Assembly (NCBI GenBank): GCA_903861125.1
Contig: CAIOTF010000023.1
Coordinates: 248,001 to 312,000 of the forward strand
Reading direction: 5' to 3'
Source: an uncultured Ignavibacteriota bacterium
GTDB lineage: Bacteria; Bacteroidota; Ignavibacteria; UBA10030; UBA8401
DNA: 64,000 nucleotides
In this document: positions 1 to 64,000 of the stretch, piece by piece
Layout: each line of letters begins with the position of its first letter
Numbering within the stretch: position 1 is the first letter of the stretch
The notes under the pieces: model-generated
The model's database searches: none
What the model was told of the DNA's origin: nothing
Seen by the model: the letters and a program-made list of their open reading frames with translations, nothing else
Translations under genes and position numbers: made by a program

Positions 1-485
1 ACGATCTTGTCGTTGCAACGCACGGACGAAGCATCTATGTTGTGGACGATATTCATCCTCTTCAGGAATTTGCAGACAGCATACGCAGTAAGGATGTTTA
101 TGTATTCAAACCGCGCCGCGCATTCGGCCGGAATCTTCTTCCCGGATTCGTTGATATGAACGGAACAACCGTGTTCCGCGGTGCTAATCCTCCCGATGGG
201 GCGGTGATAACATATTATCTGAAAGAGTTCAAAGGTGAAAGTGTGGCAATTTCGATCGCCGACTCTGCAGGACGCGCAGTGGCAAATCTGACCGGAACAA
301 ATACGCCGGGGTTCAACCGCGTTGTGTGGGATCTGAAAATGTCGAAAGATCTGCTGATGGAGTACGGCAGTCAGGGACAAACATTTGTAAAACCCGGGGA
401 ATATACGATCACGCTCTCTTCCGGGAAACTAAAACATACTCAAAAGATCACGGTTGATATTGCACCGGGACTTGAAACAAGATAA
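1..485 (+). CDS. BNR/VPS10-type repeat protein, C-terminal part (5' end outside window)
   Basis: The reading frame is open from the left edge (first full codon at 3) to a stop at 483-485, so only the last 160 or so residues are present. The visible start reads ...ATHGRSIYVVDDI, the closing blade motif of secreted BNR/sortilin-like beta-propeller proteins often annotated as glycosyl hydrolases. It is followed by a HPLQE linker and a C-terminal beta-sandwich resembling the FlgD/Fn3-like tail (GRAVANLTGTNTPGFNRVVWD, KPGEYTITL). In this family the propeller is exported and acts at or beyond the outer membrane, and its substrate is usually unknown. A GTG at 42 could be mistaken for a start, but the upstream codons clearly belong to the same protein. 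Family call is good; function is open. Confidence 0.8.
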   Translation, partial: DLVVATHGRSIYVVDDIHPLQEFADSIRSKDVYVFKPRRAFGRNLLPGFVDMNGTTVFRGANPPDGAVITYYLKEFKGESVAISIADSAGRAVANLTGTNTPGFNRVVWDLKMSKDLLMEYGSQGQTFVKPGEYTITLSSGKLKHTQKITVDIAPGLETR

Positions 486-503
486 ATAAGATCACCGGAG
501 GTC

Positions 504-935
504 ATGTTTGAAAAAGAGTATTCAAATCTGTGCCGTATGAAAACATTTGTTCTGATATTGTTTTCTCTCTCACTCTTTTCACCGGCGTTCTCCCAAACAC
601 CGCAGCGGTCCGGACCGCACGACACCACGCTCGGATTGCTGCGCCCGGCAGGTCCGTCAACAGCATTGGAGAGACCGATCGTTATTCTTCCCCTCACGTT
701 TGCTCTTACAGCAACGAATGACGAACCGGTGCTGTCGTTATACCAAACATTTGCCGGCACGCCCCGGTCATTCGCTTGGCAGCGAAATCAAACGATTGAT
801 CTTACCGCTCCGTTGAATCTTCAGCTGAAGAATGCCGAAAAGGAACTTCCGTGGCGCATCTCGCTGGAGGCAGCCGGAACGGCCGGCGCATTGTACATTG
901 CATACAAACACATAAAAAAATACGGACTTAAATAA
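504..935 (+). CDS. small secreted protein of unknown function
   Basis: I do not recognise this protein. The ATG at 504 sits only about one base after a GGAGGT sequence (497-502), which is too close for a normal ribosome-binding site. The internal ATG at 537 begins a classical signal peptide (MKTFVLILFSLSLFSPAFSQ), so the mature protein probably starts after the AFSQ site in either case. The exported part is about 110 residues, rich in Pro and Thr at first, and ends in a short hydrophobic stretch followed by lysines (AGTAGALYIAYKHIKK), which could be a membrane contact or a last beta-strand. It lies 18 bp after the BNR protein and may share its transcript. Confidence 0.6.
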   Translation: MFEKEYSNLCRMKTFVLILFSLSLFSPAFSQTPQRSGPHDTTLGLLRPAGPSTALERPIVILPLTFALTATNDEPVLSLYQTFAGTPRSFAWQRNQTIDLTAPLNLQLKNAEKELPWRISLEAAGTAGALYIAYKHIKKYGLK

Positions 936-1275
936 TACTTCCGACTGTCAATATTTCCGGTGGGTGACGAAAAAATTCAAAATTCCACTGATTCTGTTTT
1001 ATACAGTTTTCCTCAATGAATATCTGTTGTTCCGGTCGCACGGGATTGTAGAACACCGGCATCAATAACTATCCCCTCTTGCTATTTTCCGCAAAGAGAG
1101 CTAATTTAAAAGTGTAGTGTAACATACATAGTGATCGGAGAAAGCATATGAACAAGCTTTCACGGTATTATCAAGGGACCTCATGATTTCCGCACAGGAA
1201 TGAACGAGGTTTTTCTGTTTTAAACAGACTGTGCGGGTTTTATAGCATTATTCACCAATACGAAAGGGGATTGTT
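936..1275. other. intergenic region, no gene seen
   Basis: This 340-bp AT-rich stretch shows no convincing ORF on either strand. Its only clear structure is a nested inverted repeat near the right end, listed separately. A promoter for the YbaK-type gene is expected here, but I cannot assign one with confidence. Confidence 0.6.
1190..1236 (+). promoter_or_regulatory. nested hairpin in the leader of the YbaK-type gene
   Basis: CCGCACAG at 1190-1197 pairs perfectly with CTGTGCGG at 1229-1236. Inside the loop, CTGTT and AACAG (1215-1227) form a second small hairpin. The outer stem is followed by GTTTTAT and lies 39 bp upstream of the ATG at 1276. It could be an attenuator, a weak terminator or an RNA-level regulatory structure; the sequence does not decide between them. 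Confidence 0.4.
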
Positions 1276-1779
1276 ATGATACTGCAACGGTTAAAAGTAT
1301 TTTTAGACAGCCATCAGGTGAAATATGTTGTGCTCACTCATTCGCCGGCATATACATCGCTTGAAATTGCCGCACTGGCCCGCATTCCGGGCAAGGAGAT
1401 CGCAAAAACCGTTATTGTGAATGCCGACGGTAAACGGTTGATGGTGGTTGTGCCGGCATCTCACATGGTGGATTTTGGTTCACTGCAGACATTCATCGGA
1501 GCGGAGCACATTGCCCTTGCGGATGAGCAGGAATTCAAAAACCTCTTCCCCGAATGCGAAGTGGGAGCAATGCCTCCGTTCGGCAACCTTTTCAATATGA
1601 ATGTTCTCGTTTCGGATAGTCTTGCCGAAGATGAAATGATCGCGTTCAATGCCGGCTCACACAAAGAGCTGGTAAAAATGACATACAGGGATTTTGCGCA
1701 TCTTGTGCAGCCGAAGGTCGGCAAACTTTCGATTCCAAAACGCTATTCATTCTCGCGCGAAATGTGGGACATTCCATAG
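1276..1779 (+). CDS. YbaK/EbsC-type aminoacyl-tRNA deacylase domain protein
   Basis: This 167-residue protein has the complete YbaK/ProRS-associated editing-domain pattern: an N-terminal helix, THSPAYTSLEIA, the motif GKEIAKTVIV holding the conserved lysine expected near residue 46, and a late GSHKELVKMTYRDF segment. Family members hydrolyse mischarged aminoacyl-tRNAs such as Cys-tRNAPro or Ala-tRNAPro in trans. The C-terminal tail (about 145-167) extends beyond the minimal domain. An AAGGGG sequence precedes the ATG at normal spacing. The gene stands alone: a structured leader lies upstream and a 10-bp hairpin just downstream. The exact tRNA substrate cannot be told from sequence. Confidence 0.88.
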   Translation: MILQRLKVFLDSHQVKYVVLTHSPAYTSLEIAALARIPGKEIAKTVIVNADGKRLMVVVPASHMVDFGSLQTFIGAEHIALADEQEFKNLFPECEVGAMPPFGNLFNMNVLVSDSLAEDEMIAFNAGSHKELVKMTYRDFAHLVQPKVGKLSIPKRYSFSREMWDIP

Positions 1780-1795
1780 CCGTTAGAATTACAAT

Positions 1796-1827
1796 GTGAA
1801 GCCATGACTCGCCGGTTATGGCTTCAC
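1796..1827 (+). terminator. stem-loop after the YbaK-type gene
   Basis: GTGAAGCCAT (1796-1805) and ATGGCTTCAC (1818-1827) form a perfect 10-bp stem with a 12-nt loop, starting 17 bp after the stop codon. No T-run follows, so it may be a transcript-stabilising hairpin or a factor-dependent stop rather than a classical intrinsic terminator. Confidence 0.45.
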
Positions 1828-2301
1828 TGATGGCGATAAATCACTGCGCGAATTTTTATCTTCGTGTTGAGATCACTCTGTCCGCATGCAACGAAACCAT
1901 TCTTACGTAACATAAAAAATACAACAAGAAAATACGATGAATTACTTTTTTACTTCCAAAGAATCAATTCTCTCCGTTTCAATAACATCCGTAAAAAATA
2001 TGCCTCCGCAAAAAAATAAATTCAGCGAACGAAAAGAACAGTGAGCAAAAGAACGATTCGTCATCCTAAAGTTTTCAATTCATGACTTATTGCGTAACGA
2101 AGCGTTGAGAGCTCAATGCACAAAAATATACGGATGGTTAATATTGCACAGCAAAAAATACCGTTGACAAGACTAATACCTCTTTTTTTCCAAAAAAACA
2201 TCGATTTGTTTTGATATTCTCTTCCCTTTTTAAAGCATCCGTTTGAAAAGTACGGCATACACATTGTCTCTTATTCATGCAAGAGTGAAAAAGGGATCCG
2301 T
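1828..2301. other. AT-rich intergenic region, no gene seen
   Basis: I see no supported gene in this stretch. It is rich in A and T tracts and probably holds the promoter for the downstream three-gene operon. A GGGA ribosome-binding site lies just before the ATG at 2302. Confidence 0.5.
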
Positions 2302-3300
2302 ATGTCTCAACGAAAACATCTGCACAACGAAGAGGATGGGCGAAGCTTGTGGGGAATTATTCTGGCCGGCGGTAATAGCAGTCCGCTATCGGAGTACACA
2401 TGGCGGCTGTACGATGATGATCGTCCGAAACAGTTTTGCGCATTCACGGGAAAGCGATCCATGGTTCAGCACACACTGGACCGTGCGGAAGCGGTTATTG
2501 AGTCCGATAAAATCCTGACGGTTGTCTCGGGAAAGCACCTGCCGCTTGTCCGTGAACAATTAAAAAATTCCATAGAGCGGTCAATTGTTGTGCAGCCGTA
2601 CTGCCGCGATACAGCCCCGGAAATATTTCTTCCCCTATCCAGAATCCATCATCAGGATCCGCGGTCGGTAACGGTTATCTTTCCGTCCGGTCATTTCGTT
2701 CTTGACGAATGGAGATTCGCCAAGCATATTCGGAATGCGGCAGAGTTTGCCGGGAAACATCCGGAAAAGATCGTGCTGCTCGGTGTTCGTCCGGAGAGTG
2801 ATGACCGCGGGTTCGGATTGATCGAGAAAGGAAACGCTGTTGCGGACGACAGTGTAAATAAATTATATCATGTCCGCTCGTTCACGGAAACACCGGAGCA
2901 GGAAAACTACGAAGAATATTTTTGGAGTACCTGCATCGTGATAGCACGAACCGACACGCTGATGGAACAGTTCCGCGAATGCCTTCCGGATATGTACTCC
3001 GCCTTTGCCGCGTACCGCATGGCGGCGGGCAAACCGGAAGAATGGCACGCCGTGAATGCCGCTTATGACAGAATGCGTCCGGTGAATTTTTCCGCTTCCG
3101 TTTTGGAAAGGATCTCCTCGTCCCTTTGCGTTAAGGATATTTCGGATACCGGCTGGAGCGACTGGGGAGAAGAACACCGCATCAAAGAAGATGCACTGCG
3201 GTATGATCTGCGGTTGAATGCTTCAGCAGCGGAAATTGCTGAAGAAAAAACGGATGAAACATATTGTTTAGTTGATGTTAAAAGAGAAATGAAAAAGTGA
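2302..3300 (+). CDS. degenerate mannose-1-phosphate guanylyltransferase-like protein
   Basis: The fold is that of the sugar-1-phosphate nucleotidyltransferases that make GDP-mannose-type sugars: an opening WGIILAGG (residues 17-24), RPKQF (41-45), DDRGFGLIEKG and a late GWSDWG (284-289). Two signature sites are altered. The glycine/arginine loop, normally GGxGxRL, reads GGNSSPL. The metal-binding FPSDH motif reads FPSGH, with Gly130 in place of Asp. The protein (332 aa) is close to family length and intact, so this looks like a paralogue with changed or lost catalysis, not a decaying gene. It overlaps or abuts the GalT-like gene at 3297 and is the first gene of a coupled trio. A regulatory or binding role is possible but is inference. 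Confidence 0.75.
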   Translation: MSQRKHLHNEEDGRSLWGIILAGGNSSPLSEYTWRLYDDDRPKQFCAFTGKRSMVQHTLDRAEAVIESDKILTVVSGKHLPLVREQLKNSIERSIVVQPYCRDTAPEIFLPLSRIHHQDPRSVTVIFPSGHFVLDEWRFAKHIRNAAEFAGKHPEKIVLLGVRPESDDRGFGLIEKGNAVADDSVNKLYHVRSFTETPEQENYEEYFWSTCIVIARTDTLMEQFRECLPDMYSAFAAYRMAAGKPEEWHAVNAAYDRMRPVNFSASVLERISSSLCVKDISDTGWSDWGEEHRIKEDALRYDLRLNASAAEIAEEKTDETYCLVDVKREMKK

Positions 3301-4628
3301 CAATGCTTTCACGGAAACACAGTTCATATTATCATACCATGCCGGACGGAACGGTGAAGCAGACCAATCCGTTCAGCGGCGCCGAAGTATGGTCAATCCC
3401 CGGCCGCGGTAATAAGCCGATCACCAACGGCGTTCCCTCAACCGCACAACCGATCAAAACCGGACCGTACAGCGATTCCTGCATTTTCTGTCAGGCGCAG
3501 TACGCACGGATCGCACCCGAAAAATCACGTCTTGTGCAGCTGAAGAACAGACACGAGATCCTCTATTATCTTCTGCCCGAGCAGATCGAAGCACAAACGG
3601 CGGAATTCCGCAGGGTCGGCAACATGTTCGAGATCGTCACCACCGAATACTGGAAGAAGAATTATAAATATTCGCTGATGAAGCCCGTTGAGCAATGGCG
3701 CGATTCGTATCTGCAGCATCCCGCCGGCAAGCTGCACGTCGGTTCGGTGGCAAAATTCAAACTGAAACAAAGCGGCATGACCGCGGAACAGGCTGAACAG
3801 ACTATCGCTTCCGGCGGTCCGAACGCACTGGACGGATTATTCGGAGGCTGCCACGACCTGATCATCGGACGCCGTCATTACACCGACGACGCCGAATTTG
3901 ATTCGCAGTTATGCTCGTCCGGTGAACTTACGCCGGAGGAACATTTTCAATATTTCAAATTCACCATCGACACGATGCGCGATATGCTGGAGATGAATCC
4001 GTACATCCGCTACATCAGCGTTTTCCAGAATTGGCTTCGTTCTGCCGGCGCATCGGTTGATCATCTTCATAAACAGATCTGCGCTCTGGATGAATGGGGA
4101 GCAACGATTACCGGCAAGGTACAGATGGTTCTGCAGGATCCAAACATCTTCAACGAACTCGGTGCCAATCTTGCATCGCAGCATAATCTTGTCTTTGCTC
4201 AGAACGATCACGCCATCGCGTTCATCGGCATCGGTCACCGCTTTCCGACGATCGAGATCCATTCAAAGTCGGCCGCTCCCCGCCCATATCAGCATACAAC
4301 GGAAGAACTCCGCGGCTTCAGCGATCTTGTGCATGCATGTCACGCTGCAATGGGAAACGGATCTTCCTGCAACGAGGAGTGGTTCTACACGCCTATGGAC
4401 GCTGTGTATACTATGCCATGGCATGTTGAATTGAAATGGCGCGTGAACGTTCCGGCAGGATTCGAAGGGGGAACGGGGATCTACATTAATCCCGTGCTGC
4501 CGTCCGATTTCCGCGAAATGATCGTAACCCAGCTGCTCCGGCTGAGCAGCATCGGAAAGACGGGGAATATTACCATTGTGGAAGGATGCATGAACGATCC
4601 GAATCCACTCCGCTATTCAAGAACATGA
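3297..4628 (+). CDS. GalT-like DUF4921 family protein
   Basis: The protein matches the uncharacterised DUF4921 family (opening PDGTVKQTNPFSGAEVWSIPGRG). It also carries the landmarks of galactose-1-phosphate uridylyltransferases, which belong to the HIT superfamily: a CxxC zinc pair (Cys62/Cys65), a GCHDLIIGRRH motif (about 184-194) and an HLHKQ motif (256-260) equivalent to the GalT HPHxQ that holds the nucleotidylated histidine. I infer a nucleotidyl- or phosphoryl-transfer reaction on a sugar phosphate or nucleotide; the substrate is unknown. It starts at GTG 3297, overlapping the previous stop, or at ATG 3303. Its stop lies within the ATGATGA that starts the HDOD gene. Confidence 0.78.
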   Translation: MTMLSRKHSSYYHTMPDGTVKQTNPFSGAEVWSIPGRGNKPITNGVPSTAQPIKTGPYSDSCIFCQAQYARIAPEKSRLVQLKNRHEILYYLLPEQIEAQTAEFRRVGNMFEIVTTEYWKKNYKYSLMKPVEQWRDSYLQHPAGKLHVGSVAKFKLKQSGMTAEQAEQTIASGGPNALDGLFGGCHDLIIGRRHYTDDAEFDSQLCSSGELTPEEHFQYFKFTIDTMRDMLEMNPYIRYISVFQNWLRSAGASVDHLHKQICALDEWGATITGKVQMVLQDPNIFNELGANLASQHNLVFAQNDHAIAFIGIGHRFPTIEIHSKSAAPRPYQHTTEELRGFSDLVHACHAAMGNGSSCNEEWFYTPMDAVYTMPWHVELKWRVNVPAGFEGGTGIYINPVLPSDFREMIVTQLLRLSSIGKTGNITIVEGCMNDPNPLRYSRT

Positions 4629-5521
4629 TGAACATCGAAACAGCACATACTGTCACACGCGACATACGCACCGAGATCCAGCGGATCAACGAGGTTGTTT
4701 CATTTCCTCCCGTTGTCGCAGAGATCCTGCAAGCAATGTCCGATCAGAACGTGACCACAACCAAAGTTATCGCGCTGATCGAATCGGACCAGGGATTAAC
4801 GGCGAAGATTCTGCGGGTTGCCAATTCCCCTTTTTACGGATTGCGCAGTGATGTTACGAATACCGCGCAGGCATTACGCATGCTCGGACTCGATGAGATC
4901 GGGCATCTGCTTCTTACGTGTCAGATGAAATCCCGTTTGATGTCGCTGAATACTCAGCAGCAGTCGCGGCTGGAAATATTATGGAAGCATTCGGTTGCAA
5001 CCGCTTCCGTTTCGCGCCTTCTGGCAAACCGTTTCCGGCTGCCAACGGATGGAAAAGAATATACCGCCGGATTGCTGCACGACATGGGAAAGCTTGTGCT
5101 CATCCAATATTTTCCCGCTCAGTATGCTGCGATCGAGTCGATGATCATCACTGCATCAAAAAAGGATATCGATGCCGAACGCGAAATGATTTCCATTGCG
5201 CACACCGAGATCGGAAAACAGATCGGAGAGAAATGGAGACTTCCGAAAGATTACCTCGACGTTATGCAGTATCATCACCGTCCCGCTTCTTCTTCCAACT
5301 ATTCGCTTCTGGCGTCCGTCGTCCGCTTAGCCGATCTCTTCTGCGAACAGTGGGGTTTCGGTATCGCTGAACAGACGGAAGGATTTTCAATCGACACGGA
5401 TTGCCTCGGTATACTTGCAGAATTTGATCTACGTTTTAAAAACATGCCGGTCGAACAACTTGGCGCGGAGATACGGAGTGAGTTCGAAAAAAATCTTGAG
5501 ATGATCGAGATCCTTTCGTAA
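4625..5521 (+). CDS. HDOD domain signalling protein
   Basis: This protein of about 298 residues carries one HDOD domain, a relative of HD phosphohydrolases found in bacterial signalling, often linked to cyclic-di-GMP, chemotaxis or stress responses. The characteristic opening SFPPVVAEILQAM, IESDQGLTAKILRVANSPFYG and the GLLHDMGKLVL segment are all present. HDOD proteins usually lack a working HD metal site; an HD pair (LLHDMGK) is visible here, so residual hydrolase activity cannot be excluded. The start is at ATG 4625 or 4628 in an ATGATGA overlap with the GalT-like gene, which implies translational coupling. A longer in-frame start at 4586 would overlap the upstream gene by 43 bp and is less likely. 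Confidence 0.85.
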   Translation: MMNIETAHTVTRDIRTEIQRINEVVSFPPVVAEILQAMSDQNVTTTKVIALIESDQGLTAKILRVANSPFYGLRSDVTNTAQALRMLGLDEIGHLLLTCQMKSRLMSLNTQQQSRLEILWKHSVATASVSRLLANRFRLPTDGKEYTAGLLHDMGKLVLIQYFPAQYAAIESMIITASKKDIDAEREMISIAHTEIGKQIGEKWRLPKDYLDVMQYHHRPASSSNYSLLASVVRLADLFCEQWGFGIAEQTEGFSIDTDCLGILAEFDLRFKNMPVEQLGAEIRSEFEKNLEMIEILS

Positions 5522-5965
5522 AGATCGTTCCGCCGTCAAGTAGGAGGTAACCCGCACTGACTTTTTCCAATTCAACCATGGTGCCGTACTGTTATCATAA
5601 ATTTTTTCGTGTGTGAGCAATAGCACACAGCAGCAACACCCCTGCACGGTTGGCGCAGTGTAAAAACAGTGCCGAACAGGATTCGCAAAAACTTATCAAA
5701 TTAAAACGTTTTTATTCCCGCCGAAAATTTCAACAAAGCGTCTCAATTCACACTTGTTTTTGCAAATATTCACGTTTTTAGCAGTAATTCCCCGAACAAA
5801 CAAAATAAGTACCTTGCTATTAGAGCGCCGAAGGCTGAAATTGAATATATAGTTTTGGCTTCCTGCACATCAACCCCCGGCTTTTTCCAGAACAGTACGT
5901 CGTAAGTATTCAAACGCGACAGACAATAAATCACATTCTCAACTCACCATAAGGAAAACATCAGC
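5522..5965. other. intergenic region, no gene seen
   Basis: This is about 440 bp with T-rich tracts and no supported ORF. It probably contains the promoter of the small genes at 5966-6390, but no consensus can be fixed by eye. Confidence 0.5.
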
Positions 5966-6205
5966 ATGGGTACGAAAACCGCTGAGAACATAAATACCGT
6001 CCTGTCAAACGAAGGCGGACGCTGCATTGAGCTTCTCCACTATGCGGACGATCCGTCCGTTTGGATCATCCGGAGTTCAAAAAAACGGCTCGGACTAAAA
6101 ACAAAAACATCAACAGTCTGGTTTGTGACAAAAGAACTGGCGCTGGATTATGCGCGAAAACAAACAGAAGTCCAAGGTCCATTGAAAAGGAGTAACGTGG
6201 CATGA
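5966..6205 (+). CDS. small hypothetical protein (79 aa)
   Basis: I do not recognise this protein. It is basic and soluble, with no signal peptide or membrane segment, and has a compact alpha/beta look (GGRCIELLHYADDPSVWIIRSS followed by TVWFVTKELALDYARKQ). An AAGGAAAA sequence lies upstream of the ATG. Its TGA is embedded in the ATGA that starts the next small gene, a typical coupling arrangement which supports both being real. Confidence 0.6.
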   Translation: MGTKTAENINTVLSNEGGRCIELLHYADDPSVWIIRSSKKRLGLKTKTSTVWFVTKELALDYARKQTEVQGPLKRSNVA

Positions 6206-6390
6206 CAAACAGAGAATACCAGCACAAACAGCATCGCGGAAGTTCGCCGTCGCGTAATGCTGACACAGGCTTTACACGCTCAGACGGCATACTGCCGCCG
6301 GAAGAATGGAAAAATTTAACGTGGTACCCGGTCTCATCCACGCCGTCATCCGTTCCACCGGAACAATCTGCAGCAAAAGAAAAAAAATAG
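6202..6390 (+). CDS. small hypothetical protein (62 aa)
   Basis: This 62-residue protein is rich in Ser, Pro, His and Gln and looks disordered. Its support is structural rather than by family: a strong AAGGAG ribosome-binding site (about 6187-6192) at good spacing and a 4-bp ATGA overlap with the gene before it. I cannot assign a function. Confidence 0.5.
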   Translation: MTNREYQHKQHRGSSPSRNADTGFTRSDGILPPEEWKNLTWYPVSSTPSSVPPEQSAAKEKK

Positions 6391-6446
6391 TTTTTGGTGT
6401 ACCGTCGCTCCCCGCACCGGAGTGAATAGGACGAAAAGGATTACCT

Positions 6447-6671
6447 ATGGAAACAAATATCGGAAGGGTCGATCAATTGATCCGCGTTGCAACTCTGATT
6501 ATAGCCTCGGTCTTTTTTTTAATGCACCGTGATTCGGGTATCATCAGCACGATTGCAGGCATCATCGTGATATATTCATTTATGACTGCGCTGACCAAAT
6601 ACAGCCCCGTGTGGGAAATTCTTAACATCTCAACCGAGAAAAAAATTAAACAAACTGTTGAAAAGAATTAA
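6447..6671 (+). CDS. DUF2892 (YgaP-type) inner-membrane protein
   Basis: This 74-residue protein opens with ETNIGRVDQLIRV, the signature of DUF2892 domains such as the membrane part of E. coli YgaP. Two hydrophobic helices follow (about residues 10-27 and 31-50), then a short charged tail. In YgaP this module anchors a rhodanese domain; here it stands alone, as is common. An AAAGGA sequence precedes the start. Its role is unknown. Confidence 0.8.
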   Translation: METNIGRVDQLIRVATLIIASVFFLMHRDSGIISTIAGIIVIYSFMTALTKYSPVWEILNISTEKKIKQTVEKN

Positions 6672-6839
6672 TCCATCCCGAATGGTGTAAATTCTGTTCT
6701 CTCTTTTTCATTGATGCTCCCTGGCTGCATAATCGGAAGCACCTTCCTGCAGGAATACCTTGTAACATATCCGGAGTAGAGAGGATGATCCTGTCCCGGC
6801 CAAAATGTTCTCTCATTCCGTAATATATTGACGCAGGTA

Positions 6840-6873
6840 ACCGTCATGTTGAATGTGACGGTCATTTTTTTTC
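6840..6873 (+). terminator. intrinsic terminator
   Basis: ACCGTCA (6840-6846) pairs with TGACGGT (6856-6862) around a 9-nt loop. A run of nine T residues follows almost at once, giving a standard rho-independent terminator on the plus strand. Confidence 0.75.
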
Positions 6874-6888
6874 CGCATAAAACCAAAG

Positions 6889-6928
6889 ATTTTTTCCTCT
6901 TGCCTTTCAGACAATATTCCTCAAACTT
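6889..6928 (+). promoter_or_regulatory. promoter-like element, copy 1
   Basis: This 40-bp stretch aligns without gaps to 7547-7586, including 17 identical bases (caatattcctcaaactt at 6912-6928). Both copies begin with a T-tract and CTTG and lie 60-85 bp upstream of a start codon, so they probably belong to a shared promoter or operator type. Confidence 0.45.
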
Positions 6929-7011
6929 TCCACTGTTCTCATCACTGCGCTCTTCACTTCGTTTGTGACTTTCCGGTCTCATCCGGATTCGCAGACACAA
7001 GCCAAACCGTT

Positions 7012-7491
7012 ATGGAAACGATTACTTCGCTCGCGAACGATTTTCTTTCGCAGTCGGCTCTTGCCATTGTCGGCATTTCATCTTCAAAACAGACCGTTGC
7101 CAACGGCGTCTATAAAAAATTGAAGACACAAAAACGGACAGTATATGCCGTAGGGAAAAATACATCATCATTCGAAAATGATCCGTGCTATCCCGATCTT
7201 GCATCGCTCCCTGCTCCGGTGCAGGGTGTATTTATCGCCGTTAAGAAAGAAAATACCGGAGAGATCATCGACGAATGCATCAGACTCGGCATTTCGCGCG
7301 TGTGGATGCACAATTTCAGCGGAACATCATATTCCTCAGGATCAATCGCAACGCCGGATATCGTTCAGAAATGCCGCGATCATAATATTTCCGTTATCCC
7401 CGGTGCCTGCCCGATGATGTTCGTCGAAAACGCGGACATGGGTCACAAGTGCATCCGATGGTTCCTGAATGCAACGGGAAAATTGAAATGA
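7012..7491 (+). CDS. CoA-binding domain protein (YccU type)
   Basis: This is a stand-alone CoA-binding (Rossmann-like) domain of the YccU/CoA_binding_2 family, 159 residues. The nucleotide-binding opening ALAIVGISSSKQTVANGVYKKL, the central LPAPVQGVFIAVKKENTGEIIDE and the closing VIPGACPMMF are all in place. These small proteins bind CoA or acyl-CoA in the cytoplasm, and their physiological role is poorly known. The promoter-like element at 6889-6928 lies 83 bp upstream; there is no close operon partner. Confidence 0.85.
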   Translation: METITSLANDFLSQSALAIVGISSSKQTVANGVYKKLKTQKRTVYAVGKNTSSFENDPCYPDLASLPAPVQGVFIAVKKENTGEIIDECIRLGISRVWMHNFSGTSYSSGSIATPDIVQKCRDHNISVIPGACPMMFVENADMGHKCIRWFLNATGKLK

Positions 7492-7546
7492 TTCAGCAGA
7501 CGTTGACTGCACTATTCATGAAATATTTTTGAGATTTTGTACAAAT

Positions 7547-7586
7547 ATTTTTTCTTCTTGTTTTTCACGCAATATTCCTCAAACTT
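7547..7586 (+). promoter_or_regulatory. promoter-like element, copy 2
   Basis: Gap-free match to 6889-6928, differing at only a few positions and sharing caatattcctcaaactt (7570-7586). It ends 58 bp before the ATG of the M16 peptidase gene. Confidence 0.45.
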
Positions 7587-7644
7587 ACTTTTACAAGTAA
7601 TGTTCTAAAACAATTGTAAAGACCTACACAAAAGGAGATACACG

Positions 7645-8994
7645 ATGAAAACGATGTTGATGATCGTCGCAGTGCTTCTGGTGGCCACGGTATGGAACGG
7701 AGCGCTCTCTGCGCAGAATAAGATCCTTCCCTACCCGATCAATCAGAAACAGCTGGCGAATGGATTGAATGTTGTCACGGTGCAGTTCGACAGTCCCGGA
7801 CTTGCCGCTTTCTTCATTGTTGAACGCGTCGGATCGCGCAACGAAGTAGAAGAAGGCGTTACCGGATTTGCCCACTTTTTTGAACATATGATGTTCCGCG
7901 GAACGGACAAATATCCGCGCGACAAATATAACGATGTGCTGAAATCAATCGGTGCCGGTGCGAATGCAAATACGTCGCTGGACCGCACGATCTATCACAT
8001 GACCGGCGACGCAACGAAACTTGAAACAATGTTCGAGATCGAAGCGGACCGCTTTATGAATCTGAATTACACGGAACACGATTTCAAAACGGAAGCCGGC
8101 GCCGTAAAAGGTGAATACACCAAGAACAATGCAAGCCCGTACGCGCAGCTGGAAGAAAACCTCGTCAATACTGCGTTCGATAAGCATACCTACAAGCATA
8201 CAACAATGGGCTTCCTGAAAGACATTATTGATATGCCGAATCAGTACAAATATTCGCTCGAATTTTTCAACAGGTACTACCGTCCGGAATATGCAACAAT
8301 CGTCGTTGTCGGCGATGCAAAACCGGAACAGGTGAACGCTCTTGCCGAAAAATATTTCGGCATGTGGAAACACGGAACCTACGTCTCCACCGTTGCACCG
8401 GAACCAAAACAGGATTCCGCGCGCTACACACATCTGCAGAACGGTTCCATTCCTCCGTATCTCAGTCTTAATTTTAAAACTCCGGCATACAGCGATGTTG
8501 ACATCAACGTGCCGGCGATCGATGTTTTGAACGCAGTCCTTTTTTCCGAAACTTCGCCCCTCTATAAGAAGCTCGTGCTGGAAGAACAAAAAGTACGAAG
8601 CCTTAGCGGCGACATGATGTTCACGCGCGACCCGTATCTCTCTTCCGTCGAAGCATCCTTTATCAAAAAAGAGGATATGCAGTACGTGAAGGACGAGATC
8701 ATGAAGGCAATCGAAGAGTTTAAGAAGAACGGAACAACGGAAAAGAATCTTGCCGACACAAAATCACGGATGAAATACAGCTACGCAATGTCCATCGATA
8801 ATCCGTCGGGCATTGCCAATTCACTCAGCACATTCATCACGCTTATCGGCGATCCGGAATCACTGAACCGAATGTATGCTATGTACGACAAAGTGACCGT
8901 GGACGATCTGAAAGCGGCCGCTGCAAAATATTTTGTGCCGTCGGGCTTGACCGTTGCAACGATCTCGGCCGATGCACAGGGAGGTGTGAAATGA
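7645..8994 (+). CDS. M16 family zinc metallopeptidase, catalytic subunit
   Basis: A signal peptide (about residues 1-23, ending ALSAQ) is followed by a complete M16/insulinase-type peptidase. The inverted zinc motif HFFEH occurs in GFAHFFEHMMFRGT (about residues 74-78), and the distal glutamate lies in the EADRFMNL / KTEAGAVKGEY region. The length (449 aa) fits the two-domain bacterial form, which works as a heterodimer in the periplasm to degrade peptides. A good AAGGAG sequence precedes the ATG. The stop overlaps the ATGATGA start of the second M16 gene, as expected for subunits made together. Confidence 0.93.
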   Translation: MKTMLMIVAVLLVATVWNGALSAQNKILPYPINQKQLANGLNVVTVQFDSPGLAAFFIVERVGSRNEVEEGVTGFAHFFEHMMFRGTDKYPRDKYNDVLKSIGAGANANTSLDRTIYHMTGDATKLETMFEIEADRFMNLNYTEHDFKTEAGAVKGEYTKNNASPYAQLEENLVNTAFDKHTYKHTTMGFLKDIIDMPNQYKYSLEFFNRYYRPEYATIVVVGDAKPEQVNALAEKYFGMWKHGTYVSTVAPEPKQDSARYTHLQNGSIPPYLSLNFKTPAYSDVDINVPAIDVLNAVLFSETSPLYKKLVLEEQKVRSLSGDMMFTRDPYLSSVEASFIKKEDMQYVKDEIMKAIEEFKKNGTTEKNLADTKSRMKYSYAMSIDNPSGIANSLSTFITLIGDPESLNRMYAMYDKVTVDDLKAAAAKYFVPSGLTVATISADAQGGVK

Positions 8995-10526
8995 TGAAAG
9001 CACTGATGCTCACAATACTGTTCGCGGCGACAATGTTCGCACAGCAGCTGGTGGAACTGAAACAGCCCAAATCAAACAAGGTTGTTATCAAATTACGTTT
9101 TGCCAACGGTTCCATCTCCGATCCTCAGGGAAAGCAGGGCCTTACGGCCGCAACGGCAAACCTGATAACACAGGGCGGAACAAAGGATATGACCTACAGC
9201 GAGATCCAGGATAAGATCTATCCCTGGGCCGCCGGATATTATGCGCAGGTCGACAAGCAGGTAACCACATTCACGTTTATGGTGCATGTCGATTTTCTCG
9301 ATCAATTCTACCCGATTCTTAAAGGATTAATGCTCACGCCGTCATTTGCGGATGCTGATTTTCGGCGCGTGATGAAGAACCAGCAGAATTACGTCGATCA
9401 GGTTATCCGCGCATCGTCGGATGAGGAATACAGCAAGAAAGCGCTGGAAGATCTTCTCTTCCGCGGAACAAACTACCAGCATAAGGTGCAGGGAACGTCG
9501 GAAAGCGTAAAATCGATCACGCTGGACGATATCAAACTGCAGTACGCCAATGCGTTCACAAAGAACAATCTCACCATCGGCATTGCAGGAAATTATTCCG
9601 ATGCATTCCTGAAACTATTGAAGTCAGACATGGCTATGCTGTCGGACAAGAAATTTGCCGCCCCCGCACCGGGAAAAGCAAACACACCGGACGGAGTTCA
9701 GGTTGAGATCATCGCAAAAGATAATGCATTCGGTTCCGCCATCTTCACCGGAACACCGCTTGCCATCACGCGCTCCAGCAAGGAATTTGCCGCACTGATG
9801 GTGGCGAATTCGTATCTCGGCGAGCACCGCAAATCGTACGGTCAGCTGTATCAAAAGATCCGCGAAACGCGTTCGATGAACTACGGCGACTATTCGTATG
9901 TGGAATGGTATAACAACGGCGGTGGAGCTATGCTTCCACCTTCCGGCGTACCGCGCAGTTCCAATTACTTCGCACTGTGGATCCGTCCTGTGCAGATCGC
10001 AAAACAGCTGAAGACGCAGTACAAGGAACTTGCCGATATCAAGATCGGTCACGCACATTTTGCACTGCGCATGGCTATCCGCGAAGTGGACAACATTATC
10101 AACAAAGGATTAAGCAAAGAGGATTTTGAAGCAACGCGCACCTTTCTCCGCAGCTACATTAAACTGTATGTGCAGACACCGAACGAACAGCTCGGGTATC
10201 TTATGGATTCCAAATTCTACGGCCGGAAGGATTTCATCTCCGAGGTCGGTAAGGAATTGTCCAAACTCACCGCTAAGGATGTAAATGCCGCCGTAAAGAA
10301 ATACTGGCGCACAAACAATATGTTCGTCACAATTGTCACCGACAGAAGTGAAGCGGATGAACTGGCAAAGAGTTTGAAGGAAAATACTCCGTCACCGATG
10401 GCATATTCCGAAGCGGTAAAAGCGGGATTGCCGAAGGAAGTTCTTGCGGAAGATGATATTGTTGCAACATACAAGCTGAATGTAAAAAATGTAACAATCG
10501 TTGATTCAAAAGATACATTCAAGTAA
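8991..10526 (+). CDS. M16 family protein, non-catalytic partner
   Basis: This secreted M16-fold protein (signal peptide about residues 1-17, ending MFAQ) lacks the HxxEH zinc motif: the matching segment reads GLTAATANLITQGGT. In M16B pairs such a subunit completes the chamber and binds substrate while the other cuts. A strong GGAGGTG sequence before the ATG and the 4-bp overlap with the upstream catalytic gene support a dimer. An intrinsic terminator follows. Confidence 0.92.
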   Translation: MMKALMLTILFAATMFAQQLVELKQPKSNKVVIKLRFANGSISDPQGKQGLTAATANLITQGGTKDMTYSEIQDKIYPWAAGYYAQVDKQVTTFTFMVHVDFLDQFYPILKGLMLTPSFADADFRRVMKNQQNYVDQVIRASSDEEYSKKALEDLLFRGTNYQHKVQGTSESVKSITLDDIKLQYANAFTKNNLTIGIAGNYSDAFLKLLKSDMAMLSDKKFAAPAPGKANTPDGVQVEIIAKDNAFGSAIFTGTPLAITRSSKEFAALMVANSYLGEHRKSYGQLYQKIRETRSMNYGDYSYVEWYNNGGGAMLPPSGVPRSSNYFALWIRPVQIAKQLKTQYKELADIKIGHAHFALRMAIREVDNIINKGLSKEDFEATRTFLRSYIKLYVQTPNEQLGYLMDSKFYGRKDFISEVGKELSKLTAKDVNAAVKKYWRTNNMFVTIVTDRSEADELAKSLKENTPSPMAYSEAVKAGLPKEVLAEDDIVATYKLNVKNVTIVDSKDTFK

Positions 10527-10561
10527 CTAGTGTAGGTTGCTGCAGTAAATACCATTGAACT

Positions 10562-10591
10562 AAAAGCCGCGGCGAATGCCGCGGTTTTTTT
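10562..10591 (+). terminator. intrinsic terminator of the M16 operon
   Basis: CCGCGGC (10567-10573) and GCCGCGG (10578-10584) pair around a GAAT loop, flanked by A-tract and T-tract (eight T), a classical rho-independent terminator. Confidence 0.9.
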
Positions 10592-10625
10592 TATTGTTCA
10601 CGGTTCTCCGTATCTTTCCATCATC

Positions 10626-11444
10626 ATGATCCCGACAGCGGAAACAATATTGACGGCATTCAGAACGGGTTCTTCCCTTCCTGTTCTCGCGATGACAAAT
10701 CACGGAACAAAATGCGTCGTGAAATGGAACGGCACAGGGGAAGGGATCGCTGCCAATGTTTGCGATTGGATCGCGCTTCAATGCGCGCGGCATATCGGCA
10801 TTCCCGTGCCCGCACCGCACCTCATCTCCGTCACGCCGGATCTTGTCCGCACAGACGCCGATCCGGAGATCAACGAACTGATCATGCGGAGCATCGGCAT
10901 TAATCTGGGAATTGAATATTTTGAACAAACCACACCATTCTCTCCGTCCGCTCCGGTCAGCAAATCGCTGAAACAACTCATCTATTGTTTTGATGTGCTG
11001 ATGCTGAATATGGACAGAACCGACGTGAATCCGAACATGTTTTTCATTAACGGAGAACTGTATTGTCTCGATTTTGCCGCTGCTATGTCTTTGAAGATGT
11101 TCTTTGAGCAATCATCATTTTCAAATGATACTTTTCTTCCTCTGCTGCGCCGGCATCCGTTCTACCTTCCCGAAAATGAAATCACAATACCGGACATGAC
11201 GTTCCGCCGTGATACGATCCGAAGTATTGTAGAAAGTATTCCCAACGAATGGCTGACACACGGTCGTTCAACAAGAGAGCGAATGACCGACGATATTGAC
11301 TCACTGTTCACGCTTGCACCGGTTACCATCAAACAACGATTACAGCAGATCGATACCATAGCACTTGAAACATCCGAAGAGCGCCGTTTGCGTGTAGAAG
11401 CAAATCTGCACGCATTTGAAAAAGTGGTAAAAAGATATCAATAG
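10626..11444 (+). CDS. HipA-like kinase domain protein
   Basis: This 272-residue protein resembles the stand-alone HipA-like kinase family (HipA_2 type), which is related to HipA and phosphatidylinositol-kinase folds. The catalytic stretch FDVLMLNMDRTDVNPN (about 122-137) gives the D-R-x3-N loop, and CLDFAAAM a few residues later supplies the metal-binding aspartate in place of the usual DHG. The N-terminal half has a lysine in KCVVKW for ATP binding. No HipB-like antitoxin gene is adjacent, so it is not an obvious toxin-antitoxin pair. Substrate unknown. Confidence 0.72.
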   Translation: MIPTAETILTAFRTGSSLPVLAMTNHGTKCVVKWNGTGEGIAANVCDWIALQCARHIGIPVPAPHLISVTPDLVRTDADPEINELIMRSIGINLGIEYFEQTTPFSPSAPVSKSLKQLIYCFDVLMLNMDRTDVNPNMFFINGELYCLDFAAAMSLKMFFEQSSFSNDTFLPLLRRHPFYLPENEITIPDMTFRRDTIRSIVESIPNEWLTHGRSTRERMTDDIDSLFTLAPVTIKQRLQQIDTIALETSEERRLRVEANLHAFEKVVKRYQ

Positions 11445-11565
11445 AATCAAGCAATTCTCCATTTTTAACATATCCTCCCCGATCATCCTTTGCTCCCGAA
11501 TAAAATGTTTTGTATCCGGTCCGAATTATCTTATTTTACAGTGAATAACTATTTGGGGCGACTAT

Positions 11566-13368
11566 ATGCAAGAAGACAAGAATCAACATACATTCCACGT
11601 TCCGGTGATGGGAATCGGGTTTACCATCGATACACCGGTAAAAGTTGCGCATTACGGCATCTCGTCCGTTATGTCGCTGGTGGATGACATTCTGGTCGAA
11701 AAGATGAGGGAATTTTACAGTAAAAAACTCGACCTCCCGTTCTCACCCATTACAGAAAAGAACAGCAGCGATCATCGTGCGGAACGTATCACCGCATATC
11801 TGAATATGGTGGACGAAATCGTTCACAGCAAGTTTGCCGAATTAAAGCGTTCCATCCACGACACGGGCGAAGAAGTACAGAAATATATCGACATGCTTCC
11901 GGATTTTTCCGATGTGAAGAAACAGTTCCAGGAGATGATCGCAAAAAATACCGTGCGGGATGATATCGCGGCGTGGATCGATAAGCACCTTCATCCGGGC
12001 AGCATCGACGTAAACATCATGACGAAGCTGGATAAGGATAATTACCGCGGCGACGCAAAACTACCGAATGAATTCAACGATGCGCATGCAGCGCTTCGCG
12101 GTTACGCTCAAAGTACGCTCCGGTCGTGCATTGTGTTCTCCGCCGGAATGAATCCCCGCCTGTACAGCTATATTGAAAAGTTTGGTGACTTTTATCCCGA
12201 CGAAACCGGCGACATTAAAAAGAAGATCATCTTAAAAGTAAGCGATTACCGCTCGGCTATCATTCAGGGAAAATTTCTCGCAAAAAAAGGATTGTGGGTC
12301 TCGGAATACCGTATTGAATCCGGTTTGAACTGCGGCGGCCACGCCTTTGCAACCGATGGATATCTGATGGGACCGATCCTGGAAGAGTTCAAAAAGAACC
12401 GTCAGGAACTGATCCAGACCACGCACGACATCGTTAAAGAAGCGTTAAAAAACAAAAATCGACCCGTTCCCGCATCACCTCTGCCGATCAAGATCACGGC
12501 ACAAGGGGGAGTAGGAACAGCGGCGGAACATAATTTCTTATTGAACTATTACGGTCTTGATTCCGTTGGCTGGGGATCACCCTTCTTGTTATGCCCGGAG
12601 GTAACGAATGTTGATGATCATACACTCGACCTTCTATGCAAAGCAAAAGAAGAGGATCTGTACCTCAGCAACATTTCACCGCTTGGCGTTCCGTTCAACA
12701 GTCTTCGCGGCAACACAAAAGATATTGAGAAGCAGGAGCTGATTGACAAGGGACGTCCGGGAAGTTCCTGCCCGAAAAAATATATCCAGCTCAATACCGA
12801 ATTCGGCGAACGGGCCATCTGCCGTGCCTCGCGTGAATATCAGAATTTAAAGATCAACCTGTTCGGTGAAAAGGGATTGAACGAAGAAGAACGCCGGAAA
12901 GAATTCGACGCTGTTGTGGAAAAATCGTGCATCTGCGTCGGCCTCGGTACTTCGGCACTGATCGTCAATAATTTAAGCACGCGGACCGAAGGACCGGGCG
13001 TTTCCGTCTGCCCCGGACCGAACATAGCGTACTTTGAAAAAGTAGTATCGCTGCGAACAATGGCAGATCATATTTACGGCAGAACATCCATCGTAAACGA
13101 AGCGTACCGTCCGAATCTGTTCGTAAAAGAACTGCAGCTGTATGTTGATTATCTGAAGAATATGATCGATGAAACACCGAAACCGTTCACCGAAAAACAG
13201 ATGAAGTATTATCAGCTCTTCCAGCAGAATTTGGATGAGGGGATCGCGTATTACAAACAACTCTATGCAGATTTTGAAGAGAAGGTGGCGGTTTTGAAGA
13301 ATGATGTGATGGCGGAATTGGAGCAGATCAGACACGAACTGCACGAACCGGCATTTGCCAACAGATAA
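11566..13368 (+). CDS. uncharacterised Cys-rich protein, possible FMN/TIM-barrel enzyme
   Basis: I do not recognise a named family. The 600-residue protein opens with HVPVMGIGFTIDTPVKVAHYGISSV, reminiscent of the first strand and helix of FMN-dependent TIM-barrel enzymes such as nitronate monooxygenase. Near residues 305-325 it has KITAQGGVGTAAEH, a glycine-rich phosphate-binding style motif. Several cysteines lie in conserved-looking settings (NCGGHAF, LLCPE, SSCPKKY, RAICRAS, KSCICVGLGTSAL, VCPGPN), suggesting metal or Fe-S binding. The C-terminal 80 residues are helical and charged. No signal peptide is present, so it is probably cytoplasmic. A terminator follows. The enzyme class is inference only. 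Confidence 0.6.
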   Translation: MQEDKNQHTFHVPVMGIGFTIDTPVKVAHYGISSVMSLVDDILVEKMREFYSKKLDLPFSPITEKNSSDHRAERITAYLNMVDEIVHSKFAELKRSIHDTGEEVQKYIDMLPDFSDVKKQFQEMIAKNTVRDDIAAWIDKHLHPGSIDVNIMTKLDKDNYRGDAKLPNEFNDAHAALRGYAQSTLRSCIVFSAGMNPRLYSYIEKFGDFYPDETGDIKKKIILKVSDYRSAIIQGKFLAKKGLWVSEYRIESGLNCGGHAFATDGYLMGPILEEFKKNRQELIQTTHDIVKEALKNKNRPVPASPLPIKITAQGGVGTAAEHNFLLNYYGLDSVGWGSPFLLCPEVTNVDDHTLDLLCKAKEEDLYLSNISPLGVPFNSLRGNTKDIEKQELIDKGRPGSSCPKKYIQLNTEFGERAICRASREYQNLKINLFGEKGLNEEERRKEFDAVVEKSCICVGLGTSALIVNNLSTRTEGPGVSVCPGPNIAYFEKVVSLRTMADHIYGRTSIVNEAYRPNLFVKELQLYVDYLKNMIDETPKPFTEKQMKYYQLFQQNLDEGIAYYKQLYADFEEKVAVLKNDVMAELEQIRHELHEPAFANR

Positions 13369-13394
13369 TCATACTCACCAGAGTACAATAAAAA

Positions 13395-13426
13395 AGCGTC
13401 CCGATATTTTCGGGACGCTTTTTTTA
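13395..13426. terminator. bidirectional intrinsic terminator
   Basis: AGCGTCCCGA (13395-13404) and TCGGGACGCT (13410-13419) form a perfect 10-bp stem with A-tract before and T-tract after. It lies between convergent genes and can serve both. Confidence 0.92.
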
Positions 13427-13432
13427 TATCCG

Positions 13433-14227
13433 TTAGTTCGTTTTCATCGTGTTGTAATTCAGTTCTGTTCCCCACAGGCTGTGCGGAATTAAAAAGACAA
13501 GCAGTGTAACGATCGCCGCCGCAAGCACCCATCGTTTGGGATTGGCCGAACGCTGCACCGCAACCGAAGCAACAAGCCAAGCAAGAAAAGCGATGAGCGT
13601 CTTATTGTCCGTTATGTCGCTTCCGAACGGAAATCCTGTCCACCATTCGTTGAACGCAAAGTTTAAAACTAGCGGACCGAGAATCATACCCCCCAATGTT
13701 AAAACTCCGAATGTAGCATACGTTATCTTTTTAAATGAAGGCTCTTTTGCAAAAAACTCAAGTCCTGCGCGGGTCGATAACAGCATGCCGATAAACATCG
13801 CCGCAATATGGAATATCAGAACGGCTTTCGGTACTTCGCCGCGAAAACGGATCACGGTCGATGCGGAAAATGTTTGTTTACCATCCGATAGGAAGACCGT
13901 GTACTGAAGTTTTCCTGCCGGAGGCTGGTGGGGAAGCGGTGCCATAAGCACTCCATCGTTCATTGTCATAGGAACGGATGTTGGTGCTTCATTCGTATTA
14001 TACCGTTTCCATTCCACTCTTCCGGTAATGTTTGCATGGTTTGCGTTGACGGTAACGGGATGATCGCTTTCGCTGCCGTGCGACCGTTCCAGAACAACTT
14101 CAATTGCTTTCCCATCAAGCAGTGTAACATAATGTTTTGGATATGACGGACCGGTCATCCGCTGAAATACTGCCGAAGCAAGCGTAATGATTAAAGCAAG
14201 GGTCCAAAGATGATATGATCGTTTCAT
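13433..14227 (-). CDS. polytopic membrane protein with periplasmic beta-domain, unknown function
   Basis: The likely start is the ATG at 14227 (MKRSYHLWTLALIITLA...), giving 264 residues; an upstream in-frame start at 14284 would add a hydrophilic 19-residue leader. A first membrane helix (about 7-22) is followed by a soluble beta-rich domain (about 30-130) and then four hydrophobic helices (about 135-155, 170-190, 205-222 and 232-250). I do not recognise the family. It is convergent with the 600-residue gene and shares its terminator. Confidence 0.7.
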   Translation of the reverse strand: MKRSYHLWTLALIITLASAVFQRMTGPSYPKHYVTLLDGKAIEVVLERSHGSESDHPVTVNANHANITGRVEWKRYNTNEAPTSVPMTMNDGVLMAPLPHQPPAGKLQYTVFLSDGKQTFSASTVIRFRGEVPKAVLIFHIAAMFIGMLLSTRAGLEFFAKEPSFKKITYATFGVLTLGGMILGPLVLNFAFNEWWTGFPFGSDITDNKTLIAFLAWLVASVAVQRSANPKRWVLAAAIVTLLVFLIPHSLWGTELNYNTMKTN

Positions 14228-14413
14228 AGGCGTTTTATTGTTTTGGTTGATAAATAATTGTTGTCGTACAGTGTGCTTCTGCAAAGTGCATGCCGAAAGA
14301 AAGTCCTATATTTCGTTGAATATTTGAAAAGTAATTCCTAATAATGGAATTACTAACGCAGTATTTTCAATATTGCAAGAGACCTAAGGAGCGAAACAGG
14401 CGGCAAGAATTTT

Positions 14414-14698
14414 TTATTTCTTGCACCCGATGACTACGGTCCACGGACGTATCTCCCATTTCGTCACCAAACCATTGATCACATACGGATCGTTCGTCAC
14501 AAATTTTTCGATGATGGAAATTTCGTTCACCTGAAAGATAAGCAGTGCCTGATCAGCAGGATTGCTGAACGCCCCTCCTAAGATCAGTTCGCCGCGGCTG
14601 CTCGCTTCGTTTGCCAGACGGAGATGTTCGTCGCGAAATATTCCTCTTCGCACCATGTAATCATCAACAACGGAATATATCAATGCATAATAATTCAT
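14414..14698 (-). CDS. YciI-like (YCII-related) domain protein
   Basis: This 94-residue single-domain protein matches the YCII family: an opening MNYYALIYSVVDDYMVRR, a helix with RDEHLRLANEASSRGELILGGAF, and a closing NDPYVINGLVTKWEIRPW. The domain has a ferredoxin-like fold with a conserved His-Asp pair (HL and NDPY here) proposed to be catalytic in dehalogenase-like members. Its ATG overlaps the last bases of the metZ-like gene by 4 bp, so it is translated as the second gene of that transcript. Confidence 0.82.
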   Translation of the reverse strand: MNYYALIYSVVDDYMVRRGIFRDEHLRLANEASSRGELILGGAFSNPADQALLIFQVNEISIIEKFVTNDPYVINGLVTKWEIRPWTVVIGCKK

Positions 14699-15873
14699 TT
14701 GCTATTTTCCAGTGCCTGTTCAATATCGGCGGTTATGTCATCAATATGTTCAAGTCCAACCGAAATGCGGATCAGTCCCGGCAGAATCCCGACGGCGGCG
14801 CGTTCGGTTTCGCTCAGCTTAGAATGCGTTGTGGATGCGGGATGTGTAGCAATGGAGCGTGAGTCACCAAGATTCGCCGTGTGCGAAACCATTTCAAGTG
14901 AGTTCAGAAATTTTCTTCCGCGGTCGACTCCGCCTTTCACAACAAATGTTACGATGCCGCCGCCGAGTTTCATCTGTTTCTTTGCAAGATGATGCTGCGG
15001 ATGAGATGCAAGAAACGGATATTTTACTTTTTGTATCTCTGCATGCTGTTCCAGATGCAATGCAAGTTTCATCGCATTTTCGCAGTGCCGTTCCATCCGC
15101 ACGGAAAGTGTTTCCAGACTTTTCGAAAGAATCCATGCGTTGAACGGAGAAAGCGACGGTCCGCTGTGCCGGGCAAAGAAACGGACCTCTTTGATCAGAT
15201 CCTTTCTGCCGACGATGATACCGCCGATCGCTCTTCCCTGTCCGTCCAGAAATTTTGTTCCTGAATGTATAACGATATCTGCGCCGAACGAGACCGGCTG
15301 CTGCAGATACGGTGTGCAGAAACAATTATCCACATTCAGCAGTATACCATGTTTTTTTGCGAGCGTGCCCAGCCATTCAAGATCAATCAGGTCGAGTGCA
15401 GGATTCGACGGCGTTTCCACAAAAATCATCTTCGTGTTCTTTTGGATCAATGCTTCCCATGTCTCCGGCTTATCAATGTCAGCATACGTATGGGTGATCC
15501 CCCATTTCGGCAGGATCATCGTCAGTATTTGATGCGTAGAACCGAATACCGAACGCGATACAAGAAGGTGATCCCCCGATTTCAGAAGCGATGCAAAACT
15601 TGTGAAGACCGCCGACATTCCGGAAGCTGTCGCGATGCCGTCTTCTGCCCCTTCAAGCAGACACATTTTTTCGATGAATTCCGTATTGTTCGGATTCGAA
15701 AAACGGGTATAGATATTTCCCGGTATTTCGTCGGCAAACAGCGCGCGGGCTTGTTCTGCGTCGTCGAAGACGAAACTGGATGTCATATAGAGCGGAACGG
15801 AATGTTCGCGCATAGGGCTTCGCGGCACCTGGGTGCGGATCGCGTTGGTTTCAAATTTTTTTGATTTTGCCAT
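14695..15873 (-). CDS. metZ: O-succinylhomoserine sulfhydrylase / Cys-Met metabolism PLP enzyme
   Basis: This 392-residue cytoplasmic enzyme belongs to the Cys/Met-metabolism PLP family. The PLP lysine lies in HSGTKFLDGQGR, whose DGQGR continuation is typical of MetZ rather than cystathionine gamma-lyase. The phosphate-binding YTRFSNPN and SGMSAVF segments, the DNCFCTPYLQ cofactor site and the C-terminal LIRISVGLEHIDD are all intact. It would convert O-succinyl- or O-acetylhomoserine and sulfide to homocysteine. Distinguishing it from cystathionine gamma-synthase by sequence alone leaves some doubt. It is followed by the overlapping YciI-like gene. Confidence 0.85.
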   Translation of the reverse strand: MAKSKKFETNAIRTQVPRSPMREHSVPLYMTSSFVFDDAEQARALFADEIPGNIYTRFSNPNNTEFIEKMCLLEGAEDGIATASGMSAVFTSFASLLKSGDHLLVSRSVFGSTHQILTMILPKWGITHTYADIDKPETWEALIQKNTKMIFVETPSNPALDLIDLEWLGTLAKKHGILLNVDNCFCTPYLQQPVSFGADIVIHSGTKFLDGQGRAIGGIIVGRKDLIKEVRFFARHSGPSLSPFNAWILSKSLETLSVRMERHCENAMKLALHLEQHAEIQKVKYPFLASHPQHHLAKKQMKLGGGIVTFVVKGGVDRGRKFLNSLEMVSHTANLGDSRSIATHPASTTHSKLSETERAAVGILPGLIRISVGLEHIDDITADIEQALENSK

Positions 15874-16000
15874 GATCTATTTTTTTCCGCGAACGGCACG
15901 TGCGTAGTTGCTGATCGCTATTGTTAATAAATTTCAGATAAATATACTCAATTTGGCAATTTGTTTTCGATAAATTCTTTATTACTTTATTCACAATCAT

Positions 16001-16645
16001 ATGAACAACTCAGACAAATATTTCATTGCTGTAGCCGGCAATATCGGCGCAGGAAAATCATCGCTGACGCGCATGCTCGGCGAACGCTTCAACTGGAAAC
16101 CGTACTACGAATCCGTCGAAGACAATCCGTACCTCTCGGATTTTTATGGAGATATGAATCGCTGGTCGTTCCATTTACAGATGTATTTTCTGGCCAATAG
16201 GTTCAAAAGTCATAAAGAGATCGTTGAGGCCAGTAAATCGGTCATACAGGACCGTTCCATCTATGAGGATGCCGAGATCTTTGCGAAAAATCTTCATCTG
16301 ATCGGAAAGATGGATAATCGGGATTACGAGAATTACGTTTCGCTTTTTCACGTGATGATGGAATACCTGAAACCGCCCGATCTTCTCATCTATCTCCGTT
16401 CAACGGTCGACACGCTTGTTTCGCAGATCAAACTGCGCGGACGCGAATATGAACAGGGCATTCCGCGCGAATATCTTGAACAATTAAACGGCCATTATGA
16501 GGAATGGATCGGACAGTACAAATCCGGACCGCTGCTGATCATAGAAAGTGATCCATTGGATTTTGTTCACCGTCCGAATGACTTTGAGTTCATTGTTAAA
16601 GAAGTGAAGAATGCACTTCCGCAGCTGCAGTTATTCGAAAATTAA
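16001..16645 (+). CDS. deoxynucleoside kinase (dGK/dCK family)
   Basis: This 214-residue kinase has the P-loop GNIGAGKSS (about 13-21), a substrate-binding ESVEDNPYLSDFY, the DRSIYEDAEIF motif (about residues 84-94) whose aspartate-arginine pair binds the deoxyribose, and a lid with KLRGREYEQGIP. It would phosphorylate deoxyadenosine, deoxyguanosine or deoxycytidine in the salvage pathway; which one is not clear. It is a single gene divergent from metZ, with its own terminator downstream. Confidence 0.92.
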   Translation: MNNSDKYFIAVAGNIGAGKSSLTRMLGERFNWKPYYESVEDNPYLSDFYGDMNRWSFHLQMYFLANRFKSHKEIVEASKSVIQDRSIYEDAEIFAKNLHLIGKMDNRDYENYVSLFHVMMEYLKPPDLLIYLRSTVDTLVSQIKLRGREYEQGIPREYLEQLNGHYEEWIGQYKSGPLLIIESDPLDFVHRPNDFEFIVKEVKNALPQLQLFEN

Positions 16646-16667
16646 CTTCGTTAAAGAAGGAAAATAA

Positions 16668-16702
16668 AAAACCCGAGGAGAATGTTCTCTTCGGGTTTTT
16701 TT
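16668..16702. terminator. intrinsic terminator (deoxynucleoside kinase)
   Basis: A stem of about 11 bp (ACCCGAGGAGA with TCTCTTCGGGT, one G-U pair) with A-tract before and seven T after. It is placed between convergent genes. Confidence 0.88.
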
Positions 16703-16736
16703 ATGCTGAATCAGCAACGAGGCGCGTTATGGCACT

Positions 16737-18383
16737 CTACTTCTTCGGCTTCAGCGTCCCTTCATAAATCTTCTTGTTCAATAATAAAGAGGCGGCGATC
16801 TGTGCCTGCGTGTCATGGCGCAGCGACGCCTGTTCGCGTCCTTTTTCTCCGCTGGTGCGTGAGTTCAGCTCTTCGGACAATTCATTCTTCATCTCATCGC
16901 TGTACCGCGCGAACGTGTTGATCTTTTCGCTGTGTATCTGGGAGATGAGTGCATCGACCGATGTAATGGATGTTGAGCTGTACTTTTCCTTCTTCATCTG
17001 ATCTTTCAGTTCGGATAATTTTTTCTCCGCCGGTTCAACAAACTCGAATTTCTGATTGGTCAGATATTGTTCAAACTCCTTCAGCACACCGGCAGTGACC
17101 GCAAACTCACTTTCGGTCACCGGATGCTTCACAAGATATGTTGTTGCAAACTTGAAGAACATCGCTTTACGGGACAGCTCACCGTAATACGAGCTGTGCT
17201 GCAGATCTTCCACGACAGAATCCGGAGCAACGCCGCCAAGTTCCTTTACGATCCGTCCTTTCGCCGTCCTGAATTCCCGTTTTAGACTGTCCGGCATCAC
17301 CGCAAAGATACCGTCTTTGTTCTTGTGAAGATAATCGATTTCCTGTATGCATCGTCCGCTCGGTATATAGTACCGTGCGGTGGTGATCTTCATTGATGCA
17401 TTATAATTGAGAGGGATGATCGTCTGCACCAATCCTTTCCCGAACGAACGCTGACCGACAATGATGCCACGGTCAAGGTCCTGAATTGCACCGGCAACAA
17501 TCTCGCTTGCACTTGCACTGTTCTTGTTCACCAGAATCGCCAACGGAACATCGGCGGCAACCGGTTCCTCGTCCACGATGTACACTTTTTCTTCTCCTCC
17601 TTTGCGGCCGCGCGTTGTAACAATGGTGCTCCCTTTCGGTGCGAACTTGCTCACCACTTCAACCGCTGCCTCCAGCAATCCTCCCGGATTATCGCGAAGA
17701 TCAAGTACGATACCTTTAAGATCTCCCTTCGCCTTCAATTCTTTTATTGCCTGCCGGACTTCTTCGCCGGCCCTTCGCGAGAACCGTTCCAGTTTAATGA
17801 AGCCGACATTTTCATGTACGTAACCCGTATAGGTCACATTGTTCACCTGGATCTGTTCTCGCACCAGTGTAAATTCAATCGGGTTTTTCTCTCCCTCGCG
17901 CTCCACTTTCATTCGAACTGTTGTGCCCGGTTCGCCGCGTACTCTTAACCGCACGCTGTCGGGATTGGTGCCGGTGATCTTCATGCCGTCCACTTCAATA
18001 ATAACGTCACCTGCTTTTACTCCCTGTTTAAATGCAGAGTAGCCTTCGGTCGGAGCCAGTACGGTAAGCACTCCGTCGCGTACACCGATCGATATACCCA
18101 CGCCTCCGTATTGTCCGTGCATCATCAGATCAATATCTTCCTCCCCTTTTCCGGCAAGGTACACAGTGTACGGATCGAGTGTTTCCAGCATACCGTCGAT
18201 GCCGGACCTCATAAATTTTTCGGGATCAACTTCGTCGACATAATTACTGACGATCTCTTTATAGACCCGTCCGAACACGTCGATGTTCTGATTAACCTTA
18301 AGATATACATTGTCATACGCTGTGAACCCTGCAAGGCCCAGCGCAACAAATACCAGTGAAATAATGACTGTTCTTTTTTTCAT
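16737..18383 (-). CDS. C-terminal processing peptidase (S41, CtpA type)
   Basis: The start is best placed at 18383 (MKKRTVIISLVFVALG...), with a GGGAAG ribosome-binding site; a longer frame to 18476 exists but is unlikely. After a membrane anchor comes an S41 N-terminal helical region (DPEKFMRSGIDGMLETLDPYTVYL), a PDZ domain (about 75-160, GGVGISIG...GVKAGDVIIEVDG) and the protease core. That core holds the catalytic serine in NKNSASASEIVAGA and the lysine in GQRSFGKGLVQT. These periplasmic enzymes trim C-termini of envelope proteins. The C-terminal 150 residues are helical and charged. Confidence 0.93.
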   Translation of the reverse strand: MKKRTVIISLVFVALGLAGFTAYDNVYLKVNQNIDVFGRVYKEIVSNYVDEVDPEKFMRSGIDGMLETLDPYTVYLAGKGEEDIDLMMHGQYGGVGISIGVRDGVLTVLAPTEGYSAFKQGVKAGDVIIEVDGMKITGTNPDSVRLRVRGEPGTTVRMKVEREGEKNPIEFTLVREQIQVNNVTYTGYVHENVGFIKLERFSRRAGEEVRQAIKELKAKGDLKGIVLDLRDNPGGLLEAAVEVVSKFAPKGSTIVTTRGRKGGEEKVYIVDEEPVAADVPLAILVNKNSASASEIVAGAIQDLDRGIIVGQRSFGKGLVQTIIPLNYNASMKITTARYYIPSGRCIQEIDYLHKNKDGIFAVMPDSLKREFRTAKGRIVKELGGVAPDSVVEDLQHSSYYGELSRKAMFFKFATTYLVKHPVTESEFAVTAGVLKEFEQYLTNQKFEFVEPAEKKLSELKDQMKKEKYSSTSITSVDALISQIHSEKINTFARYSDEMKNELSEELNSRTSGEKGREQASLRHDTQAQIAASLLLNKKIYEGTLKPKK

Positions 18384-18576
18384 ACTGCTTCCCGATGTTA
18401 TTGTCTGATTATTGTTAGACGAAATATAGAAAAGTTTGTTCAATGTTGCTGTGCTGCTTTTCAATGTTCGCGGCACTCTGCAATTGACGGTAAAAACCGT
18501 AAAACATCCGGTTTATTGAGGTGTATTCACAATTACAGCTAATTGCTCTGCCATACCCGGGAAAATTATTAGATCA

Positions 18577-18596
18577 AAGAGAAACATTTTTCTCTT
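18577..18596 (+). promoter_or_regulatory. inverted repeat upstream of ferritin gene
   Basis: AAGAGAAA and TTTCTCTT form a perfect 8-bp inverted repeat around CATT, 51 bp before the ferritin ATG. It could be a regulator-binding site or a leader hairpin; no known iron-box consensus is matched convincingly. Confidence 0.4.
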
Positions 18597-18647
18597 AATG
18601 TTTGTTATCTTATCACAATCAACAATATACTATTAAGGGGGTGCATT

Positions 18648-19145
18648 ATGAAAATAGAACAAAAAGTGCTTAAAGCAATGAACGAACAGATCAACAAGGA
18701 GCTCTTTTCCTCCTACCTGTATCTTTCGATGTCTGCCTACTGCGAATCGGAGAACTATCCCGGATGTGCAAAATGGCTGGAAGTGCAGAGCAATGAAGAG
18801 CGCGAACACGCCATGAAGATCTACCGTTATATCCATGAACGGGGCGAAAGCGTTGAATTAGAAGCAATCGATAAACCGAAAACGGAGTTCAAAAATCTTT
18901 CGCAGCTGTTTGCCATGGTGTTCGACCATGAACAGAAGATCAGCGCTTCCATCACGGCGCTTTACGAAACAGCAATGAAGGCAAACGATTATCCGACACA
19001 GATCATGCTGCAGTGGTTCATCACCGAACAGGTGGAGGAAGAGAAGAATGCTCATGAGATCGTCGATCTGCTGAAGAAGGTCGGTGATTCACCGGTCAGC
19101 GTAATGATGTTCGACCGTCAATTAGGCGCCCGGACAGGTAAATAA
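18648..19145 (+). CDS. ftnA: non-haem ferritin
   Basis: A full-length 165-residue bacterial ferritin. The ferroxidase ligands are in place: Glu in EQINKELFSSYLYL (about 17), the EEREHAMKI motif (about 49-54), and late glutamates in FITEQVEEEKN. It stores iron as a 24-mer in the cytoplasm. A strong AAGGGGGTG ribosome-binding site and an intrinsic terminator bracket the gene, so it is monocistronic. An inverted repeat in the upstream region may be regulatory. Confidence 0.95.
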   Translation: MKIEQKVLKAMNEQINKELFSSYLYLSMSAYCESENYPGCAKWLEVQSNEEREHAMKIYRYIHERGESVELEAIDKPKTEFKNLSQLFAMVFDHEQKISASITALYETAMKANDYPTQIMLQWFITEQVEEEKNAHEIVDLLKKVGDSPVSVMMFDRQLGARTGK

Positions 19146-19171
19146 CACGCAAGCATGTCGTCGCAATTATT

Positions 19172-19200
19172 CACGCCGTTTTTTAAACGGCGTTTTTTTT
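19172..19200 (+). terminator. intrinsic terminator of ferritin gene
   Basis: ACGCCGTTT (19173-19181) and AAACGGCGT (19185-19193) with a long T-run. Confidence 0.9.
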
Positions 19201-19273
19201 CGCCAATACTTGCCTCTTCAATACTTTTCTTGCATATTCGCATCACCTCATTACATTATCATAGGAGATCACA

Positions 19274-19897
19274 ATGAATAAATACATCGTCGAATTCATC
19301 GGCACGTTCTTTCTTGTACTTGTTGTCGGACTCACCGTCATAACTCCGGGAGCGGGCATACTTGCACCGTTGGCGATCGGATGCACATTAATGATCATGG
19401 TCTATGCCGGCGGTCCGGTCTCCGGCGGACATTACAATCCTGCCGTTACACTGGGAGTATGGATGCGCGGAAAATGTGAAAGAAAAGATGTGCTGCCATA
19501 CATGGTTATGCAGGTATTGGGTGCGGCACTTGCGTCGGTGGTCGTAGGTTTTCAAAAAGGAAATCCGGTTCTCACACCCATGACTCACGATGTTGCAAAA
19601 TCATTGTTGAATGAATTTCTCTTTACCTTTGCCCTCGTCTATGTTGTTTTGAATGTAGCAACATCCAAGAAGTCGGCAGGAAATTCTTATTTTGGTCTTG
19701 CAATCGGATTCACGGTGGTCATCGGAGCGTTTGCCGGCGGCGGAATTTCCGGCGGTGCATATAATCCTGCGGTCGCAGCAGGAATAACGATGATGGGTAT
19801 TTCATCCATGAGCAGTATCTGGATCTATCTTGTCGGAAATTTTGCAGGAGGTGCTGCAGCTGCAATGATCTATAAAATTGTAAATCCTGACGAATAA
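19274..19897 (+). CDS. MIP-family channel (aquaporin-like), atypical second NPA loop
   Basis: This 207-residue protein has six hydrophobic helices and two NPA half-helices: SGGHYNPAVTLG (about residues 50-61) and SGGAYNPAVAAG (about residues 159-170). In standard aquaporins and glycerol channels the second NPA is followed by the arginine of the selectivity filter (NPAR). Here it is NPAV, so the pore filter must differ. The gene is monocistronic, with a ribosome-binding site TAGGAGATC and a strong terminator. It could conduct water, small neutral solutes or gases; the sequence does not tell. Confidence 0.88.
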   Translation: MNKYIVEFIGTFFLVLVVGLTVITPGAGILAPLAIGCTLMIMVYAGGPVSGGHYNPAVTLGVWMRGKCERKDVLPYMVMQVLGAALASVVVGFQKGNPVLTPMTHDVAKSLLNEFLFTFALVYVVLNVATSKKSAGNSYFGLAIGFTVVIGAFAGGGISGGAYNPAVAAGITMMGISSMSSIWIYLVGNFAGGAAAAMIYKIVNPDE

Positions 19898-19921
19898 TAT
19901 CTTCCGGAGTATTTAAAACTG

Positions 19922-19956
19922 AAACGCCCGTTTCGATTTGCTCGAAACGGGCGTTT
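19922..19956. terminator. bidirectional intrinsic terminator
   Basis: A perfect 15-bp stem (19922-19936 with 19942-19956) around a 5-nt loop, between convergent genes. Confidence 0.88.
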
Positions 19957-19979
19957 GAATTTAATTTTCTTTGATGATC

Positions 19980-20414
19980 TTAGAATGAATCCTGATAATT
20001 TCTTGTTGTGAACACCCGCACCTGTTTCCATCGTCCATTGTGGAACTGATATACTGCCGTTTGCGTTACTACCTGTGTTTCTTTTACAACTCCCCCGACA
20101 ACTGTTGAGCGTGATGCAACCGATGTAACCTGCGTCTGTGAAACCGGGAAACTTGCCGGATGTGTTGCCGAATACCGGACCGTATTATTTCCGCTGACGA
20201 ATGTTCTTGTTGCAAACACATTGCGGCTTGGATCATTGGACATGTAACCGGAAGCCAAAGAAAGACCCGTTTGAGCCATTTGCTCTTCTTGCGCTAATGC
20301 CGCTGTCTTCGTAGATGTTTTGAACATCGATTCGTCGGCATTGTTGAACGCCACGGTATAGAAACCGAATATCAGATACACTCCGGAAAGCATTATGACC
20401 TTTGATGAGCCCAT
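19980..20414 (-). CDS. pilin-like single-pass membrane protein, unknown
   Basis: I do not recognise a family. A short hydrophobic N-terminal helix (about residues 6-24) is followed by KTAALAQEEQMAQTGLSLASGYMSND, a helical pattern like the shaft of minor pilins and PilX-type proteins. The beta-rich Ser/Thr/Val tail ends in QFHNGRWKQVRVFTTRNYQ. There is no type IV pilin cleavage site with a phenylalanine after a positive leader, so it is pilin-like in shape only. It stands alone, facing the aquaporin gene. Confidence 0.55.
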   Translation of the reverse strand: MGSSKVIMLSGVYLIFGFYTVAFNNADESMFKTSTKTAALAQEEQMAQTGLSLASGYMSNDPSRNVFATRTFVSGNNTVRYSATHPASFPVSQTQVTSVASRSTVVGGVVKETQVVTQTAVYQFHNGRWKQVRVFTTRNYQDSF

Positions 20415-20896
20415 TACTGTGTTCCTCTAATATTCCTTGCGAAATAAGTTTGTTTGCCCTCTATATCTCACTTACAATAAACAAAATCCGGCTCAACGGC
20501 GCAAGTGTATAAAGATTAGAATCCTCTAATATGTGCTAAAAACATCCGATATTTGTCATCGGACTTAATCGTCTTGTATCAATCACTTATCCGGTTACAA
20601 TTTGTAAAATTTGCATGGTTTCTTCACGTGTGCCGCACAAATTTAGTTGCTATATAATACTCATTGATAGGTTACATATAAATAAAATAATTCTTCTCTT
20701 TTTCCGCCTCTTGGTCGTTTTAAAAATAAATTTGGGAGAAACTGTAATCCTGGTTCGAAATAATTAATAGTCGTTCTGTTCAAAAGATACGATTACCGTC
20801 GCTGCTTGAATATTCTCTACCCTCCTTGATGGACAAGACATTTTTCTTGATTCTCTTTTCATGACTGCGCATCCTTCTGCAACAATTTTTCTTCCT
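20415..20896. other. intergenic region between divergent genes
   Basis: About 480 bp, AT-rich, with no convincing gene. A weak hairpin (TCCGAT/ATCGGA, 20545-20563) is the only structure I see. Promoters for both neighbours must lie here. Confidence 0.5.
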
Positions 20897-23800
20897 ATGA
20901 AAAAAACAGCATTCATATTTTTTCAATTGTGTGTTCCGCTCCTTGCAGCGCAGATCACGTTCTTTCCGTTCAAAGAATCATTTGACAACATTGTGATCCC
21001 TGCACTTCCGCCGGGATGGACAACGTCATCCAATAAAAATATAAATGGAGATTTCACAACGTCAATAACGTCGGTCCGCACTCCCCCAAATGCCGCAAGT
21101 TCAACGGATGCAACAAGATCACAATCACTTGTTTCTCCCCTTTTTGATTTCAGCGGCAGGTCTGTTGACTCGCTAGAATTTTATGAACGAAGAACGTCTA
21201 CACATCTTGCACGAGTTCTCGTCGAGGCTTCTATCGGTGCAGATACAGCGTTCGGCATACGGATCTCCCGCGACAGTCTACGGCTTGTTTCTAATTCTGC
21301 TTATATCCGCAGAGCATTTATGTTACCCGATACTCTTTCGGGAAAAATGAATGTCCGCTTCCGCATTCGTATCATCGCCGATACCAATGGCAGTTCGGGT
21401 ATATACAGAATTGACGATGTGCGGTTGACAGTAAAAAAAACAAAAGATCTTGCCGTCACTTCATGCACTGCATCGCCGGTGCCGCTTACGAACGGAGATC
21501 ATCTGACTGTTACTGTCGGAATAACAAATCGTGCTATGGCGGCAAATTATTCGGCAACGGTGCGTCTCTTTGATTCGTTGACCTTTATCGCATCGCAAAA
21601 TATTTCGCATCAGTTTTCGGCTAACGACTCCCTGACCATTGCGCTCCACTATCCCAACATCAAACCGGGACGCCATCCGTTAACAGCGGTGCTGATAGCG
21701 GATGGTGATGAGGATACCACTAACAATTATGTTTCAACGGTCATCAACGCGGGATACCGTCGGCGGAATATGCTGATCAATGAAATTATGTACGCACCCT
21801 CTCCCGGCATGCCGGAATGGATGGAGATTGTTCATAACTGCGATGATACAATACCAATCACGGGATGGAAGGTCTCCGATGCCGGAACTGTCAGATCCGC
21901 TATTACACCTCTCAATCGCAGCATTCTTCCGCATTCATATTTCATCATTACAACCGATACGAATGCATTCAAAAATATTTATACCGTTTCTGTGCCCATT
22001 ATGCAGTCATCGTTTTCATCGCTGAATAACAGCGGAGATGCTGTGGTTCTTTATGATCACAATAATAATATGATTGATAGCGTAACATTTATTTCGTCGT
22101 GGGGCGGCGGAACTGGAAAGTCGCTGGAAAGAATTGATACCGCATCATCCTCATACGATCAATCCAATTGGAGTTCATCGAAACATACGAACGGTGCCAC
22201 GCCGGGAGTGATCAATTCGGTCACCAAAAAATCATTCGATGCCTCCGTTGTACGCATGTCGGCTTCACCGCAGTATCCCGTGGCGGGTAACGGATTCAGT
22301 GTGTCGTCAATAATAAAAAATGTCGGCCGGCAAATTCTTACTTCTGTCCAGGTACATATCTATATTGATATCAACAAGGATTCCCTCCTCACTGCTAACG
22401 AACTTCAATACCAGCAGGAAATTCCGGTTATCAATCCGAGTGATTCCGAGACCGTTCAATTAGAGTTTCATTCGCTACCGCAGGGGATACATTGGTTTGG
22501 CACAAAAATATCCGCTGCGATTGATGATGATACATCAAATAACATACTATTCTATTCGCAATCTGTCGGCATACAGTCGCACAGCATTGTTGTTACCGAG
22601 TTCATGTATGCACCTCCCGGCGATATGCCGGAATGGATTGAAGGATATAACACAACTTCTTCTACAGTATCCATCGGGGGATGGAAAATATCGGATAACG
22701 GAACCACCAAGGTTTCCATTCAGGACGGACAGCAGACCATAGCACCCAATTCATATTTCGTCGTCACAACGGATACGGTGCAATTCAAGAGCTATTTTCC
22801 TTTTGTTTCTCAGCTGTTTCAAGTTTCTTTCCCCGCTCTTAACAATACCTCTCCCGATGCCATAGTCCTTACCGATGAAAGGGGCGCAGTTATGGAGAGC
22901 GTTTATTATAGACAACAATGGGGCGGCACAAATGGAAATTCTCTTCAGCGGTTTGATACCTACGCACTTTTAAATGATTCGGCAAACTGGGTGTCCGGCA
23001 TACCGAGTCCGGGAAGGGAAAATAGTGCGGCCCGAAAAGATTTTGATGTCGCGGTACAAAGCATATCATCAACAAACTATTCTAATTATACGGACGTAAC
23101 AGCTGTGATCGTGAATAAAGGAAGAGACTATGCGCGGGGACTGACGGTGTCATTCTTCCATGACATCAATCAGGACGGCACAACTCACAGTTCGGGACGG
23201 CTTTCTTCATCGGCTGTTACAGAAATTGCTCCGATGGAATCTGCGTCGGTAACATATTGCTGGAATACATCTCTCCGAGGCAAACAACATGTGATCGTTA
23301 CCGTAGATTATCCGCCGGATGAACGGATCCAAAATAATACGGCATTGGGAACGATTACAAAAAAGTTTCCGCCGCAGACAATGGTACTCAATGAAATTAT
23401 GTACGAACCGCAGCCGGGAAATGCCGAGTTTACCGAAATACTGAACCGCAGCAGTGATTCGATCGACATTGCGGATTGGAAGCTGATGGACCAGCCAAAT
23501 TCGTCGGGATACCGTACGGTCATTTCACTGTCGGATTCTTCCAGAATACTCCCGCCCGGCGGATTTGTCCTTATCGCTTCGGATTCATCCATCCTTACAC
23601 AATTTTCCTCGCCGGCGAATGAGAACATCATCATTCGGCCTTCGTTGAGTGTAAGCAATTCCGGCGAAGATCTTATTCTTGCCGATCTTACCGGCGCGCA
23701 GATCGACAGCGTACACTTTTTTCCTTCGTGGCATTTGAAGAATCTGCCGACAACGGGACGTTCACTGGAAAGGATCAATCCCAACGCACAAACAAACGAC

Positions 23801-24205
23801 AGCCGAAACTGGAGTTCTTCGGTTGCTGCGCGTGGTTCAACTCCTGCCCGATGCAATAGCATCTACTTCGTTTCATCGGCCGCTCCCACTTCTCTTCTGC
23901 TGTCACCCAATCCCTTTTCGCCGGACCGTGACGGTTTCGAGGATTTTCTCTCCATCAATTACACCCTTCCATCCAACAGCACGGCGATCCGGATTAGAAT
24001 TTTTGATGTCAACGGAAGACTGGTTCGCCGTTTAGCACAAAGCGAACTTTCGCCTTCCGCCGGTTCTATCACGTGGAACGGTCTGGACGACGACGGAAAT
24101 CTTGTCCGCATCGGTATGTACATAGTCCTGTTCGAAGCGCTTGACAATTTCGGCGGCGTTGCCAGAACAATGAAGGATGTTGCCGTTGTCGGAAGAAAAT
24201 TATGA
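20897..24205 (+). CDS. large secreted protein with three lamin-tail domains and FlgD-like C-terminus
   Basis: Starting at ATG 20897 gives a clean signal peptide (MKKTAFIFFQLCVPLLAAQ) on a protein of about 1100 residues; an upstream ATG at 20861 is in frame but spoils it. Three lamin-tail (LTD) domains are recognised by LINEIMYAP...PEWMEI (about 303-430), VTEFMYAPPGDMPEWIEG (about 570-700) and VLNEIMYEPQPGNAEFTEI (about 830-960), with CARDB-like sandwiches between them. The last 100 residues (SPNPFSPDRDGFEDFLSI...WNGLDDDGN) match the FlgD-Ig / gliding-motility-like C-terminal domain used as an export or surface-attachment tail in this phylum. Probably a cell-surface structural or adhesive protein. 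Confidence 0.82.
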   Translation: MKKTAFIFFQLCVPLLAAQITFFPFKESFDNIVIPALPPGWTTSSNKNINGDFTTSITSVRTPPNAASSTDATRSQSLVSPLFDFSGRSVDSLEFYERRTSTHLARVLVEASIGADTAFGIRISRDSLRLVSNSAYIRRAFMLPDTLSGKMNVRFRIRIIADTNGSSGIYRIDDVRLTVKKTKDLAVTSCTASPVPLTNGDHLTVTVGITNRAMAANYSATVRLFDSLTFIASQNISHQFSANDSLTIALHYPNIKPGRHPLTAVLIADGDEDTTNNYVSTVINAGYRRRNMLINEIMYAPSPGMPEWMEIVHNCDDTIPITGWKVSDAGTVRSAITPLNRSILPHSYFIITTDTNAFKNIYTVSVPIMQSSFSSLNNSGDAVVLYDHNNNMIDSVTFISSWGGGTGKSLERIDTASSSYDQSNWSSSKHTNGATPGVINSVTKKSFDASVVRMSASPQYPVAGNGFSVSSIIKNVGRQILTSVQVHIYIDINKDSLLTANELQYQQEIPVINPSDSETVQLEFHSLPQGIHWFGTKISAAIDDDTSNNILFYSQSVGIQSHSIVVTEFMYAPPGDMPEWIEGYNTTSSTVSIGGWKISDNGTTKVSIQDGQQTIAPNSYFVVTTDTVQFKSYFPFVSQLFQVSFPALNNTSPDAIVLTDERGAVMESVYYRQQWGGTNGNSLQRFDTYALLNDSANWVSGIPSPGRENSAARKDFDVAVQSISSTNYSNYTDVTAVIVNKGRDYARGLTVSFFHDINQDGTTHSSGRLSSSAVTEIAPMESASVTYCWNTSLRGKQHVIVTVDYPPDERIQNNTALGTITKKFPPQTMVLNEIMYEPQPGNAEFTEILNRSSDSIDIADWKLMDQPNSSGYRTVISLSDSSRILPPGGFVLIASDSSILTQFSSPANENIIIRPSLSVSNSGEDLILADLTGAQIDSVHFFPSWHLKNLPTTGRSLERINPNAQTNDSRNWSSSVAARGSTPARCNSIYFVSSAAPTSLLLSPNPFSPDRDGFEDFLSINYTLPSNSTAIRIRIFDVNGRLVRRLAQSELSPSAGSITWNGLDDDGNLVRIGMYIVLFEALDNFGGVARTMKDVAVVGRKL

Positions 24206-24256
24206 TTTAATTGCCGCAGTTATTGCACTTCTCCTCTTTTCTGTTATCTATATATA

Positions 24257-26785
24257 ATGTCTACTAAAGAATTCTTTGTTCAGGAATACGAAAACATCTT
24301 TCGTTTTCACCGCGCTGGTGCGGGAGGACTGGAAGTATCGTCAGAGCTTTCGCAATTGGTCGATGTAACGATCGAAAAACTTTGGCATGAACTTCCCGAA
24401 ACATCAAGAGATTCGTTCGCCGTTGTTGCGCTCGGCGGATACGGGCGGTACGAAATGGCACCACACTCCGATGTTGACGTCATGGTCCTGTTTGAACATG
24501 AAGATGCCAAGAAAGCGAACTCGGAAACGGCACAGAAGTTTCTGCATTCAATGTGGAATCTCGGCTTCGATGTCGGCCATAGTGTCCGGACGATCAAAGA
24601 TTGTTTGAATCTCTATCAAACCGATGTCGATGTGTGGGCTTCCGTGCTGGAGAGCAGATACGTGTGTGGCAATCAGGAAGTGATGAATACATACACCAGG
24701 GCCTTCCTGGCAACGATTCAAAAAAAACAGGATCTGAAATTCATCACCTCGGTCATTGCGGGAGTTGATGAACGGCACAGGAAGTATGAACATTCCGTGA
24801 AACTTCTCGAACCGAATCTGAAGAACAGCGCAGGGGGAATTCGCGACCTTCACTCGCTGGTCTGGATCTATCGTTCTACCGATACAAAATACTTTACGCG
24901 CGCACCGTTCCACACCAATGGCTCCGGATGTCTTCTGCTGTTTGAGCAGTTCACTGCGGACGGCATCATCACGCACGAAGAAAAGACAGAATACACGAGG
25001 GCCTTCGACGGAATCCTACGCCTCCGGAACGAACTGCATTACCATTCCAACGCTCAACAGGACATTCTGGAATTCTCAAAACAACTCGAAATAGCCCGAT
25101 CGCTTGGCTACCGTTTGACAACACCGGTAGAATCCGTTGAACAATGCATGCGGGAGTATTATCTCTTTGCGAGAACGGTGTACGGTCTTAATAAACGGCT
25201 GATCAATCATTTTCGCTCCAATGCATCGACCACTTTATGGTCAAAAATGCGCGACCAGAACATTGATGGAACATTTACCGTAAAGAATGAACAGCTCTTT
25301 TTACGCAGTGATATAAAAGAGCCTCTTACTCTTGCACAGATCGTCACAGCATTTTTTTTATGCAGTGAGCATGAGGTCATCCTCAGTTCGTCGCTGCAGT
25401 CGGCATTCAATGCGTATTTCCGGACACAGCCGATGTCGCAAACGGACGTGAAACCGGTTGCTCAGGCGTTGCTGAATATTCTGCGTTCGCCGGCAAATGT
25501 TGCTTCAACGCTGCAGATGATGAACGACGCCGACGTGCTCGGCAAGATCATTCCTGAGTGGGGCGATCTGGTGGCATTCTTTCAGCACAGCATGTACCAT
25601 TATTACACGACCGATGCGCACACACTTATCGCTCTGGAACACGCAGAAAAATTATTTGAAAGCAAAAGCATCCTTGGCGAAACTTTCCGGCATCTTCCGA
25701 AACGCGAGATCTTCTACTGTGCAATCCTCTTTCATGATATTGCAAAGCCGCTCGGTATCGCCGAACATGAGATCCGCGGCGTTGAAGTGTGGAAAAAAGT
25801 CCGTGACCGATTTGGTTTTACCGATGAATATGACGACGTCTCATTTCTTATCCGCCATCATCTAATCATGGAGCAGGTAGCTTTCCGTCGCAACACGAAC
25901 GATGCGGCGACGATTGACGAGTTCGCGAAGATCTTCTCGCGTCCCGAACAGCTCGATATGCTTTTCCTTCTGACGTATTGCGACCTATCGGCCGTGAACA
26001 AGAATGTCTGGTCCAGCTGGAAGGAGACGCTATTGCAGGAACTGTATGTGCGAACGCGACGGCGATTAACGGAACGGGAATCCGCGCAGACCGATGAGGA
26101 ATTTTCAACACCATATAACGACAGCGATCTTGCTCTGTTTAAACGGTCGATAGAGAATCTCGATGTTGTTTCATTCATTATCACCGATGATACTTCGAAT
26201 AATAAGATCACGATCATTACTCGCGACGCACCGTACCTTCTTTCAACGCTCTGCGGTGTACTCTCCGCCAATGATGTCAGTATTATAGATGCGACGATCT
26301 ACACACAAAAGGACGGGATTGTAATTGATACGTTCCGCGTAGTCAATGCCGCTACAAAACTTCCGTTAACAAAAGAACAGGAAACATCCATCCGGAACGA
26401 TCTGTACAATGTGCTGACAAAAAATGAATCACTGGAACGGCTGTTCGAACGGCATCACCGGCGATGGAAGCGCCGCGCGAAACCGCTCTTTCATCCTTCC
26501 ATCCGCGTGGATGCGGAATTTCATGATGCCAATAAACATACGATCATCGATGTCTATGCACCGGATATGACCGGCTTCCTTTTCAAGATTACAAAAACAC
26601 TCTCGGGCGCCGGCCTTCAGATTGATTTTGCCAAACTTGCTACGCGGGGGGATGGTATCGTCGACTCGTTCTATGTGAAGAATGAGGAAGGAAAACCGAT
26701 TTCTTCTAAAGAGCAGAAACTGTATCTTCGTGAGAAGATTCTTCACACAATCCACCAATTAATGAATGTTCAACTTGAGACATAG
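24257..26785 (+). CDS. glnD: PII uridylyltransferase / uridylyl-removing enzyme
   Basis: An 842-residue GlnD with the full domain order. A nucleotidyltransferase domain has GGYGRYEMAPHSDVDVMVLF (about 60-79). Then come the GlnD helical region (KNSAGGIRDLHSLVWIYR), an HD domain with FHDIAKPLG (about 491-499) and IRHHLIMEQVAF, and two C-terminal ACT domains (about 640-710 and 758-840). It senses glutamine and adds or removes UMP on PII. No glnB, amtB or glnA is in the window. The stop codon TAG overlaps the left inverted repeat of the GxxExxY unit, which may therefore have set or replaced the gene's end. Confidence 0.92.
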   Translation: MSTKEFFVQEYENIFRFHRAGAGGLEVSSELSQLVDVTIEKLWHELPETSRDSFAVVALGGYGRYEMAPHSDVDVMVLFEHEDAKKANSETAQKFLHSMWNLGFDVGHSVRTIKDCLNLYQTDVDVWASVLESRYVCGNQEVMNTYTRAFLATIQKKQDLKFITSVIAGVDERHRKYEHSVKLLEPNLKNSAGGIRDLHSLVWIYRSTDTKYFTRAPFHTNGSGCLLLFEQFTADGIITHEEKTEYTRAFDGILRLRNELHYHSNAQQDILEFSKQLEIARSLGYRLTTPVESVEQCMREYYLFARTVYGLNKRLINHFRSNASTTLWSKMRDQNIDGTFTVKNEQLFLRSDIKEPLTLAQIVTAFFLCSEHEVILSSSLQSAFNAYFRTQPMSQTDVKPVAQALLNILRSPANVASTLQMMNDADVLGKIIPEWGDLVAFFQHSMYHYYTTDAHTLIALEHAEKLFESKSILGETFRHLPKREIFYCAILFHDIAKPLGIAEHEIRGVEVWKKVRDRFGFTDEYDDVSFLIRHHLIMEQVAFRRNTNDAATIDEFAKIFSRPEQLDMLFLLTYCDLSAVNKNVWSSWKETLLQELYVRTRRRLTERESAQTDEEFSTPYNDSDLALFKRSIENLDVVSFIITDDTSNNKITIITRDAPYLLSTLCGVLSANDVSIIDATIYTQKDGIVIDTFRVVNAATKLPLTKEQETSIRNDLYNVLTKNESLERLFERHHRRWKRRAKPLFHPSIRVDAEFHDANKHTIIDVYAPDMTGFLFKITKTLSGAGLQIDFAKLATRGDGIVDSFYVKNEEGKPISSKEQKLYLREKILHTIHQLMNVQLET

Positions 26786-27183
26786 CCACAGAGGGCACAG
26801 AGAATTACATGGATGCTCTTACCGATAAAATCACCGGATCGGCGATAGAGGTACATACCATACTTGGATGCGGCCTTTTAGAATCCATTTACGAAGAAGC
26901 ATTGTGTGTTGAACTTGAGCGCCAGGTTTCTGTTGATGTTATTTATAAAGGAACTACGATTAAAGGTCAGCGTTTAGATCTTTTGGTAGAAAAACAAGTA
27001 ATCGTTGAATTAAAATCAGTATCATTGCTCCCCGCAGTAGCGCTTGCGCAGGTATTATCATATTTAAAAGCAACAGGGCTAAAGCGAGCATTACTATTAA
27101 ACTTTGGGGAAAAAAGAATGGTTGACGGCATTCGCAGAATATCAAATTAATTATTCGTTTTTTCCTCTGTGTTCTCTGTGGCT
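26784..27183 (+). mobile_element. inverted-repeat-bounded GxxExxY unit (possible small mobile element)
   Basis: A 20-bp repeat at 26784-26803 (AGCCACAGAG then GGCACAGAGA) is matched in inverse orientation by 27164-27183 (CCTCTGTGTT then CTCTGTGGCT), 17 of 20 positions complementary. The roughly 400-bp interval contains only the GxxExxY gene and separates glnD and murI with almost no other spacer: 10 bp remain before murI. The layout suggests an inserted cassette. No transposase is present, so movement would need help in trans. That the unit moves is inference. Confidence 0.5.
26809..27150 (+). CDS. GxxExxY protein (PD-(D/E)XK-like)
   Basis: This 113-residue protein carries the family name motif in GCGLLESIYEEAL (about 21-33) and a nuclease-like core GQRLDLLVEKQVIVELKSV, in which Asp and the ExK pair could form a PD-(D/E)XK site. 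Family members are usually somewhat longer: between CVELE and RQVSVDV about seven residues expected from family memory are missing, an apparent in-frame deletion. The function of the family is unknown. No clear ribosome-binding site precedes the ATG. It is flanked on both sides by an inverted CACAGAG-type repeat. Confidence 0.8.
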   Translation: MDALTDKITGSAIEVHTILGCGLLESIYEEALCVELERQVSVDVIYKGTTIKGQRLDLLVEKQVIVELKSVSLLPAVALAQVLSYLKATGLKRALLLNFGEKRMVDGIRRISN

Positions 27184-27192
27184 TAAAAGCAT

Positions 27193-28005
27193 ATGGCAAC
27201 TAAACATCAAAAACCGATCGGCGTTTTCGATTCCGGCATAGGCGGACTTACCGTCGTCCGCGCGTTATTGGAAAAACTGCCGAATGAAAATATTGTGTAC
27301 TTCGGCGATACTGCGCGAGTACCGTACGGATCAAAATCCGCACAAGTGGTCCGCGAATACACGCAGGACGATACCGATTTCCTTCTATCCAAAGATGTAA
27401 AGATGATCGTTGTTGCATGCAACACTGTTTCTGCCGTAGCGCTGGATGTAGTGCAGAAGAAAGCAAATCTTCCGGTCACCGGCGTTATTATTCCCGGAGC
27501 AGAAGCAGCCATCCATTCCACAAAAAACAGCCGCATCGGCGTCATCGGAACAACCGGAACAGTAAACAGCAATGCATACCGGAACGAATTAAAAAGATTG
27601 AGTCAATCGGCAACCGTATTCAGCAAAGCATGTCCGCTGTTCGTGCCGTTGGTGGAGGAAGGATGGATGGATTATAAAGCAACAGAACTGATCGCGAGTG
27701 AATATCTCTTCCCTTTGACTACAGAAAAAATCGATACCCTGATCCTGGGCTGTACCCACTATCCTTTATTAAAGAAAGTAATTGCCAGGGTAACCAAAGG
27801 AATGGTGACATTGATCGATTCCGGCGAAGCAACAGCGGCAACGGTCGGATCCATGCTGGACGAGCATGATCTGCGCAATAGAAGCAGCGAACAGCCAAAT
27901 GTTCAGTTCTTCGTCAGCGATGCACCGGAAAAATTTACATCGGTCGGCGAGATTTTTTTAGGGAAGAAACTCGGTGTTGTCCGGCGTGTTACCATCGGGA
28001 AATAA
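27193..28005 (+). CDS. murI: glutamate racemase
   Basis: This 270-residue enzyme makes D-glutamate for peptidoglycan. It begins with IGVFDSGIGGLTVVRAL, contains YFGDTARVPYGSKS, and has both catalytic cysteines, in VVACNTVSA (about residue 75) and LGCTHYPLL (about residue 187). Length and order are standard. Its start lies only 10 bp after the right repeat of the GxxExxY unit, so its promoter may lie within that unit or upstream in glnD. Confidence 0.95.
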   Translation: MATKHQKPIGVFDSGIGGLTVVRALLEKLPNENIVYFGDTARVPYGSKSAQVVREYTQDDTDFLLSKDVKMIVVACNTVSAVALDVVQKKANLPVTGVIIPGAEAAIHSTKNSRIGVIGTTGTVNSNAYRNELKRLSQSATVFSKACPLFVPLVEEGWMDYKATELIASEYLFPLTTEKIDTLILGCTHYPLLKKVIARVTKGMVTLIDSGEATAATVGSMLDEHDLRNRSSEQPNVQFFVSDAPEKFTSVGEIFLGKKLGVVRRVTIGK

Positions 28006-28079
28006 TTCGCCGTACTTATACCGACGAATACATCAAAATGATGGAATATTTTTTTTCGTGATCCAAAAATAATTTCATT

Positions 28080-28099
28080 CCTCTGCACATCTCTGCGGC
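28080..28099. repeat. solitary degenerate copy of the CACAGAG-type repeat
   Basis: CCTCTGCACATCTCTGCGGC resembles the right-hand repeat of the GxxExxY unit (CCTCTG-n-TCTCTG-n-GGC), with a one-base difference in spacing. It lies between the ends of murI and the DUF5916 gene and has no ORF attached. Confidence 0.4.
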
Positions 28100-28120
28100 G
28101 CTGCGGCATGACGATTGTTT

Positions 28121-30580
28121 CTACAAACTCATCCAGTAACTTACCTTCACCACGTAAACATTATCAGGCCTCACCCGGGAAAAAGTATTTCCAAAATTTG
28201 TTCCGAGCGATGAATTGTAGTTCGTCAATGGATCATCATAAGAACGACCGTGCGACCAGACAAAATAGAACGTGCTTCCTTCGCGGTATTCCCAGCGAAG
28301 CACAACATTTGTCTGCAGCGATGTCCGGTTGAATGCCTCCCGTTGGGAATAATGATAAGCGGTAAGACCTCTTGCCGGATTCAGCAGAGAATATTTCGCC
28401 GTGTCAAAATTTCCTTTTGCCCAGAAAAATTGATTGTATATCTGCAGCGAAAGATCATGCGAAAATAAAATTGAACTGCGCAGTGTAAGGTCCAGTCCGT
28501 CTACATCCCGTTTTCCATAAACAGCAACAGGGTCGACTGCAGCAAACGCAATTACGGTATCCACAATTGGCCTGACAAATCTGTCAAGATTGCGCTCAAT
28601 GGCATACCCCATTGACAGAGTATATTCCATGGACGATGTCGGACGAATAATGACCGACGTGCTTGTGGTTGCAGTGTTTCCTCCGTTTTCATATCTCCGG
28701 TAATTTCCTTCTACGTCTACAATGATCATGTTACGGGTATCGCTTTGAATCTCTCCTCCCACAAAGAAACTTGGTAAAATATTGAATATCCCATACCCGC
28801 GCGGCTCATAGGGATCCTGACCGCCGAATGAATACGACACGTTGCTGCTTAATGACCAATAATTTAAGAGTTGTCCGAAAGCATTAACACTGATCTCTTT
28901 GAACAATGTCAGCCTGTCATAATTCCACCGCAGGTGTAGATTACTGCCGAAATTATATGTCCGGAAGAAATCTCCCGGAGTGAAATTTCGGTATCCGCCG
29001 TTGAGACCTATTCCATAGTCATTCGGTGAACGGAAAAAACCGGCGTCGTTGATGAAATATTTTTTTGAGGTAAAATCCACGCCCGCCCCGTACGTCCACG
29101 CACCGCTGACCCTTCCAATATTTAATTTCCCTGCCGAACCTTGCTGCATATACGTTTGCGAACGGACTCGCCCGAACTTGTCGATGAATTTTGTTCCATG
29201 CGATACCGCCAGGAAACCGTTCACGCGATATTTGCTGCTGTCTAATTTAATGTCCCAATCCGATCCTGCCGTGTACGCAGGAACACCACCATCGCGCGAT
29301 GTTCCGGTAACAATTGCACCGATATTCGAGTTACCCCAAAAGTCCTGTTTTACCCGGAACAGATTATAGGATGCACCCGGTTCCGCGCGCTGCGACTTGA
29401 TAAATCCCAATGTATCGCGGTACGAAAAATCTTCTTCGTTTGTTAATGCGGTAAGAACACCTATGGATGTGCCGCCGTCGGTCTTGCCTGAAAATTTTGC
29501 GGCGCCGAGGATCGTTGCGGTGCGGGGTTCTTCGGTAATCATTCTGCCGTCACCCGGAAGGTTTGCTCTGATCGGCTTTCCTATCCTTCGGGAATAAAAT
29601 AATCCCGGTCCAAAATCTCCTCCGAACGTGACAAACCGGAGGATCTGTGTTCCTTCAATAAAGAACGGACGTTTTTCAGGATAGAACGTTTCGAATGTTG
29701 TCAGATTCAGAACTGCCGGATCGGCCTCCACCTGGGCGAAGTCCGGATTAACGGTGGCATCAAGCGTAAAGTTCGATGTCACTCCGTATTTGAGATCAAC
29801 GCCGGCGTTCGGTCTGATATGTTCTACCTTTTCTCTTTGGGTTGTTTGCGGATAATGTTCCGATGACCCAACGGCATACGGCAGCGCTTCGAACAGTGCG
29901 GGAAGTCTCACATCCGACATGCCGGTCAGCGCGCCGAATTGCGAAACAAATCCATCCTTGTTCTTGCTGATCAGATTCCAATTTGTTTTTTCCTGTTTGC
30001 GTGAAATCTTTCGTTCAACATCCACGCCCCACACATCGTTTCCTTCGGTGAAGCGTATCTGCGACAACGGTATCTTCATCTCAACACTCCATCCGTTCGG
30101 AAGGATTTTTGTTTCCTCTTCCCACACCGGATCCCATGAATAATCCTCGTCGCGTCCGTCGTTATAATTTAAAAAATCCGATCTGCTCCCCGACGGCAGC
30201 ACGAGAAAGATGAACGCTGTCTGTTTATCGTGGTAACTGTCGAATGCGATGCCGAAATAATCAGATTCCGGAATGTCGTCGCGGCGCGCAATCCGCGAAA
30301 CAATACTGTCGGGATGCGATTCATACATCATTCCGTACACATAGATAAAGTTATCATCGTACAGAATCTTGAATTCTGTCCTCTCCGTTTCCGCCGCGCC
30401 ATCCACCGGTTCTTTTTGGACAAATCCGGATCCGCTGTTCGCTTGTTTCCATACGTCATCATTTCCATATCCGTCGATGACCGGCGGAACAGATGTTCTT
30501 ACAGCGTTCAGTGATTTTGGTTGGGAAGAAAGAAGGGAGAAACACGTAATAAACAGAAAAACACTGACGGTTTTGATCAT
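28121..30580 (-). CDS. DUF5916 outer-membrane protein with CBM9-like N-terminal domain
   Basis: An 819-residue exported protein (signal peptide about 1-19). It has a CBM9-like sugar-binding-type domain (about 28-220: PVIDGYGNDDVWKQA, DYFGIAFDSYHDKQTAF, GWSVEMKIPLSQIRF) followed by the DUF5916 region, which reads as an outer-membrane beta-barrel with many alternating strands up to the C-terminal VRPDNVYVVKVSYWMSL. The ligand is unknown; proteins of this build are common in Bacteroidota and are often near signalling or peptidase genes. It is divergent from the propeller histidine kinase, which may control it. Confidence 0.85.
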   Translation of the reverse strand: MIKTVSVFLFITCFSLLSSQPKSLNAVRTSVPPVIDGYGNDDVWKQANSGSGFVQKEPVDGAAETERTEFKILYDDNFIYVYGMMYESHPDSIVSRIARRDDIPESDYFGIAFDSYHDKQTAFIFLVLPSGSRSDFLNYNDGRDEDYSWDPVWEEETKILPNGWSVEMKIPLSQIRFTEGNDVWGVDVERKISRKQEKTNWNLISKNKDGFVSQFGALTGMSDVRLPALFEALPYAVGSSEHYPQTTQREKVEHIRPNAGVDLKYGVTSNFTLDATVNPDFAQVEADPAVLNLTTFETFYPEKRPFFIEGTQILRFVTFGGDFGPGLFYSRRIGKPIRANLPGDGRMITEEPRTATILGAAKFSGKTDGGTSIGVLTALTNEEDFSYRDTLGFIKSQRAEPGASYNLFRVKQDFWGNSNIGAIVTGTSRDGGVPAYTAGSDWDIKLDSSKYRVNGFLAVSHGTKFIDKFGRVRSQTYMQQGSAGKLNIGRVSGAWTYGAGVDFTSKKYFINDAGFFRSPNDYGIGLNGGYRNFTPGDFFRTYNFGSNLHLRWNYDRLTLFKEISVNAFGQLLNYWSLSSNVSYSFGGQDPYEPRGYGIFNILPSFFVGGEIQSDTRNMIIVDVEGNYRRYENGGNTATTSTSVIIRPTSSMEYTLSMGYAIERNLDRFVRPIVDTVIAFAAVDPVAVYGKRDVDGLDLTLRSSILFSHDLSLQIYNQFFWAKGNFDTAKYSLLNPARGLTAYHYSQREAFNRTSLQTNVVLRWEYREGSTFYFVWSHGRSYDDPLTNYNSSLGTNFGNTFSRVRPDNVYVVKVSYWMSL

Positions 30581-30735
30581 AGAATTTTTTTGGGTTTTAG
30601 TGAGGTATGCGCTTTAATAACGTTAATACGGCACGGAAACGCAAGCATCGCGAAGACGTTTTAGAACAATTGTTAACTAACGCGGAATAAATATTATCCG
30701 TTGTGAAATGACCCCATTCGTAGTACATTCTGCAT

Positions 30736-33700
30736 ATGAAAAGCACCCTTCTCATTAGCGGATGTATTTTCCTCGTATGCGTAACGGGATCCGGACAATC
30801 GCTGAAATTCAAAGGACCCGATCCAAAGAAGGCAATCACCCAATACACCCACGAAGTATGGCAGACCGATCACGGTCTACCTCAAAACTCCGTCAATACA
30901 ATCAAACAAACAAAAGATGGATTTCTGTGGCTCGGCACACAAGAAGGACTGGTGCGCTTTGACGGTGTTCTGTTCACAATTTTCGATAAGAACAATACCG
31001 CTCAGATCAAAGATAACCAGATCGTTTCATTGGCGGTCGATAAAAAAGGTACTCTCTGGATCGCAACACTTAGCGAGGGTCTTGTAATATATGCAAACGG
31101 AAAATTTACGCCAATCACAAATACACCGCAGCTGATCGGCACACAAGTGCGGCATATGTATGCCGACTCTCGCGGAGCTATTTGGATCTCAACGCGCGAC
31201 AGTGGAGTTGTCGTCATCGATTCCCTCGCTGTTACACATTACACAACCGGAAACGGATTGGTCAGCAACAATGTGTGGGAGGTAACTCAGGATATTAACG
31301 ATAGAATATGGTTCGCTGCCGAAGGAGGAGTTTCTGTCATTGATAGTAATTCCATTTTGTCGTTCACAACAACAGACGGAATCGCGGCAAAAGAAAATTA
31401 TGGAATTCTTGGTTCGCACTCCGGAGAAATGTGGATCGGCGGAAGTAACGGCCTTCAAAAAATTTTACTTGAAAACCACCGCTTGAAACTCCTGCTGAAC
31501 CTCACAAAGAATGACGGATTACCCGGACTCAGTATTTATGAAATGATCACCGACCAGCAGGGAAACATGTGGGTCGCATGCAATAAAGGACTGGCCCGTT
31601 ATTATGCCGGACATCTTTCTTCATTCACAGAAGCTGACGGGCTTTCGGAAAATTACGTCAACACGGTTTTTGTGGACCGAGAAGGAAATTTGTGGGTCGG
31701 AACCGAAGGCGGTGGTTTGAATGTGCTGAAGGACGGAATCTTTACTTCCTATTCCGTGAAAGAAGGAATGCCGGCCAACAATACATGGACTGCATTTGAA
31801 GACAAACAGAAAAATCTTTGGATCGGCACAGACGAAGGACTTGTACTGTTTGAACAGGGAAAAGGAGTCAAGCGGACATACAATAAAAAAGAGGGGCTCT
31901 CCAACGGAACCGTATGGTCTATCACGCAAGACGATAACGATGCCATCTGGGTCGCAACGGTCAGCGGATTAAATAAGATCGTCGATGAAAATATTGTCCC
32001 TCTTCCGAACGATCTGAAATTTGAAAACGACGCCATCAACTGTCTCTATACCGACGCAAATGGAATACTGTGGATCGGTACTGCGGGGAACGGTTTGTTC
32101 AAACTGGATCATGGGAAAAAAACCGCCTTCACTCCCGGCAACGGCATTGCACATCAATTTATCAACGTTATTACAAGTGATCATCATGGCAACATCATCA
32201 TCGGTAGCGATGGTGACGGACTTTTGATCATGAAGAACGATACCGTTACAGAACGTTATACAATGAAAAACGGTCTCGCATCGAATTTCATTAATTCCCT
32301 GTATGTTGATTCCGCAAATAATATCTGGATCGGCACGATGGGAAAAGGATTGAGCATTTTTAACGGAACAACCTTCAGCAATTTCTCGATCGGAAACGGA
32401 ATGTTCGACGATGTGATCTTTCAGATCCTGCAGGATGATTTCGGGCGAATGTGGTTCTCGTGCAACAACGGCATCTTTCAGGTCGATCGCCGGCAATTCT
32501 TCGATGTAATAGGGGGAATAGCCGACCATATTTCGTACGCGGCATATGGAAAAGAGAACGGGATGAGCACGTCGGAATGCAACGGCGGAACATCGCCCGC
32601 GGGATGGAAGACGTCAAACGGCAATCTATGGTTCCCGACATCGCGCGGCATCACCATGGTCGACCCGAAAAACATCACGATCAATATGCAGCCGCCCCTT
32701 GTTGTCATTGAGGATCTGCTGATCGACAATGAGCGCGTCGATCTGAACTCGGCGGCGATTGTGCCCCCCGGAAAACAGCGGTTGGAATTCCGTTTCACCG
32801 GACTGAGTTTTGACGGTCCGAAAAAGGTCCGGTTCAAAGTGATGCTCGAAGGATATGATAAAGAATGGGACGACGTGAAGTACCGCCGTGCCGCATATTA
32901 TTCCTATCTTCCTCCCGGCGAATATATTTTTAAAGTGATCGCGGCAAACAGCGACGGCGTGTGGAATACCGAAGGGGCTTCTTTTCACTTTGTTGTTCAG
33001 GCTCAATTTTACGAAACACGGATTTTCCTTCTCTCGGTCTTCGTTGTTCTTATTTTATCCGCGTTTATCGCATTCCGTCTAAGGATCCGTGCAATCCAAA
33101 CGCGGCAGGATGATCTGGAGCGGCAGGTGGAAGAGAGAACTCTTAATCTCACCGAAGCCAACAATGCAAAATCTCAGCTGTTAAGTTTTGTTGCGCACGA
33201 TCTGAAAACTCCGCTGATCACGATCAACAGCATTGCGCAGGAAATAAAAAAATTCGACGTGGACAAGCATTTCCGCGGCTATCTGGAACTTGTTGAACAG
33301 AATTCAAAACGAAGCATCACGCTGATCTCCGAAATTCTGAACATCACCGCCATTGAAAGCGGCAAGTTCCAGTTCAAACTGGAGCCGATCAATATGGCGG
33401 AAATTGCAGGGATGGTGGTTGACGGTTACCAGATACAGGCAGAGCGCAAGGAACAGCATCTGCGCTATTCCGTTCAGGAACACGAAATGTGCATGGTGTT
33501 TGCCGACCCGTCAAAACTTCAGGAGGCAATGGAAAATCTTGTGAACAATGCGGTCAAATATTCTCCCCGCGGCGCGACCATTGAAGTGACCGTCATTCAT
33601 CAGAACGGCACCGTGCGGTTTTCCGTGAGCGATCAGGGCCCCGGAATTTCAGAACAGGAGAAGCTGCATCTATTTAAAAAATTTACCGTACTGACGGCAA

Positions 33701-33861
33701 AGCCAACGGGAGGCGAAATCGCAACGGGTCTCGGTCTGGCAATCGTGAAAGAAATTGTTGAGGCGCACAAAGGAAAAATATTTGTGGAAAGTACTCCTCC
33801 CAAAGGGAGCACTTTTGTGATCGAACTGAAACGATACGAGAATGAAAAAACGCTGGGGTGA
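30736..33861 (+). CDS. propeller / Y_Y_Y sensor histidine kinase without receiver domain
   Basis: A 1041-residue membrane sensor. A signal peptide leads into two-component-regulator propeller repeats (about 35-650; repeated LWIGT, GLxxNxVxxI) and a Y_Y_Y domain (about 675-752). A transmembrane helix (about 758-782) and a short coiled coil are followed by HisKA with the phospho-histidine in SFVAHDLKTPL (about residue 821) and a HATPase with N box NLVNNAVKYSP (about 932), G1 DQGPGIS and G2 GLGLAIVKE (about 997). Unlike Bacteroides hybrid systems there is no receiver or AraC domain after the kinase, so a separate response regulator is needed; none is adjacent. Ligand unknown, and the divergent DUF5916 gene is a plausible target. 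Confidence 0.92.
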   Translation: MKSTLLISGCIFLVCVTGSGQSLKFKGPDPKKAITQYTHEVWQTDHGLPQNSVNTIKQTKDGFLWLGTQEGLVRFDGVLFTIFDKNNTAQIKDNQIVSLAVDKKGTLWIATLSEGLVIYANGKFTPITNTPQLIGTQVRHMYADSRGAIWISTRDSGVVVIDSLAVTHYTTGNGLVSNNVWEVTQDINDRIWFAAEGGVSVIDSNSILSFTTTDGIAAKENYGILGSHSGEMWIGGSNGLQKILLENHRLKLLLNLTKNDGLPGLSIYEMITDQQGNMWVACNKGLARYYAGHLSSFTEADGLSENYVNTVFVDREGNLWVGTEGGGLNVLKDGIFTSYSVKEGMPANNTWTAFEDKQKNLWIGTDEGLVLFEQGKGVKRTYNKKEGLSNGTVWSITQDDNDAIWVATVSGLNKIVDENIVPLPNDLKFENDAINCLYTDANGILWIGTAGNGLFKLDHGKKTAFTPGNGIAHQFINVITSDHHGNIIIGSDGDGLLIMKNDTVTERYTMKNGLASNFINSLYVDSANNIWIGTMGKGLSIFNGTTFSNFSIGNGMFDDVIFQILQDDFGRMWFSCNNGIFQVDRRQFFDVIGGIADHISYAAYGKENGMSTSECNGGTSPAGWKTSNGNLWFPTSRGITMVDPKNITINMQPPLVVIEDLLIDNERVDLNSAAIVPPGKQRLEFRFTGLSFDGPKKVRFKVMLEGYDKEWDDVKYRRAAYYSYLPPGEYIFKVIAANSDGVWNTEGASFHFVVQAQFYETRIFLLSVFVVLILSAFIAFRLRIRAIQTRQDDLERQVEERTLNLTEANNAKSQLLSFVAHDLKTPLITINSIAQEIKKFDVDKHFRGYLELVEQNSKRSITLISEILNITAIESGKFQFKLEPINMAEIAGMVVDGYQIQAERKEQHLRYSVQEHEMCMVFADPSKLQEAMENLVNNAVKYSPRGATIEVTVIHQNGTVRFSVSDQGPGISEQEKLHLFKKFTVLTAKPTGGEIATGLGLAIVKEIVEAHKGKIFVESTPPKGSTFVIELKRYENEKTLG

Positions 33862-33886
33862 ATGTAATGTTGAACACCGTTGTCCC

Positions 33887-33911
33887 GACTCCCGTGCTGA
33901 GCGCGGGAGTC
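33887..33911. terminator. stem-loop between convergent kinase and CcmF genes
   Basis: GACTCCCGTG and CGCGGGAGTC pair (10 bp with one G-U) around a 5-nt loop between two gene ends. The following T-run is poor, so efficiency is uncertain. Confidence 0.55.
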
Positions 33912-33923
33912 AGGCTTTGATGT

Positions 33924-36149
33924 TTATAAAGCGTCGGCTCTTTTACGACGTAAGATTGAAATGACGAATCCCGTAAGAACAAGCAATGTTCCCACCCACA
34001 CAAGACTGATAAAAGGCTTCAGGCTCGCTTCCACCACAAGTGTTTCTTTGCTTACCGGTGCTGTTGTTGCATTATTGTTCTGTACCGAAATCTGGATCAT
34101 CGACCGTCCGTCCCCCATCCCTCCAATGCTCATCGCGATCAGTTGAACCGGTCCGCCGAGTAATTTGGAATCAGCTGCGAAATATTTTTGTCCGTCGTCG
34201 TACAGAACATACGGTGTCACTGTTTCTTTTTCGGTTCCGGATGTAACCTCAAGGACTGCTCCCACTTTCATCTTCCCGTTCTCACCCTGTTTGTTGTGGC
34301 TTCCCATATCGAATGCGGAAAATTTCACCGATGCCGCACCGATCTTCACACTTTCTCCCTTCGGGATGGTGATGATTCCGTTGGCATCGACATGCTGTTC
34401 TTCCACACCGGACGGCGAGATATAAAAATCATGCGTCAAGAACGATTCCATGTCGGGATTGCGCATTGTACCCGAATTTTCCGTTTCAATCATTACCGGC
34501 ATCAATATTTTTGAAGTTCCATCCTTCACAACATTTACCGTGAACGCAGTCTTGTTGTTTCCGACAATATTTTTTCCGCTGTATGTTACGGTGTAGTCGA
34601 AGATCTCCTGCGGTGTGCCGAGTTCCAGCATCGCCGTCTTTTTCTGATCGAAAAGTCCTGAAACGATCACGCCGATAAGGAATACTGCTAACCCCATATG
34701 TGTGATCTTTCCTCCCAGCATCCGGATGTCGCCGCGAATGGTGAGGTATGTAATTTCCAGATTCACAAAAAGTGCAAACAGCGCTCCAAAGATGAAGAGC
34801 AGATACATGATGTCCCACGTGCTGAAAAATCCGATCAGCACCGTTGCGATCAGCGAAGCAAGAAGCGTCTTCCACGATTTCTCTTTCAGAAACATTCCGT
34901 CTTCCTGTTCCCACCGGACCAATAAACTATAGCCGATCAGCAGCGTGATAATAATCGCGATCGGCATATGCATCTTATTGTAAAATGAAGGATCGACCTG
35001 AGTCGATGAAACAAGAGGCAGGCTCGTTCCGAAGAAAATAATGATGGCGCTTGCAATCAATACGAATGAACCGAGCGACAAAGCAAATTCACGCGTAAGC
35101 CAGTGCATTGGTTTTGCAAGGGCCTTCATATCCTTGTAACGGACAAGAAAGAATCCGAATCCCAAAACGATCGAACCGAGAAGGAAAATCAGCAGCAATC
35201 CATACACGATCGTTCCCGGATCGGTAAACGAATGCACCGATGATTCCCCGAGCACGCCGCTGCGTGTTAAAAATGTGGAGTATATAACCAACACGAACGA
35301 CAAAATTGCGAAGAGAAAATTCGTCCGGACCAGATTTCCGGTGCGGAGTTGTGCAAGCATAGTATGTAGCAGCGCCATCGAAACAATCCAGGGAACAAGC
35401 GATGAATTTTCAACCGGATCCCATCCCCAGTAACCGCCCCAGCCTAATACTCCATACGCCCAATACGCACCAAGCATCAATCCCGCGCCAAGCGTGAGGC
35501 CGGAAAACAGAACCCATGGAAATGTATTGGTAAGCCACGAATGAAAATCTTTTCTCCACATCGCTGCAATGGCAAAACTAAACGGAATGGCTGTTGCTGC
35601 AAAACCGATGAACAGCACCGGAGGATGAATAACCATCCAGAAATTCTGCAGCAGCGGATTCAAACCGCGTCCGTCGTGAGGAATCTGCCCCGGAGCAATT
35701 TCTCCCGGAAATTGTTCATAGATGGATCGAAACGGTGATTTTGCAATCAATAATATTACCAGAAATGTCTGAACGGCAAGGAATATAGGAAGAACATGCG
35801 CTTCTAAATTCCGTTTCTGCGTGTAGGATAAAAGAAAGAGGCTCAGCAATGCTGAACATAATGTCCAGAAAAGAAAACTTCCTTCCTGTCCGGCCCAAAA
35901 TGTAGAAACCAACAGCGCTGTGGAAAGATCACGTGAACTGTAACTCCATACATAGGCGCTTTCAAAATTATGCCGGAGTATGTCCGCCATCAGCACAACT
36001 GATGCAAGAAAAATTCCAAGAGCGCTGACATACAATCCGATACGGGCGATCGGCAGCCTCTTTGTATCGCCGTAAACAACTTTGATGTACGCAAGAATCG
36101 ACATGAGTCCCGCAAACAGGGATAGATAAATGGCAAATATTCCGAGCAT
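33924..36149 (-). CDS. ccmF: cytochrome c haem lyase CcmF/NrfE family
   Basis: A 741-residue polytopic membrane protein with the haem-handling WWD motif WGGYWGWDPVENSSLVPW (about 233-250), flanking histidines (VIHPPVLF, ALLHTML) and a large periplasmic segment near the C-terminus (about 540-700), as in CcmF. It attaches haem to apocytochrome c. Other ccm genes are not in the window, so the rest of the pathway must lie elsewhere. The last membrane helix and basic tail (ILRRKRADAL) end the protein. Confidence 0.9.
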   Translation of the reverse strand: MLGIFAIYLSLFAGLMSILAYIKVVYGDTKRLPIARIGLYVSALGIFLASVVLMADILRHNFESAYVWSYSSRDLSTALLVSTFWAGQEGSFLFWTLCSALLSLFLLSYTQKRNLEAHVLPIFLAVQTFLVILLIAKSPFRSIYEQFPGEIAPGQIPHDGRGLNPLLQNFWMVIHPPVLFIGFAATAIPFSFAIAAMWRKDFHSWLTNTFPWVLFSGLTLGAGLMLGAYWAYGVLGWGGYWGWDPVENSSLVPWIVSMALLHTMLAQLRTGNLVRTNFLFAILSFVLVIYSTFLTRSGVLGESSVHSFTDPGTIVYGLLLIFLLGSIVLGFGFFLVRYKDMKALAKPMHWLTREFALSLGSFVLIASAIIIFFGTSLPLVSSTQVDPSFYNKMHMPIAIIITLLIGYSLLVRWEQEDGMFLKEKSWKTLLASLIATVLIGFFSTWDIMYLLFIFGALFALFVNLEITYLTIRGDIRMLGGKITHMGLAVFLIGVIVSGLFDQKKTAMLELGTPQEIFDYTVTYSGKNIVGNNKTAFTVNVVKDGTSKILMPVMIETENSGTMRNPDMESFLTHDFYISPSGVEEQHVDANGIITIPKGESVKIGAASVKFSAFDMGSHNKQGENGKMKVGAVLEVTSGTEKETVTPYVLYDDGQKYFAADSKLLGGPVQLIAMSIGGMGDGRSMIQISVQNNNATTAPVSKETLVVEASLKPFISLVWVGTLLVLTGFVISILRRKRADAL

Positions 36150-36250
36150 ATGAATTGTCCTTACTGGTTGAAATTATTACAAAATATTTTTTATCACGAT
36201 ACTTTTAAATACTATATTGATGAATATTCAACAATCGTACCGAGAAAATT

Positions 36251-36859
36251 ATGACCTCAATATCCGAAATTTATTCGTTTATTCACTCTGCAGAAAAACT
36301 GAAAAACGAACTTCGTCACAGTTTTACTTCATCCGGCAGACAGGAAAGCGTTGCGGAACATTGCTGGCGGATGTCGCTCATGGCTGTTCTATTATTACCA
36401 AAACTGGACCAAAAAGTCAATTTTGAGAAACTCATGAAAATGATTGTCATTCATGATATCGTGGAAATTGAGGCGGGCGATACTCCCGTTCCTTTCATGG
36501 TGGGAAATAACGATCTGAAAAAACAAAAGGAGCAGCGGGAACTGGCCGCCATTGAACATGTTCGAGAGCAGTTGGGAGATGATCTCGGAGAAGAGATAAG
36601 ACAGTTATGGTTGGAATTTGAAGCACGGGAAACATACGAAGCCAAGGTTGCTTTTGCACTGGATAAACTTGAAGTGCAGATACAGCATAACGAAGCCGAT
36701 ATTAAAACGTGGATCCCTGTTGAATACGAACTTATCTATTCCCGCCGCGCTTATACAAAATTTGACACCGTGCTGGACGAACTCCGCTTGATCATCGAAA
36801 CGGAAGCGGAGAAAAAATTGACCAACGCAGGAATTGCTCTTCACCGTCTCGGTGAATAA
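36251..36859 (+). CDS. HD-domain phosphohydrolase (HDDC2/YfbR-like)
   Basis: This 202-residue enzyme of the HD_3 group has the metal-binding series: His in SVAEHCWRMSLMA, the HD pair in IVIHDIVEIEAGDTP and a late aspartate in AFALDKLEVQIQHNEAD. Relatives are 5'-deoxynucleotidases that remove phosphate from dNMPs. It is 81 bp upstream of the Lol-like cluster and may or may not share its transcript. Confidence 0.85.
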   Translation: MTSISEIYSFIHSAEKLKNELRHSFTSSGRQESVAEHCWRMSLMAVLLLPKLDQKVNFEKLMKMIVIHDIVEIEAGDTPVPFMVGNNDLKKQKEQRELAAIEHVREQLGDDLGEEIRQLWLEFEARETYEAKVAFALDKLEVQIQHNEADIKTWIPVEYELIYSRRAYTKFDTVLDELRLIIETEAEKKLTNAGIALHRLGE

Positions 36860-36940
36860 TCGGACGCACCATACCTATTTTGCTTATCGCACATTGTATC
36901 AGTACCTTGGTCATTGATAAAGGCTCATTCCGGAGGAACG

Positions 36941-38071
36941 GTGCGTTCATTGTATACATCTTCTTTAATTTCCGCATTGTGCATTCTTGCTCCCGCGCTC
37001 TGTTCTCAAGAACATCAGTTCCACGGCCAGGCAACAGGATGGTTCTCATCCGCAGAAAAAAACGTACAACTCGGCGCACGCTATCTGCCGGAATTATCCG
37101 CCGGATATCCTGTCGGAAATGATTTCAACTCCGAATTCATTCTATCGTTAAATTGTTTTTCTACATCACAGTTTTTTCCGGACCGCTCTCCGTTGTATTC
37201 GGGTACCGTACAGCCATACCGGCTGTGGGGACGAATATCGTCGGACCGGTTTGAAGTGCGGCTCGGCCTGCAAAAGATAAATTTCGGTTCTGCAACGCTT
37301 CTCCGTCCGCTGATGTGGTTCGATGCCATCAATCCGCATGATCCCCTGCAGTTAACGGACGGAGTGTATGCACTTTTAGCACGGTACTTCTTTCCGGATA
37401 ATTCCAATGTGTGGCTCTGGAGTTTATACGGAAACAATGATATAAAAGGAGTGGACATTGCGCCGTCGAAAAAACAGAGCATCGAATTCGGCGGCAGAGC
37501 GCAGATTCCATTTTGGAATGGCGAAATCGCAGCGACATATCATCACCGAACGACGGATCTTAATTCAATACACCTATCAAATATTTCTTCTCCGGAAGAC
37601 CGTTACGCTCTCGACGGCAAGTGGGATATCGGAATCGGAGCGTGGTTTGAATCTGTTCTGATACACCGCAGTTCTGCCGGCGGCGGATTACGGTATCAGC
37701 GGATATGGATGCTGGGAACAGATTATACCTTTGATGCCGGCAATGGTTTGACCGTGCTGACGGAATATTTCCGGACAGACAATCCGGACAAATTATTTGC
37801 TCCGGCAAAAGGTGTAAGTTTTTCGGCATTCTCTTTTTCCTATCCGTTCAGTATTATGGACAGAGGTTCATGCATGATCTACCGCGATTGGACAAACAAC
37901 GAGTGGTACAGACTTGTTTCATTTCAACGAACCTACGACAACTGGATCTTTCACCTGATCGGTTTTTGGAATCCTTCAAATGCACGCCGGGCTCAAATCG
38001 TTTCTGGGCAAACGGGGAGCCGCACCTATCAGGGAAAAGGAGTGCAGATAATGGCCGTGTTCAATCATTGA
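36941..38071 (+). CDS. outer-membrane beta-barrel protein of a Lol-like cluster
   Basis: The best start is GTG 36941, with GGAGG at 36932-36936 at proper spacing; a TTG at 36914 is in frame but lacks this site. A signal peptide ends near ALCSQ. The rest is a beta-barrel of amphipathic strands (RLWGRISSDRFEVRLGLQKINFG, RYQRIWMLGTDYTFDAG) of about 16 strands. It is the first gene of a tight run with an ABC ATPase, two permeases and a LolA-like protein, so I infer it is the outer-membrane partner of that transporter. Confidence 0.75.
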   Translation: MRSLYTSSLISALCILAPALCSQEHQFHGQATGWFSSAEKNVQLGARYLPELSAGYPVGNDFNSEFILSLNCFSTSQFFPDRSPLYSGTVQPYRLWGRISSDRFEVRLGLQKINFGSATLLRPLMWFDAINPHDPLQLTDGVYALLARYFFPDNSNVWLWSLYGNNDIKGVDIAPSKKQSIEFGGRAQIPFWNGEIAATYHHRTTDLNSIHLSNISSPEDRYALDGKWDIGIGAWFESVLIHRSSAGGGLRYQRIWMLGTDYTFDAGNGLTVLTEYFRTDNPDKLFAPAKGVSFSAFSFSYPFSIMDRGSCMIYRDWTNNEWYRLVSFQRTYDNWIFHLIGFWNPSNARRAQIVSGQTGSRTYQGKGVQIMAVFNH

Positions 38072-38102
38072 ACTGAAAAAGACGAAATCGATAAGGACTT
38101 TC

Positions 38103-38813
38103 ATGGAAACATCCGATTCAATTATCATACAAACCGAAAAACTTGAGAAGATCTATCCGCTGGGGCCGGCCGAGATCAAAGCGTTGGATAATGTTACTCT
38201 ATCAATCGCCAAAGGAGAATTTCTCGGCTTGGTCGGTCCGAGCGGTTCGGGAAAAACAACCCTGCTGAATATTATCGGATCGCTCGATGCTCCGAGCAGC
38301 GGAAGCGCGGCTGTGCTTGGCCGGAGGATCGAACTGTTGACACACAAGGAATCATCACGCCTGCGGAACGAGCATATCGGTTTTATTTTTCAAACATTCA
38401 ATTTGCTTCCCGTCTACACCGTGTATGAGAACGTGGAGTTTCCTCTTCTGCTGCAAGGAATACCTTCCGCACAACGAAGGACGATGGTGATGCAGGCGCT
38501 TGAGTGGGTCGGTCTTGCAGAACGCGCATCGTCGAAACCTGCACAGCTTTCGGGGGGACAGAGTCAGCGTGTTGCTATTGCGCGGGCGATCGTAAAGCGT
38601 CCGGAGATCGTTCTTGCGGACGAACCGACGGCCAATCTCGACGCTGCCAATTCTCACAACATTATGAAGACGATGGTCGATCTGAACAAAGAACTGAAGA
38701 CAACATTTATTTTTGCAACACACGATGAAAAAGTGATCTCATATCTCAACCGAAAGATCACCCTGTTCGACGGACGCATTGAGAAGGACGAGATCACGGG
38801 AACGGCGAGGTAG
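38103..38813 (+). CDS. ABC transporter ATPase (LolD/MacB type)
   Basis: A 236-residue ATPase with Walker A GPSGSGKTT (about 45-53), signature LSGGQSQR, Walker B IVLADEP and a switch His in FATHDEK. The opening LEKIYPLG...EIKALDNVTLSI is typical of the LolD/MacB branch, which powers lipoprotein release or efflux without substrate translocation. It sits 31 bp after the beta-barrel gene with an AAGGA site and 3 bp before the first permease gene. Confidence 0.92.
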   Translation: METSDSIIIQTEKLEKIYPLGPAEIKALDNVTLSIAKGEFLGLVGPSGSGKTTLLNIIGSLDAPSSGSAAVLGRRIELLTHKESSRLRNEHIGFIFQTFNLLPVYTVYENVEFPLLLQGIPSAQRRTMVMQALEWVGLAERASSKPAQLSGGQSQRVAIARAIVKRPEIVLADEPTANLDAANSHNIMKTMVDLNKELKTTFIFATHDEKVISYLNRKITLFDGRIEKDEITGTAR

Positions 38814-38816
38814 CAT

Positions 38817-39989
38817 ATGCTGATGATGAAACTTGCCTATCGAAATATTATCGGCGCAGGAATGCGTACGTGGCTGAATGTTGCCGCATTATCCTTTGCA
38901 TTCGTCACGATCATTTTTCTGAAGGGTGTGTACAACGGAATGAACGATCAGGTTGAACGTGCGACCATTGATGCACTGTATGGCGGCGGACAATTTTGGC
39001 ACGAACGGTATGATCCATACGATCCGCAATCCTTCGTTGACGCACACGGAATTATTCCGGAAGTTCTCCGCCCGCTCATCAAACAAAAAGCGGCGGTTCC
39101 GATTCTGATGCGTCAGGGCACCATCTATCCCGGCGGACGGTTCCGGAATATTCTGTTAAAGGGAATTGATCCGCAGCAGAAAATTCTTGCCATTCCCGTT
39201 TCAACTCTCACGGACCGGGACGGAACAATCCCCGCCATGATCGGCACCAGAATGGCAAAGCATACGGGGTTGCATACGAACGATTGCATCACGGTTCAAT
39301 GGCGGACTTCACACGGCACGTTCGATGCCCGCGAAGTGATGATCGTTAACATCTTCAAAACAACGGTACAGGAGATCGATAACGATCAGATCTGGATCCC
39401 GATCGACATCATGCAGAAGATCACCGAATTGCCCGATCAGGCAACCATGATTATTATAAATAAAGAAAGTAAAATTATTCCTGCCGCACCGGGCTGGAAT
39501 TTTAAGGACCTGAATTTTCTCTTGCAGGATCTTCATTCTCTGGTGGAAATGAAATCCATGGGCGGAAGCATTTTCTACACCATCCTTTTGCTCCTTGCCA
39601 TGCTCGCCATCTTTGATACACAGGTCCTCTCTATCTGGCACCGCCGGAAAGAAATGGGAACGCTGATGGCGCTTGGAATGACGCGCGCGCAGCTTGTCGG
39701 ACTCTTCACACTGGAGGGATCGTTCCACGGAATTCTTGCCGCGCTGGTCGGCGCTCTCTACGGTATTCCCTTGCTCTCGTATGTTGCCCGCAACGGATGG
39801 GGTCTTCCGCAATCGACTGATAATTTCGGATTTGCTTTAGGAGACAGAATCTTCCCGTCGTATTCGCTTGGATTGATCATCGGCACTACGATCCTCGTGC
39901 TTGTCATCACTGCCATCGTCAGTTTTTTGCCCACGAAGAAGATCGCTTCGCTGAAACCGACCGATGCGCTGAAAGGAAAAATGACATGA
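38817..39989 (+). CDS. FtsX/MacB-type ABC permease 1
   Basis: A 390-residue protein with an N-terminal membrane helix, a large periplasmic domain (about 45-245) and three C-terminal helices containing the FtsX core (WHRRKEMGTLMALGMTRAQLVGLFTLEG). That topology matches LolC/LolE/MacB subunits. The stop overlaps the ATG of permease 2 by 4 bp, supporting a heterodimer. Confidence 0.9.
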   Translation: MLMMKLAYRNIIGAGMRTWLNVAALSFAFVTIIFLKGVYNGMNDQVERATIDALYGGGQFWHERYDPYDPQSFVDAHGIIPEVLRPLIKQKAAVPILMRQGTIYPGGRFRNILLKGIDPQQKILAIPVSTLTDRDGTIPAMIGTRMAKHTGLHTNDCITVQWRTSHGTFDAREVMIVNIFKTTVQEIDNDQIWIPIDIMQKITELPDQATMIIINKESKIIPAAPGWNFKDLNFLLQDLHSLVEMKSMGGSIFYTILLLLAMLAIFDTQVLSIWHRRKEMGTLMALGMTRAQLVGLFTLEGSFHGILAALVGALYGIPLLSYVARNGWGLPQSTDNFGFALGDRIFPSYSLGLIIGTTILVLVITAIVSFLPTKKIASLKPTDALKGKMT

Positions 39990-41260
39990 TCGCATTTCTT
40001 TGGAAAGGAATTATGCGGGACCGGTCGCGGTCACTCTTCCCCATTCTTATTGTGACAACGGGAGTGATGCTGACGGTATTCATTCACGCATATATTCACG
40101 GAGCGATCACAATGCTGATACAGACCACGGCGCATTTCAATACGGGGCATGTCCGCGTGATGACAAAGGCGTATGCAAAAGAAGCGGACCAGATCCCGAA
40201 CGATCTTGCGTTGCTCGGCACCGATACGCTCCTTTCTTCTCTGCGGAAACAGTTTCCCGAATTGGCATGGACACCGCGCATCCGGTTCGGCGGATTGCTG
40301 GATGTTCCCGATGATCGCGGTGAAACCCGTGCGCAGTCCCCCGTTTTCGGATTTGCCGCAGATATGCTGAACGGAAACAGTCCGGAGTGGAATGTACTGA
40401 ACATTAAAAATTCGGTAGTGCGCGGTGCCGCTCCGTCGAAGCGCGGAGATATTTTGATCGCAGATGATCTTGCGGCAAAACTTCATGTTGCTCCCGGAGA
40501 GACTGTTACGCTGATCGTATCGACGATGAACGGCAGCATGTCAGTAAAGAACTTTACAGTTTCCGGAACCGTACGGTTCGGCATCTCTGCGATGGATCGC
40601 GGCACGATCATAGCTGATCTCGCTGATATACAATCTGCAATGGATATGGAGAACGGCTCCGGCGAGATCCTTGGTTTTTTCCGCGACGATGTCTATCATG
40701 CGGAGCAGGCAAATGACATGTCGATAATGTTCAACGCGCAGCACGAACATTCCGCAAGCGAATTTGCACCTGTGATGGGAACTCTCCGCACACAAAGCGG
40801 CATGGCTGATTATCTTGATCTTATCGACGCGTACAGCGGAATCATCATCGGCATTTTTGTTGTGGCAATGTCCATCGTCTTATGGAACACGGGACTGACC
40901 GGAAGTCTGCGACGCTACGGAGAGATCGGTGTCCGCATCGCGATCGGTGAAGAGAAAGGACATGTGTACCGCTCCATGCTTGTCGAATCGGTCTTCACCG
41001 GGTTTATCGGTTCCGCATTCGGCACTCTGCTTGGTTTGGCAATAGCATACTATGTTCAGGAACACGGCATTAACATCGGCGACATGATGAAGAACAGTTC
41101 CATCTTAATGTCCAATGTAATCCGGGCCCGCATCACTCCGTTCACCTTTGTGATCGGTTTTCTTCCCGGACTGCTGGCAACTCTTCTGGGAACAGCAGTT
41201 TCCGGTATCGGTATCTTTAAGCGGGAAACAGCACAATTGTTCAAGGAACTGGAGACATAG
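39986..41260 (+). CDS. FtsX/MacB-type ABC permease 2
   Basis: The second permease, 424 residues, has the same topology: N-terminal helix (FPILIVTTGVMLTVFIHAY), periplasmic MacB_PCD-like domain and C-terminal FtsX helices with RYGEIGVRIAIGEEKGHVYRSML. Together with permease 1 and the ATPase it would form a LolCDE-like complex in the inner membrane. The next gene starts one base after its stop region. Confidence 0.9.
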   Translation: MIAFLWKGIMRDRSRSLFPILIVTTGVMLTVFIHAYIHGAITMLIQTTAHFNTGHVRVMTKAYAKEADQIPNDLALLGTDTLLSSLRKQFPELAWTPRIRFGGLLDVPDDRGETRAQSPVFGFAADMLNGNSPEWNVLNIKNSVVRGAAPSKRGDILIADDLAAKLHVAPGETVTLIVSTMNGSMSVKNFTVSGTVRFGISAMDRGTIIADLADIQSAMDMENGSGEILGFFRDDVYHAEQANDMSIMFNAQHEHSASEFAPVMGTLRTQSGMADYLDLIDAYSGIIIGIFVVAMSIVLWNTGLTGSLRRYGEIGVRIAIGEEKGHVYRSMLVESVFTGFIGSAFGTLLGLAIAYYVQEHGINIGDMMKNSSILMSNVIRARITPFTFVIGFLPGLLATLLGTAVSGIGIFKRETAQLFKELET

Positions 41261-41261
41261 A

Positions 41262-42008
41262 ATGTTGATGAAACCGCTCTGCCATTCTCTCTGTATTATT
41301 ATTTCGTTATTGTCGCTTCACGCGCAGACAGTTTCGGGAGATGATATCCTGATGCGTGTTGACCGCGCAATGAACAGCAAAACAAGAATCATCACATCAA
41401 CAATGGTCATCCACGGCAGGCGCGACAGCCGCACGGTAGAATCAGTGTCGCATCAGCGCGGAACCAACGATGCGTTCACGGAATACCTCGCTCCGGCCCG
41501 GGAGAAGGGAACCAAAATGCTGAAGCTGAACGATATGCTCTGGACGTATTCCCCATCCGCGGACAGAACAATATTGATCTCGCAGCACATGCTCCGCCAA
41601 TCCGTAATGGGCTCCGATCTTTCGTATGAAGATATGATGGAAGATCCGCATTTGCCGAACCTATATTCTGCTGTCGTTTCGTCGGAAGATACCGTAAAGG
41701 AAAGAGCGTGCTGGGTTCTTGATCTGTCTGCAAAGAAGGACGATATTGCGTATTATAGTAGAAGGGTGTGGATCGATAAGGTCCGTTACATTATTCTCAG
41801 AGAACATCTGTTCGCTAAGAGTGGGAAATTATTGAAGACGGTCGACATTACCGACATGATAAATGTTCAGAACCGTTGGACAATAAAATCTGCATTGTAT
41901 AAAGATGTCTTCAAAGAAGGAAAAGGGACTGAATTCTATATCAACTCTATCAGGTTCGACGAAGTTATCCCTGACCATATTTTTACAAAAGCTTCATTGC
42001 GGCGATAA
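41262..42008 (+). CDS. LolA-like outer-membrane lipoprotein-sorting protein
   Basis: A signal peptide (ending SLHAQ) precedes a LolA_like domain: DDILMRVDRAMNSKTRI, TEYLAPAREKGTKMLKLNDMLWTYSPSADRTILIS and RRVWIDKVRYIILREHLF. These periplasmic half-barrels carry lipid-modified proteins or lipids from ABC complexes to the outer membrane. Its place at the end of the barrel-ABC-permease run makes a dedicated transport route likely; the cargo is unknown. Confidence 0.87.
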   Translation: MLMKPLCHSLCIIISLLSLHAQTVSGDDILMRVDRAMNSKTRIITSTMVIHGRRDSRTVESVSHQRGTNDAFTEYLAPAREKGTKMLKLNDMLWTYSPSADRTILISQHMLRQSVMGSDLSYEDMMEDPHLPNLYSAVVSSEDTVKERACWVLDLSAKKDDIAYYSRRVWIDKVRYIILREHLFAKSGKLLKTVDITDMINVQNRWTIKSALYKDVFKEGKGTEFYINSIRFDEVIPDHIFTKASLRR

Positions 42009-42043
42009 AAAATTAAAAAATAATTATTGGACATCGAAACCCT

Positions 42044-42808
42044 ATGCTCAACTCTCTTGCGTTACAACGACCACTTATTTTCTTTGATCTTGAAACAACC
42101 GGCGTAAGCCTTACCAAAGATAAGATCGTCGAACTATGCGCCATCAAGATCATGCCGGACAAATCCCGCTCGATGATGCTGCAGTTATTCTATCCTGAAA
42201 TGCCGATCCCTCCTTCGGCAACGGAGATCCATGGCATCACCGACGACATGGTAAAGAACGAACCGACCTTCCGCGAAAAAGTAAAAGAGGTTGCGGCATT
42301 CTTTGCCAATTGCGATCTGGCTGGATATAATATTGCAAAGTTCGATATACCGCTGCTGGTGGAAGAATTTCTGCGGGCAGGTCTCGGAGAGAATCCTTTT
42401 GAGAAGGTAAAAATTATCGACTCGTTATCAATTTATTTTAAAAAAGAACCACGCAATCTTGCTGCCGCATTAAAATTTTATGCAAACGAAGAGATCATCA
42501 ACGCACACTCCGCCGAAGCTGATGTTGAGGCAACCATTAAAGTGTTGAACGGACAGTTGGAAAAATATTCCGACCTCACTCCCACGGCTGATTCCCTTCA
42601 TGAGTTTTCCTTGCAGGAAAACGAATACCTTGATTACGACAGAAAATTCGCACGCACCAAAAATGGAGTTCTCGTGTTCATGTTCGGAAAAAATAAAGGC
42701 CTTCCGGTCGCGGAAAATCTTGGTATGGTCAAATGGATGCTTGATAAGGATTTTTCGGAATATACAAAACTCGTCGCACGAAAGATTCTGAACGGTGAGA
42801 TCATGTAA
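42044..42808 (+). CDS. DnaQ-type 3'-5' exonuclease
   Basis: A 254-residue protein with the DEDDh motifs: FDLETTGVSLTKDKIVEL (Exo I, about 14-31), LAGYNIAKFDIPLLVEEF (Exo II) and HSAEADVEA (Exo III, His and Asp). It may act in proofreading or repair. The C-terminal extension (about 205-250: GVLVFMFGKNKGLPVAEN...MLDKDF) resembles the DUF3820-type tail seen in exonucleases and ligase-linked proteins. It lies 35 bp after the LolA-like gene but is functionally unrelated. Confidence 0.9.
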   Translation: MLNSLALQRPLIFFDLETTGVSLTKDKIVELCAIKIMPDKSRSMMLQLFYPEMPIPPSATEIHGITDDMVKNEPTFREKVKEVAAFFANCDLAGYNIAKFDIPLLVEEFLRAGLGENPFEKVKIIDSLSIYFKKEPRNLAAALKFYANEEIINAHSAEADVEATIKVLNGQLEKYSDLTPTADSLHEFSLQENEYLDYDRKFARTKNGVLVFMFGKNKGLPVAENLGMVKWMLDKDFSEYTKLVARKILNGEIM

Positions 42809-42844
42809 TAGCATCGTGTCACTATAACCAAAGAACATTCTAAA

Positions 42845-42883
42845 GGAACTGTCTGTTTTCACTCCGTGCGGATTGACGGTTCC
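42845..42883 (+). terminator. possible stem-loop after the exonuclease gene
   Basis: GGAACTGTC (42845-42853) pairs with GACGGTTCC (42875-42883, one G-U) around a 21-nt loop. No T-run follows. It could end the preceding transcript; low certainty. Confidence 0.35.
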
Positions 42884-43078
42884 TCCTTTCGCTTTAAACC
42901 ATAAAAAACCCTTGTTTTCCTTTCTTATTAATAAGAGTCCTTTGTCTCTTCTTTCCTACAACTGATAAACTTTTCAAAAAAAACAGCGTAAAATCAGTGT
43001 ATTTTGCAAAATCGTTTGGCAGTGTTTTTGCAAAAGTACTCGGTGTCTTTATTAAATCAGCATACGGAGTCTTATATT

Positions 43079-46000
43079 ATGTCTACAGTAAAACGAGAAC
43101 TTGTTATCATAGACGGCAACGAAGCCGCCGCCTTTATAGCGCATAAAACAAACGAAGTTATTGCGATCTACCCGATCACCCCTTCCTCCAACATGGGCGA
43201 ATGGTGCGATCAATGGTCGTCCGAAGGTAGGAAAAATATCTGGGGAACGGTTCCCAGTGTTACAGAAATGCAAAGCGAAGGCGGAGCATCGGGTGCGGTG
43301 CACGGCGCATTGCAGACCGGTTCGCTCACCACAACGTTCACTGCGTCGCAGGGACTGCTCCTGATGATCCCGAATATGTTTAAAATCGCCGGTGAACTCA
43401 CCTCTACAGTGTTCCATGTTTCCGCACGGTCAATCGCGGCGCAGGGACTTTCAATCTTCGGCGATCACAGCGATGTGATGTCCGCCCGTTCCACCGGTTG
43501 GGGAATGTTGTGTTCGCACAACGTGCAGGAAGTGATGGACTTTGCACTTATATCTCAGGCAGCAACACTTGAAGCACGCGTTCCGTTCATCCATTTCTTC
43601 GACGGGTTCCGCACTTCGCACGAAGTAATGAAAGTGGAAGAACTGGCGGTCGAAGATATTAAAGCAATGATGAACGACGAACTGATTTCGGAACACCGCA
43701 AACGCGGTCTCACCCCGAATAAACCTGTTATGCGCGGCACGGCACAAAATCCCGATGTGTACTTCCAGGCACGCGAAACGGTGAATCCTTTCTACGAACG
43801 ATGTCCGGATATCGTGCAGAAAGCGATGGATCAATTTGCAAAGATCGTTGGCCGGCAATATCACCTGTTCGATTATTTTGGCGCACCGGATGCGGAACGC
43901 ATCATCGTCATCATGGGTTCAGGTTCTGAAGCAGTTCACGAAACTGTTGAAGCATTGCTGGAAAAAGGAGAAAAGATCGGCGTCGTTAAAATTCGGTTGT
44001 TCCGTCCCTTCTCCATCAAACATTTCATCGATGCATTCCCCGCAACAACAAAATCGATCGCGGTTCTGGACAGAACAAAAGAACCGGGCGGCGCGGGTGA
44101 ACCGATGTATCAGGATATCGTTACGGCGCTGCATGAATATTTTACCACCGACAATGTGAAGTTCAAAAAATATCCCAAAGTGGTCGGCGGACGGTACGGA
44201 CTGTCATCGAAGGAATTTACTCCGGCGATGGTAAAAGCTGTCTACGAAGAACTTTCAAAAGAAAAACCGAAAAATCATTTCACGATCGGCATCAATGATG
44301 ATCTGAGCCACACCAGCCTGGAATTCGATCCGAACTATACAACGGAAAAAAGCGATGTGATCCGTTCGCTCTTCTACGGTCTCGGAGCCGACGGAACAGT
44401 CGGAGCGAACAAGAACTCCATCAAGATCATCGGTGAAGATACAAATTTCTACGGACAGGGATATTTCGTTTACGATTCGAAAAAATCCGGCTCGACCACC
44501 GTTTCGCATTTGCGTTTCGGTCCGCGTCCGATCCACTCGACGTATTTGATCTCTCAGGCGAATTTCGTGGCGTGCCATCAATGGCAGTTCCTCGAAAAAT
44601 TCGATATGCTCTCCTCCATCGTTGAAGGGGGAACATTCCTGCTCAATTCCCCGTTCTCGAAAGACCGCGTCTGGGAAAACCTTCCGATGAAGGTTCAGGA
44701 ACAGATCATCAAAAAGAAATTGAATTTCTACGTGATCGACGGTAATGCTGTTGCGGTAAAGACGGGCATGGGAACACGCGTCAACACCATCATGCAGACC
44801 TGCTTCTTTGCCATCTCCGGCGTGCTGCCGAAAGACGAAGCGATCGAAGCGATCAAACATTCCATCAAAAAAACCTACGGCAGAAAAGGCGAAGATATCG
44901 TGAAGATGAATTATGCCGCCGTTGATGGAACGATTGAAAACCTATTCAAAGTTGATTACCCGAACAAAGTTACCAGCACTATTCAGCTTCCGCCCGTTGT
45001 GGCGAACAATGCGCCGGAATTTGTTAAAAATGTCACCGCAATGATGATCGCCGGTCAGGGAGATTCAATTCCTGTCAGCATGTTGCCGATTGATGGCACA
45101 TACCCCGTCGGCACAACAATGTGGGAGAAACGAAACATCGCAACAGAAATTCCGGTATGGGATGCCGAATGGTGCATCCAGTGCGGAAAATGCGCGCTTG
45201 TGTGCCCGCACGCATCGATACGGATTAAAGTGTATGAAAATAATCTGGTTGGCGGTGCTCCCGATACATTCAAGCATATGCTGTATAAAGGAAATGATTA
45301 CAAAGGACAGGCATACACAATCCAGGTTGCACCGGAAGATTGCACCGGATGCGGCATCTGTGTAGAGATTTGCCCGGCAAAAAATAAAAAAGAGACAAAG
45401 TACAAAGCGTTGAACATGATGGCTCAGCCTCCGCTGCGCGAAAAAGAAAAAGCAAACTGGGATTACTTCCTGACGATCCCGGAAGCGGACCGGCGCACGG
45501 TGGACGTAAAGACGATCAAAGGTTCGCAGTTCCTGCAGCCGTTGTTCGAATTCTCCGGCGCTTGCACCGGATGCGGAGAAACACCGTACGTGAAACTTGT
45601 CAGCCAATTGTTCGGCGACCGGACGATTGTTGCCAACGCAACGGGATGCTCCTCCATCTACGGCGGAAATCTTCCCACGACACCATGGACAACGAACAAT
45701 GACGGCCGCGGACCGGCATGGGCCAACTCGCTGTTCGAAGACAATGCTGAATTCGGATTTGGATTCCGGCTTTCTCTCGACAAACAGACTGAATACGCAC
45801 GCGAATTATTAATAAAACTGATCCCGCAATTAAACGAAACACTGGTGAACGAGCTTCTCTCTTCCGTGCAAAGTTCGGAAGCCGAAATTTATAACCAGCG
45901 CGAACGTGTGAAACAATTGAAGCATCTTCTGGAACCCATCCATATACCCGAAGCGAAACAATTGCTGCAACTTGCCGATTCGCTCGTCAAAAAAAGCGTT

Positions 46001-46669
46001 TGGATTATGGGTGGTGACGGATGGGCATACGATATCGGTTTTGGCGGATTGGATCACGTGATCGCGTCGGGCCGCAACGTGAACATTCTTGTTCTTGATA
46101 CGGAAGTCTATTCCAACACCGGCGGACAGATGTCTAAAGCAACCCCGCGCGGAGCTGTTGCAAAATTTGCTGCAGGCGGAAAGCCCTCCGGAAAGAAAGA
46201 TCTTGGTTTAATCGCAATGAGCTACGGCAACACGTATGTTGCACAGATCGCCATGGGTGCAAACGACCTTCAAACCGTGAAAGCGGTGCTGGAAGCCGAA
46301 GCGTACGACGGACCATCGCTGATTATCGCGTACAGTCATTGTATCGCACATGGTATCAACATGACCAAGGGGATGAACGCTCAAAAACTTGCAGTGGATT
46401 CCGGTTACTGGCCGTTATACCGCTACAATCCTTGGCTGGTAAAAGAAGGAAAGAATCCGTTCCAACTCGATTCAAAACCGCCGAAGATGAAATTCGAAGA
46501 ATTTGCCTACAACGAGATCCGGTACAAGATGCTGACCAAGATGGATCCTGAAAAAGCAAAACGACTTCTGCTCGAAGCACAGGAAGATGTGCAGAAGAAG
46601 TGGAGATTCTACGAACAACTGGCGGCAATGAATTTTGCAGTGCCGCAGGAAACAACGGAAAGTCATTAA
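43079..46669 (+). CDS. nifJ: pyruvate:ferredoxin (flavodoxin) oxidoreductase
   Basis: The start is at ATG 43079 (MSTVKRELVIIDGNEAAA), giving 1196 residues; an upstream frame to 43004 lacks family similarity. All PFOR domains are fused in one chain: the pyruvate-binding opening (YPITPSSNMGEW), domain II, the CoA-binding region, two 4Fe-4S motifs (CIQCGKCALVCPH about 698 and CTGCGICVEICP about 754), and the TPP domain with the third cluster's CTGCGETPY (about 827) and GDGWAYDIGFGGLDHV (about 979). It decarboxylates pyruvate to acetyl-CoA and reduces ferredoxin. It shares an operon with the PyrD-like and Rrf2 genes. Confidence 0.96.
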   Translation: MSTVKRELVIIDGNEAAAFIAHKTNEVIAIYPITPSSNMGEWCDQWSSEGRKNIWGTVPSVTEMQSEGGASGAVHGALQTGSLTTTFTASQGLLLMIPNMFKIAGELTSTVFHVSARSIAAQGLSIFGDHSDVMSARSTGWGMLCSHNVQEVMDFALISQAATLEARVPFIHFFDGFRTSHEVMKVEELAVEDIKAMMNDELISEHRKRGLTPNKPVMRGTAQNPDVYFQARETVNPFYERCPDIVQKAMDQFAKIVGRQYHLFDYFGAPDAERIIVIMGSGSEAVHETVEALLEKGEKIGVVKIRLFRPFSIKHFIDAFPATTKSIAVLDRTKEPGGAGEPMYQDIVTALHEYFTTDNVKFKKYPKVVGGRYGLSSKEFTPAMVKAVYEELSKEKPKNHFTIGINDDLSHTSLEFDPNYTTEKSDVIRSLFYGLGADGTVGANKNSIKIIGEDTNFYGQGYFVYDSKKSGSTTVSHLRFGPRPIHSTYLISQANFVACHQWQFLEKFDMLSSIVEGGTFLLNSPFSKDRVWENLPMKVQEQIIKKKLNFYVIDGNAVAVKTGMGTRVNTIMQTCFFAISGVLPKDEAIEAIKHSIKKTYGRKGEDIVKMNYAAVDGTIENLFKVDYPNKVTSTIQLPPVVANNAPEFVKNVTAMMIAGQGDSIPVSMLPIDGTYPVGTTMWEKRNIATEIPVWDAEWCIQCGKCALVCPHASIRIKVYENNLVGGAPDTFKHMLYKGNDYKGQAYTIQVAPEDCTGCGICVEICPAKNKKETKYKALNMMAQPPLREKEKANWDYFLTIPEADRRTVDVKTIKGSQFLQPLFEFSGACTGCGETPYVKLVSQLFGDRTIVANATGCSSIYGGNLPTTPWTTNNDGRGPAWANSLFEDNAEFGFGFRLSLDKQTEYARELLIKLIPQLNETLVNELLSSVQSSEAEIYNQRERVKQLKHLLEPIHIPEAKQLLQLADSLVKKSVWIMGGDGWAYDIGFGGLDHVIASGRNVNILVLDTEVYSNTGGQMSKATPRGAVAKFAAGGKPSGKKDLGLIAMSYGNTYVAQIAMGANDLQTVKAVLEAEAYDGPSLIIAYSHCIAHGINMTKGMNAQKLAVDSGYWPLYRYNPWLVKEGKNPFQLDSKPPKMKFEEFAYNEIRYKMLTKMDPEKAKRLLLEAQEDVQKKWRFYEQLAAMNFAVPQETTESH

Positions 46670-46677
46670 CAAACGAC

Positions 46678-46705
46678 GGCGGACCGTTGTTGTAATTGGT
46701 CCGCC
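46678..46705 (+). other. intercistronic stem-loop
   Basis: GGCGGACC (46678-46685) and GGTCCGCC (46698-46705) form a perfect 8-bp GC-rich stem between nifJ and the PyrD-like gene. With no T-run it is more likely an mRNA-stabilising or processing hairpin that sets the ratio of the two products. Confidence 0.5.
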
Positions 46706-46735
46706 ATTCCAACGATTTTACGGAGAAAAAATATT

Positions 46736-47725
46736 ATGGACTTGTCAACTCAATATCTCGGACTGAATCTTAAGAACCCGATCATACCCTCTGCCTCACC
46801 AATGTCGCGAACCGTCGGAAGTGTTCGGCTGATGGAAGATTACGGCGCTTCGGCTGTCGTACTTTTTTCGATCTTCGAGGAACAGATACGACACGAAACA
46901 AAAGAAATGCATCATCATCTTACGTATCACGCGGAAAGTTTTGCTGAAGCAACGTCATATTTTCCCGAAGCACATGAATACCACAGCGGTCCGGATGAGT
47001 ACCTTAATCATATCAGAAAGCTGAAGGAATCAGTGAACATCCCTATCATCGGCAGCATCAACGGCGTTACCGATGGGGGTTGGGTAGAATATGCAAAACT
47101 GATCCAACAGGCCGGTGCCGATGCATTGGAACTGAATATCTATTATATCCCAACCGACCCGAACATGACCAGCGATGATATCGAACAGACGTATCTTGAT
47201 ATCGTAAAAGATGTACGCAATCAGGTTACGATTCCTGTTGCGGTAAAATTGTCGCCGTTCTTCACCTCGCTGTCAAATGTTGCAAAGCGGCTTGATAATA
47301 TCGGTGTAAACGGCCTTGTACTCTTCAATCGCTTTTACCAGCCGGATATCAATCTCGATACGCTGAATGTTGAACCCGGCGTTGTTCTCAGCTCTTCCAA
47401 TTCCATGCGGCTGCCCCTGCGCTGGGTTGGAATTTTATACAAAAAAATTAAAGCGGATCTTGCCGCAACAACGGGCGTTCACACCGGCGAGGATGTCATT
47501 AAACTGGTCATGGCCGGCGCCAATGCAACAATGATGTGTTCAGCGCTGCTTCGGCATGGACCCAGAAAAATCCGCGAAGTACTGACCGAGGTTCAGCAAT
47601 GGATGGTGGAACATGAGTATTCATCGTTGAACGACATGCGCGGAAGCATGAGCCATCAATCGGTGGCAGATCCGTCGTCATTCGAGCGCGCAAATTATAT
47701 GAAAGCATTACAAACATACATGTGA
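46736..47725 (+). CDS. dihydroorotate dehydrogenase-like protein
   Basis: A 329-residue FMN TIM-barrel protein of the PyrD-like group often found beside PFOR genes. The opening DLSTQYLGLNLKNPIIPSASP, the GADALELNIYYIP and PVAVKLSPFFTS segments and late TGVHTGEDVIKLVMAGANATM make up the FMN site. The active-site cysteine or serine of true PyrD is not obvious, so a role outside pyrimidine synthesis is likely. A GGAG site precedes the ATG. Confidence 0.87.
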   Translation: MDLSTQYLGLNLKNPIIPSASPMSRTVGSVRLMEDYGASAVVLFSIFEEQIRHETKEMHHHLTYHAESFAEATSYFPEAHEYHSGPDEYLNHIRKLKESVNIPIIGSINGVTDGGWVEYAKLIQQAGADALELNIYYIPTDPNMTSDDIEQTYLDIVKDVRNQVTIPVAVKLSPFFTSLSNVAKRLDNIGVNGLVLFNRFYQPDINLDTLNVEPGVVLSSSNSMRLPLRWVGILYKKIKADLAATTGVHTGEDVIKLVMAGANATMMCSALLRHGPRKIREVLTEVQQWMVEHEYSSLNDMRGSMSHQSVADPSSFERANYMKALQTYM

Positions 47726-47732
47726 GGGTAAT

Positions 47733-48167
47733 ATGTCAATTTTTTTTAGCAGACAATGCGAATACGCATTACAATCGGTCATCTATCTGGCACAAAAAAA
47801 ACAGGGGGAGATGACAACAATTAAAGAGATCTCATCTCACCTGAACATTCCGTTCCACTTTTTGGGTAAGATATTCCAGAAGCTTTCCCATAAGGGTTTG
47901 CTACATTCAATGAAGGGTGTCTCGGGGGGATTCTGGCTGGCCAAACCTGCGGAGGAGATCGTGCTGATGGATATCATCGTTGCGATCGACGGCAACGACA
48001 TTATGAGTCTTTGTGTTCTGGGCTATTCTGAATGCGACAACGAAGCTCCATGCGCTATGCATAACGAATGGAAAACAACAAAAGAAAATTTCTTTGCATC
48101 GTTGAGCAAGAAGAACATTCTTGACGTTGCCAAAGAAATAAAAAAAGACGGCTACAAAGCAGCGTAA
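47733..48167 (+). CDS. Rrf2 family Fe-S transcription regulator
   Basis: A 144-residue Rrf2 protein with an N-terminal winged helix (FSRQCEYALQSVIYLAQ, EISSHLNIPFHFLGKIFQKLSHKGLL) and a cysteine loop, CVLGYSECDNEAPC (about 90-103), fit to bind a 2Fe-2S or 4Fe-4S cluster. It starts 7 bp after the PyrD-like gene with a GAGGG site and probably controls the nifJ operon in response to redox or iron state; that target is inference from position. Confidence 0.9.
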   Translation: MSIFFSRQCEYALQSVIYLAQKKQGEMTTIKEISSHLNIPFHFLGKIFQKLSHKGLLHSMKGVSGGFWLAKPAEEIVLMDIIVAIDGNDIMSLCVLGYSECDNEAPCAMHNEWKTTKENFFASLSKKNILDVAKEIKKDGYKAA

Positions 48168-48538
48168 TTTTTCTTTCATTTCTTTTAACGGGTGATGTCC
48201 ATTCCAACGGACATCACCAATGTCTTGTTCCGCTTCAAAGCATAACCACACAGACAATATTTCACATAAATACTTTCTGTACAACCAATCATCCGCATTC
48301 TAAAATATGGATTCGCCGTTGTACAACCATGCGCGCGGTTCGGTTCCGCAATATGGCCCCCGCAATTAATAGTATTATAATTTATCCCTTCCTTTCAAAT
48401 CACGATTAACAATCCGCTCAACGAAAAAAGCAATGTTGCGGGACTATATTGTTTTGCCTAATTTGATTAGGTTTGTCGAAGTTGTTTATCGATTGATTAA
48501 GAGATCGTTATTATTTCATCATCGGAAGGCATATTATA
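48168..48538. other. intergenic region with hairpins, no gene seen
   Basis: About 370 bp with no supported ORF. It holds the hairpin at 48191-48218 and a short inverted repeat CCTAAT/ATTAGG (48457-48471) about 70 bp before the membrane-protein gene, which could be an operator. Confidence 0.5.
48191..48218 (+). terminator. stem-loop after the Rrf2 gene
   Basis: GGTGATGTCC (48191-48200) and GGACATCACC (48209-48218) form a perfect 10-bp stem with an 8-nt loop, 24 bp after the stop. It lacks a T-run, like the hairpins at 1796 and 46678. Confidence 0.55.
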
Positions 48539-48937
48539 ATGGAAAACAATTCAGATAAAAATGTATCCGCAGTGCGTGTTCGGATAGCACGATGGCGCGA
48601 AACATTTTTTGCACAAAAATACCGTTTCGACCTTGGCCAATCATTTCTTGTGGTGGCCAATTTTACACTGCTGATTATCACCGCCAGCGATAAACTGCAG
48701 ATTTTTTTCGGCATTCCGCGCCTACGATCTCTTCTGATCGTTATAGTTCCCGTGGGATTTATTGGTGTTTGGCTCTTTGGTTATTTTATGGATAAAGTTG
48801 TACGCGCAGCGCAGATGAGCGAACGCCAGACAGTCAGACGAAGCGAGGTGTGGACCAGACACAACGAGCAAATGGACAGAATTGAAAATGAAATGCGTGA
48901 GATCCGCCGTATGCTGGAAGAAAAGCACTCAACGTAA
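48539..48937 (+). CDS. two-helix membrane protein with coiled-coil tail
   Basis: I do not recognise this 132-residue protein. It has two hydrophobic helices (about 35-53 and 62-83) and a charged C-terminal coiled coil (RRSEVWTRHNEQMDRIENEMREIRRMLEEK). A GGAAGG ribosome-binding site precedes the ATG. It stands alone. Confidence 0.7.
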   Translation: MENNSDKNVSAVRVRIARWRETFFAQKYRFDLGQSFLVVANFTLLIITASDKLQIFFGIPRLRSLLIVIVPVGFIGVWLFGYFMDKVVRAAQMSERQTVRRSEVWTRHNEQMDRIENEMREIRRMLEEKHST

Positions 48938-49041
48938 GACTTTATTTGAGCCGTTGATATTCTGTTAAACTCGGGCTACATTATTCCGATAATTCTGCGG
49001 CACAGAAGTGTATCACCATCATCAGTTTATACGGTACGACT

Positions 49042-49527
49042 ATGGGAATAAAAATATTTATCACCGGCGGCACGTTTGATAAAGAATATAATGAGCTGAA
49101 CGGTCAGCTCTTCTTCAACAAAACGCATCTGCATGAAATGCTCTCGCTCGGCCGTTCGCGCATCGAAGTGAACATTGCCACGCTGATGATGATCGACAGT
49201 CTTGATATGACCGATGCCGACCGCGAAACGATCGCACAGCAATGTCTAAATGCATCCGAAAACAAGATCGTCATTACGCACGGTACCGATACGATGGTGG
49301 AAACAGCGCGGTTTCTTGCCGCTAAGATACAGAACAAAACCATTGTTCTTACCGGTGCAATGATCCCGTATAAATTCGGCAGTTCGGACGGATTGTTCAA
49401 TTTAGGAAGCGCGCTGGCATTTGTGCAGACTCTGCCGAATGGTATTTATATTTCAATGAACGGACGGTATTTTATGTGGAACAACGTCCGGAAGAATAAA
49501 AACATGGGCGAGTTCGAAGAATTATAG
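49042..49527 (+). CDS. short asparaginase-domain protein
   Basis: Residues 1-161 correspond to the N-terminal domain of L-asparaginases: IFITGGTFDK (catalytic threonine region) and ITHGTDTMVETA are both present, as is LTGAMIPYKFGSSDG. The usual C-terminal domain (about 150 residues) is missing. Stand-alone proteins of this length exist as a family, so it is probably not a truncation, but whether it has asparaginase activity is unknown. Confidence 0.82.
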   Translation: MGIKIFITGGTFDKEYNELNGQLFFNKTHLHEMLSLGRSRIEVNIATLMMIDSLDMTDADRETIAQQCLNASENKIVITHGTDTMVETARFLAAKIQNKTIVLTGAMIPYKFGSSDGLFNLGSALAFVQTLPNGIYISMNGRYFMWNNVRKNKNMGEFEEL

Positions 49528-49623
49528 TTCGTTGTCGTTTTCATGCATAGAAACACCATCTTACCCGTCTTTAATAATTGATGGATACACCTCCTCTCTG
49601 TTGCGATTAATCTTGTTGATCAT

Positions 49624-51537
49624 ATGAAAAATACTTTCTCGTTTCAGAAAATCTATAGTTCCATTCTTGTGCTTCTGCTGATCTGTTCTTCTTCACCGGC
49701 ACAGAACAACACTATGCTTCAACTGATCCCGCAGCCTGTCACGGTGGCGCCGATGAGCGGTTCTTTCACTCTTACCGCCGCTTCTTCCATCGCCTATGAC
49801 GGAGTTGAATCACGCTTTGCCGCCGAGATGTTTGCTCAAAAAATTAATCTTCCCACCGGATATTCCATAATGCCGCGTGAAGGAACGGACGGCTCTATCC
49901 GGTTCATGCTTTTTGAAAAAAAGAATCAGCAGATCGGCACGGAAGGATATGTTCTTGAGGTATTGCCGGGCGGCATCAGTATTTCCGCCAACAATTCCGC
50001 CGGTTTGCTATATGGCATGCAAACTCTACTTCAGTTACTGCCGAAAGAAATTGAAGGCAAGATAGTCTCAACTATTGATTGGACGGTCCCTGCTGTGCGG
50101 ATTATTGATTACCCGCGATTCAAATGGCGGGGAATTATGCTCGATGTAAGCAGGAACTTCTTCTCTAAGCAGGATGTAAAATCATACATCGATCAGATTG
50201 TGCGTTACAAATATAATATTTTCCATTGGCACTTAAGCGACGATCACGGTTGGCGAATCGAGATCAAATCCCTTCCAAAATTAACTACTGTTGGTGCGTG
50301 GCGCGTTGAACGTGCAGGCGCATTCGGATCACGCACAGATCCCTTGCCGGGAGAAAAAGCAACCGTCGGCGGATTTTATACGCAGGATGATATAAAAGAA
50401 ATTGTTCAGTTTGCTCGGCAGCGTAATGTAACGATCGTTCCCGAGATCGATCTGCCCGGACACAGCATGGCGGCAATCGCATCGTATCCCGAATTAAGCT
50501 GTAAAAAAGATCCGGGAACAATGGTTAATCCCGGTACGCATTTTGCCGAATGGTATGGGAACGGTACGTTCAAAATGTTCATCGAAAATACGCTCAATCC
50601 CTCCGATGAAAATGTGTACGGATTTATAGAGAAGGTGTTCAGTGAAGTTGCGGCACTCTTTCCGGGTCCGTACATCCACGTCGGCGGGGACGAATGCTAC
50701 AAAGGATATTGGGCTCAGGATACCGGCTGCATAGCACTGATGAAACGGTTGAACATCCGCCACGTTGAAGATCTTCAGGGATATTTCATGAACCGTGTGG
50801 AAAAGATACTGAAAGCAAAAGGAAAAAAAATGCTTGGTTGGGATGAGATCCTTGAGGGAGGCATCTCCCCCGACGCTACCGTGATGAGTTGGCGTGGTGT
50901 GAGAGGGGGAATTGAAGCAGCGCGAACGGGCCATGATGTGGTTATGACACCGACAACATTTTCCTATCTGGATTACAATCAGGGAGATCAAACAGTCGAT
51001 CCGCCGATCTATGCGGCTTTGCGGGTGAAAAAGAGTTATAGTTTCGAACCTGTTCCCGACGGCGTTGATGCAAAATATATTTTAGGCGGACAGGGAAATC
51101 TCTGGACAGAACAAATCCCGAATCTTCGCGCTGCTGAATACATGTCCTATCCCCGCGCCTGGGCGCTTGCCGAAGTATACTGGTCACCAAAAGAAAAAAG
51201 AGAATGGGGAAATTTTTCACGGAGGATGGAAATGCATTTCACCCGCGCGGAAGCGGCCGACATTAATTATTCCCGTGCTTCATACGATGCCATCATCAAG
51301 ACTGCCATGAAAAATGACACCATCATTCTTACGATGGACAAAGAACTTTCTGATCTGGATATTTATTACACGATCGACGATACGATGCCCGACGATCATT
51401 CGCTCCGGTACACGAATGCCGTTGCATTGCCAAACGGCCCCGTAACACTCCGCGCCATTACGTACAGGAACGGAAAGCCGATTGGGCATCTGATCACGTT
51501 GAAACAGGATGAACTGCAAAAGCGGGCGGGGAAATAA
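49624..51537 (+). CDS. beta-N-acetylhexosaminidase (GH20)
   Basis: A 637-residue exported glycosidase: signal peptide (about 1-26), GH20b domain (about 33-155) and catalytic barrel. The barrel opens with FKWRGIMLDVSRNF, contains WHLSDDHGWRIEI and has the catalytic Asp-Glu pair in HVGGDECYK (about 352-360), plus the active-site tryptophans in MSWRG and GNLWTEQI. It ends in a chitobiase-type C-terminal domain (about 545-625). It removes terminal GlcNAc/GalNAc from chitin, glycans or cell wall fragments in the periplasm or outside. Confidence 0.93.
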   Translation: MKNTFSFQKIYSSILVLLLICSSSPAQNNTMLQLIPQPVTVAPMSGSFTLTAASSIAYDGVESRFAAEMFAQKINLPTGYSIMPREGTDGSIRFMLFEKKNQQIGTEGYVLEVLPGGISISANNSAGLLYGMQTLLQLLPKEIEGKIVSTIDWTVPAVRIIDYPRFKWRGIMLDVSRNFFSKQDVKSYIDQIVRYKYNIFHWHLSDDHGWRIEIKSLPKLTTVGAWRVERAGAFGSRTDPLPGEKATVGGFYTQDDIKEIVQFARQRNVTIVPEIDLPGHSMAAIASYPELSCKKDPGTMVNPGTHFAEWYGNGTFKMFIENTLNPSDENVYGFIEKVFSEVAALFPGPYIHVGGDECYKGYWAQDTGCIALMKRLNIRHVEDLQGYFMNRVEKILKAKGKKMLGWDEILEGGISPDATVMSWRGVRGGIEAARTGHDVVMTPTTFSYLDYNQGDQTVDPPIYAALRVKKSYSFEPVPDGVDAKYILGGQGNLWTEQIPNLRAAEYMSYPRAWALAEVYWSPKEKREWGNFSRRMEMHFTRAEAADINYSRASYDAIIKTAMKNDTIILTMDKELSDLDIYYTIDDTMPDDHSLRYTNAVALPNGPVTLRAITYRNGKPIGHLITLKQDELQKRAGK

Positions 51538-51584
51538 ACGGATCGGTTGTTTTATAAAACAACGTGTACCGTTCTTATTGCAGA

Positions 51585-52262
51585 TTATTGTTTTTTTTGT
51601 TTTTCCTCTGCGGCATGATGTTTCACGATCTTCGCCTGCGTGTGAAAAATCACTTCTTCGGCAATGTTGGTTGTCAGATCGGCCACGCGCTCCAGGTTTC
51701 TGCTGATACGTAGCAGTTCCAATCCCCCTTCGATGCTCTTCATATCATTTTTTATGAACTGGATCACTTTCGAATTCATTCCGCGGTTCAGCGCATCAAT
51801 ACGGTCATCGCTCTCCAGTACGCTCTGAGCCTGCAGCGCATTCAAATGAATGAAGCTGTCGAGTGCCTGCTGGAACATTTCTTTGGCGATCTTTGCCATG
51901 TTCGGAATTTCCATCAACGGTTCGTCTTGCGGTGTTTCCGTTAACCGGTAAGCCGATTCGGCGATATTCACCGCATGGTCGCCGATACGCTCAAGGTCGT
52001 TGTTGATCTTCTGGATAGCCAGGATCAACCGCAAATCGCTCGCCACAGGCTGCTGCAGTGCAAGCAGATCTACGACCATGTTATCGATTTCGATCTCGAA
52101 TTGATTGATGGTTCCATCCGATGCGATCACTCGAGATGCCAGCGCCGCATCATTTTTCATCACTGCATCAAGCGCATTAAACAAATTTTGTTCAACTGCA
52201 CTTCCCATTCTTATAACATTGGATTTTAATAGTTCAAGATCCTGCTGAAAATGCCGTTCCAT
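51585..52262 (-). CDS. phoU: phosphate transport regulator
   Basis: A 225-residue PhoU with its two repeats of a three-helix bundle and the metal-binding E/DxxxD motifs (NNDLERIGDHAVNIAE about 90-105 and SRNLERVADLTTNIAEEV about 190-207). It damps Pho signalling through PstB and the sensor kinase. It is the last gene of the pst run, 73 bp after pstB, and convergent with the GH20 gene. Confidence 0.95.
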   Translation of the reverse strand: MERHFQQDLELLKSNVIRMGSAVEQNLFNALDAVMKNDAALASRVIASDGTINQFEIEIDNMVVDLLALQQPVASDLRLILAIQKINNDLERIGDHAVNIAESAYRLTETPQDEPLMEIPNMAKIAKEMFQQALDSFIHLNALQAQSVLESDDRIDALNRGMNSKVIQFIKNDMKSIEGGLELLRISRNLERVADLTTNIAEEVIFHTQAKIVKHHAAEEKQKKQ

Positions 52263-52335
52263 AATTCACCCTATTAATATATGTTGCCAATACAATTGCT
52301 TGTTTTATGTCATCCTTCGGCTCGACACAGAATAA

Positions 52336-53100
52336 TCAGCCGAAGCGTCCGGTAATATAATCTTCCGTTTGTTTCTTTCCCGGCATGGTAAATATCTTTT
52401 TTGTTTCATCGAATTCGATCTGCTCTCCCATATAGAAGAATGCCGTGAAATCGCTTACGCGGGCCGCCTGCTGCATATTATGCGTAACAATAACAATGGT
52501 ATACTTCCCTTTTAGCTCGTGGATCAACTCTTCGATCTTGGTGGTAGCAAGCGGATCAAGCGCGCTTGCCGGCTCATCCATCAGCAAAATTTCGGGATCG
52601 ACGGCAACGGCGCGCGCAATACATAACCGCTGTTGCTGTCCACCGGAAAGTGCCAATCCGCTTTTCGACAGATCATCCTTTACCTCGTCCCACAATGCGG
52701 CGCGGATGAGACTTCGTTCCACAATTTCGTCCAGCTGCTTCTTCTCTTTTATGTTGTTGATGCGGGGACCGTACGCAACATTGTCATATATGGATTTGGG
52801 GAAAGGATTGGATCGTTGAAAGATCATCCCGATCTTCTTCCTCAACTCAACCACATCGATTGCATCGTCGTAAATATTCACATTGTCAACTACAACGGTA
52901 CCGTCGCAGCGCGTATGTTCAATAAGATCGTTCATGCGGTTCAGCGACCGCAGGAATGTCGATTTCCCGCATCCGGAAGGACCGATCAGCGCCGTAACAC
53001 GGTGTTCCGGAACATTCATCGAAATATTTTTCAATGCATGTTTTTTTCCGTAATAAAAATTGAAATTATCAATCCGTATTTTTGTTTTCAGTTCATTCAT
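52336..53100 (-). CDS. pstB: phosphate ABC transporter ATPase
   Basis: A 254-residue PstB with Walker [10 protein letters not shown], the PstB-specific [20 protein letters not shown], signature [14 protein letters not shown] and Walker [14 protein letters not shown]. It powers phosphate import by PstCA. Confidence 0.97.
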
Positions 53101-53132
53101 TGTCGTAGTGTAATAATGTCAGCAAAAATATA

Positions 53133-54035
53133 TCAATGTGCCATATTTTTTCGCACGCGATAGCGTAAAAATATTGCCGAAAAATTCAGCGCAAATGTTA
53201 ATACGAGCAGAACCAGTGTTGTTGCGTATTGTATTCCCCGCGTCGCTTCAACGTCTGGGGATTGTGTGGACATAATGTAGATATGATACCCGAGTTCCAT
53301 AAATTGATCGGAAAGCGAGTTGGGTAATTTGGGAAGAAAATACGCCGCACCTGTGAACAGGATCGGCGCTACTTCTCCCGCTCCACGGCTGACAGCAAGA
53401 ATTCCTCCGGTCAGCATACCGGCAAGAGAATTCGGCAGCACTATTTTCCATATTGTCTCAAACTTGGTGGCTCCCAGTGCAAGACTTGCTTCGCGCAATT
53501 CCCGCGGCACGGATTTCAGTGCTTCTTCTACCGACACTATCACCACCGGTAGCGTCAGGATCGCCATTGTCAGACTTGCCCAAAGTATGTTCGGCTGTCC
53601 CCACCGCAGCTGGCCCGCAGGCATTAACGCTTTATCCATAGAACTGCCCACAAACTGGATGAAAAATCCGAGACCGAACAGACCAAAAACAATCGCCGGA
53701 ATACCGGCAAGCGTATTCACTGCAAACCGGATCAGGCGCGCAAACGGTGAACGCTGGTTGGCATATTCGGTAAGATAGATCGCCGTGATCGTTCCGATCG
53801 GAACGCCGATGATCGACATGATGACAACGAGAAGAAATGTTCCGAAGATGGCGGGAAATATTCCCCCCTGCGTCATTCCTTCGGTCGGTTTCCCGGTCAA
53901 AAATTCCCATGTGATCGTTGAAGAACCTTCAATAATAATGTTTCCCATCACCACAGCGACAATGGCTAAAATGAAAAAAGCCGATAATGCAGTTGCGGAT
54001 GAAACTGATGCGCTCAATATTTTTTTCTGTATCAT
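53133..54035 (-). CDS. pstA: phosphate ABC transporter permease
   Basis: A 300-residue PstA permease with about six membrane helices and the EAA-type loop (EALKSVPRELREASLALGATKFETIWKIVLP). It begins 3 bp after pstC, so the two are co-translated. Confidence 0.96.
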   Translation of the reverse strand: MIQKKILSASVSSATALSAFFILAIVAVVMGNIIIEGSSTITWEFLTGKPTEGMTQGGIFPAIFGTFLLVVIMSIIGVPIGTITAIYLTEYANQRSPFARLIRFAVNTLAGIPAIVFGLFGLGFFIQFVGSSMDKALMPAGQLRWGQPNILWASLTMAILTLPVVIVSVEEALKSVPRELREASLALGATKFETIWKIVLPNSLAGMLTGGILAVSRGAGEVAPILFTGAAYFLPKLPNSLSDQFMELGYHIYIMSTQSPDVEATRGIQYATTLVLLVLTFALNFSAIFLRYRVRKNMAH

Positions 54036-54038
54036 CGC

Positions 54039-55064
54039 TTATATGCCCTGAAATTTTTTCATCATGCGCTGCCGCACAAATAATTCGGCAATAGCATTCA
54101 GAACAAATGTGAAAAGGAACAGGATCGAACCAATAAGAAAAAGCACATTGTAATGTGTTTCGCCGAACACAACCTCGGCCATTTCCGCTCCGATCGTAGC
54201 CGACATAGTGCGCACCGGTTCAAAAAGAGAGGCGGAGAGCATTGCGGCATTACCAGTAGCCATCAGCACGATCATTGTTTCCCCAAATGCCCTGCCGATG
54301 CCGAGTAATACTGCGGCAAAAATTCCGGGTGTTGCAGCGGGCAGAACAACATAGATGGCGGTCTCCCACTTTGATGCCCCAAGCGCCAGCGATGCTTCGG
54401 TCAGCGATCCGGGAACGCGAGAGATAGCATCTTCGGTGATGGAGTAGATAATCGGAATCACCGCAAAAGAAAGGGCAACGCCGCCGACAAAAGCATTGAG
54501 CCTATATTGATATCCAAAAATATTTTGTATCAACGATGCCAGAACGATCAACGCAAAAAATCCTATCACCACCGACGGAATACCGGCAAGAATTTCGATC
54601 GCCGGTTTCATCAGTTCCTTTGCCCACTTCGGTGCGAAGGACGATGTGAAAAGCGCCGCAAGAATTGCGATTGGTACCGCAAACAGAACGGCAATCAGTG
54701 AGACCTTTAAGCTCCCCAGCACCAGCGGTACGATTCCAAACTTTGGTTTTCCGGAAACAGGCTGCCATGTTGTTCCGGTGAGATTATCGATAGATGCAAT
54801 CCCTTCGGTGTCATGCGAACTCGTTTTACTTTGCATTGCCACTTCCTGAACACCCTCGCCTCCGTATGTCTCCTGCTGTTCAATCTGAGCCGGCACCGAA
54901 GATGCTTCCGCATCCGCGCCGTAAAATATCGGGAGTGTTTCACGAAAGACGAAAACAAAGATAAGCGTGATCATCGCCAATGAGAAGAATGCGACGATCG
55001 TAACAACCTTCTCGGCAATTACTTCGCCGAGTCTGAACTTCTTTTTTAATTGGTTTTGCGGCAT
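54039..55064 (-). CDS. pstC: phosphate ABC transporter permease
   Basis: A 341-residue PstC permease with the EAA-type loop (EDAISRVPGSLTEASLALGASKWETAIYVVLP). Between helix 1 and helix 2 it has a hydrophilic insert of about 50 residues (IEQQETYGG...PVSGKPKF) that lengthens the periplasmic loop compared with E. coli PstC. It has its own upstream region after the pstS terminator, with a Pho-box-like repeat 50 bp before the start. Confidence 0.95.
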   Translation of the reverse strand: MPQNQLKKKFRLGEVIAEKVVTIVAFFSLAMITLIFVFVFRETLPIFYGADAEASSVPAQIEQQETYGGEGVQEVAMQSKTSSHDTEGIASIDNLTGTTWQPVSGKPKFGIVPLVLGSLKVSLIAVLFAVPIAILAALFTSSFAPKWAKELMKPAIEILAGIPSVVIGFFALIVLASLIQNIFGYQYRLNAFVGGVALSFAVIPIIYSITEDAISRVPGSLTEASLALGASKWETAIYVVLPAATPGIFAAVLLGIGRAFGETMIVLMATGNAAMLSASLFEPVRTMSATIGAEMAEVVFGETHYNVLFLIGSILFLFTFVLNAIAELFVRQRMMKKFQGI

Positions 55065-55113
55065 TATATACCTTAATAAATCGTATTAAGGTACGCAGAG
55101 GGTATGTTTTTAC

Positions 55114-55141
55114 TGTTAATGCAATGTTAAGGAATTGTTAC
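55114..55141 (-). promoter_or_regulatory. Pho-box-like direct repeats upstream of pstC
   Basis: On the coding (minus) strand the hexamers GTAACA, TTAACA, TTAACA follow each other with 5-bp spacers, an exact 11-bp period, ending 49 bp before the pstC ATG. This matches the TTAACA-N5 architecture known for PhoP boxes and the 11-bp period of PhoB boxes. It lies directly after the pstS terminator, where a new promoter is expected. Confidence 0.65.
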
Positions 55142-55154
55142 GGAGTGTGGAGGA

Positions 55155-55189
55155 AACGAAAAACCCCGCAGCGTTATACTGCGGGGCTT
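55155..55189 (-). terminator. intrinsic terminator of pstS
   Basis: CCCCGCAG (55164-55171) and CTGCGGGG (55179-55186) with five T on the minus-strand exit, 19 bp after the pstS stop. Confidence 0.85.
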
Positions 55190-55207
55190 AAATCATTCGA
55201 AATTGGC

Positions 55208-56041
55208 CTATTTTACAGGAAAATATCCAACGGTTGAAACAACCGTCTGACCTTCGCTGCTTAAGATCCAGTCAATATAATCCTTCAATGCGCCGGTCGG
55301 TTTGCTGCGTGTATACATATACAAAAAGCGCGAGATCGGATAGTTGCCGCTCATAACGCTTTCTTTGTTCGGTTCGTACGCCGGTGAATCCGCGTCGCGT
55401 TTGATTTTTACGAACCGGATACCTTTTCCATACGCTGCGCCGCCGTAGCCGATGCCGTTCTTATCTTTCGAGACTGCGTTAACAACTGCAGCCGTGCCGG
55501 GCATATTCTGTGCGCTTGCCGCGTAATCTTCACCTTCAAGCACGTTGTCTTTGAAGTATACATACGTTCCCGAATTGTTTTCGCGGCTGTAGAGAATAAT
55601 TTTTGCATCACTTCCGCCAACCTGTTTCCAATTGGTGATCTTTCCCGTGTAGATCTCTTTCAGCTGCTGAAGCGTGAGCTCTTTTACCGGATTTGATTCC
55701 TGAACATAAACCGCAAGACCGTCGCGTGCGGATTTAATTTCAACACCCAGGGTGTTGAAGCGCAATTTGAGTTTTTCCCGTTCGGATTGTTTCATCGGAC
55801 GCGACGCATCGCAAATATCCGTTGTGCCGTTGATCAGCGCCGATATTCCTGTTCCGGAACCGCCGCCGGTCACCTGAATAGTAACATCCGGATGACTCGA
55901 CATATAGTTTTCTGCCCAGCGCTGTGCCAGGATAACCATGGTATCGGAACCTTTTACCGTAATGATCTCGCCGTTCGGCGCAAAGCCGAACGAGACCAAT
56001 CCGATGATTACTGCAAGAATTGAGATTGTTGTTTTTTTCAT
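55208..56041 (-). CDS. pstS: phosphate-binding periplasmic protein
   Basis: A 277-residue PstS: signal peptide (ending FGFAPNG or nearby), then VKGSDTMVILAQRWAENYM, the phosphate-binding loop GGGSGTGISALINGTTDICDASRPMK, and SRENNSGTYVYFKD. No lipobox cysteine is seen, so it is periplasmic and soluble. It follows the porin by 35 bp with no promoter between them. Confidence 0.95.
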   Translation of the reverse strand: MKKTTISILAVIIGLVSFGFAPNGEIITVKGSDTMVILAQRWAENYMSSHPDVTIQVTGGGSGTGISALINGTTDICDASRPMKQSEREKLKLRFNTLGVEIKSARDGLAVYVQESNPVKELTLQQLKEIYTGKITNWKQVGGSDAKIILYSRENNSGTYVYFKDNVLEGEDYAASAQNMPGTAAVVNAVSKDKNGIGYGGAAYGKGIRFVKIKRDADSPAYEPNKESVMSGNYPISRFLYMYTRSKPTGALKDYIDWILSSEGQTVVSTVGYFPVK

Positions 56042-56076
56042 TTTTTCTCCGCAAAAATAATGTTGGTTGTTTTCAG

Positions 56077-57423
56077 TTAAAATTTATACTGCATCCGAAC
56101 CGTGAAGACATTGTCTTTTACATCTTCTTTGAACGGCAGTAGGGCTGCATTTGTTGTTGCGCTGTTCACTTTTTCGTTGCTGATCATTTCATAATAGAGT
56201 GTTAATTTAACATTGCCGTCAAAATGATGCACGGCACCGACACCAAGAGTCGTATAGGCAATGTCGCCTGCCGTTGTTAGGTTTCCTGTTCCAATGCTCG
56301 ACGATGTAATATCGGTATTGGGATTGAACTTGTCATATTTCACAACAATTTGTTCGGTAAGACCGATGTTCTGCACATAGTTCACATAATAGCCTGAAAA
56401 CTTTCTTGAATATAAAGGTGTTCCGCTTCCTTTGGCATACACATAATAGGATGCTGAAGCCGCTGTGCCGGGTTGTGTTCCGGTGATGTACTCGGCGCGC
56501 AGAGAGAGACCGCCAAGAACAGGAAGATCATAATAAAGCTGTGCATCAACACCAACATAGGAACGATCGAATGATGAACCGTTGTTCTTTGCCGTTGAAT
56601 CGTACTTCCATAGCTTGGTGCCGTTGTCAATCTTCCAGATCGCGCGTGAACCGCTTGTTACTTTGCCTGAATAGAACGACGCACCGCCGTCTATTTCCAA
56701 ATTCTCTTCGTTGAACGGAAGCTGGAAACCAACGCGGCCGATAATATCCTTGTTGTTGTCGTTTTCGGCGTTATTGTTATTGTTTCCATTGAATACGCCC
56801 ACTTTTGCATTAAACATGCTCAGCATTCCGCTTTGAGGAGCCAATTCGATCTTTGCCCCCAGTTCGCGTTCGCCGGGAAACAGTGTCTGATACATGCGTG
56901 AACGTTCGGGAGCTTCACGGTTACTGGAAGAATACGAAATTTCGAAACCGAACGGACGGTCAAAAATACCGCCGGTAAATGTTGCCAGTTTCAAATATGG
57001 TTCTTTAATAGAAGCATACATGTCTTTAATCGCCAACCCGCCCTGCGTTACATCGAACTGCATTACATATTGGGTAAGATCGTTATCGTAATTGAATTTG
57101 ATCCGTCCGCGACGGACAGAAAACCGCGAACTGACATCGTTCGGAAATGCTCCGCCGGAAAATCCTCCGGGAGCCGGTGCTGTGCCGCCGTTGAATACTG
57201 TACCGGCAATTCCATCGGTGATCTGATATTGCGCCTGAACATATCCGGATATTTTGATTTTTTTCAAGGCGTCTACAGTGGTTTTTGTTTCAAGATATGA
57301 TTCGTTCAAACCCTCGAAGGCTCCTTTAACATTTTCAACATCTTCTTTTGTTGCTGCAGATGAACCGTCCTGAGCGCTCAGTACGAACGGCAGAAATACT
57401 AACACTGCGAAAAACATTTTCAT
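56077..57423 (-). CDS. OprP/OprO-type phosphate-selective porin
   Basis: The start is at ATG 57423 (MKMFFAVLVFLPFVLSAQ), preceded by AAAGGAG; a longer frame to 57510 runs through the Pho-box region and is wrong. After the signal peptide a short coiled coil (TKEDVENVKGAFEGLNESYLETKTTVDALKK) leads into a 16-stranded-type barrel (ISGYVQAQYQ... FSVRRGRIKFNYDNDLTQYVMQFDV). The C-terminus ends ...FTVRMQYKF, with the final aromatic typical of outer-membrane insertion. It would admit phosphate and feed PstS encoded just downstream. Confidence 0.9.
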   Translation of the reverse strand: MKMFFAVLVFLPFVLSAQDGSSAATKEDVENVKGAFEGLNESYLETKTTVDALKKIKISGYVQAQYQITDGIAGTVFNGGTAPAPGGFSGGAFPNDVSSRFSVRRGRIKFNYDNDLTQYVMQFDVTQGGLAIKDMYASIKEPYLKLATFTGGIFDRPFGFEISYSSSNREAPERSRMYQTLFPGERELGAKIELAPQSGMLSMFNAKVGVFNGNNNNNAENDNNKDIIGRVGFQLPFNEENLEIDGGASFYSGKVTSGSRAIWKIDNGTKLWKYDSTAKNNGSSFDRSYVGVDAQLYYDLPVLGGLSLRAEYITGTQPGTAASASYYVYAKGSGTPLYSRKFSGYYVNYVQNIGLTEQIVVKYDKFNPNTDITSSSIGTGNLTTAGDIAYTTLGVGAVHHFDGNVKLTLYYEMISNEKVNSATTNAALLPFKEDVKDNVFTVRMQYKF

Positions 57424-57489
57424 GGTTACTCCTTTTGTAATTGGTTGGTTGATTAATTGCTTTCTAACCGATACAAAATATCGTATTAG

Positions 57490-57528
57490 CATTATGCGGA
57501 GGTTAAGCAAGTATTATGGAATTGTTAA
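57490..57528 (-). promoter_or_regulatory. Pho-box-like direct repeats upstream of the porin-pstS operon
   Basis: On the minus strand TTAACA, ATAATA, TTAACC, ATAATG occur with 5-bp spacers, an exact 11-bp period over four units. Nine bases further lies TATTTTG, a candidate -10 element at the same distance as in the box at 62538. The box ends 66 bp before the porin ATG. Confidence 0.65.
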
Positions 57529-57711
57529 GAGTAACATCAAAATATTAGTCTACCTGGCACACCGAACTATAAATCTTGGTTACACAAATGTTTGAGATAG
57601 CCCGGATGAATCAATTTTTTTATGAAAACAAAAGGAATAATTCAATTATTTAAATTTTCAACTACGCCAATGGTCCGGCAAAAGAGTAGGCGCGGAACTC
57701 TTGGCATGACA

Positions 57712-58047
57712 TTACGTTAGCAATGAATCATCCAGTTTATACCCAACGCCTCTAATAACATTGATGATCTCTTTGTTTTTTACCCATCCGATCTTTTTGC
57801 GGATATTGCATATGTGGGTATCGATCGTCCTTGTATTTTTTAATGTTTCTGATCCCCACGCATAACAAGCAATATCTTTCCTAGAATGAACTTTCCCGTT
57901 TGTGCTCATCATGAGATACAAAATCAGAAATTCTGTTTTTGTTAAACTAATTATGAGTTCATTTTTCAGAACAATAAAGCGCTCCGGATCTATGGTGATT
58001 TCGTCAATCGAAATATGTTTCATAGAATTAATCTGTATAAGGGTCAT
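57712..58047 (-). CDS. stand-alone PhoB/OmpR-type winged-helix DNA-binding protein (no receiver)
   Basis: This 111-residue protein is only the effector half of an OmpR/PhoB response regulator: LTKTEFLILYLMM, GKVHSRKDIACYAWG, and the recognition helix NTRTIDTHICNIRKKIG, ending IINVIRGVGYKLDD. The receiver domain is absent, and the 150 bp upstream cannot encode one. ATG 58047 or 58023 may be the start; neither has a ribosome-binding site. It lies immediately upstream of the porin-pst operon and divergent from the M28-pstS2 operon. That position suggests it controls the Pho island without phosphorylation of its own, though this is inference. Confidence 0.85.
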   Translation of the reverse strand: MTLIQINSMKHISIDEITIDPERFIVLKNELIISLTKTEFLILYLMMSTNGKVHSRKDIACYAWGSETLKNTRTIDTHICNIRKKIGWVKNKEIINVIRGVGYKLDDSLLT

Positions 58048-58054
58048 ATTATTT

Positions 58055-58137
58055 TTATATTGATTTATTCGATGTTTGAAAATGCATTTAAAAACGAACG
58101 AACATTATATTGATTATATTTCACTGTCAATATAATG
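58055..58137. promoter_or_regulatory. overlapping divergent promoters with palindrome and direct repeat
   Basis: CATTATATTGA (58103-58113) and TCAATATAATG (58127-58137) are a perfect 11-bp inverted repeat with a 13-bp spacer. Each arm supplies a TATAAT -10 and a TTGA -35-like part for one direction, with 15-bp spacing, so the two divergent promoters overlap. TTATATTGATT also occurs at 58055-58065 and 58105-58115, exactly 50 bp apart, which could be a second operator half for looping. Confidence 0.5.
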
Positions 58138-58151
58138 ACAACGTGTTTACC
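58124..58151 (+). promoter_or_regulatory. weak Pho-box-like repeats upstream of M28-pstS2
   Basis: CTGTCA, ATGACA, TTTACC occur at 11-bp intervals on the plus strand, ending 48 bp before the M28 ATG, the same distance as the pstC box. The match to TTAACA is poorer than at the other sites and it overlaps the palindromic promoter. Confidence 0.35.
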
Positions 58152-58199
58152 TAAAATCAATTTATTATTACGTTTGTGTGACTAACTTATTGATCAACC

Positions 58200-59846
58200 A
58201 TGCGCAGAGTTTCCTTTGTCGTTATCATTACTTGGTTCGTTTTCCATCCTATCGTTGCTCAAACCGAATATATTCCATTTGTCTCAATTTCCCCCGACTC
58301 CATAAAGAAACACCTATTTGTTTTGGGAAATGATTCATTGCAAGGTCGAGGAACAGGGTACGCCGGATGCGAGAAAACTGCATTGTATATCTGTAATGTT
58401 CTGCGTGGTTACGGAATTCGTCCCTTTTCTCCATCAACCGGATTCATGCAAACATTTCCGTTGCACGGAAGTAAGCCAATGGAAGAAACGCGGTTTACGC
58501 TCTATGCGCCAAAAGATTCCTATGCACTGCGTCTGAAGGATGATTATGTTCTCTATTCTGCCGGTGCACAAACCTTCACTCCCGCACCTATTCCTGTCGT
58601 TTTTGTAGGATACGGCATTGTCGCTCCCGAATATGATTATAATGACTACCGTAATATTGATGTCAAAAATTGCATTGTTGTCTTTCTTTCCGGTGAACCA
58701 AATTCCGGCGACGATATTTATTTTGATGGGGAAAAACCAACAATCCATGCATCGTTGAATCTAAAACAGAAGATTGCACTTGCACACGGAGCAAAAGGGA
58801 GCATACTGCTGCCCAATCCGAATGATCGGTCCATGGATGATTGGTTCGAACAGCAGCGGCAATTTCTGTTTGAAGATGTGCATTTATTGGTAGCCCCTTC
58901 GGAGAATCTCAATGTGATGATTAATCCGAAATTGGGTCCGTTCGTTTTTTCCGACGCAGAATATTCATTTGACGAAATTGCAGAGTTTGACCGTAAAGGT
59001 ACGATGAAGAGTTTTCGACTCCCTTTTATGGCAAGCTTTCAAGGACAATTTCAAGAACGGGATTTTTTATCATCAAATATCATCGGAATTATTGAAGGGA
59101 CTGATCCTCAGCTACAGGATTCATATCTCTTGTTGAGTGCGCATTATGATCATTTGGGAATCGGCACCCCGATTGATGGTGATTCCATCTATAATGGCGT
59201 GATAGATAACGCTTCTGGCGTGGTTGCATTGCTTGAATTAACGCGAATATTTTCTCGTTCTGAATTCCGGCCCCGTCGTTCCATTCTTGTTGTCTTTTTA
59301 ACTGGCGAAGAACGTGGGTTTCTTGGTTCTCAATACTATTGCCTGCATCCTGTCGTTCCGCTTTACAAAACTGCCGCCAATGTTAACATCGACGGACTCT
59401 CCTTGTTCGATAGAATGCATTCGGTGGTTGGTGTTGGTGCAGAATTATCAACGCTTGGCAGATCGCTCGACGATGCAGTGCATTCGATGGGACTTGAAAT
59501 CGATTCATTGTTTTCCAATTTAAGCCAGCATAATCAATTCCGAAATTCCGACCAATTTATGTTTGCACAGGCGGGTATTCCTTCGATTCTTGTTGCCGAA
59601 GGACTTCGATATGAATCGACATCTTTTGAAGAAGGAATAAAGAGATATGTAGCGTGGTCGGAAGAACGATATCATTCACCTTTTGACGATCTTCATCAGC
59701 CGATAAACTTTGCCGCAGCTGTTCAGCACGTTGAGATACTGTTCAGGTTTTCGGCAGCTATTGCAAATGATCCGCATGATCCACAGTGGAATCTGAGATC
59801 GCCATTCATCAATGCACGCTTAATTTCTAAAGCTGAAAAAAAATGA
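58200..59846 (+). CDS. M28 family exported aminopeptidase
   Basis: A 548-residue secreted peptidase: signal peptide (ending PIVAQ), a PA-type insert (about 130-230), and an M28 zinc core with SAHYDHLG (ligand His, about 318-325), GVIDNASGVVALLEL (bridging Asp), FLTGEERGFLGS (catalytic and ligand Glu), and a late HSPFDD (His). The M28 family includes E. coli Iap, which trims alkaline phosphatase. The stop overlaps the ATG of the second pstS gene by 4 bp, so the two are made together. The substrate is unknown. Confidence 0.9.
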   Translation: MRRVSFVVIITWFVFHPIVAQTEYIPFVSISPDSIKKHLFVLGNDSLQGRGTGYAGCEKTALYICNVLRGYGIRPFSPSTGFMQTFPLHGSKPMEETRFTLYAPKDSYALRLKDDYVLYSAGAQTFTPAPIPVVFVGYGIVAPEYDYNDYRNIDVKNCIVVFLSGEPNSGDDIYFDGEKPTIHASLNLKQKIALAHGAKGSILLPNPNDRSMDDWFEQQRQFLFEDVHLLVAPSENLNVMINPKLGPFVFSDAEYSFDEIAEFDRKGTMKSFRLPFMASFQGQFQERDFLSSNIIGIIEGTDPQLQDSYLLLSAHYDHLGIGTPIDGDSIYNGVIDNASGVVALLELTRIFSRSEFRPRRSILVVFLTGEERGFLGSQYYCLHPVVPLYKTAANVNIDGLSLFDRMHSVVGVGAELSTLGRSLDDAVHSMGLEIDSLFSNLSQHNQFRNSDQFMFAQAGIPSILVAEGLRYESTSFEEGIKRYVAWSEERYHSPFDDLHQPINFAAAVQHVEILFRFSAAIANDPHDPQWNLRSPFINARLISKAEKK

Positions 59847-60679
59847 AATTGAAGTTATTGATTATCGTATTTGTTTTTTTCGGTGCAAGTTGTACGCACC
59901 AGTCGGCGTTTAAAGCGGTCGGAGAAAAAACATTGCGCATAAAAGGATCAGATTCAATGTTGTTGATGGCGCAACGGTTGTCCGAAACTTTTATGACCTT
60001 ACACAGTGATGTGTCGCTCTATGTTGAGGGGGGAGGAAGCGGTAGCGGAATCCAGTCGTTATTGGAAGGGAAAATAGATATCTGTACTTCATCGCGCCCC
60101 ATGTCATCAGGTGAAATTCAACAATTATCAAACCGGTTCAATTCTATTGGTATGTCAATCATTTGCGCCAAAGATGCATTGGGAATTATCGTTCATCCAT
60201 CAAATCCGGTTTCAAATCTTTCACTGATAGAAATCAAGAAAATTTTCACCGGAGAAATCACCAACTGGAAGGATGTCGGCGGTGCAGACAAACCCATAAC
60301 GGTATACAGCCGGGAACCTAACTCGGGAACCTACGTATACCTTGAAGAACATATTCTGTACGGGGAACCATACGTAAAGAATTGTATAATGACTCCCGGC
60401 GCTCGAGCATTAACCGATGCCGTCATACAGGATTCCTTCGCCATAGGATACAGCACCAATGTGTATGCAAATAATGTCAAGATATTATCCGTAAACAACC
60501 TCCCTCCTACCGCAGATAATATCAGGAAAGGATTTTACCCCATCTCACGGTATTTATATCTTTATACGATTCAACCGCCGGAAGGTTTGAAAAAAGAATT
60601 CATCGAATGGATTATCAGCAGAGATGGACAAAACATTATCAAAAAAATTGGATATATTCCACTTTTTGATGCTGAATAA
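59843..60679 (+). CDS. second PstS-like phosphate-binding lipoprotein
   Basis: A 278-residue PstS homologue with a lipobox (FFGASC, Cys about 17), so it is membrane-anchored, unlike the first PstS. Binding-site segments match PstS: IKGSDSMLLMAQRLSETFM, GGGSGSGIQSLLEGKIDICTSSRPM and SREPNSGTYVYLEE. It is translationally coupled to the M28 peptidase. It may deliver phosphate to PstCA, act as a sensor or bind another oxyanion. Confidence 0.9.
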   Translation: MKLKLLIIVFVFFGASCTHQSAFKAVGEKTLRIKGSDSMLLMAQRLSETFMTLHSDVSLYVEGGGSGSGIQSLLEGKIDICTSSRPMSSGEIQQLSNRFNSIGMSIICAKDALGIIVHPSNPVSNLSLIEIKKIFTGEITNWKDVGGADKPITVYSREPNSGTYVYLEEHILYGEPYVKNCIMTPGARALTDAVIQDSFAIGYSTNVYANNVKILSVNNLPPTADNIRKGFYPISRYLYLYTIQPPEGLKKEFIEWIISRDGQNIIKKIGYIPLFDAE

Positions 60680-60683
60680 AAAA

Positions 60684-60711
60684 ACGGCATCATGGGAAAC
60701 TATGATGCCGT
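60684..60711. terminator. stem-loop between convergent genes
   Basis: ACGGCATCAT (60684-60693) and ATGATGCCGT (60702-60711), a perfect 10-bp stem preceded by seven A, so the T-run serves the minus-strand gene. Confidence 0.8.
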
Positions 60712-60733
60712 TGGTAATCAGAAAAACTACCAC

Positions 60734-62455
60734 TTATTTTACGAAAAGCATTTTACGCACCTGATTGAAATTACCCGCCGAAAGTTTATAGAAATATATT
60801 CCGCTTGCCATGGTGTTTGCATTAAAATACGCTGTATGTGTTCCTGCTTCCTGCATCCCATTCACCAACGTTGCAACTTCACAGCCCAAAATATCATAGA
60901 CTTTTAATGATACCTGTCCGCTTGCAGGCATTGCAAATGTTATTGCGGTGCTTGGATTGAAGGGGTTAGGATAGTTTTGGTTAAGAGAGTATAGAATCGG
61001 CGCAATATTGTTCATATCATTCACTGCGGTTACACCGTTGCTGTAATCAAAATTTTGCGGATCAAACACGGTCCATCCCGCAAAATATTGCTGATTCATT
61101 GGTTTGGAAGGATCTAGCGCACCGCGGTACGAAACCGAATCAAATGTCGAAGGCAGGCCCCAGATTTTGTACCCTGTTCCAGCTGTTGCTGCTTCTGAAG
61201 AGATTGTCGGACGCGGATCAAACGCTTTGTCTGTAAAGGGGACGCCGGGCTTGACCAAACCAATAGCACCATTATTGCGGACTGTGCTTCCAAGATTTCC
61301 CCAACCAGCAGTATTGAACCATGCGGTTGCATCGAATCCCGGAATATTCACTTCAGTTCCAGAAATGGATGCAGAAATTGGAGATGATTTTGTTTGAATA
61401 CTTGTATTACGAATCTGTAATCGTCCTGCAATTGCTGCGTTCTGTGTGATGGTATCGCGAATCGTAATACCTTTTGGCCATCCCATTAAGATAGAATTGT
61501 AAACGCTAAATTCAGTACCGCGGCGAAGCATTGCCAGATTTCCCCAGTGACTATTGACAACAGAAGAAGTATCGCTCATCGGTCCAATATATGTTGCATT
61601 TGAAATCTTTGCGCTTGTTCTCGGATAAACATTCCAGGGCTCGGAACCCATGTTGTCGGATTCGAATCCATTTGAAGAACCGGATGCGGAAGCATCAAAG
61701 ATCAATGAGTCACGTTTGACAAGCACATATTGCAAACTTCCTGACCAGCCCCAGTCTGTATCCATGTTGTCATCAATATTTCCATTTGTAACTATATGTT
61801 TCGCATTCACGGTTCCGCCAAAGAATTCTATATCATCATCGTTCGCATAGCTAACCTGCACATAATCAATAACCGTTTTGTTGCCGACACCGCCTAATGT
61901 TAAGCCGTTGATCTCATTATCCTGAGCAAATGCTATTCCAGCCCATTCTATTCGAACGTAGCGCAGAACACCGCTGGAGTCTGCGGCATTTGATCCGCCG
62001 ACGCCTAGTTCACTATTTGGAACAGTGCCAAATCCGCCTTCCAACGTTGCGCTAAGCGGCTGATTTGTAGTAGCATTACCTACAATAATAACGCCACCCC
62101 AATCACCTGGTGCCCTCTGCCCAACCGCCTGCTCACTTGAAAAAACGATCGGTGCAGTTACTTTGCCGTCAGCGATTATTTTTGCGCCGCGTTTGATAAT
62201 AATTGTTCCACCGGAAAGTTTATCACCGACAATCAGTGTCCCGGGGTCGATTGTAATCTTGTATAATGAATCAATAAAGTACCAGCCTGTTAAAACGTAT
62301 GTAGTGTCTTTGCTCAATTTAATGTCTGCCGTTTGGTGATACGGCATTCTGAAATTTGTTGCTCCTCTGCCGGCACCCAATATTTTTGTGGGGCGCGCCA
62401 AAAGCGCTACGGATGAAAGGATCAATATGATACAAACGGTGAAAACTTTTCTCAT
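60734..62455 (-). CDS. T9SS-exported beta-helix protein with type A sorting domain
   Basis: A 573-residue exported protein: signal peptide (ending LLARP), a right-handed beta-helix-type body (WGGVIIVGNATTNQPL, DDIEFFGGTVNAKHIV, WSGSLQYVLVKRDSL), and a C-terminal T9SS type A sorting domain (NYPNPFNPSTAITFAMPASG...GIYFYKLSAGN...RKMLFVK, about 490-573). It is exported across the outer membrane and anchored or released. It shares a strand and 126 bp spacing with the TonB receptor gene upstream, and has its own Pho-box-like repeat. I suspect it binds or frees a phosphorus-containing nutrient, but nothing in the sequence proves that. Confidence 0.85.
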   Translation of the reverse strand: MRKVFTVCIILILSSVALLARPTKILGAGRGATNFRMPYHQTADIKLSKDTTYVLTGWYFIDSLYKITIDPGTLIVGDKLSGGTIIIKRGAKIIADGKVTAPIVFSSEQAVGQRAPGDWGGVIIVGNATTNQPLSATLEGGFGTVPNSELGVGGSNAADSSGVLRYVRIEWAGIAFAQDNEINGLTLGGVGNKTVIDYVQVSYANDDDIEFFGGTVNAKHIVTNGNIDDNMDTDWGWSGSLQYVLVKRDSLIFDASASGSSNGFESDNMGSEPWNVYPRTSAKISNATYIGPMSDTSSVVNSHWGNLAMLRRGTEFSVYNSILMGWPKGITIRDTITQNAAIAGRLQIRNTSIQTKSSPISASISGTEVNIPGFDATAWFNTAGWGNLGSTVRNNGAIGLVKPGVPFTDKAFDPRPTISSEAATAGTGYKIWGLPSTFDSVSYRGALDPSKPMNQQYFAGWTVFDPQNFDYSNGVTAVNDMNNIAPILYSLNQNYPNPFNPSTAITFAMPASGQVSLKVYDILGCEVATLVNGMQEAGTHTAYFNANTMASGIYFYKLSAGNFNQVRKMLFVK

Positions 62456-62537
62456 GAACTACTCCTAATTTATATTGAATTATGGTGAATTGTGATAAAA
62501 ATATCTCGTTTTACAATACCACAAAATAACTTTTCAA

Positions 62538-62565
62538 TATTATGAGAATGTAAATTTCAGGTTAT
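62538..62565 (-). promoter_or_regulatory. Pho-box-like direct repeats upstream of the beta-helix gene
   Basis: On the minus strand ATAACC, TTTACA, ATAATA lie at 11-bp intervals. Nine bases after the last hexamer is TATTTTG, the same spacing and heptamer as at the porin promoter. The box ends 82 bp before the ATG. Confidence 0.6.
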
Positions 62566-62581
62566 CGAATGTAGATGTTTT

Positions 62582-64000
62582 CTATATACCAACCGATACT
62601 TGCAGTGAATATGTTGTTCCGTTGTTCACGCGTTGATAAACACGGTCTTGCTGTGTCAGGATCCGTTCTTTGTTGGTAAGATTTTTTATTGTCAGTTTTG
62701 ATTCAACGCCATTGAAGAGTGATTGCGATATGCTCAGATCAACGATGTCTCTCGGTTGTTCATAAATATCGGAGGTTAAAAATCCAACGGCATCCAATCG
62801 TCTGCCAAACCGATTGTAAAGAACGTTCACCGTTGTGCCGAATGTCGGCTCTGTGAACAATAACGATATGTTAATCATGTAGGGAGACTGTCCTTGAAGT
62901 GGCCGCGTTCCTATGCTTGATATTGTATTTGAAGAATTTCCGCTGATAAGTGGAAATTGAACGGCCGAAAATATTCGCGTATAATTCCCTGTTAACGAAA
63001 AGTTGCCAAAGTATCCTCCAAGGAAATTGAGGGATTTACGTGTTTCAAGTTCAAACCCGTAATTCCGCGCATGATCAGAATTAAACCACGAGCGAGTTCG
63101 CACTGAAGTAAAGTATAACTGTTCTTCGATCGCACCCGAAATAGTTTTGTAAAAATAGCTGAGCGCTAACACTTCGCCAGCATTTGGAAATATCTCAAAA
63201 CGAATATCGTAATTATGAACATAGGAACGCTGCAGGTTCGGATTGCCACCGACGACCTCGTAGGTGATGAAATCATAAAATCCTGAGGATGCTATCTCGC
63301 GGAATTCGGGGCGATTTAGTGTGTGGCTATATGCAAAACGAAAGTTAGTATTGTCGTTAACGATGTATGTTAAATTAGCAGAAGGAAGAAAGTCATTGTT
63401 TTTTAATTGAGTATCGTCCTTGGGTCCGTTAAGTTGATAAGAACGTGGGACGTATACATTTTGGGATGAATTTTCCAGTCGGGCACCCCCTGTAAATCTA
63501 AAGTTTTGGTCGAATATATTGAACGGCAGATCGACCATTGCGTACCCCGCGGTTGTTTTCTGATCGCCGAAATAATTATCCGTCGGTTTGGATGATTCAT
63601 CGATTTGGAAATTGTTCCCTCCGAAATTATTAGGGTCATAGATCGTAGTAATCGGCAGTTGTGACAGCGATGGATTGTACCTTTTTAACGTAATGTTAAA
63701 AAAACGCATCTCATAATTCGTCGTTTTATTTTCCATAAGCGTGCCGAATTTCAGTTTTGCAATTCCGAATGGAACGGAAAAATCCAAATGATAATCCGTT
63801 GTTCTACCGTTAAGGTGACTCCATGATCGTTGGTTAATCGCCGCGTCATAGGGTGTATTTTCAGGAACATCAACGCCGCGATAATACGAAACATCTTTTC
63901 TGTCAGGGTCCTGGCGAGAGGAAGAAGAAACAGCTATTTTCCAATCCGCGCTGAGGTTCCCTGCGGCAGGAAACATATGTTCACCGGAGAGAATGCCGGT
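62582..64000 (-). CDS. TonB-dependent receptor, C-terminal part (5' end outside window)
   Basis: The frame is open to the right edge of the window (codons continue beyond the internal ATG at 63976), so only the last 470 or so residues of the beta-barrel are visible. Repeated strands of the type DYHLDFSVPFGIAKLKFGTLMENKT, NFRFAYSHTLNRPEFREIA and SLSYFYKTI-like segments, with the closing TTYSLQVSVGI, fit an outer-membrane TonB-dependent receptor. The plug domain is not in view. It is upstream of the beta-helix protein gene and may be its partner, taking up what that protein binds. Confidence 0.87.
   Translation of the reverse strand, partial: TGILSGEHMFPAAGNLSADWKIAVSSSSRQDPDRKDVSYYRGVDVPENTPYDAAINQRSWSHLNGRTTDYHLDFSVPFGIAKLKFGTLMENKTTNYEMRFFNITLKRYNPSLSQLPITTIYDPNNFGGNNFQIDESSKPTDNYFGDQKTTAGYAMVDLPFNIFDQNFRFTGGARLENSSQNVYVPRSYQLNGPKDDTQLKNNDFLPSANLTYIVNDNTNFRFAYSHTLNRPEFREIASSGFYDFITYEVVGGNPNLQRSYVHNYDIRFEIFPNAGEVLALSYFYKTISGAIEEQLYFTSVRTRSWFNSDHARNYGFELETRKSLNFLGGYFGNFSLTGNYTRIFSAVQFPLISGNSSNTISSIGTRPLQGQSPYMINISLLFTEPTFGTTVNVLYNRFGRRLDAVGFLTSDIYEQPRDIVDLSISQSLFNGVESKLTIKNLTNKERILTQQDRVYQRVNNGTTYSLQVSVGI

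Follow-up and report, generated by a model that had tools for sequence, protein, structure and literature searches.

GxxExxY nuclease genes and their flanking periodic repeats as a candidate minimal mobile DNA system

Terminal inverted repeats are typical of the pair of insertion sequence and MITE, which comprises gene-bearing and gene-less forms, as does the system of GxxExxY genes described here. A free-standing PD-(D/E)XK homing endonuclease gene, furthermore, is one nuclease gene able, in principle, to spread by cleavage and subsequent repair; to our knowledge, no homing genes come with dispersed gene-less repeat doublets. In the REPIN-RAYT system (REPtron), a TnpA-REP transposase of the Y1/HUH type is combined with dispersed REP doublets (PMC3116915, PMC8266576). 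The 23S rRNA intervening sequence (IVS) is also comparable: it is a selfish element of about 430 nt with one small and decaying ORF, gained horizontally and then kept up vertically, in all of which it resembles the GxxExxY element, but it resides in rRNA, is excised by RNase III and carries an S23/four-helix-bundle ORF (PMC4990558).

In the 64-kb stretch of DNA analysed here (the window), a GxxExxY gene is found between glnD and murI, and the locus is arranged as follows:

24257..26785, + strand: glnD, the left neighbour, outside the element
26784..26803, + strand: left arm, an AG-type repeat of two units, (AG)CCACAGAG GG CACAGAG A, overlapping the glnD stop codon
26809..27150, + strand: GxxExxY / PDDEXK_3 gene, 113 aa (profile matches, alignments, AlphaFold model)
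27164..27183, - strand: right arm, the left arm inverted, ending 9 nt ahead of murI
27193..28005, + strand: murI, glutamate racemase, the right neighbour, outside the element

The arms, AGCCACAGAGGGCACAGAG at 26784-26802 and CTCTGTGTTCTCTGTGGCT at 27165-27183, are inverted copies of a periodic repeat of 8-9 nt and are complementary at 17 of 19 positions, or at 17 of 20 with one base added, which bears out the original prediction of 20-bp repeats complementary at 17 positions. As was also predicted, a single small ORF lies between them, and they abut the glnD stop codon and the murI start region; namely, the left arm begins within the TAG at 26783-26785, and the right arm stops 9 nt short of the murI ATG (27193). 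When 18 nt of the left arm were searched for with up to three mismatches, only the two arms were hit in the whole window (expected, 0), and this count was reached in 0 of 100 dinucleotide shuffles. The prediction had named absence of the repeats elsewhere in the genome and conservation of the arrangement in all relatives as observations against it; the repeats are present elsewhere, and the complete glnD-murI arrangement is found in 2 of the 24 murI loci with an upstream glnD, own genome counted. A comparable arm is present at the same position in three genomes (G001, G002 and G004). The glnD-murI copy is an old rather than a fresh insertion, common to part of the genus, and is possibly decaying; the window protein is devoid of 7 residues found after residue 36 in the aligned relatives.

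The window protein matched TIGR04256 with 112.7 bits (cut-off, 35) and PF13366 with 113.4 bits (cut-off, 22), and PDDEXK_3 was the sole Pfam match of the ORF at E <= 0.001. GxxExxY is a named family without an assigned function that occurs in numerous phyla, with several copies to a genome. Among 50 sequences including the window protein, the residues of the GxxExxY motif and of PD-(D/E)XK are present, with G22, E25, Y28, D57 and K69 invariant and E67 conserved in at least 90%, and the window protein retains the catalytic-type residues D57, E67-x-K69, Q81 and Y85. Its AlphaFold model had a pLDDT of 89.3. For a GxxExxY model with a pLDDT of 95.5, the top match among solved structures was the Cas4 protein SSO0001 (4ic1; Z 9.5), and Hjc (1gef) gave a Z of 7.1; Foldseek itself returned no match at E <= 0.001, and a sequence search of solved structures none at E <= 0.1. 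As judged from the models, GxxExxY is predicted to have a nuclease fold of the Cas4/RecB/Hjc type. The gene is under purifying selection, with omega between 0.04 and 0.17 in the 13 of 19 gene pairs that had a finite dS.

Arms accompany the gene across the family. Among 160 distinct GxxExxY loci whose flanks could be used (duplicates removed, and 5 of 165 loci with short flanks left out), 118 had an inverted flanking match at their own locus with a score of at least 14 and 42 had none at this threshold, versus 119 of 1600 mismatched flank pairs and 3 of 800 shuffles as controls; a direct flanking match was found at 37 of the 160. A two-unit motif pointing inward on both flanks occurred at 35 of 76 and 14 of 32 loci, counts that include duplicates (five loci bear two names and so appear twice, e.g., L020 = L078), versus 1 of 1030 other ORFs at the same loci. 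Of 811 other ORFs in GxxExxY loci, 110 had AG units somewhere within 250 nt and 10 had them on both flanks. The 80 named loci span 17 phylum-level groups, as read from record titles and mostly from metagenome bins, and arms at threshold were present in 14 of the 17, one archaeon included, in a flank survey that counted duplicates and from which 5 of 112 loci were excluded for their short flanks; the spelling of the arms is similar across many phyla. Plasmids and viruses seem to play a minor part as carriers: among 72,556 plasmid records, 8 had a match, and of the candidate stretches from viral contigs searched with narrow patterns, 0 of 20 were positive in one search and 5 of 15 in another.

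The repeats also occur apart from the gene. A three-unit pattern gave 336 matches in 60 relatives, 332 of which fell within the 41 genomes having GxxExxY, the reversed-pattern control being not independent for long arrays (G372 gives 60 versus 74). Genomes with such matches made up 30 of the 41 with the gene versus 3 of the 19 without it (Fisher p 5e-5); the other 11 gene-bearing relatives had no three-unit match, and of 40 named genomes that carry GxxExxY, 9 lacked any match to a one-base-spacer pattern. Among the matches listed, 6 of 150 were close to a listed gene, the gene list being incomplete, and the close pairs (212 rows, six genomes) were 44 inward, 0 outward and 5 same-strand. Five doublets, when folded, gave z from -2.85 to -7.73. 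The distribution of GxxExxY itself is patchy: 41 of the 60 relatives carry it, copy number ranges from 0 to 12, and broken copies exist.

Furthermore, the repeat unit follows the branch of the protein: units end in AG at one GxxExxY branch and in AT at another. In a set of 158 distinct proteins (170 minus those shorter than 90 aa and identical ones), 113 had mostly AG units, 31 mostly AT units and 14 neither. The AG/AT label of the 144 tree rows is explained by 4 changes; tree changes numbered 8 for the AG group and 10 for the AT group, and values as low were obtained in 0 of 500 shuffles, which were run on these two counts. An independent-pairs test on the tree, with 2 pairs only, gave no significance. 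Six genomes contain both kinds; the repeat unit goes with the protein and not with the genome. In the genome of the window, the C42 copy belongs to the AG branch and the C9 copy to the AT branch. The clade letters rest on one residue and are rough; L229 and L237 combine AT units with the letter L, and L042 and L257 AG units with the letter F. The covariation in these sequences supports a putative recognition of the arms by the nuclease. Covariation would also be expected, however, if gene and arms were simply inherited together, and only the long-term upkeep of the arm spelling argues for recognition.

As to movement, two elements, L228 and L235, are 86.7% identical across 517 nt and come from two congeneric species, where they lie at different sites, with each site unoccupied in the other species; such reciprocal presence and absence was established for this one pair of sites. 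Many same-genus copies occupy orthologous sites, indicating that movement is slow. No target duplication of at least 4 bp was seen, with the ends blurred by a shared TTnA flank, and direct repeats of 2-4 bases were not in excess at the offsets tried in the flanks of 114 inward pairs, where z exceeded 2.5 at 5-6 bases in a few cases arising from 1-2 pairs. A possible TTA duplication is present at glnD-murI in G001; the empty sites are too diverged, and their alignments too loose, for end points.

Taken together, GxxExxY genes and the surrounding periodic repeats of 8-9 nt probably constitute a two-part mobile system in which the nuclease moves the repeats, and the best reading by analogy is that this system would work in the manner of REPIN-RAYT, its enzyme and its repeats being unrelated to those of the latter. 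The original prediction saw in GxxExxY a candidate for the cargo or the driver of a minimal mobile unit, and a unit of this kind is supported by the family-wide arms, the gene-less doublets, the tie between arm type and branch, the co-occurrence of gene and repeats, and the two near-identical elements whose sites are each empty in the other species; both covariation and purifying selection speak for driver rather than cargo. We infer that the GxxExxY nuclease, rather than another enzyme, would bind and cut the arms and move them. The full element would be one nuclease gene enclosed by an inverted pair of arms, with an overall length of about 450 bp, and the gene-less form an inward doublet of the same arms, roughly 60-200 bp and hairpin-capable. 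The small PD-(D/E)XK nuclease (motifs D..ExK..QxxxY) may read repeat units of its own type and nick or cut at the arms, probably folded as a hairpin or cruciform in replication; repair or strand transfer might then copy the unit into new intergenic sites. The gene is kept by purifying selection and often inherited in place, with occasional jumps.

Alternatively, a Y1/HUH transposase of the RAYT type or another enzyme might move the repeats, with GxxExxY as a passenger caught between two copies. Indeed, Y1_Tnp genes are present in all 41 relatives with GxxExxY, G030 has two Y1 genes within 1 kb of GxxExxY genes, and inverted doublets occur without any gene. Nonetheless, AG/AT units were near only 3 of 20 Y1 genes, at least 5 of which had classic palindromes instead, and among the 7 relatives that have Y1 but lack GxxExxY, only 1 showed any repeat match; the repeats correlated with GxxExxY given Y1 with a partial rho of 0.47, versus 0.10 with Y1 given GxxExxY. 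A passenger would explain neither the branch-linked arm type nor an omega near 0.05-0.1, and we regard this role as unlikely. A strict RAYT/REP assignment was rejected for the locus, with the ORF lacking the HUH Y1 transposase (PF01797) and palindromes lying at several Y1 genes instead. The known transposase domain of an insertion sequence or MITE is likewise lacking, the single ORF being PDDEXK_3 only.

The arms might instead be selected, immobile working sites of a resident host nuclease engaged in autoregulation, repair or chromosome upkeep at cruciforms. Purifying selection, the many copies at orthologous sites across species, and the Hjc-like and Cas4-like fold would suit such a nuclease, but near-identical elements that are reciprocally present and absent, the patchy distribution and copy number, dozens of gene-less doublets and the broken copies do not, and we hold it to be improbable to a marginally greater degree than the passenger. 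That GxxExxY is an anti-phage or addiction nuclease on small repeat-bounded cassettes appears very improbable; a solo Cas4-like nuclease in patchy, multi-copy, single-gene loci would be compatible with it, whereas PADLOC was blank for the window protein (a relative weakly matches Cas4, E 0.0057) and the window locus has no partner gene. Arms by chance, or an ordinary terminator or RNA stem around the ORF, are scarcely credible: inverted arms do stand at both gene ends, but they are spelled alike in many phyla, and shuffling reproduced neither the two window sites (0 of 100) nor the flank matches (3 of 800 versus 118 of 160 real). The arms lie 362 nt apart and are thus no terminator. A 23S IVS was likewise rejected, given the position between glnD and murI and the PDDEXK_3 ORF.

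In our estimate, it is somewhat more likely than not that GxxExxY proteins act as the enzymes of a class of minimal mobile DNA not described before, characterized by a nuclease, periodic arms, an AG/AT code and hairpin doublets. The GxxExxY family would thereby gain a concrete and testable role, and the conspicuous CCACRGAG-type repeat scattered in environmental genomes would be accounted for; the tie between branch and repeat spelling, moreover, makes recognition directly testable. If true, the REPIN-RAYT lifestyle, namely a small enzyme maintaining hairpin repeats, has a separate origin based on a Cas4/RecB/Hjc-class nuclease. In the sample, four-helix-bundle genes had arms of other spelling in the same layout, and of 28 such genes (L199 and L205, mis-centred on another ORF, left out of 30) 3 had AG units on one flank or the other and none had them on both; together with GxxExxY these would be several independent systems of one small gene between periodic arms.

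In terms of known systems, GxxExxY shares with the Cas4/RecB nuclease domain the predicted fold and the conserved residues D..ExK..QxxxY, but is unlike Cas4 in its length of about 115-140 aa and in lacking the four conserved Fe-S cysteines; a single cysteine column reached 90% conservation in the 50 sequences. It also differs from MITEs and insertion sequences in that the ORF has no known transposase domain, the arms are periodic and variable, and no clear target duplication is present. The whole looks as if it were a very small mobile DNA system of gene and repeats, a description of which was not found. The likeness to REPIN-RAYT (PMC3116915, PMC8266576) lies in a small nuclease gene adjoining its own repeats, in dispersed gene-less hairpin doublets pointing inward (here, 44 inward and 0 outward among the matches listed), in gene presence going with repeat abundance and enzyme groups co-evolving with repeat types, and in a gene that behaves rather like a housekeeping one. 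GxxExxY differs as a PD-(D/E)XK nuclease from the HUH enzyme, its arms are tandem units of 8-9 nt (by eye) instead of a 20-50 nt palindrome with a GTAG-type tag as in REP, and the gene, placed between the inverted arms, has moved as well. The two kinds share genomes and, in the sampled loci, have separate repeats.

The GxxExxY gene in the window, as originally predicted, stands alone between two inverted repeats (arms):

26784-26802, left arm, complementary to the right arm at 17 of 19 positions
26809-27150, GxxExxY / PDDEXK_3 open reading frame, well above both curated cut-offs
27165-27183, right arm, complementary to the left arm at 17 of 19 positions

The arm consists of a 9-nt repeat unit present twice, CCACAGAGGG CACAGAGA, and these two sites are the only ones of their kind in the window; two were reached in none of 100 shuffles. 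The window locus is an old copy. The encoded protein lacks seven residues present in its relatives and may hence be in decay, although it can still be modelled well (pLDDT 89.3).

The gene had been proposed as cargo or driver of a minimal mobile unit, and the glnD-murI site was accordingly compared among relatives by reading 30 murI loci strand-aware, 24 of which had glnD upstream. The full arrangement was not universal; namely, it was found only in the genome containing the window (G000) and in G001, where the gene is interrupted by a stop. Only the left arm was found at the same position in G002 and in G004, whose murI is 96% identical, and gene-less inverted pairs of the CACAAAG and CACGAAG types were found in the spacers of G003 (L052) and G017 (L061), respectively. 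In other species of the genus, a CCACAGAG element occupies this spacer, as if the spot were reused. No arm was present in the spacer of the remaining 18 of the 24 loci, and arm-free G005 and G007, with spacers of 16 and 66 nt, belong to the same genus. This pattern of full, arm-only and arm-free sites marks the element as an insertion shared by part of the genus, whose gene some species have lost.

Many GxxExxY copies occupy the same site in different species. Two copies, L228 in G003 and L235 in G005, are nonetheless 86.7% identical over 517 nt with unrelated flanks. When joined flanks were used as the query, the L235 site was element-free in G003, G000, G004, G006, G010, G013 and G015; likewise, no element was present at the L228 site in G005, G001, G002, G004 and G006. 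These empty sites were placed by coordinates, and most of them, G005 excepted, were also seen as alignments. The two copies thus represent reciprocal presence and absence inside one genus. Target duplication was looked for at the empty sites and flanks, and none was demonstrated.

Recurrence of the repeats elsewhere in G000, on which the original prediction also depended, was borne out on contig C42, both at a gene copy and as gene-less solos. Among the three GxxExxY genes found in G000, the C42 copy is flanked by the three-unit arms CACCACGGAGAACACAGAGGACACGGAGA and CTCCGTGATCTCCGTGCACTCCGTGGTG, and the C9 copy has differently spelled CACGGAT-type arrays beside it that reach the contig end. 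At this end (L015 1230-1548), inverted units of the CACGGA type adjoin the gene, arranged in tandem blocks of ~100 bp. The solos comprise four near-tandem TTTGCACCGC(A/T)GAG or similar repeats at C42 ~13520-13830 (L016 720-1035; solo repeats 13648-13751), with no GxxExxY gene between them, and a further one at C42 169770.

We then considered the family as a whole, with loci taken from relatives, from 80 named genome contigs and from a phylum search with an AT-branch query. The 80 named loci span 17 phylum-level groups, as assigned from record titles, including Acidobacteria, Planctomycetes, Verrucomicrobia, Lentisphaerales, Cyanobacteria, Chloroflexota, Nitrospirae, Omnitrophota, Hydrogenedentota, Elusimicrobiota, Proteobacteria, Bacteroidetes and the archaeon Methanothrix. 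At a score of ≥14, 118 of 160 loci (duplicates excluded, usable flanks) matched their own inverted flank; direct-orientation matches were found in 37 of the 160, and the controls gave 119/1600 (mismatched flank pairs) and 3/800 (shuffles). At least one armed locus was present in 14 of the 17 groups, and no sampled locus of Lentisphaerales, Elusimicrobiota or Desulfobacterales had arms at this threshold. A two-unit motif faced inward on both sides in 35/76 and 14/32 GxxExxY loci and in 1/1030 other ORFs in those loci.

The spelling of the arms follows the protein branch: "GPGLLES" proteins adjoin the unit [AG]CN[AG]AG (CACAGAG, CACGGAG, CGCAGAG, CACAAAG, CACGAAG), and the "GNGFLEKVYE" branch [AG]CN[AG]AT (AATAGAACACGGATNACACGGAT). 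Among 158 distinct proteins, 113 had AG, 31 AT and 14 neither; in a tree the AG/AT label of 144 rows switches four times. Taken as groups, AG requires 8 changes and AT 10, and none of 500 shuffles gave numbers as low. Because six genomes (G000, G001, G003, G005, G028 and G030) contain both kinds, spelling tracks the gene and not the genome. Inheritance of gene and arms as a block could also produce this tie. Yet most of the arm sequence does not encode protein, and its spelling was kept while the proteins diverged to about 45-60% identity, which points to upkeep through recognition or constant copying.

The repeats also occur without the gene. In 60 relatives, a three-unit pattern gave 336 matches (at most 111, in G044) and the backwards pattern 11; 332 of the 336 fell in the 41 gene-bearing genomes, and matches were present in 30 of these 41 versus 3 of 19 gene-less genomes (p = 5e-5). 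This link persisted when the count of four-helix-bundle genes (partial 0.53) or Y1 transposases (0.47) was controlled for. Among the matches listed, 6/150 were close to a listed GxxExxY gene, and neighbours within 250 bp, among those listed in six genomes, were 44 inward, 0 outward and 5 same-strand. Such doublets typically take the form (G/A)CCAC..GTGG(C/T), and five of them folded as single-stranded DNA with z of -2.85 to -7.73. Many other arms are solitary; in 23 stretches of G044, 23 arms were unpaired, alongside 20 pairings. In G017, CCGCAAAG-type doublets (L253, L254, L255) share ~30 additional bases per side, and some gene-less units are therefore longer composites. A one-base-spacer pattern matched in 31 of 40 named gene-bearing genomes, with the maximum in the Verrucomicrobia genome G349 (273 versus 16 backwards).

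Four-helix-bundle (TIGR02436) genes in the same genomes often lie within short-period inverted repeats too, but these are spelled differently (GTGAATGGTGAATAG, AGGGTTTAGGG, TTAGCAATTAGC), and 10 of 30 loci (two mis-centred) scored ≥14, as did 4/300 mismatched pairs. AG units were found on both flanks in 0/28 and on either flank in 3/28. Within this family, the S23-like genes at L195, L208, L210, L212, L216 and L217, which lie outside rRNA, have flanking inverted repeats with a spelling all their own; this layout parallels that of GxxExxY. Of 20 Y1 (RAYT-type) loci, three had AG or AT units close by, and no fewer than five had classic palindromes. Two Y1 genes of G030 (C33:217770-218940 and C33:223092-224361) each lie <1 kb from a GxxExxY gene.

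Across 50 sequences, H16, G20, G22, E25, Y28, D57, E67, K69, Q81 and Y85 are (nearly) invariant, and together they form the motif set of RecB/Cas4-type nucleases. The model of the intact relative L106 (pLDDT 95.5) best matched Cas4 SSO0001 among solved structures (Z 9.5), followed at Z ~6-7 by a mixture of Hjc, AddAB, restriction enzymes, other nucleases and also Rep15; Foldseek's own top match had E 0.0059. The resemblance to these solved structures is at the fold level only. PHROGs and PADLOC gave weak Cas4-like matches only for L106 and no match for the window protein. Omega was 0.04-0.17 in 13 of 19 related gene pairs (synonymous change was saturated in the other six); the gene is thus retained for its product.

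In the accessible texts, GxxExxY is mentioned in a reverse-transcriptase classifier paper and an algal virus genome paper, and PF13366 in a single paper; no mention of PDDEXK_3 or TIGR04256 was found there, and six repeat spellings matched only one unrelated paper. The top results for REP (including the abstract of a survey, PMC12306157), REPIN, RAYT, PDDEXK and intervening sequences, with subscription papers and preprints outside the scope, showed no link between GxxExxY and repeats; the family-wide pattern is strong and, as far as searched, undescribed. That GxxExxY and its repeats constitute a new class of mobile DNA, minimal in size and driven by the nuclease, is in our view an evenly balanced proposition, perhaps slightly favoured. 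The pair operates like REPIN-RAYT but differs from it in enzyme class and in repeat structure.
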